Part shown: piece after piece, positions 1-45,054 of the stretch
Layout: each line of letters opens with the position of its first letter
Position numbering within the stretch: the stretch's first letter is position 1
Assembly (NCBI GenBank): GCA_002839765.1
Contig: PGYR01000004.1
Coordinates: 1 to 45,054, forward strand
Length of the DNA stretch: 45,054 bases
Source of the DNA: Ignavibacteriae bacterium HGW-Ignavibacteriae-4
GTDB taxonomy: Bacteria > Bacteroidota > Ignavibacteria > Kapaibacteriales > UBA2268
Direction of reading: 5' to 3'
Notes under the pieces: model-generated
Seen by the model: the letters and a program-made list of their open reading frames with translations, nothing else
Database searches by the model: none
Told to the model about the DNA's origin: nothing
Program-made: the position numbers and the translations under genes

Positions 1-1
1 A

Positions 2-253
2 GAAAAAAGTATTTCGTTGTACCCTAATCCTGCTACAAATTCTGTGAAAATAGATTTGAATAAGATTGGTACTATTCCGAATAGTATTAAACTATATGAT
101 AGCCAAGGAAAATTACTAAGGTCATTTGATAATAAAATCAAGAGTTCAATGATGAATTATGATTTTGATATCAGAGAGTTGCAGTCAGGACAGTATTTTA
201 TAAGATTACAATTTGATAAATTTACAATAAGCAAACGTTTTGTCAAGCTATGA
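2..253 (+). CDS. C-terminal end of a T9SS-secreted protein (5' truncated by window edge)
   Basis: The reading frame is open from the left edge, so only the last 83 or so residues are visible. They start with a linker and the motif LYPNPATNSVKIDL, continue with 'IKLYDSQGKLLRSF' and 'IRELQSGQYFIRLQFD', and end in KRFVKL. This is the standard order of a type A T9SS C-terminal sorting domain (YPNP, a strand with YD..G, then the L.sG.Y.i.l motif and a basic tail). Proteins with this tail cross the outer membrane through the type IX secretion system and are released or anchored at the surface. The catalytic or structural part lies outside the window. The stop overlaps the next start (ATGA), which suggests co-translation with the Bat genes. 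Confidence 0.85.
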   Translation, partial: EKSISLYPNPATNSVKIDLNKIGTIPNSIKLYDSQGKLLRSFDNKIKSSMMNYDFDIRELQSGQYFIRLQFDKFTISKRFVKL

Positions 254-1197
254 AAATCAAGTTATTAATTTCAGCATTACTATTATTTAGTTTTATATCA
301 GTTTCCAATTCTCAATCTTTGATTCTATCTTCGGATACTAACAATGTACAGATAGGTGATTGGGTAACTTTGAATTTACAATATCTTTCTTCCGAAAAGA
401 AAGAGATAGTACTCCCTTCATTTGATGCAAGTCTGATAGAGGGTTTAGAGCTATTAGAAGAATCCAAAGTTGATACAATAAAGAACGGTAATTCATTTGG
501 ATTATCTAAGAGATTCACTGTATCGGCGTATGATTCTGGTAGTTTTGTAGTTCCTCGTATGTCAATGCTTATCGAAAAGGATGGAACAATAGACACTTTG
601 TTCTCCGATTCACTTGTGCTTAAATTTGGCTCACCTGCGGTTGATACTACCATGGCAATAAGGGATATCAAAGGTATTTTCAATATAAATTATTCCGATA
701 ATTCATTGCTCTATTGGGTTGGTGGGTTAGTATTAGTCCTTATCATTGCTGCTTCTTTGATTTATTACTTTAAGAAAAGAAAAGGTAAAGAAGAGAAAGA
801 AGAAATTGATTATGATCCTAATATTCCACCTTATATATTAGCAATAGAATCGCTAAAAAGAATAGAACAAGAGCGATTATGGCAAAATGGATATTTCAAA
901 AAATACTACACTGATATAACAGATGTATTGAGAATATACTATCATAGAATATATAGTATAAAAACAAAAGAGCTAACTAGTAATGAGCTAGTAGAAGCGT
1001 TACACGGAAGAACTCTATTCGATAATGATTGTTCAACTATGCTGGAATATATATCTAGATACTCTGATTTATCCAAGTTTGCGAAGGCGAATCCTTTACC
1101 AGAGAATAATACACAATCATTGAAATTTGCTTTTGATTTGGTTGAAAAAGGGAAGTCTTTAAGCGATAAAGTAGAAGGAGGAGAAAATGTTCAATAA
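250..1197 (+). CDS. BatD-like / DUF4381-like single-pass membrane protein of the Bat operon
   Basis: This 315-residue protein has a signal peptide (about 1-21), a beta-rich extracytoplasmic part (about 22-145), one transmembrane helix (about 153-174) followed by a strongly basic stop-transfer run KKRKGK, and a charged helical cytoplasmic tail. This layout and its position directly before a VWA-domain BatA match the small BatD/DUF4381-like proteins of Bat (Bacteroides aerotolerance) operons in Bacteroidota. Their biochemical role is unsettled; envelope stress or chaperone functions with MoxR ATPases have been proposed. No MoxR or DUF58 gene is visible here, though either may lie upstream. The start ATG overlaps the preceding stop by 4 bases and the end overlaps batA by 11 bases, so translation is likely coupled. 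Family assignment rests on context and topology more than on motifs. Confidence 0.65.
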   Translation: MKIKLLISALLLFSFISVSNSQSLILSSDTNNVQIGDWVTLNLQYLSSEKKEIVLPSFDASLIEGLELLEESKVDTIKNGNSFGLSKRFTVSAYDSGSFVVPRMSMLIEKDGTIDTLFSDSLVLKFGSPAVDTTMAIRDIKGIFNINYSDNSLLYWVGGLVLVLIIAASLIYYFKKRKGKEEKEEIDYDPNIPPYILAIESLKRIEQERLWQNGYFKKYYTDITDVLRIYYHRIYSIKTKELTSNELVEALHGRTLFDNDCSTMLEYISRYSDLSKFAKANPLPENNTQSLKFAFDLVEKGKSLSDKVEGGENVQ

Positions 1198-2179
1198 TGT
1201 AGAGTTTGCAAACCCAGAATACTTTTGGGTACTGGCAATTATACCAATCTTAATTTTATACAAATTATTCGTATCTAATAAGAAACGGACAACGCTAACA
1301 TATTCGGATTCAGCACCTTTCGAAGGAACAAAGAATTGGAAAGTTAGATTAAGAGAACTTCCTTTTTTTATTCGTTTGATTGTTATCGGGCTAATTGCAA
1401 TTGTACTTGCTCGTCCACAAACGACTTCGGGTGAGGAGAAAGTAACAACGGAAGGTATAGATATAGTAATAGCTATGGACATTTCTACTTCGATGTTAGC
1501 TGAAGATTTGCAACCCAATAGAATAAAAGCAGCAAAGAAAACAGCTGAGGAATTCATAGACAATAGACCTAATGATAGGATTGGGCTTGTTGTATTTGCG
1601 GGGCAAAGTTTCACTCAGAGCCCCATAACAGTTGACCACACTATACTCAAAGAATTATTGGATAAGTTAGAGACAGGTATGGTACAAGACGGGACTGCAA
1701 TTGGTATGGGATTGGCAACTTCTGTTTCAAGATTGAAAGAAAGCGAGGCAAAGAGCAGGGTAATAATATTACTAACTGACGGCGAGAATAATGCAGGTTC
1801 TGTTTCACCAGAAACAGCTGCCGAAATTGCTAAAACCTTTGGTATTAGAGTATATACTATTGGAGTTGGAACAAAAGGAAAGGCGAAGTACCCTGTGAAA
1901 ACACCTTTCGGAATGCGTAGTCAATATATAGATGTGAAAATAGACGAAGCAATGCTTACAAAAATCGCTGACATAACAGATGGTAAATACTTCAGAGCGA
2001 CAAATAATAAATCACTTGCTAGTATTTACAAGCAAATTGATGATCTAGAAAAAACAAAAGTGGATGTTGCATATTTTAGTAATTATACAGAAATGTACTA
2101 TCCATACGCTATGGCTGCTTTGGTATTGCTCTTTCTTGAAATAGTACTACGATTTACAATTTTCAGGAAACTACCATAG
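1187..2179 (+). CDS. batA: BatA-type VWA-domain membrane protein
   Basis: The protein has 330 residues. Two N-terminal membrane helices (about 11-29 and 58-76) are followed by a von Willebrand factor A domain and a C-terminal helix (about 305-325). The MIDAS metal site is intact: DISTS at 98-102 (DxSxS), a threonine in the 'QDGTAIG' region, and 'LLTDGEN' further on. Short N-terminal helices, VWA and one C-terminal helix are the usual BatA/BatB architecture, and the length is typical. BatA proteins face the periplasm and are encoded with MoxR, DUF58 and BatB-E genes; here only the BatD-like partner precedes it and no BatB follows. The gene overlaps its upstream neighbour by 11 bases, and its stop codon abuts the lipB start directly. 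Confidence 0.85.
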   Translation: MFNNVEFANPEYFWVLAIIPILILYKLFVSNKKRTTLTYSDSAPFEGTKNWKVRLRELPFFIRLIVIGLIAIVLARPQTTSGEEKVTTEGIDIVIAMDISTSMLAEDLQPNRIKAAKKTAEEFIDNRPNDRIGLVVFAGQSFTQSPITVDHTILKELLDKLETGMVQDGTAIGMGLATSVSRLKESEAKSRVIILLTDGENNAGSVSPETAAEIAKTFGIRVYTIGVGTKGKAKYPVKTPFGMRSQYIDVKIDEAMLTKIADITDGKYFRATNNKSLASIYKQIDDLEKTKVDVAYFSNYTEMYYPYAMAALVLLFLEIVLRFTIFRKLP

Positions 2180-2809
2180 ATGAATTTTGAAGTACAAGAT
2201 TGGGGTTTGATAGACTTCCAAGAGGCGTGGGATAGACAAAAAGAACTTGTGACGGCCATCCAGAAAGGGGAGCAAAGATCAACTCTTGTCCTTTGTAGCC
2301 ATCCGTTAGTTATTACAATGGGTAGAAATTCGAGCTACGATAATCTAGTTCTACCAAGAGAAGAATACGACAATAGAAATATCAATGTGATAGACATAAA
2401 CCGTGGGGGAGACGTTACTCTTCACAATGAAAACCAACTCGTTGGTTATCCAATCTTCAATCTAAATGACTTCAAACCCGATTTGCATTGGTTTCTTCGT
2501 GAAATCGAAGAAGCAATCATCAACACAGTAGTCGAGCTAGGAATCACTTCTAGCCGAGTAGATGGGCTAACTGGAGTATGGATTGAAAATCAAAGGAAAA
2601 TCTGTGCTATTGGGCTGCATTGCTCCCGATGGGTAACTTCGCACGGATTCGCACTCAATGTTTGCAACAATGTAAAAGATTTTGACTATATTGTACCTTG
2701 TGGAATTGACGATAAAGAAGTAACTTCCATAAAAAACGAAATTGGCACAGATGTTGATATAAATAATATCAAGAATATAGTTATCGAAAAGTTCTCAGAA
2801 CTCTTCTAA
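2180..2809 (+). CDS. lipB: Octanoyl-[acyl-carrier-protein]:protein octanoyltransferase
   Basis: LipB moves an octanoyl group from acyl-carrier protein to lipoyl domains of 2-oxoacid dehydrogenases and the glycine cleavage system; LipA then inserts sulphur. The 209-residue length is normal. Visible motifs are RGGDVT (75-80), QLVGYPI (86-92), LTGVWI (130-135), the catalytic lysine in RKICAIG (K140), SHGFALNV (154-161) and the catalytic cysteine in PCGI (C174). The acyl-binding loop, usually H-G-P-G-Q, reads H-N-E-N-Q at 82-86. The flanking motifs are intact, so the enzyme is probably active. The ATG follows the batA stop with no gap and has no Shine-Dalgarno of its own, so it is likely translated by coupling. 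A tRNA gene starts 13 bases after the stop. Confidence 0.92.
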   Translation: MNFEVQDWGLIDFQEAWDRQKELVTAIQKGEQRSTLVLCSHPLVITMGRNSSYDNLVLPREEYDNRNINVIDINRGGDVTLHNENQLVGYPIFNLNDFKPDLHWFLREIEEAIINTVVELGITSSRVDGLTGVWIENQRKICAIGLHCSRWVTSHGFALNVCNNVKDFDYIVPCGIDDKEVTSIKNEIGTDVDINNIKNIVIEKFSELF

Positions 2810-2822
2810 ATTATATCAAAAA

Positions 2823-2895
2823 GCAGGAGTAGCTCAGCTGGTAGAGCACAACCTTGCCAAGGTTGGGGTCGCGAGTTCGAATCTCGTCTCTTGCT
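2823..2895 (+). tRNA. tRNA-Gly (GCC anticodon)
   Basis: The 73 bases fold as a complete cloverleaf. The acceptor arm pairs GCAGGAG with CTCTTGC (one G-U), the D arm pairs GCTC with GAGC, and the anticodon arm pairs CAACC with GGTTG around TTGCCAA. The T arm pairs GCGAG with CTCGT around TTCGAAT. Anticodon GCC reads GGC and GGU glycine codons. The discriminator base is T and CCA is not encoded. It sits between lipB and a TlpA-like gene on the same strand. Confidence 0.97.
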
Positions 2896-2945
2896 CTAGA
2901 ATTCATATACCCCAAAATAGATTTCTTTATGGATTAGTTTAATTG

Positions 2946-2953
2946 TATATTTG
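2946..2953 (+). promoter_or_regulatory. Possible Bacteroidota-type -7 promoter box
   Basis: TATATTTG fits the Bacteroidota sigma-A -7 consensus TAnnTTTG exactly and lies 23 bases before the start of the TlpA-like gene at 2977, a plausible distance for a short 5' UTR. I see no convincing -33 TTTG box upstream, so this is a motif match only. Confidence 0.35.
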
Positions 2954-2976
2954 TCAAATAAACATTGGAATCTAAT

Positions 2977-4176
2977 ATGAAATTCATTCTTTTTTATCTT
3001 TTGCTGTTATTGAGTCTAGTCAATATAAATGCTCAAACTAGAATAATTGGTCAACTTGATTCGATGGAAAATTATTCTGAAATAGTTTATCTATCCGCAA
3101 TTAGTGACTATAATAATTCTTTTACCGCTAGTACAAGTCTGTTTATTAAAACCGCAAATATTAATGAAGATGGAAGGTTTGAATTTAATCTAGACTCGCT
3201 ACCTTGTAAAGAATGTTTGTATAGAATTGAACTAAGACTTAAAGATTCTAAAGGTGCAATAATAATTAATGGTCGAAGTGATGAAAATTTTGCATTATTC
3301 GAAATTAAAGAAGGACAAAAAATACAGATTACTGGTAATGCAAACCAATTATCAAAATCATTCAAATTAAAAGGAATAACAAATAATTGGACTTATAATG
3401 AATTAAGAGATTTACGTGAGCCTATTTATAAGTTTTCAGATTCGGTTTATTTTACATTTACAAACCTTGGTAATCTGAAAAATAATAATCTTGATTCATT
3501 GAAACAGGCAATGTTCGATAAATTAACTTCTATAATAGAAGAAAATAACAAGAATCTTTTAAAATTTATTTTAGAGTCAAATAATATCTATGACAAGATA
3601 ATTGGAACAAAATTATATGATTACGACATGAAAATGGAAAATGATATAGAGTTATATGAAAAGATAAGTGAACAGTTAGCAGGTAATTATAAGGACCATC
3701 CTTATCTTAAGCAACTAAATGAAAAAATTTATAATTCAAAATATGTATTACCTACTGGTAGCAAAGCACCAGAATTGAATTTACCCAATATTAACAATAA
3801 TAACATTCTATTATCGGATGTTGGAACTAATCTAATTTTAATCGATTTTTGGGCGTCGTGGTGTGGCCCTTGCAGGAAAGAAAATCAAGAAATAGTCAAA
3901 CCACTTTATAAGAAATATAACGAACAAGGTTTTAATGTATATAGTGTCTCAATGGATATTGATAAAAGTAAATGGTTAAACGCAATTGAAAAAGATGGAA
4001 TGAATTGGATAAATGTTTCTGATTTATTGGGAAATAATTCGCCTGTATACGGATTATACAAATTTAATTCTTTACCTTCTACTTATCTAATCGAAAAAGA
4101 TGGACTGAAAATATTGGCTAAAAATTTAAGAGGGAAAGAACTGATAGAATTCTTAGATAATTATTATAGTAAATAG
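2977..4176 (+). CDS. Secreted TlpA-like thioredoxin-fold protein with N-terminal DUF4369-like domain
   Basis: The start is set at ATG 2977, because the upstream in-frame TTG at 2965 would add four residues before a clear signal peptide (MKFILFYLLLLL..., cleavage after about residue 20). This gives 399 residues. The first half is a beta-rich domain like DUF4369, common at the front of Bacteroidota periplasmic TlpA proteins, and includes a CKEC motif near residue 77. A helical linker follows. The thioredoxin domain starts near residue 260 with the typical 'GSKAPELNLPN' strand and has the redox site WCGPC (Cys296 and Cys299). A cis-proline follows in 'SLPSTYLI'. Such proteins reduce disulfides in the periplasm, for example in cytochrome c maturation; the specific substrate here is unknown. 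It stands alone between a tRNA and a convergent fic gene. Confidence 0.85.
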   Translation: MKFILFYLLLLLSLVNINAQTRIIGQLDSMENYSEIVYLSAISDYNNSFTASTSLFIKTANINEDGRFEFNLDSLPCKECLYRIELRLKDSKGAIIINGRSDENFALFEIKEGQKIQITGNANQLSKSFKLKGITNNWTYNELRDLREPIYKFSDSVYFTFTNLGNLKNNNLDSLKQAMFDKLTSIIEENNKNLLKFILESNNIYDKIIGTKLYDYDMKMENDIELYEKISEQLAGNYKDHPYLKQLNEKIYNSKYVLPTGSKAPELNLPNINNNNILLSDVGTNLILIDFWASWCGPCRKENQEIVKPLYKKYNEQGFNVYSVSMDIDKSKWLNAIEKDGMNWINVSDLLGNNSPVYGLYKFNSLPSTYLIEKDGLKILAKNLRGKELIEFLDNYYSK

Positions 4177-4203
4177 TGAAAATATTTTGACTTTACATTT
4201 TCA
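4177..4203. terminator. Weak inverted repeat between convergent genes
   Basis: TGAAAAT (4177-4183) is repeated as ATTTTCA (4197-4203), a 7-bp AT-rich stem with a 13-base loop between the convergent ends of the TlpA-like and fic genes. It may act as a weak bidirectional terminator. There is no strong GC stem. Confidence 0.25.
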
Positions 4204-4214
4204 AGACATATAGT

Positions 4215-5309
4215 TTAAATTCTAAGCTCATAACTAGTACTTCTACCACCAGAATCACCTTGTACTAATATCCCTTTTGCTATCAAATCTTGTATATCCC
4301 GAAGAGCAGTATCAGTAGAGCATTTTGCTATTTTTGCCCATTTGGCAGTAGTCAGTTTTCCTTCAAACCCATCTAGTAGTTTATTTATCATCACACTTTG
4401 CCTTTGATTCTTGATGCTATTGTTGTGTTCATTCCAAAATCTGTTTTTCTGCAAAACCAAATCGAGTTTTTTATCTGAAGTTTTTATAGCTTTACTCAAA
4501 GTATTCAAATACCATTTCAGCCATTGAGTTATATCCATATCCCCATGTGAGGTGTGTTCTAGTATTCTATAGTACTCATTCTTTTCTTTTTTTATTTCAG
4601 TGCTTAAACTATAATATCTCTGTTCCGTATCATCAGCTTTTGCTAATAACATGTCCGATATAACACGCCCTATACGGCCATTACCATCTTCAAACGGATG
4701 TACAGTAACAAACCAAAAGTGTGCAATACCTGCTTTAAGAAATAGGTCTATCTTATTTTCATTATTGAACCAATCGAAAAATAAGTCCATTTCTTTCCCA
4801 ACTAACTTAGCGGCTGGCGCTTGAAAATGAACCCTCTCATACCCTATTGGTCCTGATACAATCTGCATTGGGCCTGTAGAATCATCTCGCCAATCAGCAA
4901 TAACTATTTTGGTGAAACTTGGCTGCTCTGGGAAAAGAAAGCTATGCCATTTGAAAAGTCTTTGCTTAGTAAGTGGTAGCTCATAGTAGTTAGAGGCATC
5001 ATAAACCATCTCTACTATACCATCAATGTTCTTGTCTGACCTTACTAAACCATTCAAATCTAGTTGTAATTTACGCGCAACTGATGATCTAATCTGACCA
5101 GTATCAAGATTCTCACCTTCAATAGCAGAGGACTCTCTTATATCAGATATTAGTGTGCTAAGAGTAGAATCATTTTGAACTTCGAAACCTAATGTTTGCA
5201 TCTTCCCTAATAAAAGCCCTTGTTGTTTCCGTACAGATGCGAGCAATGAGATAATCTCATCATTGTTCCATATAAAGAAGGGCCACTCTTTATTCTCGTA
5301 TATATACAT
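4215..5309 (-). CDS. Fic/DOC family protein with N-terminal DUF4172-like region and C-terminal winged helix
   Basis: The start is taken as ATG at 5309, preceded by GGAG; the longer frame from a TTG at 5327 reads through the operator repeats. The 364-residue protein has the complete Fic active site HPFEDGNGRIGR at 204-214 (catalytic H204), so AMP or another nucleotide monophosphate transfer to a protein hydroxyl is expected. An upstream SSAIEG at 60-65 fits the class II inhibitory motif [S/T]xxxE[G/N], whose glutamate blocks ATP binding. The C-terminus (about 316-364) looks like a winged helix-turn-helix, 'AKWAKIAKCSTDTALRDI'. This layout is common in self-regulated Fic proteins and fits the repeated sites overlapping its start. 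No separate antitoxin is present, as expected for class II. Confidence 0.9.
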   Translation of the reverse strand: MYIYENKEWPFFIWNNDEIISLLASVRKQQGLLLGKMQTLGFEVQNDSTLSTLISDIRESSAIEGENLDTGQIRSSVARKLQLDLNGLVRSDKNIDGIVEMVYDASNYYELPLTKQRLFKWHSFLFPEQPSFTKIVIADWRDDSTGPMQIVSGPIGYERVHFQAPAAKLVGKEMDLFFDWFNNENKIDLFLKAGIAHFWFVTVHPFEDGNGRIGRVISDMLLAKADDTEQRYYSLSTEIKKEKNEYYRILEHTSHGDMDITQWLKWYLNTLSKAIKTSDKKLDLVLQKNRFWNEHNNSIKNQRQSVMINKLLDGFEGKLTTAKWAKIAKCSTDTALRDIQDLIAKGILVQGDSGGRSTSYELRI

Positions 5310-5314
5310 ATTTA

Positions 5315-5416
5315 TTATTCTCCGCAAATATTAATACGAATATAGTGGTTATTCTCCGCAAAAACAAGATATTCGACCTAATTTATGCGGGGATTAGCTG
5401 TTTTATTCACCGCATC
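5315..5416. promoter_or_regulatory. Cluster of repeated operator-like sites (TTATTCTCCGCAAA) before fic
   Basis: TTATTCTCCGCAAA occurs twice exactly, at 5315-5328 and 5349-5362. A third diverged copy, TTATTCACCGCATC, lies at 5403-5416 (11/14). An inverted partner at 5385-5397 (ATGCGGGGATTAG) matches the third copy in 10 of 13 positions when reversed, so 5385-5415 forms an imperfect palindrome. On the fic strand the first copy reads TTTGCGGAGAATAA and carries the GGAG likely to be the fic ribosome-binding site, so a protein bound there would also hide the start region. The cluster lies in the 182-base gap between divergent fic and the secreted HExxH gene and could control either. Autoregulation by the Fic winged helix is inference. 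Confidence 0.6.
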
Positions 5417-5491
5417 TTCTCAATTGTTGTTACTTAATGAGATTATTTCATTAATTTAAATAAATTCATAATCATCAATCTCTCTAATAAA

Positions 5492-6460
5492 ATGAAAATA
5501 CTACAATATTCAATTCTAATTATATTTATACTCATATTTGCTACCAGCAATGCCTTATCTAAGGATATATACTCAGTCTCTAAATTCGTTAGTGCTGATG
5601 TTGGTAAAGAGTTGATAGTAAAAGATGATGATTATTCGAAGGCACTCTCAAACTTCGATTTGGAATTAAGAGTACATAAAGCAAAACCAACCTTAGCAAA
5701 TCTCAATAGTTTTACTCAAGAGCAAGTGCTAGAATGGACTAAGACCGAGAGCAATTTATTAGATTCTCTAACAAAAGTTATTTCGGATATTGCTATAGAG
5801 AAAGGATATAATTTTATACTACCAGACCAGATAGCTTTCATCAAAACCACTATGGAAGAAAATAAAGGTGCGGGTGGTTACACTCGATTGAATTATATAG
5901 TGCTCAGTAAAGATGTTTTTCTAATGCCAAAATCGAAATTAAAAAGTGTAATTGCTCACGAGTTATTCCATGTTATATCTAGATATAATCCCGAACTTAG
6001 AACTCAGTTATATTCTGTTATTGGCTTCACAACTTGCAATCCAATAGAAATCACTACTAGACTAAGGGACTTCACTCTCTCCAACCCTGATGCTCCCAAT
6101 ATAGATGCGTATATTATACTCAAAAATAAGAGTGGCGAAGAAGAAAAATGCGCTATGGTACTCTATTCGGATAAAGAATATAATGGTGGAGCTATGTTTG
6201 ATTATATGAAAGTTGGCTTTCTTAAATTAACAAAGAATAGTGATAATAATATGGAACTATTTGTAGAAAATGGAAAGGAACAAATATTTAATGCTCAAGA
6301 AATTACTGGTTTTTTTGAGCAAATAGGATCCAATACTCACTATATAATCCATCCAGAAGAAATAGTCGCTTCTAATTTCGAATTACTTTTCGATGAGTAT
6401 CCGATAGTCAACAGTGCAGAAATTCTTTCTAATATTGAAGAAATATTAAAAAATAATTAA
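5492..6460 (+). CDS. Secreted putative zinc metallopeptidase (HELFH)
   Basis: The protein has 322 residues and a signal peptide (hydrophobic 6-19, likely cleavage near 'NALS'). HELFH at 156-160 is a zincin motif (H156, H160 ligands, E157 base) inside a helix 'LKSVIAHELFHVIS'. Downstream, HPEEIVASNF at 285-294 has the look of a third zinc ligand (Glu287 or Glu288) on a second helix, as in gluzincin-type proteins. I do not recognise a named family, and no substrate can be given. It diverges from fic across the repeated operator cluster. A 7-bp inverted repeat (TTAATGA at 5434-5440, TCATTAA at 5448-5454) lies upstream. Its stop shares the palindrome TTAA with the glgA stop, so the two convergent genes overlap by 4 bases. 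Confidence 0.7.
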   Translation: MKILQYSILIIFILIFATSNALSKDIYSVSKFVSADVGKELIVKDDDYSKALSNFDLELRVHKAKPTLANLNSFTQEQVLEWTKTESNLLDSLTKVISDIAIEKGYNFILPDQIAFIKTTMEENKGAGGYTRLNYIVLSKDVFLMPKSKLKSVIAHELFHVISRYNPELRTQLYSVIGFTTCNPIEITTRLRDFTLSNPDAPNIDAYIILKNKSGEEEKCAMVLYSDKEYNGGAMFDYMKVGFLKLTKNSDNNMELFVENGKEQIFNAQEITGFFEQIGSNTHYIIHPEEIVASNFELLFDEYPIVNSAEILSNIEEILKNN

Positions 6461-7923
6461 CTCTTATCGTCCAATACTTCTTTGAAAACTTCTAAGTAGC
6501 CTTTGGCACAACGTCTTGAAGAGTGATTCTCAGCCATTCCGTTAAGTCGAATTTTTTCTATGTGGTCTTTAGATTTATACAAATCTATTGCCCGGCGAAT
6601 TGATGCTTCTAGCTCATCTCTGTTATAATGCGGGAATGAAATACCGTTTCCGGTTCCTTTCTCCGCCGAATAATTGGATATAGTATCAGCCAGCCCACCA
6701 GTTGCTCTTACTATTGGAATAGTTCCATATTTAAGTGCATACATTTGCGTTAGTCCGCAAGGTTCGTATTTCGATGGCATGAGTAAGAAATCGGAAGCTG
6801 CAATTAATCTATGGGCTTCTCTTTCGCTATATTTCAGTTGCAATATTACATTATCAGGGAATTGATTTTTAGCTTCTATTACCAGATCTTCATATTTCGC
6901 TTGACCTTCTCCAAGTATAGCCAATATAAACTTATTAGTGTTCAGTAGTTTAGCAATTTTGTTTTCTAATATATCTAAACCTTTTTGCTCTGTTAGTCTA
7001 CTGACGAATGAAATTAGTGGAAGATGATGTCTGGTCTCTGGAATTTCTGTTTCACGTAAGTACTCTAGTTTCAATTCCTCTTTTATTCCCAAACTACCAG
7101 AATCGTAATTCTTGCTCAAAAAAGTATCAGTTATTGGATTCCAATCTCTGTAATTAACTCCGTTGAGAACACCTGTAATATCACGCAAGCGGCTATTAAT
7201 AGCGTCTTGTAGCCCCTCGCTGTAGTATGGTTCTTTTATCTCTTCGGCGTAGGTAGGGCTAACCGTTAGTATTCTATCAGCGTACATGATTCCTGTTTTC
7301 ATGAAGTTTACTTTGCCTTCATGCTCAAACCAAGAACCAACCTCGAATTCTTTGTGTTTCAATCCAGTGAAATCCATAACCCTGTATTTATCATATATAC
7401 CTTGATACGAGAGGTTGTGAATCGTGAATACTGTACCTGTCTTAGCAAAAAGTGTTTCGTCTTTGTACTGAGCTTTCAGTATCGGCATTATGAAAGACGT
7501 ATGATAATCATGACAATTTACAATATCTGGACTGAAGTTTATGGCTTTGCATAGTTCGGGAACTGCTTTGCAGAAGAATAGAAAACGACGATCGTCATCT
7601 TCATCTTCGTTCCTATCACCATAGACATAATCTTCATCAAAAAACTCATCGTGCCCAATTAAAAATATACGTGCTTCACTATTTGGGAAACTACCGCTAT
7701 AAACTGTAGCTGTTTCCTTACCAAAACCCATTGGTACTTCAAAGGAAATATCGGTTTTTCTGAGTCCATAAGCCGCTTTGTCTATTGACTTATAGCCGGG
7801 TAGAACTGCAATTACATCATGACCCATCTCACCCCATTCTACACAGAGGTAAGAAGTAACATCCGCCATTCCGCCACCTTTGGCGAAAGGGTTGATTTCT
7901 GCTGCTGCTAATAGTATATTCAT
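6457..7923 (-). CDS. glgA: Glycogen (starch) synthase, GT5 family
   Basis: GlgA extends alpha-1,4-glucan chains from ADP-glucose (or UDP-glucose) in the cytoplasm. The 488-residue length is typical. The N-terminal loop KGGGMADV at 15-22 is the family nucleotide-sugar loop (usually KTGGLADV; Lys15 contacts the donor phosphate). Further family signatures are 'HDYHTSF', 'TIHNLSYQG', 'NGVNYRDWNP', 'SRLTEQKGLD' and the C-terminal donor-site block 'SKYEPCGLTQMYALKYG' followed by 'RATGGLADT'. No other glycogen genes (glgB, glgC, glgP) lie within the window. It diverges from panB across 56 bases and converges on the HExxH gene. Confidence 0.95.
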   Translation of the reverse strand: MNILLAAAEINPFAKGGGMADVTSYLCVEWGEMGHDVIAVLPGYKSIDKAAYGLRKTDISFEVPMGFGKETATVYSGSFPNSEARIFLIGHDEFFDEDYVYGDRNEDEDDDRRFLFFCKAVPELCKAINFSPDIVNCHDYHTSFIMPILKAQYKDETLFAKTGTVFTIHNLSYQGIYDKYRVMDFTGLKHKEFEVGSWFEHEGKVNFMKTGIMYADRILTVSPTYAEEIKEPYYSEGLQDAINSRLRDITGVLNGVNYRDWNPITDTFLSKNYDSGSLGIKEELKLEYLRETEIPETRHHLPLISFVSRLTEQKGLDILENKIAKLLNTNKFILAILGEGQAKYEDLVIEAKNQFPDNVILQLKYSEREAHRLIAASDFLLMPSKYEPCGLTQMYALKYGTIPIVRATGGLADTISNYSAEKGTGNGISFPHYNRDELEASIRRAIDLYKSKDHIEKIRLNGMAENHSSRRCAKGYLEVFKEVLDDKS

Positions 7924-7979
7924 ATTAATTTCTTAAATTGTAATTACATTTATATATTCTACAATTATAATATAAAGCA

Positions 7980-8801
7980 ATGAGCGTTAATAAAAAAATA
8001 AAAGAAAAAACAGTTACTACACTCAGATTACAAGAAATGAAAAATGCAGGTATTAAGATTTCCTGCCTTACCGCTTATGACGCTTTAACGGCGAATATAT
8101 TCGATGAAGCTGGTATAGATTTATTATTAGTGGGGGATTCACTAGGTAATGTTTTCCAAGGAGAAGAAACAACACTCCCTGTAACTCTGGAACAAACCAT
8201 TTATCATAGCAAAGCAGTTGTAAAAGGTGCAAAAAGAGCTCTGGTAGTATCAGATATGCCATTTATGACTTATCAAGTTTCTGCTAATGAAGCGTTCAGA
8301 AATGCTGGACGTTTGATGAAAGAGGCTGGTTGCTCGGCTGTCAAACTCGAAGGCGGCAAGAATGTTACAAAAGCTATTAAGAAGATGACAGAAGCCGGAA
8401 TCCCAGTCATGGGACATTTGGGGCTGACCCCTCAGAGTATTAACAAATTCGGCTCTTACAGAGCTAGAGGTAAAGACCCAGACGAGGCACAACACATAAT
8501 AGATGACGCACAAAGACTGCAAGATGCTGGTGCCTTTTCTGTTGTATTAGAGAAAATTCCTGCCGCATTGGGTAAGAAAATTACAGAAATGCTAGAAATA
8601 CCTACTATTGGTATAGGTGCAGGGCAATATTGCGATGGTCAGATTTTAGTCTATACAGATATGATGGGTTTGACCGTGGATTTCAATCCTAGATTCGTTC
8701 GTCAATATGCTGAGCTGAACAAAGTATATACCGAATCCGTAAAACAATATATAACTGATGTTCAAACAAATGATTTCCCAAATGAATCAGAATCTTATTA
8801 A
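7980..8801 (+). CDS. panB: 3-methyl-2-oxobutanoate hydroxymethyltransferase
   Basis: PanB makes ketopantoate from 2-oxoisovalerate and 5,10-methylenetetrahydrofolate, the first committed step to pantothenate and coenzyme A. The 273-residue protein shows the TIM-barrel signatures: 'LTAYDALTANIFDEAGID', the magnesium-binding 'VGDSLGNV', 'VSDMPFMTYQ', 'VKLEGGK', 'GHLGLTPQS' and 'PTIGIGAG'. The catalytic-glutamate block, usually LEC(V/I)P, reads LEKIP. The last 20 bases overlap the start of a downstream lipoprotein gene. No panC or panD is in the window. ATG 7980 is the first start after the divergent glgA promoter region and has no clear Shine-Dalgarno. Confidence 0.95.
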   Translation: MSVNKKIKEKTVTTLRLQEMKNAGIKISCLTAYDALTANIFDEAGIDLLLVGDSLGNVFQGEETTLPVTLEQTIYHSKAVVKGAKRALVVSDMPFMTYQVSANEAFRNAGRLMKEAGCSAVKLEGGKNVTKAIKKMTEAGIPVMGHLGLTPQSINKFGSYRARGKDPDEAQHIIDDAQRLQDAGAFSVVLEKIPAALGKKITEMLEIPTIGIGAGQYCDGQILVYTDMMGLTVDFNPRFVRQYAELNKVYTESVKQYITDVQTNDFPNESESY

Positions 8802-9198
8802 GTACATACTCGCAATAGCGATTATTTGCTCTTTTGCTATTATTAGTGCTTGTTCTAATACTGTACAGAGTTCTAGTGATTTGCGTTTCCCCGAGGAAGG
8901 GGGAGATGAAGTGAGCTTTTACAAACACGTAAAACCCTTTATGCAATATACTTGTGCTACTGCTGCTTGCCACGATGGATACTCTCAAGCAGGTGGTATA
9001 ACCTTAACTGAATACTACACTTATTTCCAATCATCTAGTATCGGCTTGATAGTTCGAGAAAATCCAGATGCTTCTAGACTAAATCAGATAATAGAAGGCA
9101 AAAATATACACCTTTTCAATTACAATCGCGAATTACCTACAAAAAATCAGCAGGAAGGCATGCGCCGCTGGGTACTCAATGGTGCGCCGAATAATTAG
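8782..9198 (+). CDS. Lipoprotein with a single CX4CH heme-type motif
   Basis: The start is placed at ATG 8782, since it gives a compact lipoprotein signal ending in ISAC (lipid-bearing Cys24); the frame is open back to 8758. The 138-residue product has 'VKPFMQYTCATAACHDG', a CX4CH arrangement (C58, C63, H64), then 'GGITLTEY' and 'ENPDASRLNQIIEG'. This layout resembles the mono-heme cytochrome-like domain of many FCB and planctomycete secreted proteins (TCAxxGCHxG). Heme attachment is plausible but CX4CH is not the classical CXXCH site, so it is not certain. It overlaps panB by 20 bases in another frame. Function is unknown. Confidence 0.65.
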   Translation: MNQNLIKYILAIAIICSFAIISACSNTVQSSSDLRFPEEGGDEVSFYKHVKPFMQYTCATAACHDGYSQAGGITLTEYYTYFQSSSIGLIVRENPDASRLNQIIEGKNIHLFNYNRELPTKNQQEGMRRWVLNGAPNN

Positions 9199-9206
9199 GA
9201 TAGAAT

Positions 9207-9269
9207 CTTATCTGTCACATCTAGGACTGAAAGAACCCACTTACTCATGCTTTCAGCTTGGCAGATAAG
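9207..9269 (+). other. Nested inverted repeats (structured intergenic element)
   Basis: CTTATCTG (9207-9214) pairs with CAGATAAG (9262-9269), and inside it CTGAAAG (9227-9233) pairs with CTTTCAG (9250-9256). Together they form a two-storey hairpin with asymmetric internal loops and a 16-base apical loop. It is not followed by a T-run, so it is not a simple terminator. It lies 124 bases before the ABC operon and just after the CX4CH lipoprotein gene. It could be a leader RNA element, a processed RNA or a protein site. I do not recognise a known riboswitch. Confidence 0.5.
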
Positions 9270-9393
9270 CCAAAGGAATGAGAGTTCAAAATGAATAATA
9301 ATTACACTGAATTAAATTTGCCAAATCATACTACTCCACGAAAATTTATATTCATTCGTTATTAGCTGAAACCAATTAATAATACAATTAGAT

Positions 9394-10305
9394 TTGAAAA
9401 AAGAAGTTTTCTTAGAATTTGACCACGTTTCCAAACAGTATAAGGACTTTCTAGCTGTTAACGACTTATCATTCAAAGTGTATGAAGGCGATATATTCGG
9501 CTTCTTAGGCCCCAATGGAGCGGGTAAAAGCACATCAATCCGAATGACTCTTTCATTAATCAAACCTACTTCTGGTAATATCACACTACTCGGAAAAAAC
9601 ATAGTAAACGAGAGAGAAGAGACTCTGGCGCAAGTAGGGGCATTGATTGAGAAACCAGATTTCTACCCTTATCTAACGGCTCAGAAGAACTTAGAGATAC
9701 TTGGTAAAATATCTGGTGTCGGTAATTTAACAGCAAAAATTGATGAAGTTCTAGAGCTAGTAGGACTAACTGAAAGAAGAGAAAGTAAAGTCAAAACTTA
9801 CTCGCAAGGAATGAAGCAACGATTAGGTATTGCACAAACACTACTTCACGACCCTAAGCTAATAATACTAGATGAGCCAGCTAATGGACTTGATCCACAA
9901 GGTCAGGTTGATATGCGTGAGCTAATAGTCCGAATCAATAAAGAACGTGGGATAACAGTTATCATATCTAGTCACATTCTCAACGAAGTGGAACAAATTT
10001 GCAATCGAATGGTAATCATCAACAAAGGTAAATCGATGGTCGAGGGCAATGTGTCTGAGCTACTTACTGGCAGTAGGATGAAGGTAAGCTATGTAACCGA
10101 TGACAATCAACGAACACTTGAGTTACTTGCTAACTCTGATTTCAAACAGTTCGTAACCGGCATAGAAAAAGAAAAGCTAACTCTGCTAATAGAACACGAG
10201 AACATCCCCGAACTGAACAATTTTCTTTCTAACGAAGGAGTGAAAGTATATTCAATAGAACCGATTCGGTCACTAGAAGAATACTTCATTAGTATGACAA
10301 AATGA
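9394..10305 (+). CDS. ABC transporter ATP-binding protein (ABC-2 type exporter)
   Basis: The ATPase has 303 residues with Walker A GPNGAGKST (about 40-48), signature YSQGMKQRLGIAQ, Walker B LIILDEPANGLDP and the H-loop histidine in 'IISSHIL'. The extra C-terminal 80 residues after the ATPase core are normal for exporter-type (CcmA/DrrA-like) subunits. The start is TTG 9394: an in-frame stop lies at 9367 and there is no ATG between it and the conserved 'FLEFDHVSKQYKDFLAVN'. It overlaps the permease gene by ATGA, so the two are translated together. The substrate cannot be read from sequence. Confidence 0.92.
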   Translation: MKKEVFLEFDHVSKQYKDFLAVNDLSFKVYEGDIFGFLGPNGAGKSTSIRMTLSLIKPTSGNITLLGKNIVNEREETLAQVGALIEKPDFYPYLTAQKNLEILGKISGVGNLTAKIDEVLELVGLTERRESKVKTYSQGMKQRLGIAQTLLHDPKLIILDEPANGLDPQGQVDMRELIVRINKERGITVIISSHILNEVEQICNRMVIINKGKSMVEGNVSELLTGSRMKVSYVTDDNQRTLELLANSDFKQFVTGIEKEKLTLLIEHENIPELNNFLSNEGVKVYSIEPIRSLEEYFISMTK

Positions 10306-11138
10306 TAAAACTAATACAAATAGAATTATATAAAATATTCCGAAAGCCAAGAACTTACATAGGTTTTGGAGCAATCGCATTTATAGTGATTGTTGTTAAT
10401 CTCGGCTTCCTTTTCGAAGGAGAACAGTTACTTGGTTTCCTTTTAGATAGCTTAAAAGATAAATTCTTACTCAGTGGGAATTTGATTAATGCTTACACTA
10501 TGACATTCGTTATACTCAATAGTTTATGGATTCATTTGCCTATACTTATTTCCATAACTGCAGGTGATATGATTTCTGGTGAAGCAAACAATGGAACATT
10601 CCGATTATTACTAACTAGACCTATTAGCAGAAGTAAACTGTTAGCGGCAAAGTTCTTCTCGGCTTGGATCTATACAGTATTGCTATTGCTATTTATGATA
10701 TCACTTAGTTTGATAATAGGGTACTTGATGTTTGGCGTAGGTGACCTAATTGTCATAAAAAGTACTATAAGTATCCTCTCTTCCGATGACACTCTTTGGA
10801 GATTTGGATATGCTACATTGTACGGCATACTGTCTATGACTACCGTAACATCTCTATCATTTTTACTTTCGTCATTATCCGAAAATTCGATTGGACCTAT
10901 TGTAGGTACTTTCGCTATTATAGTTGGTTTGACTATAGTCAGTACACTGGGGTATGCTTTGATTGGCCCAGCTATTCCGTATCTATTCACAACTTATTTG
11001 CCATCGTGGGATTTGTTTTTCACTATGGAGTTTGATGTAGCCAAACTAACACACGCTATATACGTCAACCTAGCTTATACTATAGCGTTCATAACATTCA
11101 CTTTCTATTACTTCAAAAATAAAGATATACTCAGCTAA
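10302..11138 (+). CDS. ABC-2 type permease
   Basis: The protein has 278 residues and about six hydrophobic segments: near 20-38, 66-85, 113-138, 168-187, 197-222 and 250-268. The segment 'DMISGEANNGTFRLLLTRPISRSKLLAAKF' carries the coupling-helix pattern of ABC-2 permeases (GE...GT...LLt.PisR..ll.aK). It pairs with the preceding ATPase. The start overlaps the ATPase stop (ATGA) and its stop overlaps the next start (TAATG), so all three genes form one tightly coupled operon. The substrate is unknown. Confidence 0.9.
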   Translation: MIKLIQIELYKIFRKPRTYIGFGAIAFIVIVVNLGFLFEGEQLLGFLLDSLKDKFLLSGNLINAYTMTFVILNSLWIHLPILISITAGDMISGEANNGTFRLLLTRPISRSKLLAAKFFSAWIYTVLLLLFMISLSLIIGYLMFGVGDLIVIKSTISILSSDDTLWRFGYATLYGILSMTTVTSLSFLLSSLSENSIGPIVGTFAIIVGLTIVSTLGYALIGPAIPYLFTTYLPSWDLFFTMEFDVAKLTHAIYVNLAYTIAFITFTFYYFKNKDILS

Positions 11139-11791
11139 TGAAAACTCTTAGAATAATAATATTACTTGCTATTTTTACTTTAACTGCAAAGGCACAAGAC
11201 GCAGAGCCAATACTCAATAAACTAGTAACCAAACTAGAAAAGGTAAAGCCATATACTGTTGATTTGAAAATCAATATAGACGTGGAATTTCTGAAAATAA
11301 AGGAAAGAAAAGCGAAGCTAGTTTATAATGGTCCCGATGATATAGATATCAATTCAGATGATTTTATGTTGATGCCGAAAAATGGTGCTCAGATGGAGTA
11401 TCTAAGTATAATCAAGAACAGATCAGCCGCAATATACGAAGGAACTGAAAAAGATAGTAAAGGCAACACTCTGACTAAAATCAAGATAATACCTGGTAAA
11501 AATAAAGATGGTGTTATACTAGCAAATATGGTAATCAACGAGAAGACGAACAGACTAGTAAAGATGAAAGCATTCACTGAGTCTAATGGCTCTTTCATCA
11601 GTGAATTCGAATATGGTAATAACCTATATGACATGCCTAGTAAAGTATTACTCGAATTCGACATGAAAAATTTCCAAATTCCAGCCCACCTAAGCGGTGA
11701 TATAGACGCCGTTGGCAAGAAAGATGCGACAAAAAAAGAGACAACTACTGGAAAAGTTGTGATTACCTATACCGGTTACAAGAAGAAGTAA
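11138..11791 (+). CDS. Secreted LolA-like protein at end of ABC operon
   Basis: This 217-residue protein has a signal peptide (hydrophobic 6-17, cleavage near 'AKAQ'). The body is rich in beta strands, beginning 'EPILNKLVTKLEKVKPYTVDLKINIDVEF' and passing 'MVINEKTNRLVKMKAFTESNG'. An N-terminal helix followed by a curved sheet with '...V.....tg.l.k.....g' strands recalls LolA-type lipoprotein carriers and related periplasmic sheet proteins. The similarity is one of pattern only. TAATG coupling to the ABC-2 permease suggests a periplasmic partner of the exporter or a protein made with it. The tail is lysine-rich (GYKKK). Confidence 0.55.
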   Translation: MKTLRIIILLAIFTLTAKAQDAEPILNKLVTKLEKVKPYTVDLKINIDVEFLKIKERKAKLVYNGPDDIDINSDDFMLMPKNGAQMEYLSIIKNRSAAIYEGTEKDSKGNTLTKIKIIPGKNKDGVILANMVINEKTNRLVKMKAFTESNGSFISEFEYGNNLYDMPSKVLLEFDMKNFQIPAHLSGDIDAVGKKDATKKETTTGKVVITYTGYKKK

Positions 11792-11860
11792 ACATTCATT
11801 ATTATACTCAATCTAACCGAGTCACATATTAAAAGAATCTATCAATTTAAACAAAAAAAA

Positions 11861-11889
11861 ATCCCAGCTTTCACAAGTTGGGATTCTTT
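11861..11889. terminator. Bidirectional rho-independent terminator
   Basis: ATCCCAGCTT (11861-11870) pairs with AAGTTGGGAT (11875-11884) as a 10-bp stem with one G-T pair and a 4-base loop. The stem is preceded by a run of nine A and followed by TCTTTTT, so it can terminate both the ABC operon and the convergent redoxin operon. Confidence 0.88.
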
Positions 11890-11913
11890 TTATATCTGTC
11901 TTTTCTAGCTAAC

Positions 11914-12528
11914 TTACTTATTAGCGTATTTGATACCGCAACCGTAAGGCTTAGATGATTTTACTTCTACAGTCTTACCATTCATAGCTGAGTTTAGAGC
12001 TTGCATAACATAATTGTCAGCTTTGTCTATATCCGATTTATCAGTGCTAGGGATATTGTCTATCGCACCTAGATATATAACTTCTTGACTTGGATTTATA
12101 ATAACCATGTCTGGTGTTACTTTAGCATTATACAATTTCCCAACTTCGCCGCTTTCATCTATTAGATAAGCTGTTTCAGCAGTTTTAAAATCTTTCTTTT
12201 TCTTATCTAGTTCAGCTGTAGTGAAGTTTCCTTGTTTGCCTTTTGCTGAAGAACAGATTGACAACCAAATAACACCTTTCTTAGTAAACTCACGTTGTAG
12301 ATTTTGCATATTCTCTGATTCGTAGTGTTTTTTTACAAATGGGCAATCAAAATTAACCCACTCTAATACAACATACTTACCAGCAAAGTCAGAAATCTTA
12401 TGTTCTACACCTTTTGTATCCTTTAGGGTGAATTCTGGAGCTTTGCTCCCAACTTTTGCTGTCTCACTAGCGAACATTGCCGTAGTTGCAAATAACATCA
12501 ATGCTATTACTATTGATAATTTTCTCAT
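11914..12528 (-). CDS. Periplasmic redoxin (AhpC/TSA-like) with DCPFVKKHY motif
   Basis: The protein has 204 residues with a signal peptide (about 1-20). A thioredoxin-fold domain starts 'GSKAPEFTLKDTKGVEHKI'. The active-site position reads DCPFVKKHY (Cys62), so there is one cysteine where thioredoxins have CXXC. Other cysteines are C92 ('SICSS') and C197 ('YGCGIKY') near the C-terminus. 'KVTPDMVIINP' gives the cis-proline. The DCPFVKKHY form marks a family of secreted redoxins whose partner is generally unknown; a peroxiredoxin-like or metal-trafficking role is possible. It lies 10 bases downstream of the DsbD-alpha-like gene on the same strand, so the two probably act together in thiol redox chemistry. 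Confidence 0.8.
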   Translation of the reverse strand: MRKLSIVIALMLFATTAMFASETAKVGSKAPEFTLKDTKGVEHKISDFAGKYVVLEWVNFDCPFVKKHYESENMQNLQREFTKKGVIWLSICSSAKGKQGNFTTAELDKKKKDFKTAETAYLIDESGEVGKLYNAKVTPDMVIINPSQEVIYLGAIDNIPSTDKSDIDKADNYVMQALNSAMNGKTVEVKSSKPYGCGIKYANK

Positions 12529-12538
12529 ATCTTATCCT

Positions 12539-13357
12539 TTATTTATTATTAATTATTGTTTCGTACGATTTTGACGAGCCATTCTTATCTTTGTACAATA
12601 CCAACAACTCTAATTCAGCTGGCATCTCGTCTAGATAGGGACTCAATTTGAATTCTGCAATTGCTGAATTCTTTTTATTTTCTATTTTTGTTTTTACTGT
12701 ATTATCAGTTATTCCGTCTGATATAATATACAAATCTTCAACTTCTGCTACGTCATTCGGAAATTCTAATAACCTAACTTCTAACTTCTCTTTTCCTGAT
12801 TTGAAATTCGATTTTACAGACTTGAATGTACTTGGTGCGGTAGCTAATAAGTTTTGTATCAGCTTACTTTCAGCACTTTTCTCAAACATCTCATCAACTG
12901 CAATTTTTATACTTACATTATCATTCTGAGGTATGCACTTCTCTTTGCAAACTAGCCAACTAACTTCTGCCTTTATATCAATAGATTTTAGCTCTACTGA
13001 TCTAATAGTCTTGAATTTTTGGATTAGATATACATCATGTTCGAAACCATAGTTAACCATACCCGACCACTCTATTTTCTCGGGAACTTGCCAAATCAAA
13101 CTTCCAACTTTTTCTACGCCTTTCGGTAGAGTCCATTTTACCTCAGTCGGTAAGCCCGAATCACCAGGGTTCTTCCAGTATATATGCCACTCATCAGCTA
13201 CATTGAGCTTAATAGCAATGTAGAAATCGCTACCAATTTGTATTTGTTTTACGTTTGAATAAATACTTACATCAACTAGTTCGTCTAAATTTTCTGCACT
13301 TAAAGTGTGACAAAACGCTAACATAACAGTTATTACAATTATAGATAACTTTTTCAT
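12539..13357 (-). CDS. Secreted DsbD alpha-domain-like protein (no transmembrane domain)
   Basis: The protein has 272 residues with a signal peptide (about 1-21). It contains the DsbD N-terminal domain signatures 'EWHIYWKNPGDSGLPTEVKW', 'NYGFEHDVYLIQKF' and 'AEVSWLVCKEKCIPQ'. The two cysteines (C137, C141) sit where DsbD-alpha has its redox or structural pair. Full DsbD has a following eight-helix membrane domain and a thioredoxin domain; here the protein ends after the alpha-like domain and about 120 further residues. A separate redoxin follows 10 bases downstream, so the pair resembles a split system. The membrane electron-supply part is not in the window. ATG 13357 is the only sensible start before the signal peptide. 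Confidence 0.75.
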   Translation of the reverse strand: MKKLSIIVITVMLAFCHTLSAENLDELVDVSIYSNVKQIQIGSDFYIAIKLNVADEWHIYWKNPGDSGLPTEVKWTLPKGVEKVGSLIWQVPEKIEWSGMVNYGFEHDVYLIQKFKTIRSVELKSIDIKAEVSWLVCKEKCIPQNDNVSIKIAVDEMFEKSAESKLIQNLLATAPSTFKSVKSNFKSGKEKLEVRLLEFPNDVAEVEDLYIISDGITDNTVKTKIENKKNSAIAEFKLSPYLDEMPAELELLVLYKDKNGSSKSYETIINNK

Positions 13358-13430
13358 TTTTTATTTTTTCCTATTTTTAAAACTAATACGTATTTTATTC
13401 AATAAAATTTCAAAATTCACAGAGGTATAT

Positions 13431-14846
13431 ATGAGAAAAGCAATTTCTACGACTTTATTAGGTATGATTGCATCAATCTTTCTACTTTTTAGTTGGAGTA
13501 GTGAGTCTAGAGCACAAGAATACAATTACCGTGATGCAGCTACTGGACTAAACACTATCTGGGAAATAATCTGGGGGCCCGATGATTACCTATGGGTAAC
13601 GGAAAGACAAGGAAGAGTACAGAGAATTAACCCCGAAACTGGCGAAATGCAACAAGTTCTTGATATAACGAGTGACGTTATAACTGGTTCAGAGCGAGGT
13701 TTAATGGGTATGGCACTTTCACCAACTTTCAGTGACGACGGTTTTGTTTATCTTTCTTATACTTACCAATCTGGTGGAACTATTGTCAAAATCGTCAGAT
13801 ATAGATATAATGGTACAGAGCTAATAGAGCCAACTACACTATTAGATAATATACAAGGTGCAAGTAATCATGACGGTTGCCGGCTAGCATTTGGTCCTGA
13901 TGGTATGCTTTATATAACTACAGGTGATGCCCAAAATACTAGCTTAGCCCAGAACTTAACTAGTCTAAATGGGAAAGTCTTACGAATAAACCCAGATGGA
14001 AGTATTCCCGACGATAATCCATATTACGGAAATAAATCACTTAAAAATGAGATTTGGAGTAATGGTCATCGCAATCCTCAAGGACTAGTATTTCATAATG
14101 GAATATTATACTCTTCGGAACACGGCCCAAATACTAATGACGAGTTGAATATAATAGAAAAAGAGAGAAATTATGGTTGGCCCGATGTAGAGGGAATGTG
14201 TAATGACCCAATAGAAATAGAATATTGTGAATCTCATAATATAAAAGAACCCTTAGCAATTTATTACCAGAGCTCGACATTAGCAGTTGCCGGTATTGCA
14301 TTCTACGATATATCAGGTGATGCTCAATTTAAAATGCCAGAAATTCAGAATAGTATATTGATGACTACTCTTCGTACTGGTATCCTAATGCAAATAAAAC
14401 TAAGTGAAGATGGAATGGAAGTATTAGAAGAAAAGAATATCGTAAATAATACTTATGGCAGACTCAGAGCAGTTTGTGTGTCACCAGATGGTAGGGTATT
14501 CTTTGGTACTAGCAATAGAGACGGAAGGGGGCAACCAGGATTCCCTGATAATGACAAAATAGTAGAAATCACTCCCGTGAAGACAAATGTAGAGAGTAAA
14601 GATAAAGGTAGCTCATTCGAAGTGTTTCCAAATCCTAGCTATGGCCATTTGAATATAAAATCTACTAGTAACTCAGTCTCTCGGGTGAGTATATTTGATA
14701 TGCTCGGCAACAAAATGACCGAAATAGCGTTAGACCCATATAGTAATCACTATTTACAAACTAGTGATATAGTAAGTGGAAATTATCACCTACGAATTGA
14801 ATCAAACGGACAAATTGAAAACAAAATTGTAAATATCATTCATTAA
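13431..14846 (+). CDS. T9SS-exported glucose/sorbosone dehydrogenase-like beta-propeller
   Basis: The protein has 471 residues: signal peptide (about 1-29), a six-bladed GSDH/soluble glucose dehydrogenase-type propeller (about 35-385), then a T9SS sorting domain. Propeller motifs include 'WVTERQGRVQRINPETG', 'RGLMGMALSPTF', 'NHDGCRLAFGPDGMLYITTGD' (His147, equivalent to the proposed base), 'IWSNGHRNPQGL', 'SSEHGPNTNDELNII' and 'NYGWPDVEG'. The tail 'FEVFPNPSYGHLNIKS' with 'VSGNYHLRIES' is the sorting signal. PQQ-dependent sugar oxidation is the family's usual role; the true substrate is unknown. A Shine-Dalgarno AGAGG lies before ATG 13431. Confidence 0.88.
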   Translation: MRKAISTTLLGMIASIFLLFSWSSESRAQEYNYRDAATGLNTIWEIIWGPDDYLWVTERQGRVQRINPETGEMQQVLDITSDVITGSERGLMGMALSPTFSDDGFVYLSYTYQSGGTIVKIVRYRYNGTELIEPTTLLDNIQGASNHDGCRLAFGPDGMLYITTGDAQNTSLAQNLTSLNGKVLRINPDGSIPDDNPYYGNKSLKNEIWSNGHRNPQGLVFHNGILYSSEHGPNTNDELNIIEKERNYGWPDVEGMCNDPIEIEYCESHNIKEPLAIYYQSSTLAVAGIAFYDISGDAQFKMPEIQNSILMTTLRTGILMQIKLSEDGMEVLEEKNIVNNTYGRLRAVCVSPDGRVFFGTSNRDGRGQPGFPDNDKIVEITPVKTNVESKDKGSSFEVFPNPSYGHLNIKSTSNSVSRVSIFDMLGNKMTEIALDPYSNHYLQTSDIVSGNYHLRIESNGQIENKIVNIIH

Positions 14847-14900
14847 TATTAAATAATTTATTAAATTTACTAAAATTAATTTTACTATCTGGAGAAAAAC

Positions 14901-15461
14901 ATGGAATTGAAGTACAGACTATTAGACCACCCATTCTACCAATCTTGGACAGAAGGTACTGTTACTAAAGAGCAACTGGCTAAATATCACAAATCTTATG
15001 CTGAGTTCATAGAGCTAATGCCACAATACTGGCACAAAATAAACAAAGCATTCAACCAAAACACAGCAGAAGCTGCGGAAATAGTGCAAGACGAAATGTC
15101 ACATATTCCACTTTGGGCAGATTGGTCGCACAAATTGCCTGCAACTAAAGATTTTCCTCGTATGAGTGAACTAATCGACTCGATGAATAAAATGACTCCT
15201 AGTGAGCTATTGGGTGCTGTACAAGCATTTGAAACTCAACAACCAGAAGTTGCTGAAACTAAGAAAGCTGGTCTTTTGAAGTTTTACGGTTTCGAAGAAA
15301 ATGAAACTAAATATTTCGATGAGCACATGGAAGAAGAAGAGCATATCCAATATGGAAATGTGCTAAGAGAGAAATTTGCGAACGAAGATGAATACAAAGC
15401 TGGATTCGACAAAGGTGCAGAGCTATTCTACAATGGCTTGAATCTATTTGTTACTTGCTAA
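14901..15461 (+). CDS. TenA/CADD-like heme-oxygenase-fold protein
   Basis: The 186-residue all-helical protein begins 'LDHPFYQSWTEGTVTKEQLAKY', the opening of PqqC/TenA/CADD-type proteins. Possible diiron ligands are Glu65 and His68 in DEMSHIPLW, Glu111 in FETQQPEVAE (compare YESQVPE in CADD) and H142/E145/H148 in 'FDEHMEEEEH'. The last helix has His-x5-His, one residue shorter than the H-x3-D-x2-H seen in CADD. Relatives include CADD, which makes p-aminobenzoate for folate, heme-oxygenase-like diiron oxidases, and TenA thiaminases. The exact role here is not settled. GGAG seven bases before ATG marks the start. It is the last plus-strand gene before two terminators. Confidence 0.72.
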   Translation: MELKYRLLDHPFYQSWTEGTVTKEQLAKYHKSYAEFIELMPQYWHKINKAFNQNTAEAAEIVQDEMSHIPLWADWSHKLPATKDFPRMSELIDSMNKMTPSELLGAVQAFETQQPEVAETKKAGLLKFYGFEENETKYFDEHMEEEEHIQYGNVLREKFANEDEYKAGFDKGAELFYNGLNLFVTC

Positions 15462-15487
15462 GTAAATCTAAGTAGAGAGATGAAAGT

Positions 15488-15520
15488 AAAAGCTGGCTAT
15501 AATTAGTCAGCTTTTTTTTT
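15488..15520 (+). terminator. Rho-independent terminator after TenA/CADD-like gene
   Basis: AAAAGCTGGCT (15488-15498) pairs with AGTCAGCTTTT (15505-15515) around ATAATT, with one G-T pair, followed by an uninterrupted run of T to 15520. Confidence 0.9.
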
Positions 15521-15559
15521 GCTTATTGCCCGTCTCGTCATCTGAATCACAGATTATCA

Positions 15560-15593
15560 AACTGGTCGCAATTTGCGACCAGTTAGCTTTTTT
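15560..15593 (+). terminator. Second hairpin with T-run, perfect 12-bp inverted repeat
   Basis: AACTGGTCGCAA (15560-15571) and TTGCGACCAGTT (15573-15584) are exact reverse complements around one base, so the folded stem is about ten pairs. AGCTTTTTTT follows on the plus strand only, so it terminates plus-strand transcription a second time, 45 bases before the end of the convergent kynA gene. On the minus strand no T-run follows the hairpin. Confidence 0.8.
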
Positions 15594-15636
15594 TCATTTT
15601 AACTTATGTAGTGTCGATAGACGATTAACGCACAAA

Positions 15637-16728
15637 TTAACCCTTATAAATATAGCCAAGAGAGTCTTCTAGCTCCTTTGGAAGTTCAGGTAATTCGGAA
15701 CGTGGTATTAGTAAAGTCGATACATTGTGCAAATCACGGAATATGTGGTGCTCATCTGCTGTTTTCTTTAGGTAGCCGTGTCCTGACGATCCACCAGTTC
15801 CCATTTTACGACCCAGCATACGTAATACCATTTGAGAATGACGGAATCGCCACATGATGAACGATTCATCTATTTCTATTATCTTGTTTAGTATGCTGTA
15901 TGGTATTCTTAGTATTGGTTTATCTCGATATAGGTTTATCAGTAATGCCGCTTTTGTCGCTTTGAAAGATAGTCGCACATCGCCATTTTTTATCATCTCG
16001 TTGTGCTTTTCTTTGTCCATAGCATTTACTATATACTCTTGTTGCATATCGAGCATTTTGATTCTACCTTCTTTCTCTTTTTCGGATATATACTCTGTGT
16101 CTAATATTGCTTTTCTTTCTCTTTCGGTCATATTACTAACAGCGTCAACATATTTCTCACTAAATTTGAAGTCGTTGAATTTCAAAAATGGAGTTCGCTC
16201 CAACCATTTTTCTAATATATCAAACATAGAAAGAGAATTCTCCAGGTCCATTAACTCTTTCTGCTGATCTTCATTGAAAGGCGATTTGTAGTCATAGTTA
16301 CCGTAAGTGATACGCTGAGTAGAGGGAAGCCCTAACATGGCCTCAACTTTACGGAATTGGAAACTCTGGAAACCAGAAGCAGGAATCAAATAATTACGAA
16401 AATCAAGAAAATCCAGAGGAGTTAAGGTCTCTAGAACTTCTATTTGGTCTATTAATAGCTTTTGTATTTCATGTATTCTTGATAGCTTAGCTAATGCCTC
16501 TCCGAGTTGGTATTCGGGTACAGGATCTTGCGAAAGAGTAGTAGCCACTAGTTTTAGGTCGTGGATTATCTGCTTGAACCAAAGTTCATATACCTGATGA
16601 ATAATGATGAAAAGCATCTCATCGTGAGCTGGTTCACCTAGCTCTTCACTCCGCAAATGTTGTGCGCCTAATATTTTATCTAAAGCAAGGTATTCATTAT
16701 AGTGAACAGAAGCATATTTTTCAGTCAT
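15637..16728 (-). CDS. kynA: Tryptophan 2,3-dioxygenase
   Basis: The heme enzyme opens the indole ring of L-tryptophan to N-formylkynurenine, the first step of the kynurenine pathway, in the cytoplasm as a tetramer. The start is ATG 16728, giving 363 residues; an in-frame TTG 30 bases upstream adds a non-conserved segment. Family motifs are 'YLALDKILGAQ', 'DEMLFIIIHQVYELWFKQI' (His44 equals the distal-site histidine), 'RNYLIPASGFQSFQFRKVE', 'FRHSQMVLRMLGRKMGTGGSSG' and 'FRDLHNVSTLLIPR'. It is longer than the ~280-residue Xanthomonas-type enzyme and closer to the longer TDO forms. No kynB, kynU or other pathway gene is in the window. Confidence 0.95.
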   Translation of the reverse strand: MTEKYASVHYNEYLALDKILGAQHLRSEELGEPAHDEMLFIIIHQVYELWFKQIIHDLKLVATTLSQDPVPEYQLGEALAKLSRIHEIQKLLIDQIEVLETLTPLDFLDFRNYLIPASGFQSFQFRKVEAMLGLPSTQRITYGNYDYKSPFNEDQQKELMDLENSLSMFDILEKWLERTPFLKFNDFKFSEKYVDAVSNMTERERKAILDTEYISEKEKEGRIKMLDMQQEYIVNAMDKEKHNEMIKNGDVRLSFKATKAALLINLYRDKPILRIPYSILNKIIEIDESFIMWRFRHSQMVLRMLGRKMGTGGSSGHGYLKKTADEHHIFRDLHNVSTLLIPRSELPELPKELEDSLGYIYKG

Positions 16729-17019
16729 TTTTATTTTTCCAATTATTGTAATAATCAATCTATATAAATTAATAATAATATTCGTAATAGAGAAATAAGA
16801 ATGTTTTGTCTGTAATACATGGCTTAAAAGAATGCCCTCTGCACATAGTACTTGTGCTTATCGATGTCGGAATAAAAAGTCAATGAGAATTAGTCATGAT
16901 TGCATTGTTCTGAATAAAATAGGGAACCCACCATTATGTGGTCAGTAATGCGGAGTACAACTACCCACTTGCATTATTCCAATCATATAATTAAGTTTAA
17001 GGAGTAAATACGAACTAGT
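16729..17019. other. Gene-free stretch before the surface-protein pair
   Basis: Together with the repeat element that follows it, this gap is about 345 bases. It should hold the kynA promoter on the left. I see no convincing open frame, RNA gene or strong hairpin between 16760 and 17019. Confidence 0.5.
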
Positions 17020-17070
17020 AAAAAACTTTCATCTTTTTTGAGATGTTTTTGCTGTTCAGGTGTCTTTATA
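17020..17070 (+). repeat. 51-bp leader element, copy A
   Basis: The 51 bases ending three bases before ATG 17074 match the reverse complement of 26433-26483 in 42 positions without gaps. The best part is 17050-17070, GCTGTTCAGGTGTCTTTATA preceded by T, with one mismatch. Copy A also contains a small hairpin, CATCT (17030-17034) with AGATG (17041-17045), followed by TTTTT. Both copies lie directly upstream of genes for secreted surface proteins in the direction of transcription. It may be a shared promoter or 5' UTR, or the remains of a duplicated gene front. Confidence 0.7.
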
Positions 17071-17073
17071 TAT

Positions 17074-18318
17074 ATGAATACAACACAAATTAAAATACTT
17101 TTTTTCTTTTTGTCATTTTCTAGTGTCTTCTCACTAGATTTCGATTTGGAGAAAATCACCTTACCTTATGACTCTCTTGATATACGGGACATATCCGTTT
17201 ATAATGAGACTATACTATGTAGGGCTGGGAATAAAGTTTATAGATCGGAAGATGATGGGATAAGTTGGGAAATTGTATTCGATGCACCTCATAAAATAAA
17301 TCATTTCTATTCTCTCAATGCTCACACTATGTTTGTAGTTGGGGATAGCGGGATGGTTTATAGGTCTATGGATTACGGAAATAACTGGATTGACCTGAGT
17401 ATAGACACCAAGAAAAACCTAACCCGAATAGCCGCAAAAGACTATAGTGATTGCCTTGTTATCACAGCTAATCGTTTTGTATTTCATAAAGAGAAGTTCA
17501 ACACAGATTGGATCGCTTATGATAACTACTATGTAAAAGCAAATCTATTCTCAGTGGCTTTTGCCGAAGGTAAATATTTTTTTGGGGGGAAGAGTAATTT
17601 CGATAGAACTGATAGATATCAGGGTGGAGGTGCTGCTGATTTATATGTATTCTATGGCTTTACTTTAGATAATCATAAATTATCAAATTACCTAATAGAT
17701 GATAATATAGATAGAATTGGTGATTCATTAAAGGTTTATAATTTGAATAATAAGCTTTATTCCTCTGCAAATTATAAGAATACGACATGTCTTTCACTAA
17801 GCAAAAGATTTGATGTACCAAGATCGTTGGGAATTGGGTTTTACATTTATGATGATCAGATTATTGAACCATTTAATATTGAAGATGATATTTATATATT
17901 CACAAGAGGTTCGAAAATATTCACTTTTGGAATATATAAACTAGAAAACAATGGAGCTACATTATTTAACTTTCATCCTGATACAACTGAACTGAACATG
18001 GGTATCACAAACGATGTGGCAATGTCGAAAGATAGTTTATTCTACTTAGCTTCAATTAATTCCAATATATATAAGGTAAAGCTAAAGGAAACAAAAACGA
18101 GTGTTGAGTATGAGGATAATAAAGAACTAATCTCCCAATATGGAAATATTATTCAATTCAGTCCTGAAGTATATGAACTTTCAGTTTATAATTATTTGGG
18201 TGAGAAGATTGCAATTTCAACTCACTTAAGTCAAGTTAATCTTGAGAGAGGTATTTATATTCTAATATACAAATACAGAAATCGTAAATACTCAAAAAAA
18301 ATAATTGTGGGGTATTAG
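17074..18318 (+). CDS. Secreted BNR/YCF48-like beta-propeller with short T9SS-type tail
   Basis: ATG 17074 is chosen because it directly begins a signal peptide (1-19, 'ILFFFLSFSSVFS'); the in-frame TTG at 17038 would encode part of the duplicated leader. The 414-residue protein has repeats such as 'VYRSEDDGISWEIV' and 'VYRSMDYGNNWIDLS', typical of BNR/sortilin or YCF48-like propeller blades. The final 65 residues read 'ELSVYNYLGEKIAIS', 'LERGIYILIYKYRNRKYSKKIIV', which follows the T9SS sorting-domain pattern, but the usual YPNP segment is replaced by 'IQFSPEVYE'. The stop is one base from the next ATG, so the two genes are co-translated. The ligand or role is unknown. Confidence 0.7.
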   Translation: MNTTQIKILFFFLSFSSVFSLDFDLEKITLPYDSLDIRDISVYNETILCRAGNKVYRSEDDGISWEIVFDAPHKINHFYSLNAHTMFVVGDSGMVYRSMDYGNNWIDLSIDTKKNLTRIAAKDYSDCLVITANRFVFHKEKFNTDWIAYDNYYVKANLFSVAFAEGKYFFGGKSNFDRTDRYQGGGAADLYVFYGFTLDNHKLSNYLIDDNIDRIGDSLKVYNLNNKLYSSANYKNTTCLSLSKRFDVPRSLGIGFYIYDDQIIEPFNIEDDIYIFTRGSKIFTFGIYKLENNGATLFNFHPDTTELNMGITNDVAMSKDSLFYLASINSNIYKVKLKETKTSVEYEDNKELISQYGNIIQFSPEVYELSVYNYLGEKIAISTHLSQVNLERGIYILIYKYRNRKYSKKIIVGY

Positions 18319-18319
18319 A

Positions 18320-19939
18320 ATGAGAATTATATTAATACTTACATTGTTTTCATGTTACTTAGCACAATCTCAGCAACCTGCTGTATTAGATAGATTAGTT
18401 ACAATCGACACAAATACTATATGGACTCAACAAGACGGCTATGAGTCTAGTGATTTAAAAGTAGATGGCATTGATTATTTCAAAAAAATAGACACATCAT
18501 TTTTCATAAAATATAGAAATAAGGGTTACTATCTTAGCAAAGATGGTTCGGGTTATAAGATAGTCGATATGCCTGATATAAATAGGTACAAACCTGCAGC
18601 TTGGGATGTACCCTATGATGATATACATAAGATATTTGGGTTTGAGTTTGATGATGAAAATAATAAAGGGAACTATAGAATAACATCAAAAAAAGAAGGG
18701 AAGATTGATTCTATTGGTTTACATATTTATGACCCAGGTCGTAATCCTAGTATCCATACTGGTGGAGAAAGTAATGTATATTTATTAGCTTATAAAGAGG
18801 GGAATATAATTCTTTATGCTGATTATTTTTATGTAAATGAGGCTTATAGAAATAAACGAAATTCTTGTTTTATTTATAACTCTCTTTTAGATACAACAAA
18901 ATCATTATCTGAAATCATTTTACCCTATGCATATATAAATAATTCATTAAATTATATTATTAGCTATAACCCAAATAAAATTGAAGAATATTATAACTAT
19001 TTTGACAATGCAGATACATATAATGTATATAATTTAGGTGATCAGAGTAAACCCAATGGAGTTCTTCGTTATGGTGTACCTAATATGCAGTTATCTCAGA
19101 ATTCGGGCTTTCTAATAAATGATTCTTTGGCAATAGCACTGACTTACGATACTCTTAGAGTCTATAATTTTCTTACTTCGATACCAATAAAATCATTATA
19201 TGTTCCAGATAAAAAATTCTTTGGCGGCCACTATTACGATGAGGCTTCTAGATCGGTAATCTTTAATTATGTTGGTATTACCGATAATAAATCTTATAAT
19301 AGCGTGCTTCATATACCATCACTTAATATAATAAGAGATACTCTCAACGATAAACCATATCTAGGAAGAATACTCACTAGACTAGACGATGGGAAATACC
19401 TTTCCTATGGCTCTGGAGGTTATCTATATAAGTTCGAATTGGACTTAGGACTAGATTATGCATATGCAGATATCAAAGCTGAATTAATTGATAAAAATAC
19501 GTTTAAACTTACGGATAATTCGAAAGGCCCTATAGTCAAATGGTCGTGGGATTTGGGCGATGGTAATAAATCTAACGAACGCAACCTAGAGCACAAGTAC
19601 ATAAAAAGTGGCAGTTATACGGTTACACTAGCGATAGAGAATGAATTCGGTACAAAGGACACAATAGTCTCTCAAGTAAATGCAAAAGATGTGTTGAGTG
19701 CTTTTTACTCAGCAGATATACTCGGAGGCTCAGCCCCTATAACAGTCTCGTTTATGAATCGATCCTTCGGTGAAGCTACTAAGTTTATTTGGAATTTCGG
19801 AGATGGCAAGTCATCCATGGAAGAAAACCCTGTACATATATACAAATCACCTGGTACTTATGGTGTATCCCTTACCATTTTTGATAAGGATGGTAAATTC
19901 GATATTAAGTTATTAGATGATTTGATTGTGGTACAGTAG
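18320..19939 (+). CDS. Secreted protein with two C-terminal PKD domains
   Basis: ATG 18320 lies one base after the upstream stop; the in-frame TTG at 18305 would only prepend five residues to a clear signal peptide (about 1-17, 'ILTLFSCYLAQSQ'). Of 539 residues, the first 375 or so are propeller-like without a named family. Two PKD domains follow: the first has 'IVKWSWDLGDGNKSNERNLEHKY' and the second 'TKFIWNFGDGKSSMEENPVHIY', each with the WdFGDG core and '..SYTVTL/.TYGVSL' strand. The protein ends at the close of the second PKD domain without a T9SS sorting tail, so its export route is unclear. It probably works with the propeller protein encoded just before it. Confidence 0.75.
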   Translation: MRIILILTLFSCYLAQSQQPAVLDRLVTIDTNTIWTQQDGYESSDLKVDGIDYFKKIDTSFFIKYRNKGYYLSKDGSGYKIVDMPDINRYKPAAWDVPYDDIHKIFGFEFDDENNKGNYRITSKKEGKIDSIGLHIYDPGRNPSIHTGGESNVYLLAYKEGNIILYADYFYVNEAYRNKRNSCFIYNSLLDTTKSLSEIILPYAYINNSLNYIISYNPNKIEEYYNYFDNADTYNVYNLGDQSKPNGVLRYGVPNMQLSQNSGFLINDSLAIALTYDTLRVYNFLTSIPIKSLYVPDKKFFGGHYYDEASRSVIFNYVGITDNKSYNSVLHIPSLNIIRDTLNDKPYLGRILTRLDDGKYLSYGSGGYLYKFELDLGLDYAYADIKAELIDKNTFKLTDNSKGPIVKWSWDLGDGNKSNERNLEHKYIKSGSYTVTLAIENEFGTKDTIVSQVNAKDVLSAFYSADILGGSAPITVSFMNRSFGEATKFIWNFGDGKSSMEENPVHIYKSPGTYGVSLTIFDKDGKFDIKLLDDLIVVQ

Positions 19940-20034
19940 TGTGGGATTGTCCGGCTTCGGTAAGTGTATTTCATCCACAAATGTCTAGTATTCCAAATAT
20001 ACCTTTAACAATAGGGTACTGTTTCAAACAATTA

Positions 20035-20105
20035 GACTTTCTGTACTCATCAATAAACCGATAGAAAGTCAATGAACCGACACTAAGGATAATTATTGGT
20101 CCTTA
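20035..20105. repeat. Two inverted repeats upstream of the FMN reductase gene
   Basis: GACTTTCT (20035-20042) is repeated as AGAAAGTC (20063-20070), and TAAGGA (20084-20089) as TCCTTA (20100-20105). Neither is followed by a T-run. The second lies about 70 bases before the reductase start and may be an operator; I cannot name a regulator. Confidence 0.3.
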
Positions 20106-20172
20106 ATTGCAAAAAATCTAGTTATCTTTACCGTACTAAAGTTATTAACTTTCAACAAAAAAGGAATTGAAA

Positions 20173-20742
20173 ATGAAAATAGCAGTAATATATGGATCAG
20201 TTAGGCATCATCGCCAAGGTGTTAGAGTAGCTAAGTATATAGTAAAACAACTAAATGAGCGGGGCATTGATAATATCTTTGTAGATGCAAAAGAGCATAA
20301 ACTCCCTTTCTTAGATAATATGTACAAAGAGTATAATGGTGACGCTCCCGAAGAAATTGAAAATTTGCATCAGATATTCGACTCTGCAGATGGCTTCATA
20401 ATAGTAAGTGGAGAGTATAATCACGGTTTACCTCCAGCACTTAAAAACATGTTAGATCATTACCAAAGCGAATATCATTTCAAACCATCGGGTCTAGCTA
20501 CATACTCGGCTGGTATGTTCGGAGGAGTAAGGGCAGCAGTACATCTGAGAGCAGTAACAGCAGAGCTTGGGATGCCGTCTATTCCGACTACTTTCCCTGT
20601 ACCTTCAGTTGGCAAAAACTTCGATGAAAATGGCAATACGGATAATGAGCATATCCCAGGTGGATTCGATAGATTTATAAAAGAGTTTATGTGGTACGCA
20701 GAAGCTCTAAAAGCAAAACGCGATAAGGACGGAAAGCCATAG
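20173..20742 (+). CDS. NAD(P)H-dependent FMN reductase family flavoprotein
   Basis: ATG 20173 follows AAGGAA and opens directly with the flavodoxin-like strand MKIAVIYGSVR; a TTG six bases upstream is less likely. The 189-residue protein has the phosphate loop 'GSVRHHRQGVRVAKY', the isoalloxazine-binding 'SGEYNHGLPPALKNMLDHY' and 'YSAGMFGGVRAAVHLR'. These are diagnostic of the FMN_red family (PF03358), which includes azoreductases, chromate and quinone reductases. The physiological acceptor is not predictable. It appears to be a single-gene unit. Confidence 0.9.
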   Translation: MKIAVIYGSVRHHRQGVRVAKYIVKQLNERGIDNIFVDAKEHKLPFLDNMYKEYNGDAPEEIENLHQIFDSADGFIIVSGEYNHGLPPALKNMLDHYQSEYHFKPSGLATYSAGMFGGVRAAVHLRAVTAELGMPSIPTTFPVPSVGKNFDENGNTDNEHIPGGFDRFIKEFMWYAEALKAKRDKDGKP

Positions 20743-20797
20743 TTTTTGAATAATACATTTCTGAAACCTTACTATTTATACCTTTAGGAGTGACTAA

Positions 20798-20920
20798 ATG
20801 AGTGTAAAGTACTGTATTTTGATTTATTCAGAGTGTGGTATTTATAATAGGTTTGGGAGATTTGAAGATGTTCGGATTAAGTTTCTACGGTCAGTGAAAT
20901 CATTTAATTCATACTTCTGA
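20798..20920 (+). CDS. Possible 40-residue small protein
   Basis: An ATG at 20798 is preceded by AGGAG at seven bases' distance and opens a 40-codon frame beginning MSVKYCILIYSECG and ending in TGA at 20918-20920. The good ribosome-binding site is the only support. The peptide has no signal sequence, membrane helix or family motif I recognise, and is short enough to arise by chance. Confidence 0.25.
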   Translation: MSVKYCILIYSECGIYNRFGRFEDVRIKFLRSVKSFNSYF

Positions 20921-20983
20921 TATATTGATAGTCACTTCCCTGTCTTTGGCTAGAAAGACAAGGAGGGACTTACTAAAGATACT

Positions 20984-21352
20984 TTACAGTTCATCGCCAG
21001 AAAGCAAATATAGTATATACGCAGAAATTGCCATTACCAAATCACGTACTGCTACATCGACAAAGCTGAAACTTGCTATTAGTGAAAGTGCTATTAGTGC
21101 TAACCAGATAGAAACTACCAATGCACCTAATTTTGTTTTCAGCAAAACTAACAAACCTGCTGCTATCTCGATAACACCGATTATCATCATAAAGCTATCA
21201 GTGTTCATTGGTATTGTTTGTGCTAATATCGGATTTACGTATTGTGACCAATCTGTGAGTATATTTGTGAATTTGTCTAATCCTGCTACAATTGGAACTA
21301 CTACGAATACGTATTTTAAAATAGTATATATCTTTTGAATTATACTAGTCAT
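20984..21352 (-). CDS. DoxX-like four-helix membrane protein
   Basis: The 122-residue protein has four hydrophobic segments (about 12-25, 50-68, 74-95, 98-116). The first helix motif 'VVVPIVAGLDKFTNIL' and 'IGVIEIAAGLLVLLKTKLGALVVSIWLALIAL' match the DoxX/DoxD fold (helix 1 ..R...G..H/K.., helix 2 G..E...G..L). DoxX proteins are linked to quinone or thiol oxidation in some bacteria, but most are uncharacterised. It diverges from an ECF sigma factor gene across 142 bases containing two palindromes, so joint control is possible. Confidence 0.8.
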   Translation of the reverse strand: MTSIIQKIYTILKYVFVVVPIVAGLDKFTNILTDWSQYVNPILAQTIPMNTDSFMMIIGVIEIAAGLLVLLKTKLGALVVSIWLALIALSLIASFSFVDVAVRDLVMAISAYILYLLSGDEL

Positions 21353-21397
21353 TATATTACCTTTTAGAATTGTTAAAAAAATATACTTATTAGATGA

Positions 21398-21426
21398 TGT
21401 AATTACAATTGAGTTACATTTGTAAC
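21398..21426. promoter_or_regulatory. Two palindromes between doxX and the ECF sigma gene; one fits TACAnnTGTA
   Basis: TGTAATTACA (21398-21407) is a perfect palindrome. GTTACATTTGTAAC (21413-21426) is a perfect 6-2-6 inverted repeat containing TACA-TT-TGTA, the operator consensus of the BlaI/MecI/CopY winged-helix repressors (cop box TACAnnTGTA). The same bases include TACATTTG (21415-21422), which also fits the Bacteroidota -7 box TAnnTTTG for plus-strand transcription. No BlaI/CopY-type gene lies in the window. Whether the sites work on doxX, the sigma factor or both is inference. Confidence 0.5.
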
Positions 21427-21494
21427 CTTTTAGCTGTTAGTGTATCTAATCTAGAAAACAGAAGTGCAATACCAAAAAAAGGAATAGAATTATA

Positions 21495-22103
21495 TTGGAA
21501 GAGCAAGTAATAATAGAGAGAATAATATCCGGTGAAAAGGAATTTTATGAATTGCTAGTTAGGAGGTACAATCAGACTTTATATAGGGTTATCAAAGGAT
21601 TCATCTCCGATGACAGTGATATAGAGGAGATAATGCAGATTTCATATGTAAAAGCATTTGAAAAGCTTTCAACATTCAATATGAAATCGAAATTCAGCAC
21701 TTGGCTAATTAGAATAGCTATCAACGAATCATTGCAGTTCAACAAGAAGAGTGTAAAATACAGATCTATCAACTATTCTGATATAGGGTATTCTGATAAT
21801 TCATTAAAAAACCCCGAACAGTTATTAATTATGAATGAATCTACTCAAATCTACGAACAGGCAATTTCTGAATTAGATCCAATTTACAAATCGGTCTTCA
21901 TACTTAGAGAAATAGACCTAATGAGCATAAAGGATATTTCCGAATCACTTGAAATATCCGAATCTAATGTTAAAGTTCGTTTGCATAGAGCTAAAGTGCA
22001 GATAAAGGAAATATTATACCATAATCAGAATAGAGAAAATATTTTCGAATTTGGGAATCATAGATGTGATAATATGGTTGCAAACGTTATGAAATCAGTT
22101 TAA
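21495..22103 (+). CDS. ECF-type RNA polymerase sigma factor
   Basis: The 202-residue protein has sigma region 2 ('FYELLVRRYNQTLYRVIKGFI' to 'AFEKLSTFNMKSKFSTWLIRIAINESLQ') and region 4 ('LDPIYKSVFILREIDLMSIKDISESLEISESNVKVRLHRA'), with no region 3, as in extracytoplasmic-function sigma factors. The C-terminal extension 'FEFGNHRCDNMVANVMKSV' is shared by one ECF subgroup. The start is TTG 21495: no ATG lies upstream in frame and the conserved region 2 begins soon after. No adjacent anti-sigma factor is visible, since the next gene is on the opposite strand. Its divergent neighbour is doxX. Confidence 0.9.
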   Translation: MEEQVIIERIISGEKEFYELLVRRYNQTLYRVIKGFISDDSDIEEIMQISYVKAFEKLSTFNMKSKFSTWLIRIAINESLQFNKKSVKYRSINYSDIGYSDNSLKNPEQLLIMNESTQIYEQAISELDPIYKSVFILREIDLMSIKDISESLEISESNVKVRLHRAKVQIKEILYHNQNRENIFEFGNHRCDNMVANVMKSV

Positions 22104-22194
22104 TAAACAATTGTTATTGCTCTGAGTGTGTCGAAGAAAGGCATCATTCTGTTATAAGGAATGGTACCTTATTATTAGAGTAAAGGTTCGTCTC

Positions 22195-24576
22195 TTAAAG
22201 CCCCTTTCTTTTTGCTATCAAATTGACAGCAGATACTGTGAATACAATCACGCTGATGGAGCTGATAGGCATAAGAATAGCGGCGACAACTGGCGAGAGA
22301 TGGCCGCTTGCAGCGAATGATATTCCAACTGTATTATAGATGAATGAAATCCCAATACTTGCATAAGCAATTTTAATTGCAGACTTAGACATTTGCATAA
22401 ACTTAGGCAATTTGTCGAGCTCATCGCCTAATAGAATAGCATCACTGCCTGGGGTGAAATTATTTGACTTTTCGGCTATTGCAATTCCTACATTCGCTTT
22501 TGCTAATGCTCCAGCGTCGTTCAGTCCATCACCGACCATTGCAGTATTAGCACCATTGCCTTGTAATTCGGCTATGTAATCGAGCTTTTCGTGGGGTAGC
22601 TTATTGAAATGTGTTTTAGTTCCTTTGGGTGCTTTTGCTAATATATTATTCTCATCTTTTTGGTTATCACCTGATATAATGGAGATATCGTACCCATTTT
22701 TTGATAGCTCCTCCAAAGTTTCGAAGGCATTATCACGGAACTCACTTCTGTTATAAAAAGCTCCATATACTTCCCCGTTTATCTCTAGTACAGCAGCGTT
22801 CTCAGCTTGTGTCCCAGATTTGGGTTCTATCCATTTAGCAGATCCAATCCGTATAGTTATATCTTTGTGAGTGGCAATAATACCTTTACCTGTTAACTCC
22901 TCGAAACTACCTATTTCTTCATTACTCGAACCTGATATAGAACTATTAATTAGTGAACTAATTGGGTGTGTGCTATTAGATACGGCTGCTTTTACTATTG
23001 ATTTATACTTCTCGAAATCCTTCCCTTTATAGATTATACCACCGTCCGTAGCTTTAGTAAGCGTACCTGTTTTATCGAACACAAACGAGTCAATATTAGA
23101 TAGAAACTCGACTATGCCGTCCGTCTTTATAAAGAATCTATTCCTGCCAAATACTCGCATAGTAGAGCCATAAGTGAATGGCAATGTAAGTGCCAGAGCG
23201 CAAGGGCAAGCGATGATTAATATTGCTGTAAGTACGTCAAATGCCTTAGCCGTGCTATGTGGTAGCCAGAAAGCGAATGCAGCAATCCCAATTATCATAA
23301 CTACTATAGAAAAATTACGAGCTATCATATTTGACATTTTCGAAATTCCTTTCTTTGAGAATTTTTCGAATGCATCATTGTTCCATAGCTTAGTCAAATA
23401 GCTCTGATCGAACTCTTCGGTTACTAGAACTTCTATGGCTTTGCCCAAAGCCCTTCCGCCAGCGTATATTTTCTCATGATGTGTTATACTAACTGGGGAA
23501 GATTCGCCGGTGACGAAGCTGTAATCCATCATTGCTTTTTCTGATTCGAGCAAGCTATCTGTTGGAATAATCTCATTATTTCTGATTAGTAGGACATCAC
23601 CTATTTTTATATCTTTCAATGTTATATGTTCGTTCTCGTTATTTGTTTTTCTGATTACAGAAAGTGGGAAATATGACTTATAATCCCTATCGAACGAAAG
23701 TAAATTATATGTTTTTTGTTGGAATAGTTTCCCTATAAGTAAGAAGAAAAGCAGGCCTCCAAGTGAGTCCACATAACCATGTCCAGAATTAGTGACTATG
23801 TCAACAGTTGAGCGAACAGCAAGGACAATTATCCCAATTGAAATGGGTATGTCTATATTGAATATTTTTGTTTTAAGTCCATAATATGCTGACTTCAGAT
23901 AATCGCTACCAGCATAAAGAAGAGGTATGATAAATAGTATATTCAACCAATTAATAAGCTCTTTTATAGCTGGTTCTATCGCCTCACCACCCGATAGATA
24001 CTCTGGGAAAGCAAGCATCATAAGATTGCCAAATGAGAAACCTGCTACTCCCAATTTGATATATAACGAACGGTTGGGGCTCTTGCTTTTATTGCCCTCC
24101 ATCGATGTGAGGTCTAGCTTTGGCCTATAGCCGAGAGCAGCTAATAGCTCTACGACAGACCTAATAGAAATAACAGTCTCGTCATATATAACATCTATTT
24201 CCTTATTCGGAAAATTTACTTCCGATTTCAGGATTCCATCTTTCAATTTTGGTAGATTTTCTAGTAGCCAAATACAAGCCGAGCAGTGGATTTGTGGTAG
24301 ATTAAAAATAACTTTTGATTTACCATTTATACTATATGTCTTTAGTTTTTCGGTTATTTCAGCATTGTCTAGGAAAGCAAACTCGTCTGTATCAATAGAG
24401 TCGGGTCTCAACGCCCCACTTCCATCTTCCATATTGTAGAATCCAGCTAGATTATTGTCTTGCAATATCTCGTAAACTGTTTTGCAACCGTTACAACAGA
24501 ATACATTCTCGCCAAGAGAGATAGTATCATCAGGACATTCGCTGCTACAGTGTTTACAAATTAGCTTTTCAGACAT
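22195..24576 (-). CDS. ccoI: CcoI/FixI-type copper-transporting P-type ATPase
   Basis: The protein has 793 residues. The N-terminal cysteine-rich domain (C7, C10, C14, C27, C28, C31) is the metal-binding domain typical of FixI/CcoI. An HMA domain follows with CSAC at 98-101. The P-type core has TGES at 356-359, the membrane CPC site at 457-459, DKTGTLT with the phosphorylated Asp501, and 'GDGLNDAGALAKANVGIA'. The double N-terminal layout matches CcoI, which supplies copper for assembly of cbb3-type cytochrome c oxidase, rather than the detoxifying CopA. No ccoNOP, ccoG or ccoS lies next to it here, so the gene is separated from its usual operon. It converges on the ECF sigma gene and lies 71 bases downstream of marC on the same strand. 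Confidence 0.9.
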   Translation of the reverse strand: MSEKLICKHCSSECPDDTISLGENVFCCNGCKTVYEILQDNNLAGFYNMEDGSGALRPDSIDTDEFAFLDNAEITEKLKTYSINGKSKVIFNLPQIHCSACIWLLENLPKLKDGILKSEVNFPNKEIDVIYDETVISIRSVVELLAALGYRPKLDLTSMEGNKSKSPNRSLYIKLGVAGFSFGNLMMLAFPEYLSGGEAIEPAIKELINWLNILFIIPLLYAGSDYLKSAYYGLKTKIFNIDIPISIGIIVLAVRSTVDIVTNSGHGYVDSLGGLLFFLLIGKLFQQKTYNLLSFDRDYKSYFPLSVIRKTNNENEHITLKDIKIGDVLLIRNNEIIPTDSLLESEKAMMDYSFVTGESSPVSITHHEKIYAGGRALGKAIEVLVTEEFDQSYLTKLWNNDAFEKFSKKGISKMSNMIARNFSIVVMIIGIAAFAFWLPHSTAKAFDVLTAILIIACPCALALTLPFTYGSTMRVFGRNRFFIKTDGIVEFLSNIDSFVFDKTGTLTKATDGGIIYKGKDFEKYKSIVKAAVSNSTHPISSLINSSISGSSNEEIGSFEELTGKGIIATHKDITIRIGSAKWIEPKSGTQAENAAVLEINGEVYGAFYNRSEFRDNAFETLEELSKNGYDISIISGDNQKDENNILAKAPKGTKTHFNKLPHEKLDYIAELQGNGANTAMVGDGLNDAGALAKANVGIAIAEKSNNFTPGSDAILLGDELDKLPKFMQMSKSAIKIAYASIGISFIYNTVGISFAASGHLSPVVAAILMPISSISVIVFTVSAVNLIAKRKGL

Positions 24577-24647
24577 ATTCTAGATATATGGTTATTATCA
24601 AGTTCAAAAATAAAAAGAAGTGGACGAAGATATGCTAAGAATTGTGT

Positions 24648-25235
24648 TTAAAGTATCTTTATACCATCTATAAGCATCTGAACCGCCATCATCACCAATA
24701 TCATACCCATTAATCTCTCCAAAGCTATGAGTCCTCGCTCACGCAAAACTTTGAGTAATTTCGGTGCAAAAAGTAATATAGCCGCTGTAATAGCCCAAGC
24801 TAATATCAAAGCTAAGAACCAATGTGTCATTTTACCTGGTCCACTCTGAGTCATCAACATAAGCATAGCCAATACCGATGGTCCAGCTATAAGGGGAATA
24901 GCAAGTGGCACTATGAATGGTTCACCATCAGGTTGTGGCCCCATAAGTCCGTCAGGTGTAGGGAATATCATTCGTAAGCCAATAATTAGTAATATAATAC
25001 CACCAGATATAGTAACGGCTTCTTGTTGAAGATGTAGAAAGTTAAGCAATGGTTTACCCATAAAAAGGAAAACAAGGAGAATACCAAGAGCTATCAAAAG
25101 CTCTCTCATTATTATCACTCTTTGTCTTTTAGAATCTATTCCTTTCAGTACGGTTAATAGTACAGGTATATTACCCAATGGATCCATTAGGAAAATTAAT
25201 ACTATTGCAGAAGACCAAATACTTAGAGATTCCAT
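24648..25235 (-). CDS. MarC family integral membrane protein
   Basis: The 195-residue protein has six hydrophobic helices. Motifs are 'LIFLMDPLGNIPVLLTVLKG' in helix 1, 'GGIILLIIGLRMIF' in helix 3 and 'PLAIPLIAGPSVLAMLMLM' in helix 4, which are the conserved repeats of the MarC/YhgN/YchE family. The family's transport function is not established, despite its name. ATG 25235 directly begins the first helix. It lies upstream of the copper ATPase on the same strand, and the functional link is unknown. Confidence 0.92.
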   Translation of the reverse strand: MESLSIWSSAIVLIFLMDPLGNIPVLLTVLKGIDSKRQRVIIMRELLIALGILLVFLFMGKPLLNFLHLQQEAVTISGGIILLIIGLRMIFPTPDGLMGPQPDGEPFIVPLAIPLIAGPSVLAMLMLMTQSGPGKMTHWFLALILAWAITAAILLFAPKLLKVLRERGLIALERLMGMILVMMAVQMLIDGIKIL

Positions 25236-25562
25236 TTAATAACTATATTATTGAGCAATGACTGAAAGGTGAGTTCAAAATTAACTAAATGATAAGTTGA
25301 ATACAATCTTATTATCAGAAATGAAATTTGTCACTATTTTGAAACCCTTTTGAAAGAAATGTGTTATTATAGTTGTAATAGAATAGAATCCGCATTATTC
25401 TATATCACTGTGCTGGCTTTGATGTCAGCAAGAATAGAGCTGCCAATTAACTTGGTGGCTCTTTTTATTAGAAGAGGATTACACAGATTATTTGCTTTAA
25501 AGAAGAGAAGAGAGGTCTTGCGAGTCCTGATTTTTTATTTTAGATTGAAAAAGTTAGATACC
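25236..25562. other. Gene-free stretch beside marC holding hairpins
   Basis: The 327 bases contain no gene I can support. A 110-codon plus-strand frame from 25350 lacks any protein-like pattern and runs antisense into the decayed T9SS gene. The stretch should contain the marC promoter near its left end. The three hairpins at 25378-25466 are listed separately. Confidence 0.5.
25378..25466 (+). ncRNA. Three successive hairpins ending in a terminator; possible small RNA
   Basis: Hairpin 1 pairs ATAGAATA (25378-25385) with TATTCTAT (25396-25403). Hairpin 2 pairs TGCTGGC (25411-25417) with GTCAGCA (25424-25430), one G-T. Hairpin 3 pairs AGAGCTGCCAA (25436-25446) with TTGGTGGCTCT (25452-25462), eleven pairs including two G-T, and is followed by TTTTTATT. 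This is a plus-oriented intrinsic terminator with no plus-strand protein gene before it, so a small RNA starting near 25330-25375 is a natural explanation. The 5' end and any promoter are not clear. Alternatively, hairpin 3 terminates stray transcripts. Confidence 0.4.
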
Positions 25563-26402
25563 TACCTCAGCACTTCTAAAAACTCTGTTTTACTTATAGT
25601 TGGAGTTGTAAGATTAAGGAAGTACCTACCCGATGGGTATTGGCTGACATCGATCTGTAATTCCTTATGCCCAATGGTTTGATAACCTGAGAGTAATATA
25701 TCTAATCTAGTACCTTGGCTGTCGAAAAGCTCAAGAGTAGTTACTCCGTTTTCTGTGAGTTCAAGTGTTATTTTTGCTATACTAGATGCTATGTTGGGGT
25801 GGATGGTAAAGCGGGTGTTGGACTCAGTTTTACTAGTACTTGAAGTATTATAAAGAATTGAAAAAATATCAGATTGAGAAGTATATATGGTATTAGCAAT
25901 TGATAATTTGACTAATTCAACTTCAAAAAAGTCTCTAATTTGTTCCGTAACTCTTTGTCCAAACTATCTCACCAATAGAATCTAGTTTCATAACCCAACC
26001 ATTACCATCTTTATCACCAACTGCTATAAATCCGCCGTCTGTTGTTGGATTCATTGAGTTTATTTTTCCTCCATAACTTTTTGACCAAAGCACAGGTGGT
26101 TTATATTGAATGTCGGTAATTTGAGTTGCTTTTACCAAACAGCTATCGCTGATTATATTTGGTACTGTCCATTTATACCTATCATTCGCACTGTAAGGAT
26201 CTAGGATAGTCCAGTCTTTTCCATTATTTGGACTAAATTCTACTCTAGCCATTTCATCACCATAAAACATATAATCTCTCCACCAAATTACCACCTCACT
26301 CCCTGCTTGTAGCTTTTCACCACCAGTTGGGTAGTCTATTCTAAACTGAGCAATTGCGGAAGTCGATAGGGCAATAAATAGTAAAAATATTATGTATTTC
26401 AT
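25563..26402 (-). pseudogene. Decayed T9SS surface protein with in-frame TAG
   Basis: From ATG 26402 the frame encodes a signal peptide (1-18), a Kre9-like Ig-type domain ('YPTGGEKLQAGSEVVIWW', 'FSPNNGKDWTI', 'YKWTVPN'), and one propeller-like repeat ('WSKSYGG' ... 'GGFIAVGDKDGNGWVMKLDSIGEIVWTKSYGTN'). It then meets TAG at 25935-25937. The same frame stays open for 123 more residues to 25563. That part starts with what looks like the end of a second Kre9-like domain ('LVKLSIANTIYTSQSDIFSI') and closes with a T9SS sorting domain ('LELFDSQGTRLDILL', 'SGRYFLNLTTP'). The arrangement suggests that an internal deletion removed repeats and left a stop at the junction. The intact gene's leader is the 51-bp element copy B. 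A real stop-codon readthrough is less likely. Confidence 0.75.
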
Positions 26403-26432
26403 TTCTTTTTCTAATTGTGGTTAGTTTATACC

Positions 26433-26483
26433 TATAAAGACACATGAACAGCAAAAATGTCTCAAAAAGAGTGAAGTTTTATT
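26433..26483 (-). repeat. 51-bp leader element, copy B
   Basis: Read on the minus strand, this matches copy A (17020-17070) in 42 of 51 positions, ending in GTGTCTTTATA. It ends 30 bases before the start of the decayed T9SS gene, whereas copy A ends 3 bases before its gene. The two copies are inverted relative to each other and 9.4 kb apart. Confidence 0.7.
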
Positions 26484-26619
26484 TTTAAACATGAGAAGTG
26501 GAAGGTTCGAGAATATAAAATTGTAGTAGAATAAATCCCCCAACCTCCTAAAATTCAAGGTGGCTTCAAGCCCACTAAAAAAGTAAAAGAATACCAAAGA
26601 TAGACTTTAAAATAATTTG

Positions 26620-27861
26620 TTACGGTGCTACTATCCTCATCATCTCAGCGGCTAAGATAGCGCCATAAGTGCCGAGTGCATAGCCAAGTACCGCGAGCAA
26701 TACTCCTACTGATGCTAGAGATGGATGGAATGCCGAAGCTACTACCGGAGCAGATGCCGCACCACCAACGTTTGCCTTACTACCTACTGCTAAGAAGAAG
26801 AATGGTGATTTTATTATTTTTGCGACTATTACGAGTAAAATAACATGGAAACCCATCCAAATCAGACCGACAGCAAGTAACCCCGGATTATCGAATGTCT
26901 GAGTTACGTCCATCTTCATACCTATTGTAGCTACTAATATATATATGAAAACACTACCTATTCTTGAAGCACCAGCTCCCTCTAGGTTCCTTGCTTTTGT
27001 GAATGACAATAGTAAACCGATAGTCGTAGCAACCACTACAAGCCAAAAGAAATGGCTATTGAGTACGGATTGTTGTAGTGCAACAGAGCCGCTTGTTTCT
27101 ATGAAATTCGTTATTACATTAGCGGCGAAGTGTGAAAACGAAGTTGCTCCAAACCCTACTCCTAGTATTACCATAGTATCAGCGAGGGTGGGCATTTTTT
27201 GTACAGATAACCTGTAGCTTTCCATTGTCTCTTTTAGTCTGTCAATAGCAGATGAATCTGCTTTTAGCCATTTATCCATAGCGTCGCTTCTACCTGCCCC
27301 CCAAAGCAAGAAGGCCATCCATATATTTGCTACGATAATATCCACTGCTACCATTCCAGCATAGAATGATTGATTATACTCATACATTTCGAGCATTGCT
27401 GCTTGGTTAGCTCCACCACCTATCCAGCTACCGGCCAATGTAGAGAGGCCTCTCCAAACAGCGTCATTGCCGACTCCACCAACTACATCTGGCGAGATGA
27501 ACGACATTATCAGCACGGCGACGGGCCCACCTATAATAATTCCAACTGTTGCTGTAAAAAACATTATCAGTGCCTTATTCCCGAGCCTCATAATTCCTTT
27601 GAAATCTATACTAAGAGTAAGCAATACCAAACTCGTTGGGAGTAAATAATCTTTTGCCATAGAATATAGACTAGATGAACTATCAGAAATGACCCCAAAA
27701 GTATTGAAAAGTGAAGGTATCAGATAGCACATTAGCAAGGCTGGAATAACCTTGTAGAATTTTTTATAATATTTATTTTCTGAATTGGATGAGTAGAAAA
27801 CAAATCCTAATGTGAGAGCTAGAATACCAAAGACTATCTGATCTTGGGGAAATAAAGGCAT
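26620..27861 (-). CDS. DUF819 family membrane protein
   Basis: The 413-residue protein has about ten hydrophobic helices. The recognisable parts are 'FGVISDSSSSLYSMAKDYLLPTSLVLLTLSIDFKGI', 'TLAGSWIGGGANQAAMLE' and 'KANVGGAASAPVVASAFHPSLASVGVLLAVLGYALGTYG'. The two glycine-rich re-entrant motifs (GSWIGGGANQ and NVGGAASAPV) are the DUF819 (YjcL-like) signature, related to CitMHS/anion-type permease folds. The substrate is unknown. The gene is alone between long non-coding stretches. Confidence 0.88.
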   Translation of the reverse strand: MPLFPQDQIVFGILALTLGFVFYSSNSENKYYKKFYKVIPALLMCYLIPSLFNTFGVISDSSSSLYSMAKDYLLPTSLVLLTLSIDFKGIMRLGNKALIMFFTATVGIIIGGPVAVLIMSFISPDVVGGVGNDAVWRGLSTLAGSWIGGGANQAAMLEMYEYNQSFYAGMVAVDIIVANIWMAFLLWGAGRSDAMDKWLKADSSAIDRLKETMESYRLSVQKMPTLADTMVILGVGFGATSFSHFAANVITNFIETSGSVALQQSVLNSHFFWLVVVATTIGLLLSFTKARNLEGAGASRIGSVFIYILVATIGMKMDVTQTFDNPGLLAVGLIWMGFHVILLVIVAKIIKSPFFFLAVGSKANVGGAASAPVVASAFHPSLASVGVLLAVLGYALGTYGAILAAEMMRIVAP

Positions 27862-28194
27862 ATCAAATCCTAGTAAATAAGTGAATTTCGTTATTAAAAT
27901 ACGCTTAATATACTAAAAAATTTGTGTTTTGACTTGACTTTTTAAGATTCTGTGATTTTCTTAAGCTTAGAAATAGCTTGATTGGATTTGTGTTTTCGAT
28001 AAAGAGGATATACTATGTGTTAGTACAAATCAGAATTATTGCTTTAGGCTTTAGCCAATGGGTTAGAAGTCAACCACGCCCATATTGGACTTTGGCCACA
28101 TCTTATACTACCGCGATGCGGTATTTAGGTTGGTGCGATATCACTTGCTACAGATATTCGGTCCTCGCTGTGACAGTTACTACTAATCTGCGCA
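27862..28194. repeat. Gene-free stretch with GC-richer hairpin island (28041-28192)
   Basis: The island is visibly richer in G+C than its surroundings. It holds GGCTTTAGCC (28047-28056), CCAATGGG (28055-28062) pairing with CCCATATTGG (28079-28088) apart from a 2-base bulge, and the perfect TACCGC-GAT-GCGGTA (28109-28123). No T-run follows any of them. A plus-strand frame of 80 codons crosses it but has no protein-like pattern. Series of GC-rich palindromes between genes are typical of dispersed intergenic repeat families; I cannot see other copies in this window. Confidence 0.4.
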
Positions 28195-29118
28195 TTATAA
28201 TCCAGTCGCCTTCTTTATAAAGCCATCACTTTGAGATAGTTTGTTAGTTGCTTCATCTTTGGAGCAGTTAAGCAGGGACATAACTATTGCTGTTTTTACA
28301 TGGTGACCACTATCTTCGAGGAGTCGGGCTGCAGTGTCGTAATCCACATCGCAGATAGTCATTATTATTTTCTTGGAGCGTTCTTTTAGTTTTGCGTTGG
28401 TTTGTTTTAGGTCAACCATTACGTTGCCATAGGTTTTCCCCATTCTTATCATAGTAGCAGTAGTGAGCATATTCAGCACCAATTTCTGGGCAGTGCCGGA
28501 CTTCATTCTAGTGGAACCAGCTACGACTTCTGGACCTACATTCGGTGAGATAATCACATCTGCTCTGATTCCCATTTCTTGGATGGCAGTATGACCTGCA
28601 GTAGTTACTAATATAGTGAAACAACCTATTTCCCTTGCTTTATTAATAGCACCTAATACATAAGGCGTTCGCCCCGAGGCAGCTATTCCGCAGCATATAT
28701 CATGTTCTTTTAGCCCTGACATAATAACTTCTTCAGCACCAAAGTGAGGGTCGTCTTCCGCTCCTTCTTGCGCTACGAACATAGCTTTCTCGCCACCAGC
28801 AATTTTGCCTTGTACCAAATCTGGCTCCGAACCAAAAGTCGGAGGGCATTCGGAAGCGTCTAGTACTCCTAATCGTCCGCTAGTACCAGCACCGAAATAG
28901 AATAACCGACCACCACATTTGAATCTATCGACTATACCATCTACGGCAGTGGTTATATTGTCTAGTTCTAGCTCTACTGCATCAGCTATCAGCTTGTCTT
29001 GAGAGTTTATTATCTCTAATATTTCGTGAGTAGTAGCTATATCAATATCAGACGAAGCAGGATTGTTCTGCTCCGTCGATAGCGATGTTATATGTTTGAA
29101 TAGTTCGGATTCAGCCAT
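28195..29118 (-). CDS. murQ: N-acetylmuramic acid 6-phosphate etherase
   Basis: MurQ cleaves the lactyl ether of N-acetylmuramate 6-phosphate to give N-acetylglucosamine 6-phosphate and D-lactate, in cytoplasmic recycling of peptidoglycan sugars. The 307-residue protein has the SIS-domain signatures 'GAGTSGRLGVLDASECPPTFG' (with the catalytic Glu in ASECPPT), 'GGEKAMFVAQEGAEDD' and 'GIAASGRTPYVLGAI', followed by 'GSTRMKSGTAQKLVLNMLTTATMI'. The length is normal. The start overlaps the stop of the upstream lipoprotein gene by one base (TAATG), suggesting one transcript. No MurNAc transporter or AnmK gene is in view. Confidence 0.95.
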   Translation of the reverse strand: MAESELFKHITSLSTEQNNPASSDIDIATTHEILEIINSQDKLIADAVELELDNITTAVDGIVDRFKCGGRLFYFGAGTSGRLGVLDASECPPTFGSEPDLVQGKIAGGEKAMFVAQEGAEDDPHFGAEEVIMSGLKEHDICCGIAASGRTPYVLGAINKAREIGCFTILVTTAGHTAIQEMGIRADVIISPNVGPEVVAGSTRMKSGTAQKLVLNMLTTATMIRMGKTYGNVMVDLKQTNAKLKERSKKIIMTICDVDYDTAARLLEDSGHHVKTAIVMSLLNCSKDEATNKLSQSDGFIKKATGL

Positions 29119-29657
29119 TAGTCAAGTATAACTTGTTTATTGTCTATTAGTTGCTTGTTCATTTCTTGCATTACGGATTCGTATTCTCTTGAAATCTCAT
29201 TAGTTTTCAATCCATTTACAACATAAGGATCACTTATGATAACTGTACGATAAGTATATGATTTCGTTGGAAATTGCTTGTTCGTTGGATGAGTGTCGAA
29301 ATACTCGATTCTAACGGACCCTTTTTTGTATGTTGGATACATTTCCACGGTATATGGTGTTCCTTCATTATCCGTAAAAAATAAAGTCTGTGGTAATTCG
29401 CTATATATCGGGTCATTCTCAGTCCCAATATTTATATAAGTTATAAAATAGCCAAATTGAAGCATGTCATCTGTCAATTCTGGTGCGTTTATATCCGAAT
29501 AAAGACCGTCTCCGTTTTCCACCCAATTATTAGGTGTTATAGTATATATAAAAGTTGTATAGTCTGATTTGTATACTGTAGGATGATTATGATCATTGTT
29601 GTAAGTACAAGCCGACAACCCGAGTAGCAATGCAATTGATAAAAGTAGATATTTCAT
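29118..29657 (-). CDS. Small lipoprotein coupled to murQ
   Basis: The protein has 179 residues. The signal ends in a lipobox LSAC, with lipid-bearing Cys17. The mature part is beta-rich ('TTFIYTITPNNWVENGDGLYSDINAPELTDDML'), with a tail 'EYESVMQEMNKQLIDN'. I do not recognise a family. It precedes murQ in a two-gene unit (TAATG overlap), so a role in envelope or cell-wall metabolism is possible but only inferred from position. The 219 bases upstream should contain its promoter and that of the divergent BtuF-like gene. Confidence 0.7.
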   Translation of the reverse strand: MKYLLLSIALLLGLSACTYNNDHNHPTVYKSDYTTFIYTITPNNWVENGDGLYSDINAPELTDDMLQFGYFITYINIGTENDPIYSELPQTLFFTDNEGTPYTVEMYPTYKKGSVRIEYFDTHPTNKQFPTKSYTYRTVIISDPYVVNGLKTNEISREYESVMQEMNKQLIDNKQVILD

Positions 29658-29876
29658 TTTTATACCTTATTCTTAGTTAGTTTAAAATAATTACTTACTA
29701 AAACGAAGATTATGCAATTTGGTTATAGTTTTGTTGATATTTCTCAATAAAAAGTTAATTTGAATAAGTAAAGACGCTTTAAACTATTCGTTTTAAGTAA
29801 TATTACCTATGATTTAAAATCTAATATTTATTATCTTGTCTTTGTAAGCAGAATTATTCATCAAAATACTTTTATA

Positions 29877-30680
29877 ATGTACGAAAATTTACCGAAAAGA
29901 ATAGTCTGCCTAACAGAAGAAACAACTGAAACGCTATACAGTATAGGCGCAGATGAACTAATAGTAGGTATAACTCAGTTCGTTAAGCGCCCCAAAAGAG
30001 CGAAGAAAGAAAAGCCAATAGTATCGCGTTATATAGATGCAAAAATTGATAAAATACTGGAGCTAGAGCCAGATTTGATATTGGCGTGGTCAGATTTGCA
30101 GGCTGATATATGTGCTGAGTTGATAAAAGCAGGACAGAATGTAATGTGCTTTAATCATCGCACAATAGCAGATACTTTGAAGTTCATTGAACAGCTAGGT
30201 GCTATAGTAGGTAGATACGAAGACTCACTAGAATTTGCCAATAGCATAAGAGTGCAATTAGAAAAAGCAAGAGAAATAGGTGCTAATAGAAAGCACAAAC
30301 CAAAAGTATATTTCGAAGAGTGGGACGACCCTATTATAACTGGAATTACTTGGGTTAGCGAGCTTATAGAGCTGTGTGGTGGGACTGATGTTTACTCAGA
30401 TTTGAGTTTCAAATTCCATGCAAAAGATAGAATATTAGATTCGCCAGATAGAGTTCTGGAGCGTGATTCTGACATTATGCTTGCCTCTTGGTGTGGTAAG
30501 AAATTTAAGAAAGATGTTGTCCTCAATCGTAATGGTTGGGAAAACCTCACTTTTGTAAAAGATGATGAGATACACGAATTACCATCTGAAATAATATTGC
30601 AGCCGGGTCCGGCAGCATTAACTGATGGATTACATTTATTAATGGATATATTCGACAAATGGGAATCAAAGCAAAAATAA
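29877..30680 (+). CDS. BtuF/FhuD-like substrate-binding fold protein without signal peptide
   Basis: The 267-residue protein begins directly with the domain 'MYENLPKRIVCLTEETTETLYSIGADELIVGITQF', then 'EPDLILAW', 'CFNHRTIADTLKFIEQLGAIVGRYEDS' and 'WENLTFVKDDEIHELPSEIILQPGPAALTDGLHLL'. This is the helical-backbone metal-receptor fold (COG0614; cobalamin, siderophore or heme-binding). It has no signal peptide or lipobox, and no ABC permease or ATPase is nearby, so it is probably cytoplasmic. Such orphan, leaderless members exist, but their role is poorly known. The next gene starts 22 bases before its stop. Confidence 0.85.
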   Translation: MYENLPKRIVCLTEETTETLYSIGADELIVGITQFVKRPKRAKKEKPIVSRYIDAKIDKILELEPDLILAWSDLQADICAELIKAGQNVMCFNHRTIADTLKFIEQLGAIVGRYEDSLEFANSIRVQLEKAREIGANRKHKPKVYFEEWDDPIITGITWVSELIELCGGTDVYSDLSFKFHAKDRILDSPDRVLERDSDIMLASWCGKKFKKDVVLNRNGWENLTFVKDDEIHELPSEIILQPGPAALTDGLHLLMDIFDKWESKQK

Positions 30681-32752
30681 TATTACTACTATTGTCAGCT
30701 ACAATAGTAACTGCACAACCAGAAACAGAGACTTGGTACTTTGGTATTGGTGCGGGTATTGACTTCACTTCTGGTAAACCAGAAATGATATCAGGTCCAC
30801 TCAAAACAAATGAAGGTTGTAGTATATTCTGTAATAGGTTTGGCAAGCCATTATTCTTTACTGATGGGCAGACTATATGGAATCGTGATAATGAAGTAAT
30901 GCAAAATGGGACTGGACTAATGGGGCATCCATCTTCTACTCAATCGGCTGTTGTAGTCGAAATCCCGAACAATAAGAATCTATACTATGTAATAACAGCA
31001 CTAAATGTAGGTCGTAAACAAGGTCTTAACTACTCACTTGTGGATATGAGCTTGGACAATGGACGCGGTGCCGTAGTGAAAAAGAATATAAACCTACATG
31101 ATAGAATCCATGAAAAGATAACTGTTTGTGCAACTCCTGATTATAAGACATATTGGCTAATCACGTCAGAATATGGTAGTAATAACTACTTGGCGTATAA
31201 AATAGATTCAGCTGGGATAAACCCTATACCAGTAGTTTCTCCTGTAGGCTCAAGCAAAGATTCGCTAATAGTAAACAATTATGGATATATAAAAGCATCA
31301 CCAAATAGTAAATATATAATCAACGCTCACCAGAACAAACACAAATTAGAGCTTTCTAGTTTTGATTATAATACTGGAAAAATAAAGCTAATCGATGAAA
31401 TTGAATTAGGAGAAGGTTCTTTGACTTATGGATTAGAATTTTCACCTGATAGTAGGATTATATATGTAGGGTCCATTTTCCCTGAGTCCAAAGTGTATCA
31501 GATATTACACCCTGCACTTACTGATGTCGTTGATATTGAGTTCTACGAATTAGGTGGCTGGTCAGATGAGTATATACTTGGTGCCTTGCAATTAGGCCCA
31601 GATAAAAAGCTATATATTACTAATGATGCAGATAGTACATTAGGAGTGATTAATTACCCTTGGTTAGTCGGGGACGCCGCAAATTACCAGAAAAGAGCAC
31701 TGAAAACTATACCGGGAACATATACTACTAGAGGGTTACCTAACTTTCTCACAAACTATTTCTATGACCCAATGCTTTGTGATGATTACCTATACAATGA
31801 AAAAGATGAAGACACATCGAAAGTTAATTTAGTTCAAGAGCTACCTCCCGATGGTATTAATATTGGTTATGCCATTAGATGGATGAAAGGCGCACTTTGG
31901 TCGGAAGAGATGATTCCAATTTCAGGTGGATTCACTGCCGAATTTCAAGTACAGCTATCAAAAGGTGGCAGTGGTGAGGATATTACGAACAGAGGTGGAA
32001 CTGGTTTTGCCTTCGTTTTACAAACAAAAAGTGGCTATGAGTTGGGAACTGGAGTTGATGGACTAGCTTATGAGGGATTGGAGAATTCTTTTGTAATTGA
32101 ATTTGATCAGAATAAAGATGTTCATGATAATAACGGTAATCACTTGGCAGTACTTGCCTCTAGAGGAAAGATATCCCCTGATTATAATGTTAATGGTATA
32201 TCATCTACAAATAATATCCCCGAAATAGAACCCGATAACAACTTATATAAATGCTTAGTTTCATATCATAATAGACAACTAAAAGTATATATTTCTCCAG
32301 AGAGTTATTACTTACAACCACAATTAGTAATTGATAATTTCGATATTGAAAATTATATCGATTTGGATAAAGGTAAAGCATATATGGGTATAACGGCAGC
32401 AACAACAAATATATTTCAAGAAACTACTTTGAAGTATTTCAGATATTGCACGCAACCTATAAAAGAGGACCACACCAGTTCGACTCCTATAGATAATATC
32501 ACAGATTATAATATGCAGATAAGTCCAAACCCAGCAATTGATAATATAACTATTAACTTAGAGAATCAATACGATGTGCAAGGTTATAAGATTTATAATC
32601 TAAAAGGTGGGATAGTCAAACAAGAATCCGTTGATTACACAAGGTTACAGAATCTAAAATTAGACGTGGGAAATCTTACAAATGGTGTCTATATTATTAA
32701 GTTAGAACTTAGTACTGGTGTAAAAACCGGTAAGTTTATAATTAATAAATAA
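30659..32752 (+). CDS. T9SS-secreted protein with propeller-like N-terminus and L-type lectin-like domain
   Basis: The protein has 697 residues: signal peptide (about 1-20), then a Bacteroidota propeller-type region opening 'WYFGIGAGIDFTSG' and 'FFTDGQTIWNRDNEVMQNGTGLMGHPSSTQSAVVV' (about 25-360). A legume/L-type lectin-like domain follows (about 390-605; 'GGTGFAFVLQTKSGYELGTG', 'NSFVIEFDQNKDV'). The end (about 615-697) is a T9SS sorting domain with 'MQISPNPAIDNITINL', 'YKIYNLKGGIVKQE' and 'TNGVYIIKLELS'. It is thus exported to the surface, where the lectin-like domain could bind glycans. Start ATG 30659 lies inside the previous gene (22-base overlap) and is directly followed by the signal peptide. 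Confidence 0.85.
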   Translation: MGIKAKIILLLLSATIVTAQPETETWYFGIGAGIDFTSGKPEMISGPLKTNEGCSIFCNRFGKPLFFTDGQTIWNRDNEVMQNGTGLMGHPSSTQSAVVVEIPNNKNLYYVITALNVGRKQGLNYSLVDMSLDNGRGAVVKKNINLHDRIHEKITVCATPDYKTYWLITSEYGSNNYLAYKIDSAGINPIPVVSPVGSSKDSLIVNNYGYIKASPNSKYIINAHQNKHKLELSSFDYNTGKIKLIDEIELGEGSLTYGLEFSPDSRIIYVGSIFPESKVYQILHPALTDVVDIEFYELGGWSDEYILGALQLGPDKKLYITNDADSTLGVINYPWLVGDAANYQKRALKTIPGTYTTRGLPNFLTNYFYDPMLCDDYLYNEKDEDTSKVNLVQELPPDGINIGYAIRWMKGALWSEEMIPISGGFTAEFQVQLSKGGSGEDITNRGGTGFAFVLQTKSGYELGTGVDGLAYEGLENSFVIEFDQNKDVHDNNGNHLAVLASRGKISPDYNVNGISSTNNIPEIEPDNNLYKCLVSYHNRQLKVYISPESYYLQPQLVIDNFDIENYIDLDKGKAYMGITAATTNIFQETTLKYFRYCTQPIKEDHTSSTPIDNITDYNMQISPNPAIDNITINLENQYDVQGYKIYNLKGGIVKQESVDYTRLQNLKLDVGNLTNGVYIIKLELSTGVKTGKFIINK

Positions 32753-32766
32753 AGACCTTAGCCCAG

Positions 32767-33810
32767 ATGAAAATTTACAATCGAATAATACTGCTAATAG
32801 CAGCTATCTCGCTATTAGCTTGTGGCAAAACTGAAGAAAAACCCGAAGAAAAAACTCAAGAAGTAAACGTATATACTCACAGACATTATGACACGGACAA
32901 GCTACTTTTCAAGCAGTTCGAAGATGAGACTGGAATAAAAGTCAATGTTATAAGTGCAAATGCTGATGAACTAATCACTAGAATGGAAAATGAAGGCGAA
33001 CAATCTCCTGCCGATGTACTAATCACAGTTGATGCTGGTCGTTTGCATAATGCCAAAGAAAAGGGATTGCTACAGCCTGTAGAATCTGAATTACTTAAAA
33101 AGAATGTACCTGCACATTTGAAAGATGATGATAATTATTGGTATGGAGTGACCAAAAGAGCAAGACTAATTGTTTATTCCAAAGAAAGAGTAAAAGATGG
33201 CGAGATAAAGGACTACTGGGATTTAACAAACAAAAAATACAAAGGAAAGGTCCTTGTTCGTGCTAGTAGCAATATATATAATCAATCTCTTCTTGCCTCA
33301 TTCATCGCACATTTCCCAGACAGCAACTATGCAGAGCAATGGGCATTAGGTATAGTGAACAATATGGCTCGTACACCAGCAGGTGGAGACAGAGATCAAG
33401 TAAAAGCAATCGCTGCTGGATTAGGCGATATAGCTATTGTAAATTCATATTATGTTGGCAAGATGATAGAATCTGACGACGCATCGGAACGAGACGCTGC
33501 TGCCACTGTATCAATACTGTACCCAAATCAAGAAGGTAGAGGAACACATATCAACGTATCGGGTGCAGGCGTTGCCAAATACAGTAAAAACAAAGAAAAT
33601 GCTATTAAATTCATTGAATTCCTGACTTCTAAGAAAGCACAGGGACTATTCTCCGAATCGAATTACGAATACCCTGTAAATCCCGAAGTAGAAGCGTCTA
33701 AGCTATTGAAATCATGGGGCAAATTTAAAGAAGATGAAATAAACTTATCTAAACTAGGTGAATACAATACGGAAGCTGTAAAGCTATTCAACAAAGTTGG
33801 TTGGAAGTAA
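32767..33810 (+). CDS. futA: FutA/IdiA-like iron(III) ABC substrate-binding lipoprotein
   Basis: The protein has 347 residues with a lipobox LLAC (Cys19) and a charged linker. The domain 'VNVYTHRHYDTDKLLFKQFEDETGIKVNVI' matches the FutA family (VnvYs.R.y.td..ly..Fe..TGikVn). 'EQSPADVLITVDAGRLHNAKEKGLLQPV', 'RARLIVYSKERV', 'NIYNQSLLASFIA' and 'YYVGKM' match the iron-tyrosine pattern of class C ferric-binding proteins. Usual partners are FutB permease and FutC ATPase, but neither is adjacent. It follows the lectin-like gene by 14 bases. The gene symbol reflects family resemblance. Confidence 0.85.
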   Translation: MKIYNRIILLIAAISLLACGKTEEKPEEKTQEVNVYTHRHYDTDKLLFKQFEDETGIKVNVISANADELITRMENEGEQSPADVLITVDAGRLHNAKEKGLLQPVESELLKKNVPAHLKDDDNYWYGVTKRARLIVYSKERVKDGEIKDYWDLTNKKYKGKVLVRASSNIYNQSLLASFIAHFPDSNYAEQWALGIVNNMARTPAGGDRDQVKAIAAGLGDIAIVNSYYVGKMIESDDASERDAAATVSILYPNQEGRGTHINVSGAGVAKYSKNKENAIKFIEFLTSKKAQGLFSESNYEYPVNPEVEASKLLKSWGKFKEDEINLSKLGEYNTEAVKLFNKVGWK

Positions 33811-33825
33811 TTCGTTAAAGTTATC

Positions 33826-33845
33826 TGAAAATAATTTCATTTTTT
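33826..33845 (+). terminator. Weak hairpin and T-run after the FutA-like gene
   Basis: TGAAA (33826-33830) pairs with TTTCA (33835-33839), followed by TTTTTT. The stem has only five AT-rich pairs, so it may be chance in such AT-rich sequence. Confidence 0.3.
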
Positions 33846-33924
33846 ATTTATTTTTCAATAAAGTATTTGCTAATTTCGTCTATTGAAATAGTAAATACTT
33901 TTTTATTATTATTTGAGGAAATAA

Positions 33925-34635
33925 ATGATAGATTATTCAGAAGAGCTAAGACCAATACAAGGGCTTAGCCAAAGTCAGGTACAAGCATCACAAGCCGCTT
34001 TCATGCAGAAAGTATATGGATGGATGGTAGGTGGATTGGGTCTTACGGGCTTATTGGCATACTACATCTTCGATAGTGGTATGTGGGTATCGTTGGCTCC
34101 TTACAATCTATTCATAGGTTTAGCAACTCTAGGACTTGTGTTTTTCTTATCATTTCGAATTGACAAAATCACAGCGACAACTGCATCTGGTATATTTATA
34201 GCTTATGCGGCACTCAATGGTGTATTTTTCTCATCTATATTCGCTTTTTATACAATGGGTGCTATTTATAATGCATTCTTCGTAAGTGCAGGAGCATTCG
34301 CAGCTCTAAGCGTTTATGGATTTACAACAAAGAAAGACTTATCAGCATTTGGTAAATTCCTGTTTATGGGAGTAGTCGGTATTATATTAGTAATGTTAAT
34401 TAACACATTTTTCATACAAAGTTCTTTGCTTGATATGGGAGTCTCTGTACTTGGGGTTCTTATTTTTGCAGGACTAACAGCTTACGACACACAAAGATTA
34501 AAAAACATGCACCACTATTATATGCAAAACAATGAGTTAGCTCAGAAAGGTGCTGTTATGGGAGCACTTGCTCTTTACTTAGATTTTATAAATATGTTCC
34601 TATTTATGCTTAGATTAGTAGGCGGTAGAGACTAA
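33925..34635 (+). CDS. Bax inhibitor-1 / YccA-family membrane protein
   Basis: The 236-residue protein has seven membrane helices after an N-terminal soluble stretch ('IQGLSQSQVQASQAAFMQKVYGWM'). 'VYGWMVGGLGLTGLLAYY', 'GIFIAYAALNGVFFSSIFAFY' and the C-terminal 'GALALYLDFINMFLFMLRLVGGRD' are the BI-1/YccA (UPF0005) signature. The family includes pH-sensitive calcium leak channels and FtsH-interacting YccA. ATG 33925 follows GAGGA. It is coupled to the acidic TPR gene by TAATG. Confidence 0.92.
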   Translation: MIDYSEELRPIQGLSQSQVQASQAAFMQKVYGWMVGGLGLTGLLAYYIFDSGMWVSLAPYNLFIGLATLGLVFFLSFRIDKITATTASGIFIAYAALNGVFFSSIFAFYTMGAIYNAFFVSAGAFAALSVYGFTTKKDLSAFGKFLFMGVVGIILVMLINTFFIQSSLLDMGVSVLGVLIFAGLTAYDTQRLKNMHHYYMQNNELAQKGAVMGALALYLDFINMFLFMLRLVGGRD

Positions 34636-35420
34636 TGCACGAGATTGACCCAGCTTTTCTAGTAGAAGCGGAAAAACTATTGCAAGAAGGAAAATCACGC
34701 GAAGCAGCGGTATTATGTACTCGGGGGTTAGCTAAATACCCCGAGTATTATACAGCTTATGCGGTGCTTATTCGTGCTTTGGACGAGATGGGTGACTATG
34801 AGCAAATGCAAGAAGTGTATGATAGTGCACCCAATGTGATAAAGTTCAATATTAAAAACGATAGATTAAAGAACACACCTAACGAGAGCTTAGCAGAAGA
34901 TCCAGAAGCTATAGTGCCAGATACTAAAGAAATAGCTACTGAAAAAGACATAGATGAAGACCAAGAGTTAGAAACTGTAACCCAAACAATAGAAGATGTA
35001 TCTGAAAATATAGAAGAAACAGAAGCCATTGAATTAATTGAATCTGATTTGGATGAAGTTACAGAAGGCGAGAGCGATGAAATAGAGCTAGTAGTAGAAG
35101 AAATTAGCGAAAAAGAAATCGAAGAATTAGATGATGTAGAAGAAATCAATCCAGACTTAGAGAAAGAAATACATCTAGCAATCAGAAATGATGTGCTAAG
35201 ACCAGAAGTAGTCTCTGACCTCACTAAGAGCGAAAAAGCAGAGCAAGAAGACATAGATATAAAAGAAACTCTTACACTTGCCAAAATATACGAGCAACAA
35301 GATGCATTCGAAGAAGCACTTATAATCTATAAGCAACTCCAAGAAATCACTGCAGACAAATCGAAATTTGCTGATAAAATCCTCGAATTGCAAACCCTAG
35401 TAGATGAAGATAAAAAATAA
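34635..35420 (+). CDS. Acidic TPR-like protein coupled to the BI-1 gene
   Basis: The protein has 261 residues and no signal peptide. The N-terminus (about 5-70) forms TPR-like helices ('EAEKLLQEGKSREAAVLCTRGLAKYPEYYTAYAVLIRALDEMGDYEQMQEVYD'). Residues 90-190 are strongly acidic and low in complexity (runs of Glu and Asp). The end (about 215-260) is another TPR-like pair ('LTLAKIYEQQDAFEEALIIYKQL'). This suggests two helical caps joined by a flexible acidic linker, perhaps a scaffold or membrane-side partner of the BI-1 protein. I do not know a named family. The start overlaps the BI-1 stop by one base. Confidence 0.65.
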   Translation: MHEIDPAFLVEAEKLLQEGKSREAAVLCTRGLAKYPEYYTAYAVLIRALDEMGDYEQMQEVYDSAPNVIKFNIKNDRLKNTPNESLAEDPEAIVPDTKEIATEKDIDEDQELETVTQTIEDVSENIEETEAIELIESDLDEVTEGESDEIELVVEEISEKEIEELDDVEEINPDLEKEIHLAIRNDVLRPEVVSDLTKSEKAEQEDIDIKETLTLAKIYEQQDAFEEALIIYKQLQEITADKSKFADKILELQTLVDEDKK

Positions 35421-35527
35421 GTCCACATTATTTTTTTCATCTTCAAATCATAATATTCAATTAAAATTATTTTCACTTTAATTCGTGTAATGCACGTTAC
35501 AAAAAATCACTAGCGGTAAGGCACTAA

Positions 35528-36937
35528 TTGAAAGAAGTAAAAGCGAAAGAAAATCGAGCCAAATTCACATCTGGCGATGTAGGTAAACAATTATTATTCG
35601 GAGCTATACCTATGACAATAGGAATAGGTGCCGCCATCGGTTTCAACTTCGTGGATACTGTATTCATTGCAAAGTTAGGTGTCAAACAACTCGCCGCTAT
35701 TACTTATACATTCCCTATGGTATTCGTAGTTATAGGTATAGCAATGGGTTTGGGTATAGGAGCTACTGCTGTTATTTCCAAAGCCATTGGAGAAGGAGAT
35801 GATCATAGAGTAAAGCGATTAGCAACAGATTCTATAATACTAGCACTGATAGTAACAGCAATTACAATTATAGTTGGTATAATCTTTCTAGACCCACTTT
35901 TCAAGTCCATGGGGGCTGATGAATCTACTATGGTATATATACGAGAGTATATGTATATATGGTTACCAGGGACGATTTTCCTAATAGTACCTATGGTCGG
36001 GAACTACACTATTCGTGCCACAGGAGATATTAAGACTCCAAGCTATATAATGCTCGTCGCAGTAGGTATAAACATAATATTAGACCCAATCTTTATCTTT
36101 GGATTAGGGCCAATCCCAGCTATGGGAATACAAGGTGCTGCTATAGCTACTTTGATTGGTAGATTAGTTACATTGGTCGTAGCATTTAGATTGCTGTATT
36201 ATAAATACGACATGATTACTTTCGAATTACCATCTTTCAAAGAAATGATGGATTCTTGGAAAGAGATACTCCACGTTGGTTTGCCAACTGCAGCTAGCAA
36301 CGTAATACTTCCTGCTGGTTTCGGTATAATCATCGACTTCACATCTGACTATGGCGAGGCGGCAGTAGCCGCTCTAGGGGCTGCATCTCGTATTGAATCA
36401 CTTGTACTTACAGTTTTTATGGCTACTGCAGCTGTACTAAGCCCTTTTATAGGTCAGAACTGGGGAGCATTGAAATTCGACAGAATAGACAAGGCATTCA
36501 AAATTGCTTTTACTTTCTGTTTCGTTTGGGGTGCTGCTATGATAGGCTTTTTCGAGTTATTCAAAGAGCCAATATCATGGTTTGTCAAATCTGATCCTGA
36601 TGTAGTAGAAGTTATGGTGCTATACTTGAGTATTACTCCATTTGCTATGGCATTCAGAGGAATACTTATGATATGTACTACCTCATTGAATGTACTGAAA
36701 AGACCACTAGAATCCGCAGCTTTGACCATCGGCTATATGTTCATATTCTTTGTACCGTTGGCATATTTTGGTTCTAAGTACTATGGACTACTTGGTATCT
36801 TCTGGTCACTAGTAATCGGAGCTGTTACTACTGCTATCATTGGGTATTACACTCTAAAACACAGATACGCTCAAATAAAAGTCAAGGGTGAACTTTTAAT
36901 AGAGGAACGAGATGTGGAAGTAGCGATAGTGGAATAG
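35528..36937 (+). CDS. MATE family efflux transporter
   Basis: The protein has 469 residues with twelve hydrophobic helices in two six-helix halves. The start is TTG 35528, as a TAA lies immediately upstream in frame and the first ATG (codon 29) would cut into helix 1. Typical features are 'LLFGAIPMTIGIGAAIGFNFVDTVFIAKLGVKQLAAITYTFPM' (helix 1 and linker), 'GATAVISKAIGEGD', 'TIRATGDIKTP' and 'VLSPFIGQNWGALKFDR'. MATE proteins export drugs or metabolites with sodium or proton antiport; the substrate here is unknown. It stands alone. Confidence 0.92.
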   Translation: MKEVKAKENRAKFTSGDVGKQLLFGAIPMTIGIGAAIGFNFVDTVFIAKLGVKQLAAITYTFPMVFVVIGIAMGLGIGATAVISKAIGEGDDHRVKRLATDSIILALIVTAITIIVGIIFLDPLFKSMGADESTMVYIREYMYIWLPGTIFLIVPMVGNYTIRATGDIKTPSYIMLVAVGINIILDPIFIFGLGPIPAMGIQGAAIATLIGRLVTLVVAFRLLYYKYDMITFELPSFKEMMDSWKEILHVGLPTAASNVILPAGFGIIIDFTSDYGEAAVAALGAASRIESLVLTVFMATAAVLSPFIGQNWGALKFDRIDKAFKIAFTFCFVWGAAMIGFFELFKEPISWFVKSDPDVVEVMVLYLSITPFAMAFRGILMICTTSLNVLKRPLESAALTIGYMFIFFVPLAYFGSKYYGLLGIFWSLVIGAVTTAIIGYYTLKHRYAQIKVKGELLIEERDVEVAIVE

Positions 36938-36943
36938 AGCCCA

Positions 36944-36993
36944 GTCATTCCAAGCGTAGCGGATGTGCTAAGTGGAAACGAAGCAAAGAATCC
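36944..36993. repeat. Possible degenerate dispersed repeat (GTCATTCCAAGCGTAGC type)
   Basis: The bases beginning AGTCATTCCAAGCGTAGC and later GAAACGAAGCAAAGAATCC resemble the common intergenic 'GTCATTCc.a.CG.AG.....GAATC' repeats of many FCB genomes. This single copy cannot be verified here. It fills most of the gap between the MATE gene and the convergent beta-barrel gene. Confidence 0.3.
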
Positions 36994-37005
36994 AAGTGAC
37001 ATCAT

Positions 37006-38118
37006 TTATTCTATTATATCTACCATTTTTGAATAAAACGAGTAAGCTATCGATAGATTAATAGAGTTCCCCTTGAATATATCATTCCTAACATCAGTTA
37101 CGAAAAGTCTTAATCGAAGGCTCTGGTGATTAGATTGATTAGCACCACCAAATATAAGATCAGGAATTAGATTAACAGTTGTACTCAAGTTAAAATCATA
37201 ACATAAACCATATAAGTAATTAAAGTTTGTTATGTGTATTCCTTCTAGTTCTTTTGCACTTTTAGAAGCGCCAATTTCGTGAACCCCCAGACCAAAAAAA
37301 GGAGTTATTCGATGGTTGCTATTTTCAAATATTGGGTACCCTAAACTAATATCACCAATAGCAAGATTGACTCCCATTCCCGATTCCCATTTTTTTTCGT
37401 AAGTAAATGGTTTTCTGACATCACCATATATAAGGGAAGCCTCGAAAAACATAATAAAGTCTCGATAGCCTAAGTCAAATCCATAGGTTAAGCCATAGCT
37501 TTCAGTTATAAATTCATTCATGGTTCCAGTATTAAAACTAGTAACGAGACCAATATTCCCCCCAAACATCCAATTTGCATTCTTAACCATAGGCAATTCA
37601 AATGGTTTATATTCATTAAGTTTTGTTGCATATTCTGCCTCCCACCTTAATAGAACGTCACTTTTATTTCCATAATCCGAGTCTTTCTGGAAACGCTGTA
37701 TTTCCATAGACCCCTTTTCAAAAAATGCAATATGCTTTTTCCCCATATTGTAGAAATTAAAGGACTGATTTAGTTCTTTTTCTAACTGTCTTCGGTAATA
37801 TTCACGTATATCAAATAGTACCTGGAAATATCTAAGAGCTATGCTAGTTCTATTGATATCAGAAGCCCAAGCCTCACTTTTGTTAAAGTAATTGCTTGTC
37901 TTTATATATGTGAAAGTGGTGTCATTTCTTGAATATTCATCTTGGTGATATTCTAACAAATAATTGATTTGTCCAGTGACTTCATCGCTTTCTTTGGGCT
38001 CACCTTGGAAATCATACCATGTTAATGGCCCATCTTCATAATTTCTTTCGTCTAATAAATCGGCATATATAGAAACAGGAACTAGTGATAGTAGTAGCAA
38101 CAAAAGTAGTAATTTCAT
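37006..38118 (-). CDS. Secreted DUF922-like domain joined to an outer-membrane barrel-like domain
   Basis: The protein has 370 residues and a signal peptide (about 1-19). The first half, 'GPLTWYDFQGEPKESDEV', then 'LRYFQVLFDIREYYRRQLEKELNQ', follows the DUF922 pattern (L.W.DF.G.P and HE..HFdi...yaR.l) but lacks the histidine motif: the expected HE..H reads RYFQVLF. The second half (about 195-370) alternates polar and hydrophobic residues in strands ('GLTYGFDLGYRDFIMFFEASLIYGDVRKPF', 'GMGVNLAIGDISLGYPIF', 'NSINLSIAYSFYSKM'), as in outer-membrane beta-barrels. It may be an outer-membrane protein with a non-enzymatic globular head. Role unknown. Confidence 0.6.
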   Translation of the reverse strand: MKLLLLLLLLSLVPVSIYADLLDERNYEDGPLTWYDFQGEPKESDEVTGQINYLLEYHQDEYSRNDTTFTYIKTSNYFNKSEAWASDINRTSIALRYFQVLFDIREYYRRQLEKELNQSFNFYNMGKKHIAFFEKGSMEIQRFQKDSDYGNKSDVLLRWEAEYATKLNEYKPFELPMVKNANWMFGGNIGLVTSFNTGTMNEFITESYGLTYGFDLGYRDFIMFFEASLIYGDVRKPFTYEKKWESGMGVNLAIGDISLGYPIFENSNHRITPFFGLGVHEIGASKSAKELEGIHITNFNYLYGLCYDFNLSTTVNLIPDLIFGGANQSNHQSLRLRLFVTDVRNDIFKGNSINLSIAYSFYSKMVDIIE

Positions 38119-38335
38119 TTTCTTGTGTTTTGTATTTTAGATTAACTATAAATATAAGAAATTCCTGTTTTCTGAACAATTAAAAGAATGCTATATCTGC
38201 ATAAACAAGAGGTGGGACTTGAAGGGGAGTTCAGTTTCGCCAAGACTCTTTATTTCGACTTCGCTATATACAACCACACATTCTGTTCGTCTAGATTGAC
38301 GTGTTAATAAGGACATTGGAGAATTTGTATTTATA

Positions 38336-39454
38336 TTACTTTATCTCGAAATCATCTATTACTTTCATATCTATGTCTTTGACAGTGAACTTTATTCTTT
38401 CTGAGTTTACATTCACTATAGCGTGGTGGTATTTTTTAGCTTGTTCTACTGTGTAGCTTGCCTTTGTCGGCGTAGCAAGTCCGGAACCACCTCCACCAAT
38501 TACCATGTGGTGAATGCCATTCACTAGATTGTGTTGGTAGTAATGTGAGTGTCCAGTGAGTATTAGTTGCACTCCCTGCTTTTCGAATATTTTTTCAGTC
38601 ATTAGTTTCATAGCTTTGTTTTCGCCGTGTGCACCAGAGCTATAGGCAGGTATGTGAAACACAACTATTTTCCATTTCTTATCAGTGTGCTTCAATTGCT
38701 CTTCTGCGAATTTCCATTGCTGACTATTAGATCCAACTGCAACTTCTGTGTTCAATATCAGAAATAGAGCATCGCCTCTCTCGAAGGAGTAGTAGGGTCT
38801 TGGTTCTTGGCTGATAGAAGTTGACTGAGTGAATGCTTCAGTGTTATCATTCCACCCTTCATGATTTCCGGGTGCATTGTAGAAAGGATATTGAGTGAAC
38901 ACCGTCTGTGCTTCTGTAACGAAAAATTCATCTATCCAGTAATTGTATTCTTTTTTATAGGCCAAATCTCCGTTGAAAACCATAAAATCCGGGTTCTCAG
39001 TTCCCATATTCGTGATGACTTTTCTCCAAAACTTAGTGCCTGAGCGGTTATCACCCATATTTGCGAATGTGAATTCACCCTCTTTATTCGGTATTCTGAA
39101 TTTGAATTTCTCTTTATTATCTATCCAATATTCGTATTCAGTACCATATTCTAGGTTATCTAGTAATATTCTATGGACATAAGTATTACCTCCGAAGCTA
39201 GTTTTACGGTAGAACTTTGTACTTGAAGTCATATCTTGATAGGTTTCGTCATCTTTTATTCTGTAATTAACTATGATATCCTTAGTATTGTCAGACTCAA
39301 CTAAAACATAAAGTTGATTAGCATCTAATCCTTGTAACCAAGGTTTGTTTATCTCCTTACTAATAAGGTTGTAAGTGGGTAGGGCTGCTATCATCAGCAC
39401 TAAAGCACTATATATTATGCACTTATGCAGGGAACTATTTTTTGTTTTTTTCAT
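38336..39454 (-). CDS. Secreted calcineurin-like metallophosphoesterase (purple acid phosphatase-like)
   Basis: The protein has 372 residues and an N-terminal hydrophobic segment (about 12-30, signal or anchor). A fibronectin-like domain (about 40-120, ending 'YEYWIDNKEKFKFRIP') precedes the metallophosphoesterase fold. Metal-site motifs are 'MGDNRSG', 'NGDLAYKK', 'GNHEGW', 'VVFHIPAYSSG' and 'GHSHYYQHN'. The FN3-then-phosphatase layout resembles purple acid phosphatases. It probably hydrolyses phosphate esters in the periplasm or at the surface; no phosphate-transport genes are adjacent. ATG 39454 is chosen as the first start before the hydrophobic segment. Confidence 0.88.
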   Translation of the reverse strand: MKKTKNSSLHKCIIYSALVLMIAALPTYNLISKEINKPWLQGLDANQLYVLVESDNTKDIIVNYRIKDDETYQDMTSSTKFYRKTSFGGNTYVHRILLDNLEYGTEYEYWIDNKEKFKFRIPNKEGEFTFANMGDNRSGTKFWRKVITNMGTENPDFMVFNGDLAYKKEYNYWIDEFFVTEAQTVFTQYPFYNAPGNHEGWNDNTEAFTQSTSISQEPRPYYSFERGDALFLILNTEVAVGSNSQQWKFAEEQLKHTDKKWKIVVFHIPAYSSGAHGENKAMKLMTEKIFEKQGVQLILTGHSHYYQHNLVNGIHHMVIGGGGSGLATPTKASYTVEQAKKYHHAIVNVNSERIKFTVKDIDMKVIDDFEIK

Positions 39455-39580
39455 TGCTTTTACTTAAATTGATTCTAATAACTGGGTAGAAATACATATT
39501 GTTTTTTGAACAATATTAACTCCCAATAATATAAGACTTATCACAAAATTCCTAATAATTCTATTCAAATAAGGAGAAAA

Positions 39581-41254
39581 ATGAGAATTTTCAACACCAT
39601 AGTACTAACAGTATTTTTATTATCATTTATATCTTGCTCTTCGGAGGAAGAAATGGAAGAATTCAATAATCAAGACGAGAATATGGAAAAAATAGTAGAT
39701 AGAATTAAGGCTTACAGTCCAACCAAAATTTCGGCTGATGTTTCAAACCTTACCTCTAATCAAAAGAAAGTAATAGAGTTATTAGTAAAAGCAGGGCAAG
39801 TATCTGACGATATATTTTGGATACAAAACACACCAGATGCAATTAGCATCAGAGATTCACTTAAAAACAGTGACTCCAAATCGGCTAAAATATACCTAGA
39901 CTACGTGAATATAAACTACGGTCCCTATGATGAGATCTATGGTAGTGAGAGATTCGTAGGAGATGGACCAAGTTTAAGACCAGATGGTGGGAATTTCTAT
40001 CCAACTGATATGACTAAAAGTGATTTTGAAAAGTATGTTGCGGAAAACCCTACTATAAAAGATGAATTTACTAGTCTATATACTGTAATCCAAAAAGATG
40101 GTAATGGCTACAAGGCTGTACCTTTCCACGAAGCCTACGCTGATAAAGTAGAACAATTAGCTAAATACCTAGAACAAGCAGCTAGTTATACTGATAATCC
40201 TTCATTAAAAAACTATCTTATCTTAAGAGCGAAAGCTGTTAGAACTGATGAGTATTACGAAAGTGATATGGCTTGGATGGATTTGAATGGTAATGATATA
40301 GATGTGGTTATAGGTCCAATCGAGTCTTATGCAGATAATCTATTAGGATATAAAACAGCTTACGAATCGATTGTAATGGTAAAAGATAAGAAAGCTTCGG
40401 AAGAATTGGCAATGTTTGAAAAGAACATTGATAATTTTGAAGCAAGATTACCTTACGATAAGAAATACATTAGAGAGACTGCTGGTAAAGGAACAAAACT
40501 ACAAGTAGTGAACGTAGCATATTTCGGTGGTCACGGTCAGCAAGGGACTAAGACAATAGCTGCTTCGCTTCCAAATGATCCAAGAGTTCACCAAGCAAAA
40601 GGTGCTAAGAAGTCGATGTTCAAGAATATGATGGAAGCAAAATTCGACCAAATTGTTCGCCCTATTGGTAATATCATACTAGAACCCAAATTGAGAAAGT
40701 ACATAGATAAAGAAGCATTCACTAGTTTCGTAACTCTTCACGAAGTATCACACACATTGGGTCGTGGCTATGTGTATGGCAAGAATGATGTGACAGTAGC
40801 TTCTATGCTAAAGGAAAAATATTCATTCTTAGAAGAATGCAAGGCAGACATAGTTGGCCTATGGAATATCTCAATAATGAGAGATTTGGGACTTATAGAT
40901 GATAATTATGTGCTGAGAGCGAAAGCAACTTATGTTGCGGGGCTATACAGATCTATCCGATTTGGAGACGAAAAAGCTCATGGTAAAGGTAATTTGATTC
41001 AGTTGAATTATTTAATGGACAAAGGAGCAATAGTAACTAACGAAGATGGGACTTTAGGAATAAATGATGAGCTTTTTTTCGAAATAGTAGGCGAACTCGC
41101 TGGTAAAGTACTAACTATACAAGCTGAAGGTAATTACGATGCGGCTGTTAATCTTGAAAAAGATTATGGCAATGTAACTGAAAGAATAGAATTGAACATT
41201 GAAAAACTAAAATCTATACCTAGAGATTTGGATACAACTTACGATTTCAAATAA
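39581..41254 (+). CDS. Lipoprotein of the M49 (dipeptidyl peptidase III-like) family
   Basis: The protein has 557 residues with a short lipoprotein signal (lipobox FISC, Cys19) and an acidic stretch after it. HEVSH at 387-391 gives zinc ligands H387 and H391 and Glu388; classical DPP III has the longer HExxxH. EECKAD at 418-423 matches the M49 third-ligand motif EECRAD. 'YFGGHGQQGTKTIAASLPND' and 'LDYVNINYGPYDEIYGSE' are further family-like parts. DPP III releases N-terminal dipeptides; these shorter HExxH relatives are often annotated as Zn-dependent hydrolases or NUDIX-associated proteins. A strong AAGGAG lies before the ATG. It is probably attached to a membrane in the periplasm or on the surface. 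Confidence 0.85.
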   Translation: MRIFNTIVLTVFLLSFISCSSEEEMEEFNNQDENMEKIVDRIKAYSPTKISADVSNLTSNQKKVIELLVKAGQVSDDIFWIQNTPDAISIRDSLKNSDSKSAKIYLDYVNINYGPYDEIYGSERFVGDGPSLRPDGGNFYPTDMTKSDFEKYVAENPTIKDEFTSLYTVIQKDGNGYKAVPFHEAYADKVEQLAKYLEQAASYTDNPSLKNYLILRAKAVRTDEYYESDMAWMDLNGNDIDVVIGPIESYADNLLGYKTAYESIVMVKDKKASEELAMFEKNIDNFEARLPYDKKYIRETAGKGTKLQVVNVAYFGGHGQQGTKTIAASLPNDPRVHQAKGAKKSMFKNMMEAKFDQIVRPIGNIILEPKLRKYIDKEAFTSFVTLHEVSHTLGRGYVYGKNDVTVASMLKEKYSFLEECKADIVGLWNISIMRDLGLIDDNYVLRAKATYVAGLYRSIRFGDEKAHGKGNLIQLNYLMDKGAIVTNEDGTLGINDELFFEIVGELAGKVLTIQAEGNYDAAVNLEKDYGNVTERIELNIEKLKSIPRDLDTTYDFK

Positions 41255-41324
41255 AAGATAGAAGTAAATCGTTTCGGAAAATTAAGAATCCCCAAAATAT
41301 GATAAAGACAAAATGGAGACTATA

Positions 41325-42413
41325 ATGAACGCGATAGAAAGTAAAATCAAGATAAAAAGAACAGAAAGTAGTAAAATAGAAAATGTAAATTGGGATGCGT
41401 TAGGATTTGGAAAAGTCTTTTCGGATCATATATTTGTAGCTGACTTCATAAATGGTCAGTGGGAAGATGGGAAGATAATCCCATATAGCACAATGGCATT
41501 TGAGCCAACTATGTGTACATTGCACTATGGTCAAACTATATTCGAAGGTTTAAAAGCATACTTAGATATAGATGGTAGTATAAATATATTTAGACCAGAT
41601 AGAAATGCAATTCGATTGAATAACTCTGCAACTAGATTGGTAATGCCAGAGTACCCCGAAGAAAAATTCTTAGAAGCGATTAATGATTTAGTAGAAGTAG
41701 AGAAAGATTGGATACCTAAGCAGCGAGGTCAAGCGTTGTACCTTCGCCCTGTTATGTTTGGTTCAAGTAATTTCTTAGGAGTTCATAGCTCTGAGAATTA
41801 CAAATTGGTAATCATTTGTTCTCCTGTTGCCTCTTATTATGCTGCTGGGTTGAAACCTGTCAGCATTCTAGTTTCTCACGAGTATGTAAGAGCGGTACGT
41901 GGCGGTTTGGGTATGGCTAAAACTGCAGCAAACTATGCTGCGTCTCTATTAGCTGGGAAAGAAGCAAAAGCAAAAGGATTCGATCAAGTATTGTGGCTAG
42001 ACGGTGTTCACCAAGAGTATGTAGATGAAGTAGGTGCAATGAATATTATGTTCGTCATCGGCGATGAGCTAGTAACTCCTACATTAGATCAAGGTTCTAT
42101 ATTACCAGGTGTAACTAGAGAGACCGTATTAGCTTTGGCTAAGGAAAAAGGTTTGAAAACTTCAGAAAGAAGAATCAGAATATCGGAAGTATATGACGCA
42201 CACGAACGTGGCGAATTGAAAGAAATATTCGGTACGGGGACTGCTGCTGTTATATCACCTGTCGGCAAGCTGAATTACAAAGGAAAAGAAATAATAATTA
42301 ATAACAATGAAATAGGCCCTGTCGCTCATGATATGTACGAAACTATCGTAGGTATTCAGAGAGGCGAAACAGAAGATAGTCATGGCTGGATACATAAAGT
42401 GTCTTCTATTTAA
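41325..42413 (+). CDS. ilvE: Branched-chain amino acid aminotransferase
   Basis: IlvE transfers amino groups between glutamate and the 2-oxo acids of valine, leucine and isoleucine using pyridoxal phosphate. ATG 41325, preceded by GGAG, is preferred over ATG 41313, giving 362 residues. Motifs are 'TMCTLHYGQTIFEGLKAY', 'LYLRPVMFGSSNFLG', 'RGGLGMAKTAANYAAS' (PLP-lysine K199), 'DEVGAMNIMFV' and 'GTGTAAVISPVGKL'. The length and order are those of BCAT group II (bacterial-eukaryotic type). It ends at a clear terminator. Confidence 0.95.
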   Translation: MNAIESKIKIKRTESSKIENVNWDALGFGKVFSDHIFVADFINGQWEDGKIIPYSTMAFEPTMCTLHYGQTIFEGLKAYLDIDGSINIFRPDRNAIRLNNSATRLVMPEYPEEKFLEAINDLVEVEKDWIPKQRGQALYLRPVMFGSSNFLGVHSSENYKLVIICSPVASYYAAGLKPVSILVSHEYVRAVRGGLGMAKTAANYAASLLAGKEAKAKGFDQVLWLDGVHQEYVDEVGAMNIMFVIGDELVTPTLDQGSILPGVTRETVLALAKEKGLKTSERRIRISEVYDAHERGELKEIFGTGTAAVISPVGKLNYKGKEIIINNNEIGPVAHDMYETIVGIQRGETEDSHGWIHKVSSI

Positions 42414-42433
42414 TAGAAATTGTATAAATTTGT

Positions 42434-42467
42434 AAAAGGCAGCTTGGCAATAAGTTGCCTTTTTTTT
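42434..42467 (+). terminator. Rho-independent terminator after ilvE
   Basis: AAAAGGCAGCTT (42434-42445) pairs with AAGTTGCCTTTT (42452-42463) around GGCAAT as a 12-bp stem with one G-T pair, followed by T to 42467. Confidence 0.9.
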
Positions 42468-42541
42468 ATTATAATCGTATTAAACTAATATACTTAATGT
42501 CCGTCTTACGTTCATTAAGTAAAAAATAAATCAAGATAAGA

Positions 42542-44986
42542 ATGGCAAAGCAAGAAGAAGTATTAAAATCGATAGTAGATGCGGAAATGAAAAGCGTAGA
42601 GATACCAGAGAGTTTGACGGTATTACCATTGCGCGAGATGATATTATTTCCGAACATGATATTCCCTGTACTGATAGGTAGAACTTCTTCGCTGAAGGCA
42701 ATAGCTAAGGCGATAGATAATGATAAGTTCATTTTTCTCTCAAGTCAGAAAGATTCGAATATAGAAGAACCAACAATAGGTGATATCAATGAGTATGGTA
42801 CAATTGGAAAAATAATCCAAGTTCTGAGATTACCGAATAATTTGCTAAAAGTACTGATAGAAGGTATGTTCCACGCTAAAATCAAAAAGCCTATCGAGAA
42901 TGGCGAATGTATGGAAGCCCTTATAGAGCAAATACCAGTTAAATACAACGAAAGGGATAAAGACACACGCGAGTTGATACATCAGACGGGAGAAATATTC
43001 AAAGAATATGTTTTTTCGAAAGATAATCTGCCACCTGATTTGGTAAGTGCTTTTGATAATATTGATGATCCCGTTCGCAAGATGTATTACGCCGCTGCCA
43101 ATATGCAAGCAGATATTAAGGAAAAGCAACGCATACTCAATCATAGATTTCTTAAATCTCAATACACGGAATTATTAAAGCTATTAACAGCTAAGATAGA
43201 GCTGTCGAGAATACAAAATCAGGTTGGCGAAAGAGTAAGTGATTCTATTCAGAAGACTCAACGTGCTTTCTACATAAGAGAACAAATAAAAGCACTCCAA
43301 AAAGAACTGGGCGAAGACGAAGAGGCAGAACCAGAAATAGAACAATTACGCAAAATGCTAGATGAAGCTGATTTGCCAAAGCACGCTCGTGAGAAGGCAG
43401 ATGAGGAGCTGAATAGATTAAGAAAGACACCTCAGATGTCGCCCGAATTTTCTGTAAATAGAAATTTCTTGGAGCTAATGGCTCAGTTACCTTGGAACAA
43501 AGCATCTAAAGATAACTTAGATATTAATCACGTTCAGAAAGTGCTAGACGAAGACCACTACGATTTAGAAAAGCCAAAAGAAAGAATAACTGAATTCATA
43601 TCTGTATTGAATCTGGCTGGAGCTTTGAAACGTCAGATTATATGTTTCGTTGGCCCTCCCGGTGTTGGTAAAACTTCCTTAGCAAAATCAATCGCAAGAG
43701 CATTGGATAGAGAGTTCGTACGATTTTCATTAGGTGGTGTGCGCGATGAAGCCGAGATACGAGGACATAGAAGGACTTATATTGGTTCTATGCCCGGTAA
43801 GATAATCCAATCTATGAAAAAAGCAGGCACTAGAAATCCAGTTATATTGCTAGATGAAATAGACAAACTAGCTTCAGATTTCAGAGGCGACCCTGCATCA
43901 GCATTACTCGAGGTATTAGACCCAGAACAAAACATCAACTTCAATGACCACTACTTAGAAGTGGATTATGATTTATCGAACGTGCTATTCATCACGACAG
44001 CTAATGTGTTACACAATATACCACAACCTTTGCTAGACAGAATGGAAGTCATTCAGCTTACGTCTTATCTGGATCACGACAAATTAGAAATTGCTAAGAA
44101 ACATATTATTCCGAAGTTAATAAAGGAATATGGTTTTGACAATATAAAAATCAAGTTCGAAGATAAAGCTATAACACGTATGATAACGGAATACACTCGT
44201 GAAGCTGGTGTTCGTAATTTGGAACGAACAATAGCAAATGTATTTAGAAAGTTAGCTAAAGAAATAGTAGTGCAATATGGAGATAAAGTAAAAGATAAAA
44301 CCATAGCTTTAAAAGACAATCCTGAATTCACGAAAAAATATAAGAATAAAGAAATAGTAATAACTCCTGCAAAAGTAGAAGAATACTTAAAAGCACCGAA
44401 GCATAAGCTGAAAAAAGAAGATTTGAAAGACAAAGTAGGTGTAGCAACTGGACTAGCTTGGACTAGCACAGGTGGAGATTTACTACCAATAGAAGTTAAT
44501 ATAATGCCAAGCAAAAGCGAAAAGCTAACCCTAACTGGTAAGCTAGGCGATGTGATGAAAGAGTCTGGTATGGCTGCGCTATCTTATGTGAGAGCTAACT
44601 ACGAGTCATTAGGTGTACCCGAAGAGTTCACCAAAGGAATGGAAATACATATACACGTTCCAGAAGGAGCAATACCTAAGGATGGGCCATCTGCTGGTAT
44701 AACTATGTGTACTGCACTAGTCTCTGCGGCTACTAATAAAGCTGTGAAAGGAAATGTCGCTATGACTGGCGAAATAACTCTTCGTGGTAATATATTACCA
44801 ATTGGGGGTCTTAGCGAGAAGCTATTAGCTGCTAAGAAACGAGGAATTAAGAAAGTATTAGTTCCTTTTGATAATAAAAGAGATGTTGAAGAAATAGATG
44901 CTTTCATTAAGAAAGGATTAGAAATAATCTTCGTTGAGCATATAACAGATGCGCTTCCACACAGTATTGTAAAATGGAAAAAATAG
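42542..44986 (+). CDS. lon: ATP-dependent Lon protease (LonA)
   Basis: The 814-residue length is typical of LonA. The N-terminal LAN domain starts 'TVLPLREMILFPNMIFPVLIGR'. The coiled helical region (about 190-300) precedes the AAA+ module, with Walker A GPPGVGKTS at 371-379 and Walker B 'VILLDEIDKLASD' (about 434-446). 'FVRFSLGGVRDEAEIRGHRRTYIGSMPG' is diagnostic of Lon. The protease domain has the catalytic Ser717 in DGPSAG and Lys760 in GGLSEKLLAA. Lon degrades misfolded and regulatory proteins in the cytoplasm. The ATG has only a weak upstream AAGATAAG. It sits 128 bases after the ilvE stop, beyond the terminator. Confidence 0.97.
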   Translation: MAKQEEVLKSIVDAEMKSVEIPESLTVLPLREMILFPNMIFPVLIGRTSSLKAIAKAIDNDKFIFLSSQKDSNIEEPTIGDINEYGTIGKIIQVLRLPNNLLKVLIEGMFHAKIKKPIENGECMEALIEQIPVKYNERDKDTRELIHQTGEIFKEYVFSKDNLPPDLVSAFDNIDDPVRKMYYAAANMQADIKEKQRILNHRFLKSQYTELLKLLTAKIELSRIQNQVGERVSDSIQKTQRAFYIREQIKALQKELGEDEEAEPEIEQLRKMLDEADLPKHAREKADEELNRLRKTPQMSPEFSVNRNFLELMAQLPWNKASKDNLDINHVQKVLDEDHYDLEKPKERITEFISVLNLAGALKRQIICFVGPPGVGKTSLAKSIARALDREFVRFSLGGVRDEAEIRGHRRTYIGSMPGKIIQSMKKAGTRNPVILLDEIDKLASDFRGDPASALLEVLDPEQNINFNDHYLEVDYDLSNVLFITTANVLHNIPQPLLDRMEVIQLTSYLDHDKLEIAKKHIIPKLIKEYGFDNIKIKFEDKAITRMITEYTREAGVRNLERTIANVFRKLAKEIVVQYGDKVKDKTIALKDNPEFTKKYKNKEIVITPAKVEEYLKAPKHKLKKEDLKDKVGVATGLAWTSTGGDLLPIEVNIMPSKSEKLTLTGKLGDVMKESGMAALSYVRANYESLGVPEEFTKGMEIHIHVPEGAIPKDGPSAGITMCTALVSAATNKAVKGNVAMTGEITLRGNILPIGGLSEKLLAAKKRGIKKVLVPFDNKRDVEEIDAFIKKGLEIIFVEHITDALPHSIVKWKK

Positions 44987-45014
44987 TAAATTAGAATTAA
45001 TATAAGATTGAATT

Positions 45015-45054
45015 ATGGATTTAAAAAATAGAATAGAGAACCTCGATAATCCGA
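45015..45054 (+). CDS. Start of a gene cut by the right edge
   Basis: ATG 45015 opens 13 codons (MDLKNRIENLDNP) to the window edge, on the same strand as lon and 28 bases after its stop. Too little is visible to assign a function. Confidence 0.45.
   Translation, partial: MDLKNRIENLDNP

Follow-up and report, generated by a model that had tools for sequence, protein, structure and literature searches.

A short DNA element that occurs twice, in opposite orientations, in the 45,054-nucleotide stretch analysed here (the window) is probably the promoter of an autoregulated extracytoplasmic-function (ECF) sigma/Dma-type regulon for a subset of the surface proteins of Kapabacteria. Its most likely reader is P0001, a 189-aa sigma factor encoded on contig C12 of the window's genome (G000; 3.36 Mb in 110 contigs). 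The evidence, all of it drawn from sequence, consists of the family of copies, their orientation, the enrichment of certain genes among their targets, the presence of the element at the sigma operon, the concordance of operon and cargo promoters within lineages, and the domain layout of the protein encoded next to the sigma gene.

Aligned without gaps, the two copies (17020-17070, + strand, and 26433-26483, - strand; Table 1) are identical at 42 of 51 positions and differ at 9, as the initial annotation had reported. Its judgement that a chance match is unlikely also holds: the window has exactly two occurrences of a 25-base core, and 100 dinucleotide shuffles yielded none at up to 3 mismatches. 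Copy 1 fits the element pattern with 2 mismatches (58.9 bits, E 1.0e-15 with the model R1 described below) and copy 2 with none (63.3 bits, E 4.2e-17). As had been noted, 3 bases separate the end of copy 1 (17070) from the ATG at 17074, and 30 bases separate the end of copy 2 (26433) from the ATG at 26402. The product of target gene 1 is BNR/Sortilin-like, with scores below the Pfam cut-offs, and has no match to the sorting domain PF18962 at E 0.01. Target gene 2 is indeed decayed, as had been proposed: compared with its 605-aa LH_M33 relative (L111), two pieces remain in different frames, residues 1-167 (26402-25944) and 483-605 (25936-25565). In sister species both sites persist in front of the equivalent genes (L111, L162), 30 bases before the ATG of the 605-aa relative and at the same distance as in the window before the ortholog of target gene 1 (L162); the flanks have diverged strongly at site 1 and less at site 2. 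The PKD-domain gene that follows target gene 1 possibly shares its transcript.

Table 1. Features of the two element copies and of the genes behind them; positions are those of the window.
Feature	Position	Strand	Remark
Element copy 1, A-tract	about 17020-17025	+	sequence
Element copy 1, -35-like TGAGAT	17039-17044	+	predicted label
Element copy 1, T-tract	17046-17050	+	sequence
Element copy 1, -10-like GTGTCTTTATA	17060-17070	+	predicted label
Target gene 1, 414-aa secreted beta-propeller-like protein	17074..18318	+	signal peptide by eye
PKD-domain protein, start codon uncertain	18305..19939	+	overlaps end of target gene 1
Target gene 2, 3' remnant matching LH_M33 residues 483-605, out of frame with 5' part	25565..25936	-	
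Target gene 2, 5' part of decayed secreted-protein gene, 155-aa open frame	25935..26402	-	
Element copy 2, predicted -10-like GTGTCTTTATA	26433-26443	-	sequence
Element copy 2, predicted -35-like TGAGAC	26459-26464	-	sequence
Element copy 2, A-rich tract	26483 end	-	sequence

Comparison of the element with the whole genome and with relatives, the check that the initial annotation had proposed, revealed a genome-wide family and not a lone pair. A similarity search of G000 returned 29 matches (E <= 0.0012 for 20), and the pattern TGAGAC-N9-GTTCATGTGTCTnTAT with at most 3 mismatches gave 21 sites against 0 for a reversed-pattern control. R1, a sequence-only model built from 18 copies, found 83 sites at E < 1e-3, of which 24 lie in G000 and 14, 18 and 27 in three further genomes of its genus, and 20 weaker matches up to E 1 in these four genomes. 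The pattern was matched in 18 of 60 genomes, G000 included: it has 21, 15, 17 and 27 sites in the four genomes of the genus, is present, with up to 25 sites, in 13 of the 32 further family genomes, and occurs in 1 of 24 genomes from other families, a match that resembles chance. The reversed pattern gave 3 matches in total over the 60 genomes. A looser pattern found 90 stretches across 84,980 species, and the record titles of the 80 that were listed read Ignavibacteria, Ignavibacteriae/Ignavibacteriota, Bacteroidetes, Bacteroidetes/Chlorobi group, Candidatus Kapaibacterium or simply 'bacterium'; from these titles we take the group to be Kapabacteria. Three copies in G000 lie at contig ends (C36:12-42, C68:10067-10097 and C78:7750-7780; L007, L005 and L003) and have about 25-40 further upstream bases in common. 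Copies close to contig ends are also seen in G021 (C22, C24, C29). The assembly may have broken at these points because the gene downstream is repeated, for instance as a member of a multi-copy surface-protein family; a search for the first bases of that gene found C78 only.

The order of the parts is an A-tract, TGAGAC, a T/A-tract, a variable middle and TGTGTC(T/A)nTAT, followed by a nearby start codon. Within the genus the fixed parts are the A-tract, TTGAGAC, the T-tract and TTCATGTGTC(T/A)nTATA. Among genera the boxes shift stepwise (TGAGACG with TC(T/A)nTAT; TGAGACC with TCATTAT; TGGGACAAAA with TCTTTAT), and in some genera an A-tract replaces the T-tract. Sigma-factor promoters show stepwise box variation of this kind. 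The two conserved boxes, at near-constant spacing around a variable middle, are what an ECF promoter is expected to have; the box distance was imposed in the pattern searches and left free in the model search and in the operon-promoter test described below (spacers 13-15). The information content of an alignment of 98 matches is inflated, because its loci had been preselected by the pattern. Should transcription start about 7 bases past the -10 box, the mRNA of the propeller gene would have little or no leader. Six of 81 targets (L115, L119, L122, L134, L162, L165) have their chosen start codon 4 bases past the 31-base pattern and are likewise predicted to give leaderless mRNAs.

The genes that the element faces are mostly of one kind. 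For 81 of 91 sites in 90 loci an open reading frame starts on the same strand within 250 bases, at a median of 34 bases, and 49 of these 81 starts fall within 60 bases. The target set comprises 57 complete proteins of at least 150 aa; of the 91 sites, 10 lack an ORF start within 250 bases, and the genes at another 24 fall outside the set. A crude signal-peptide rule, ad hoc in that it passes some cytoplasmic proteins (NAD-binding-like; L091, L103, L156) and fails clear secreted ones (L162), is satisfied by 51 of 57 targets vs 104 of 279 ORFs elsewhere in these loci (p 9e-14). Type IX sorting domains in the last 110 aa are enriched as well (TIGR04183, 37 of 57 targets vs 12 of 57 neighbours, p 2e-6; PF18962, 36 of 57 vs 12 of 57, p 5e-6), the controls being a random draw from the 279 same-locus ORFs of loci that may themselves be surface-gene clusters. 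The sigma factor itself accounts for 3 of the 57 targets (L085, L098, L159). PorU and PorZ models matched targets through sorting-domain-like ends in the scan, which covered the last 110 aa of the 57 targets. Within G000, 4 of the 21 sites are at contig ends with no readable gene; of the other 17, 15 precede signal-peptide genes (by eye), 1 precedes P0001 and 1 a Polysacc_synt_2-like protein. A shared promoter of a surface-protein group, one of the readings first offered for the pair, is thus supported by a genome-wide family that faces nearby genes and is enriched for signal-peptide and type IX genes. G000 has at least 150 TIGR04183 matches (150 of 232 candidates were scored), and because only 6 of the 150 listed clearly follow a site, the element marks a subset of type IX cargo. 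Two non-secreted targets recur in the genus, the Polysacc_synt_2-like protein (C74:9339 in G000; L091, L103, L156) and a bacterial sugar transferase (C66:40210 in G000; L157); both might contribute to the sugar by which type IX cargo is anchored.

The element stands 17 bases ahead of the start codon of P0001 itself, a distance that is the same in all four species of the genus. The element is identical before P0001 and its three genus orthologs (89-94% protein identity), and the sequence farther upstream has diverged. Matches to Sigma70_r2 (44.2 bits) and Sigma70_r4_2 (52.2 bits), both above cut-off, and to TIGR02937 (88.8 vs a cut-off of 42.9) assign the protein to the ECF sigma factors; its top NCBIfam match, NF058625 (GFO_1088/PG0214 family sigma), scores 96 bits, under the curated 130-bit cut-off. 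A promoter at the own sigma gene is typical, if not universal, for ECF factors, and is found here in 4 of 4 species of the genus and, beyond the genus, in 14 of 22 family genomes. A lipoprotein-like gene of about 330-400 aa (lipobox by eye) separates the element from the sigma gene in most of the other genera. The 22 genomes were searched with TGAGAC-N13-15-TGTGTC over 1.5 kb upstream of the sigma gene (0.5 kb in G015, where the contig cuts the region). The boxes are present without substitution in 8 (G007, G008, G009, G010, G014, G018, G024, G028), with 1 substitution in 3 (G021, G022, G025) and with 2 in 3 (G016, G019, G035), and each of the 14 matches was equalled in at most 3% of 60 shuffles. 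The lipoprotein gene comes next after the element in 13 of the 14, the sigma gene directly in G019. At the level of loci, L087, L089, L133 and L153 hold the element and the sigma gene with one gene between, and L099 and L121, which end before the sigma gene, hold the element and the lipoprotein gene. The promoter is missing or indistinguishable from chance in 7 of the 22 (G006, G011, G012, G013, G023, G027, G030); the best match has 3 substitutions in G006, G012, G023 and G030, and in G006 and G030 it nonetheless stands directly before the lipoprotein gene.

The operon-promoter test was used in place of a phylogenetic profile of motif counts against sigma orthologs, which was not clean because the motif drifts between genera: G012, G013, G014, G022 and G008 have a sigma ortholog (51-59% identity), yet 0 sites at 3 mismatches. 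The drift appears to be common to operon and cargo. Across six groups, the sigma-operon promoters are nearer to the cargo promoters of their own genome than under reassignment (2 of 720 permutations), with the own cargo set ranking first in only 3 of 6 groups and second or third in 3; the input was 6 promoters and 39 of the cargo sites listed (7 of 13 for G021, 11 of 12 listed for G024, 13 for the genus). In G021, where the operon sigma is 40% identical to P0001, operon and cargo alike carry TGGGAC.

Other sequences near these sigma genes were observed in passing. A second conserved block, TTACTTATATTG and its neighbours, lies roughly 40-110 bases upstream of the -35 box in four species (L209-L212) and is perhaps a housekeeping promoter. 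Locus L193 (G000:C12) contains two sigma/barrel-protein gene pairs about 2 kb apart (2224-4046 and 5939-7779), the second with upstream boxes of its own that are different. In other families of the order (L227, L228, L231, L232, L238) related sigma genes have upstream box pairs like TTGCAAC..TGTGTTATT (by eye), and the promoter code may be traceable over the whole order.

The open frame that follows the sigma gene has, at 29 of 30 loci, a product of 381-482 aa with a hydrophobic stretch (in one case truncated by the contig). A structural model of the LH_M33 partner, of low confidence (mean pLDDT 48, about 70 in the barrel; pTM 0.37) and informative for layout only, shows helices at the N-terminus, then a membrane helix (110-131), a disordered region up to about 265 and finally eight strands that run to the C-terminus. 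The predicted barrel aligns with those of OprF, NspA and OmpA (Z 14-16). An N-terminal helical domain, a membrane helix, a disordered tether and a C-terminal beta-barrel are, within the confidence of this model, the layout of Dma proteins (dual membrane-spanning anti-sigma factors). Pfam and NCBIfam contain no model that matches the partner, and a search of solved structures by sequence with the Dma-like alignment gave two matches at E 0.18, which were of no use. From its position and layout we infer that the partner is an anti-sigma factor acting on P0001.

The following sequence of events can be envisaged. The partner would span both membranes, with its helical N-terminus, membrane helix, disordered tether and outer-membrane barrel, and the barrel would sense the state of the outer membrane or surface. 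In response, the N-terminus would let go of the sigma factor, which could then bind and activate the promoter of its own operon and, in each genome of the genus, roughly 14-27 promoters. Predicted targets are for the most part genes of secreted proteins or surface proteins, many of which have type IX sorting domains, along with a few polysaccharide genes. A sensor switch with an outer-membrane barrel might in this way decide what type IX cargo a Kapabacterium displays, and possibly also what surface polysaccharide, the pair and its promoter code having drifted together across the family; this fuller picture is tentative and somewhat less likely than not.

Another regulator, either a second ECF paralog or an activator using AGAC...GTCT half-sites, could read the element, with P0001 merely one of its targets. 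G000 has 22 Sigma70_r4_2 matches, several other ECF genes have related upstream sequences (by eye), two of which are weak R1 matches (C107:9949, E 0.0033; C32:108316, E 0.11), and the two boxes contain short inverted half-sites. Such a regulator is nevertheless unlikely, given the exact form of the element at P0001 in all four species and at its operon in other genera, and the box changes common to operon and cargo, such as TGGGAC in G021; the outer half-site pair, moreover, is broken in 45 of 91 sites. The ECF-type sigma gene between the two copies in the window (21459-22103; best NCBIfam match PRK11922) has no upstream element and was rejected as the reader.

Readings in which the element is not a promoter fare worse than that of P0001 and its regulon. 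That it is a diverged duplication, a mobile repeat or a recombination site, standing before genes by accident, could be argued from the near-identical copies within one genome, from the longer similarity of the three contig-end copies and from the tandem relatives of the propeller gene at C12. It is very hard to reconcile with a fixed orientation and distance to unrelated genes of enriched function, with orthologous sites, both window sites included, kept in sister species while their flanks diverged, and with bipartite variation among genera; a plasmid-borne repeat was rejected after a search of a plasmid collection with the element gave no match. The recombination site and simple diverged duplication entertained in the initial annotation are therefore not supported, and neither is its regulatory 5' UTR: the element ends where the -10 box of an ECF promoter is expected, so that transcription should begin beyond it. 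A structured or translated leader, whether a cis-acting RNA or an upstream peptide, is just as improbable. The short complementary arms AGAC/GTCT would allow a hairpin, which was rejected on the broken outer pair just mentioned, and an Rfam scan of the window found one tRNA only and no structured-RNA match to the element. By eye, translation of the two copies gives short peptides that resemble each other; this possibility was dropped because the middle bases vary freely, and start codons at times lie only 3-4 bases past the element.

If the fuller picture of a surface-sensing switch holds, one protein across both membranes would couple the state of the surface to its make-up. An uncultured group gains, from a single repeat in raw DNA, a predicted regulon with a promoter code and candidates for its sigma factor and its envelope sensor. 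As the element would mark a co-regulated subset of cargo, it becomes testable which surface proteins switch together, and by what signal. In open-licence PubMed Central, neither the element nor a Kapabacteria surface-protein regulon was found; the parts are of known kinds, and their combination and the promoter code were not seen there.

The closest relatives in organization are the Dma systems of Bacteroides, whose proteins, in the excerpt available, have an N-terminal domain, a membrane helix, a disordered tether and a C-terminal barrel and are encoded beside an ECF21 sigma factor (PMC13088901). The same excerpt describes a third gene in the Bt dma2 operon, which is the operon most induced when Das2 is free, and links Dma to vesicles and polysaccharide utilisation loci (PMC13088901). 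In Kapabacteria, too, an ECF sigma gene adjoins a gene with this domain layout; unlike the Dma systems as that excerpt presents them, signal-peptide and type IX proteins make up most of the predicted targets, which stand behind a defined promoter element (PMC13088901). This suggests that Dma-type regulators serve surface cargo beyond the vesicles of Bacteroides. SigP of Porphyromonas gingivalis, with PorXY, likewise ties an ECF sigma factor to type IX secretion (PMC4800418). According to the portion of that paper at hand, SigP acts on type IX component genes and cooperates with PorX, and the motif proposed for it, C(T)AAA(G/C/T)A(T)A(C)T(A/G)A, differs from the element, whereas in Kapabacteria it is type IX cargo that is enriched and the partner is Dma-like (PMC4800418). 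The SM6 promoters of Flavobacterium psychrophilum, in the passages available, are also of ECF type, include an ECF/anti-sigma pair among their targets and have a type IX link; they carry a CGT box at -10 and count type IX components such as PorU among their genes, whereas the Kapabacteria element has TGAGAC/TGTGTC boxes and stands before cargo genes (PMC9723704).
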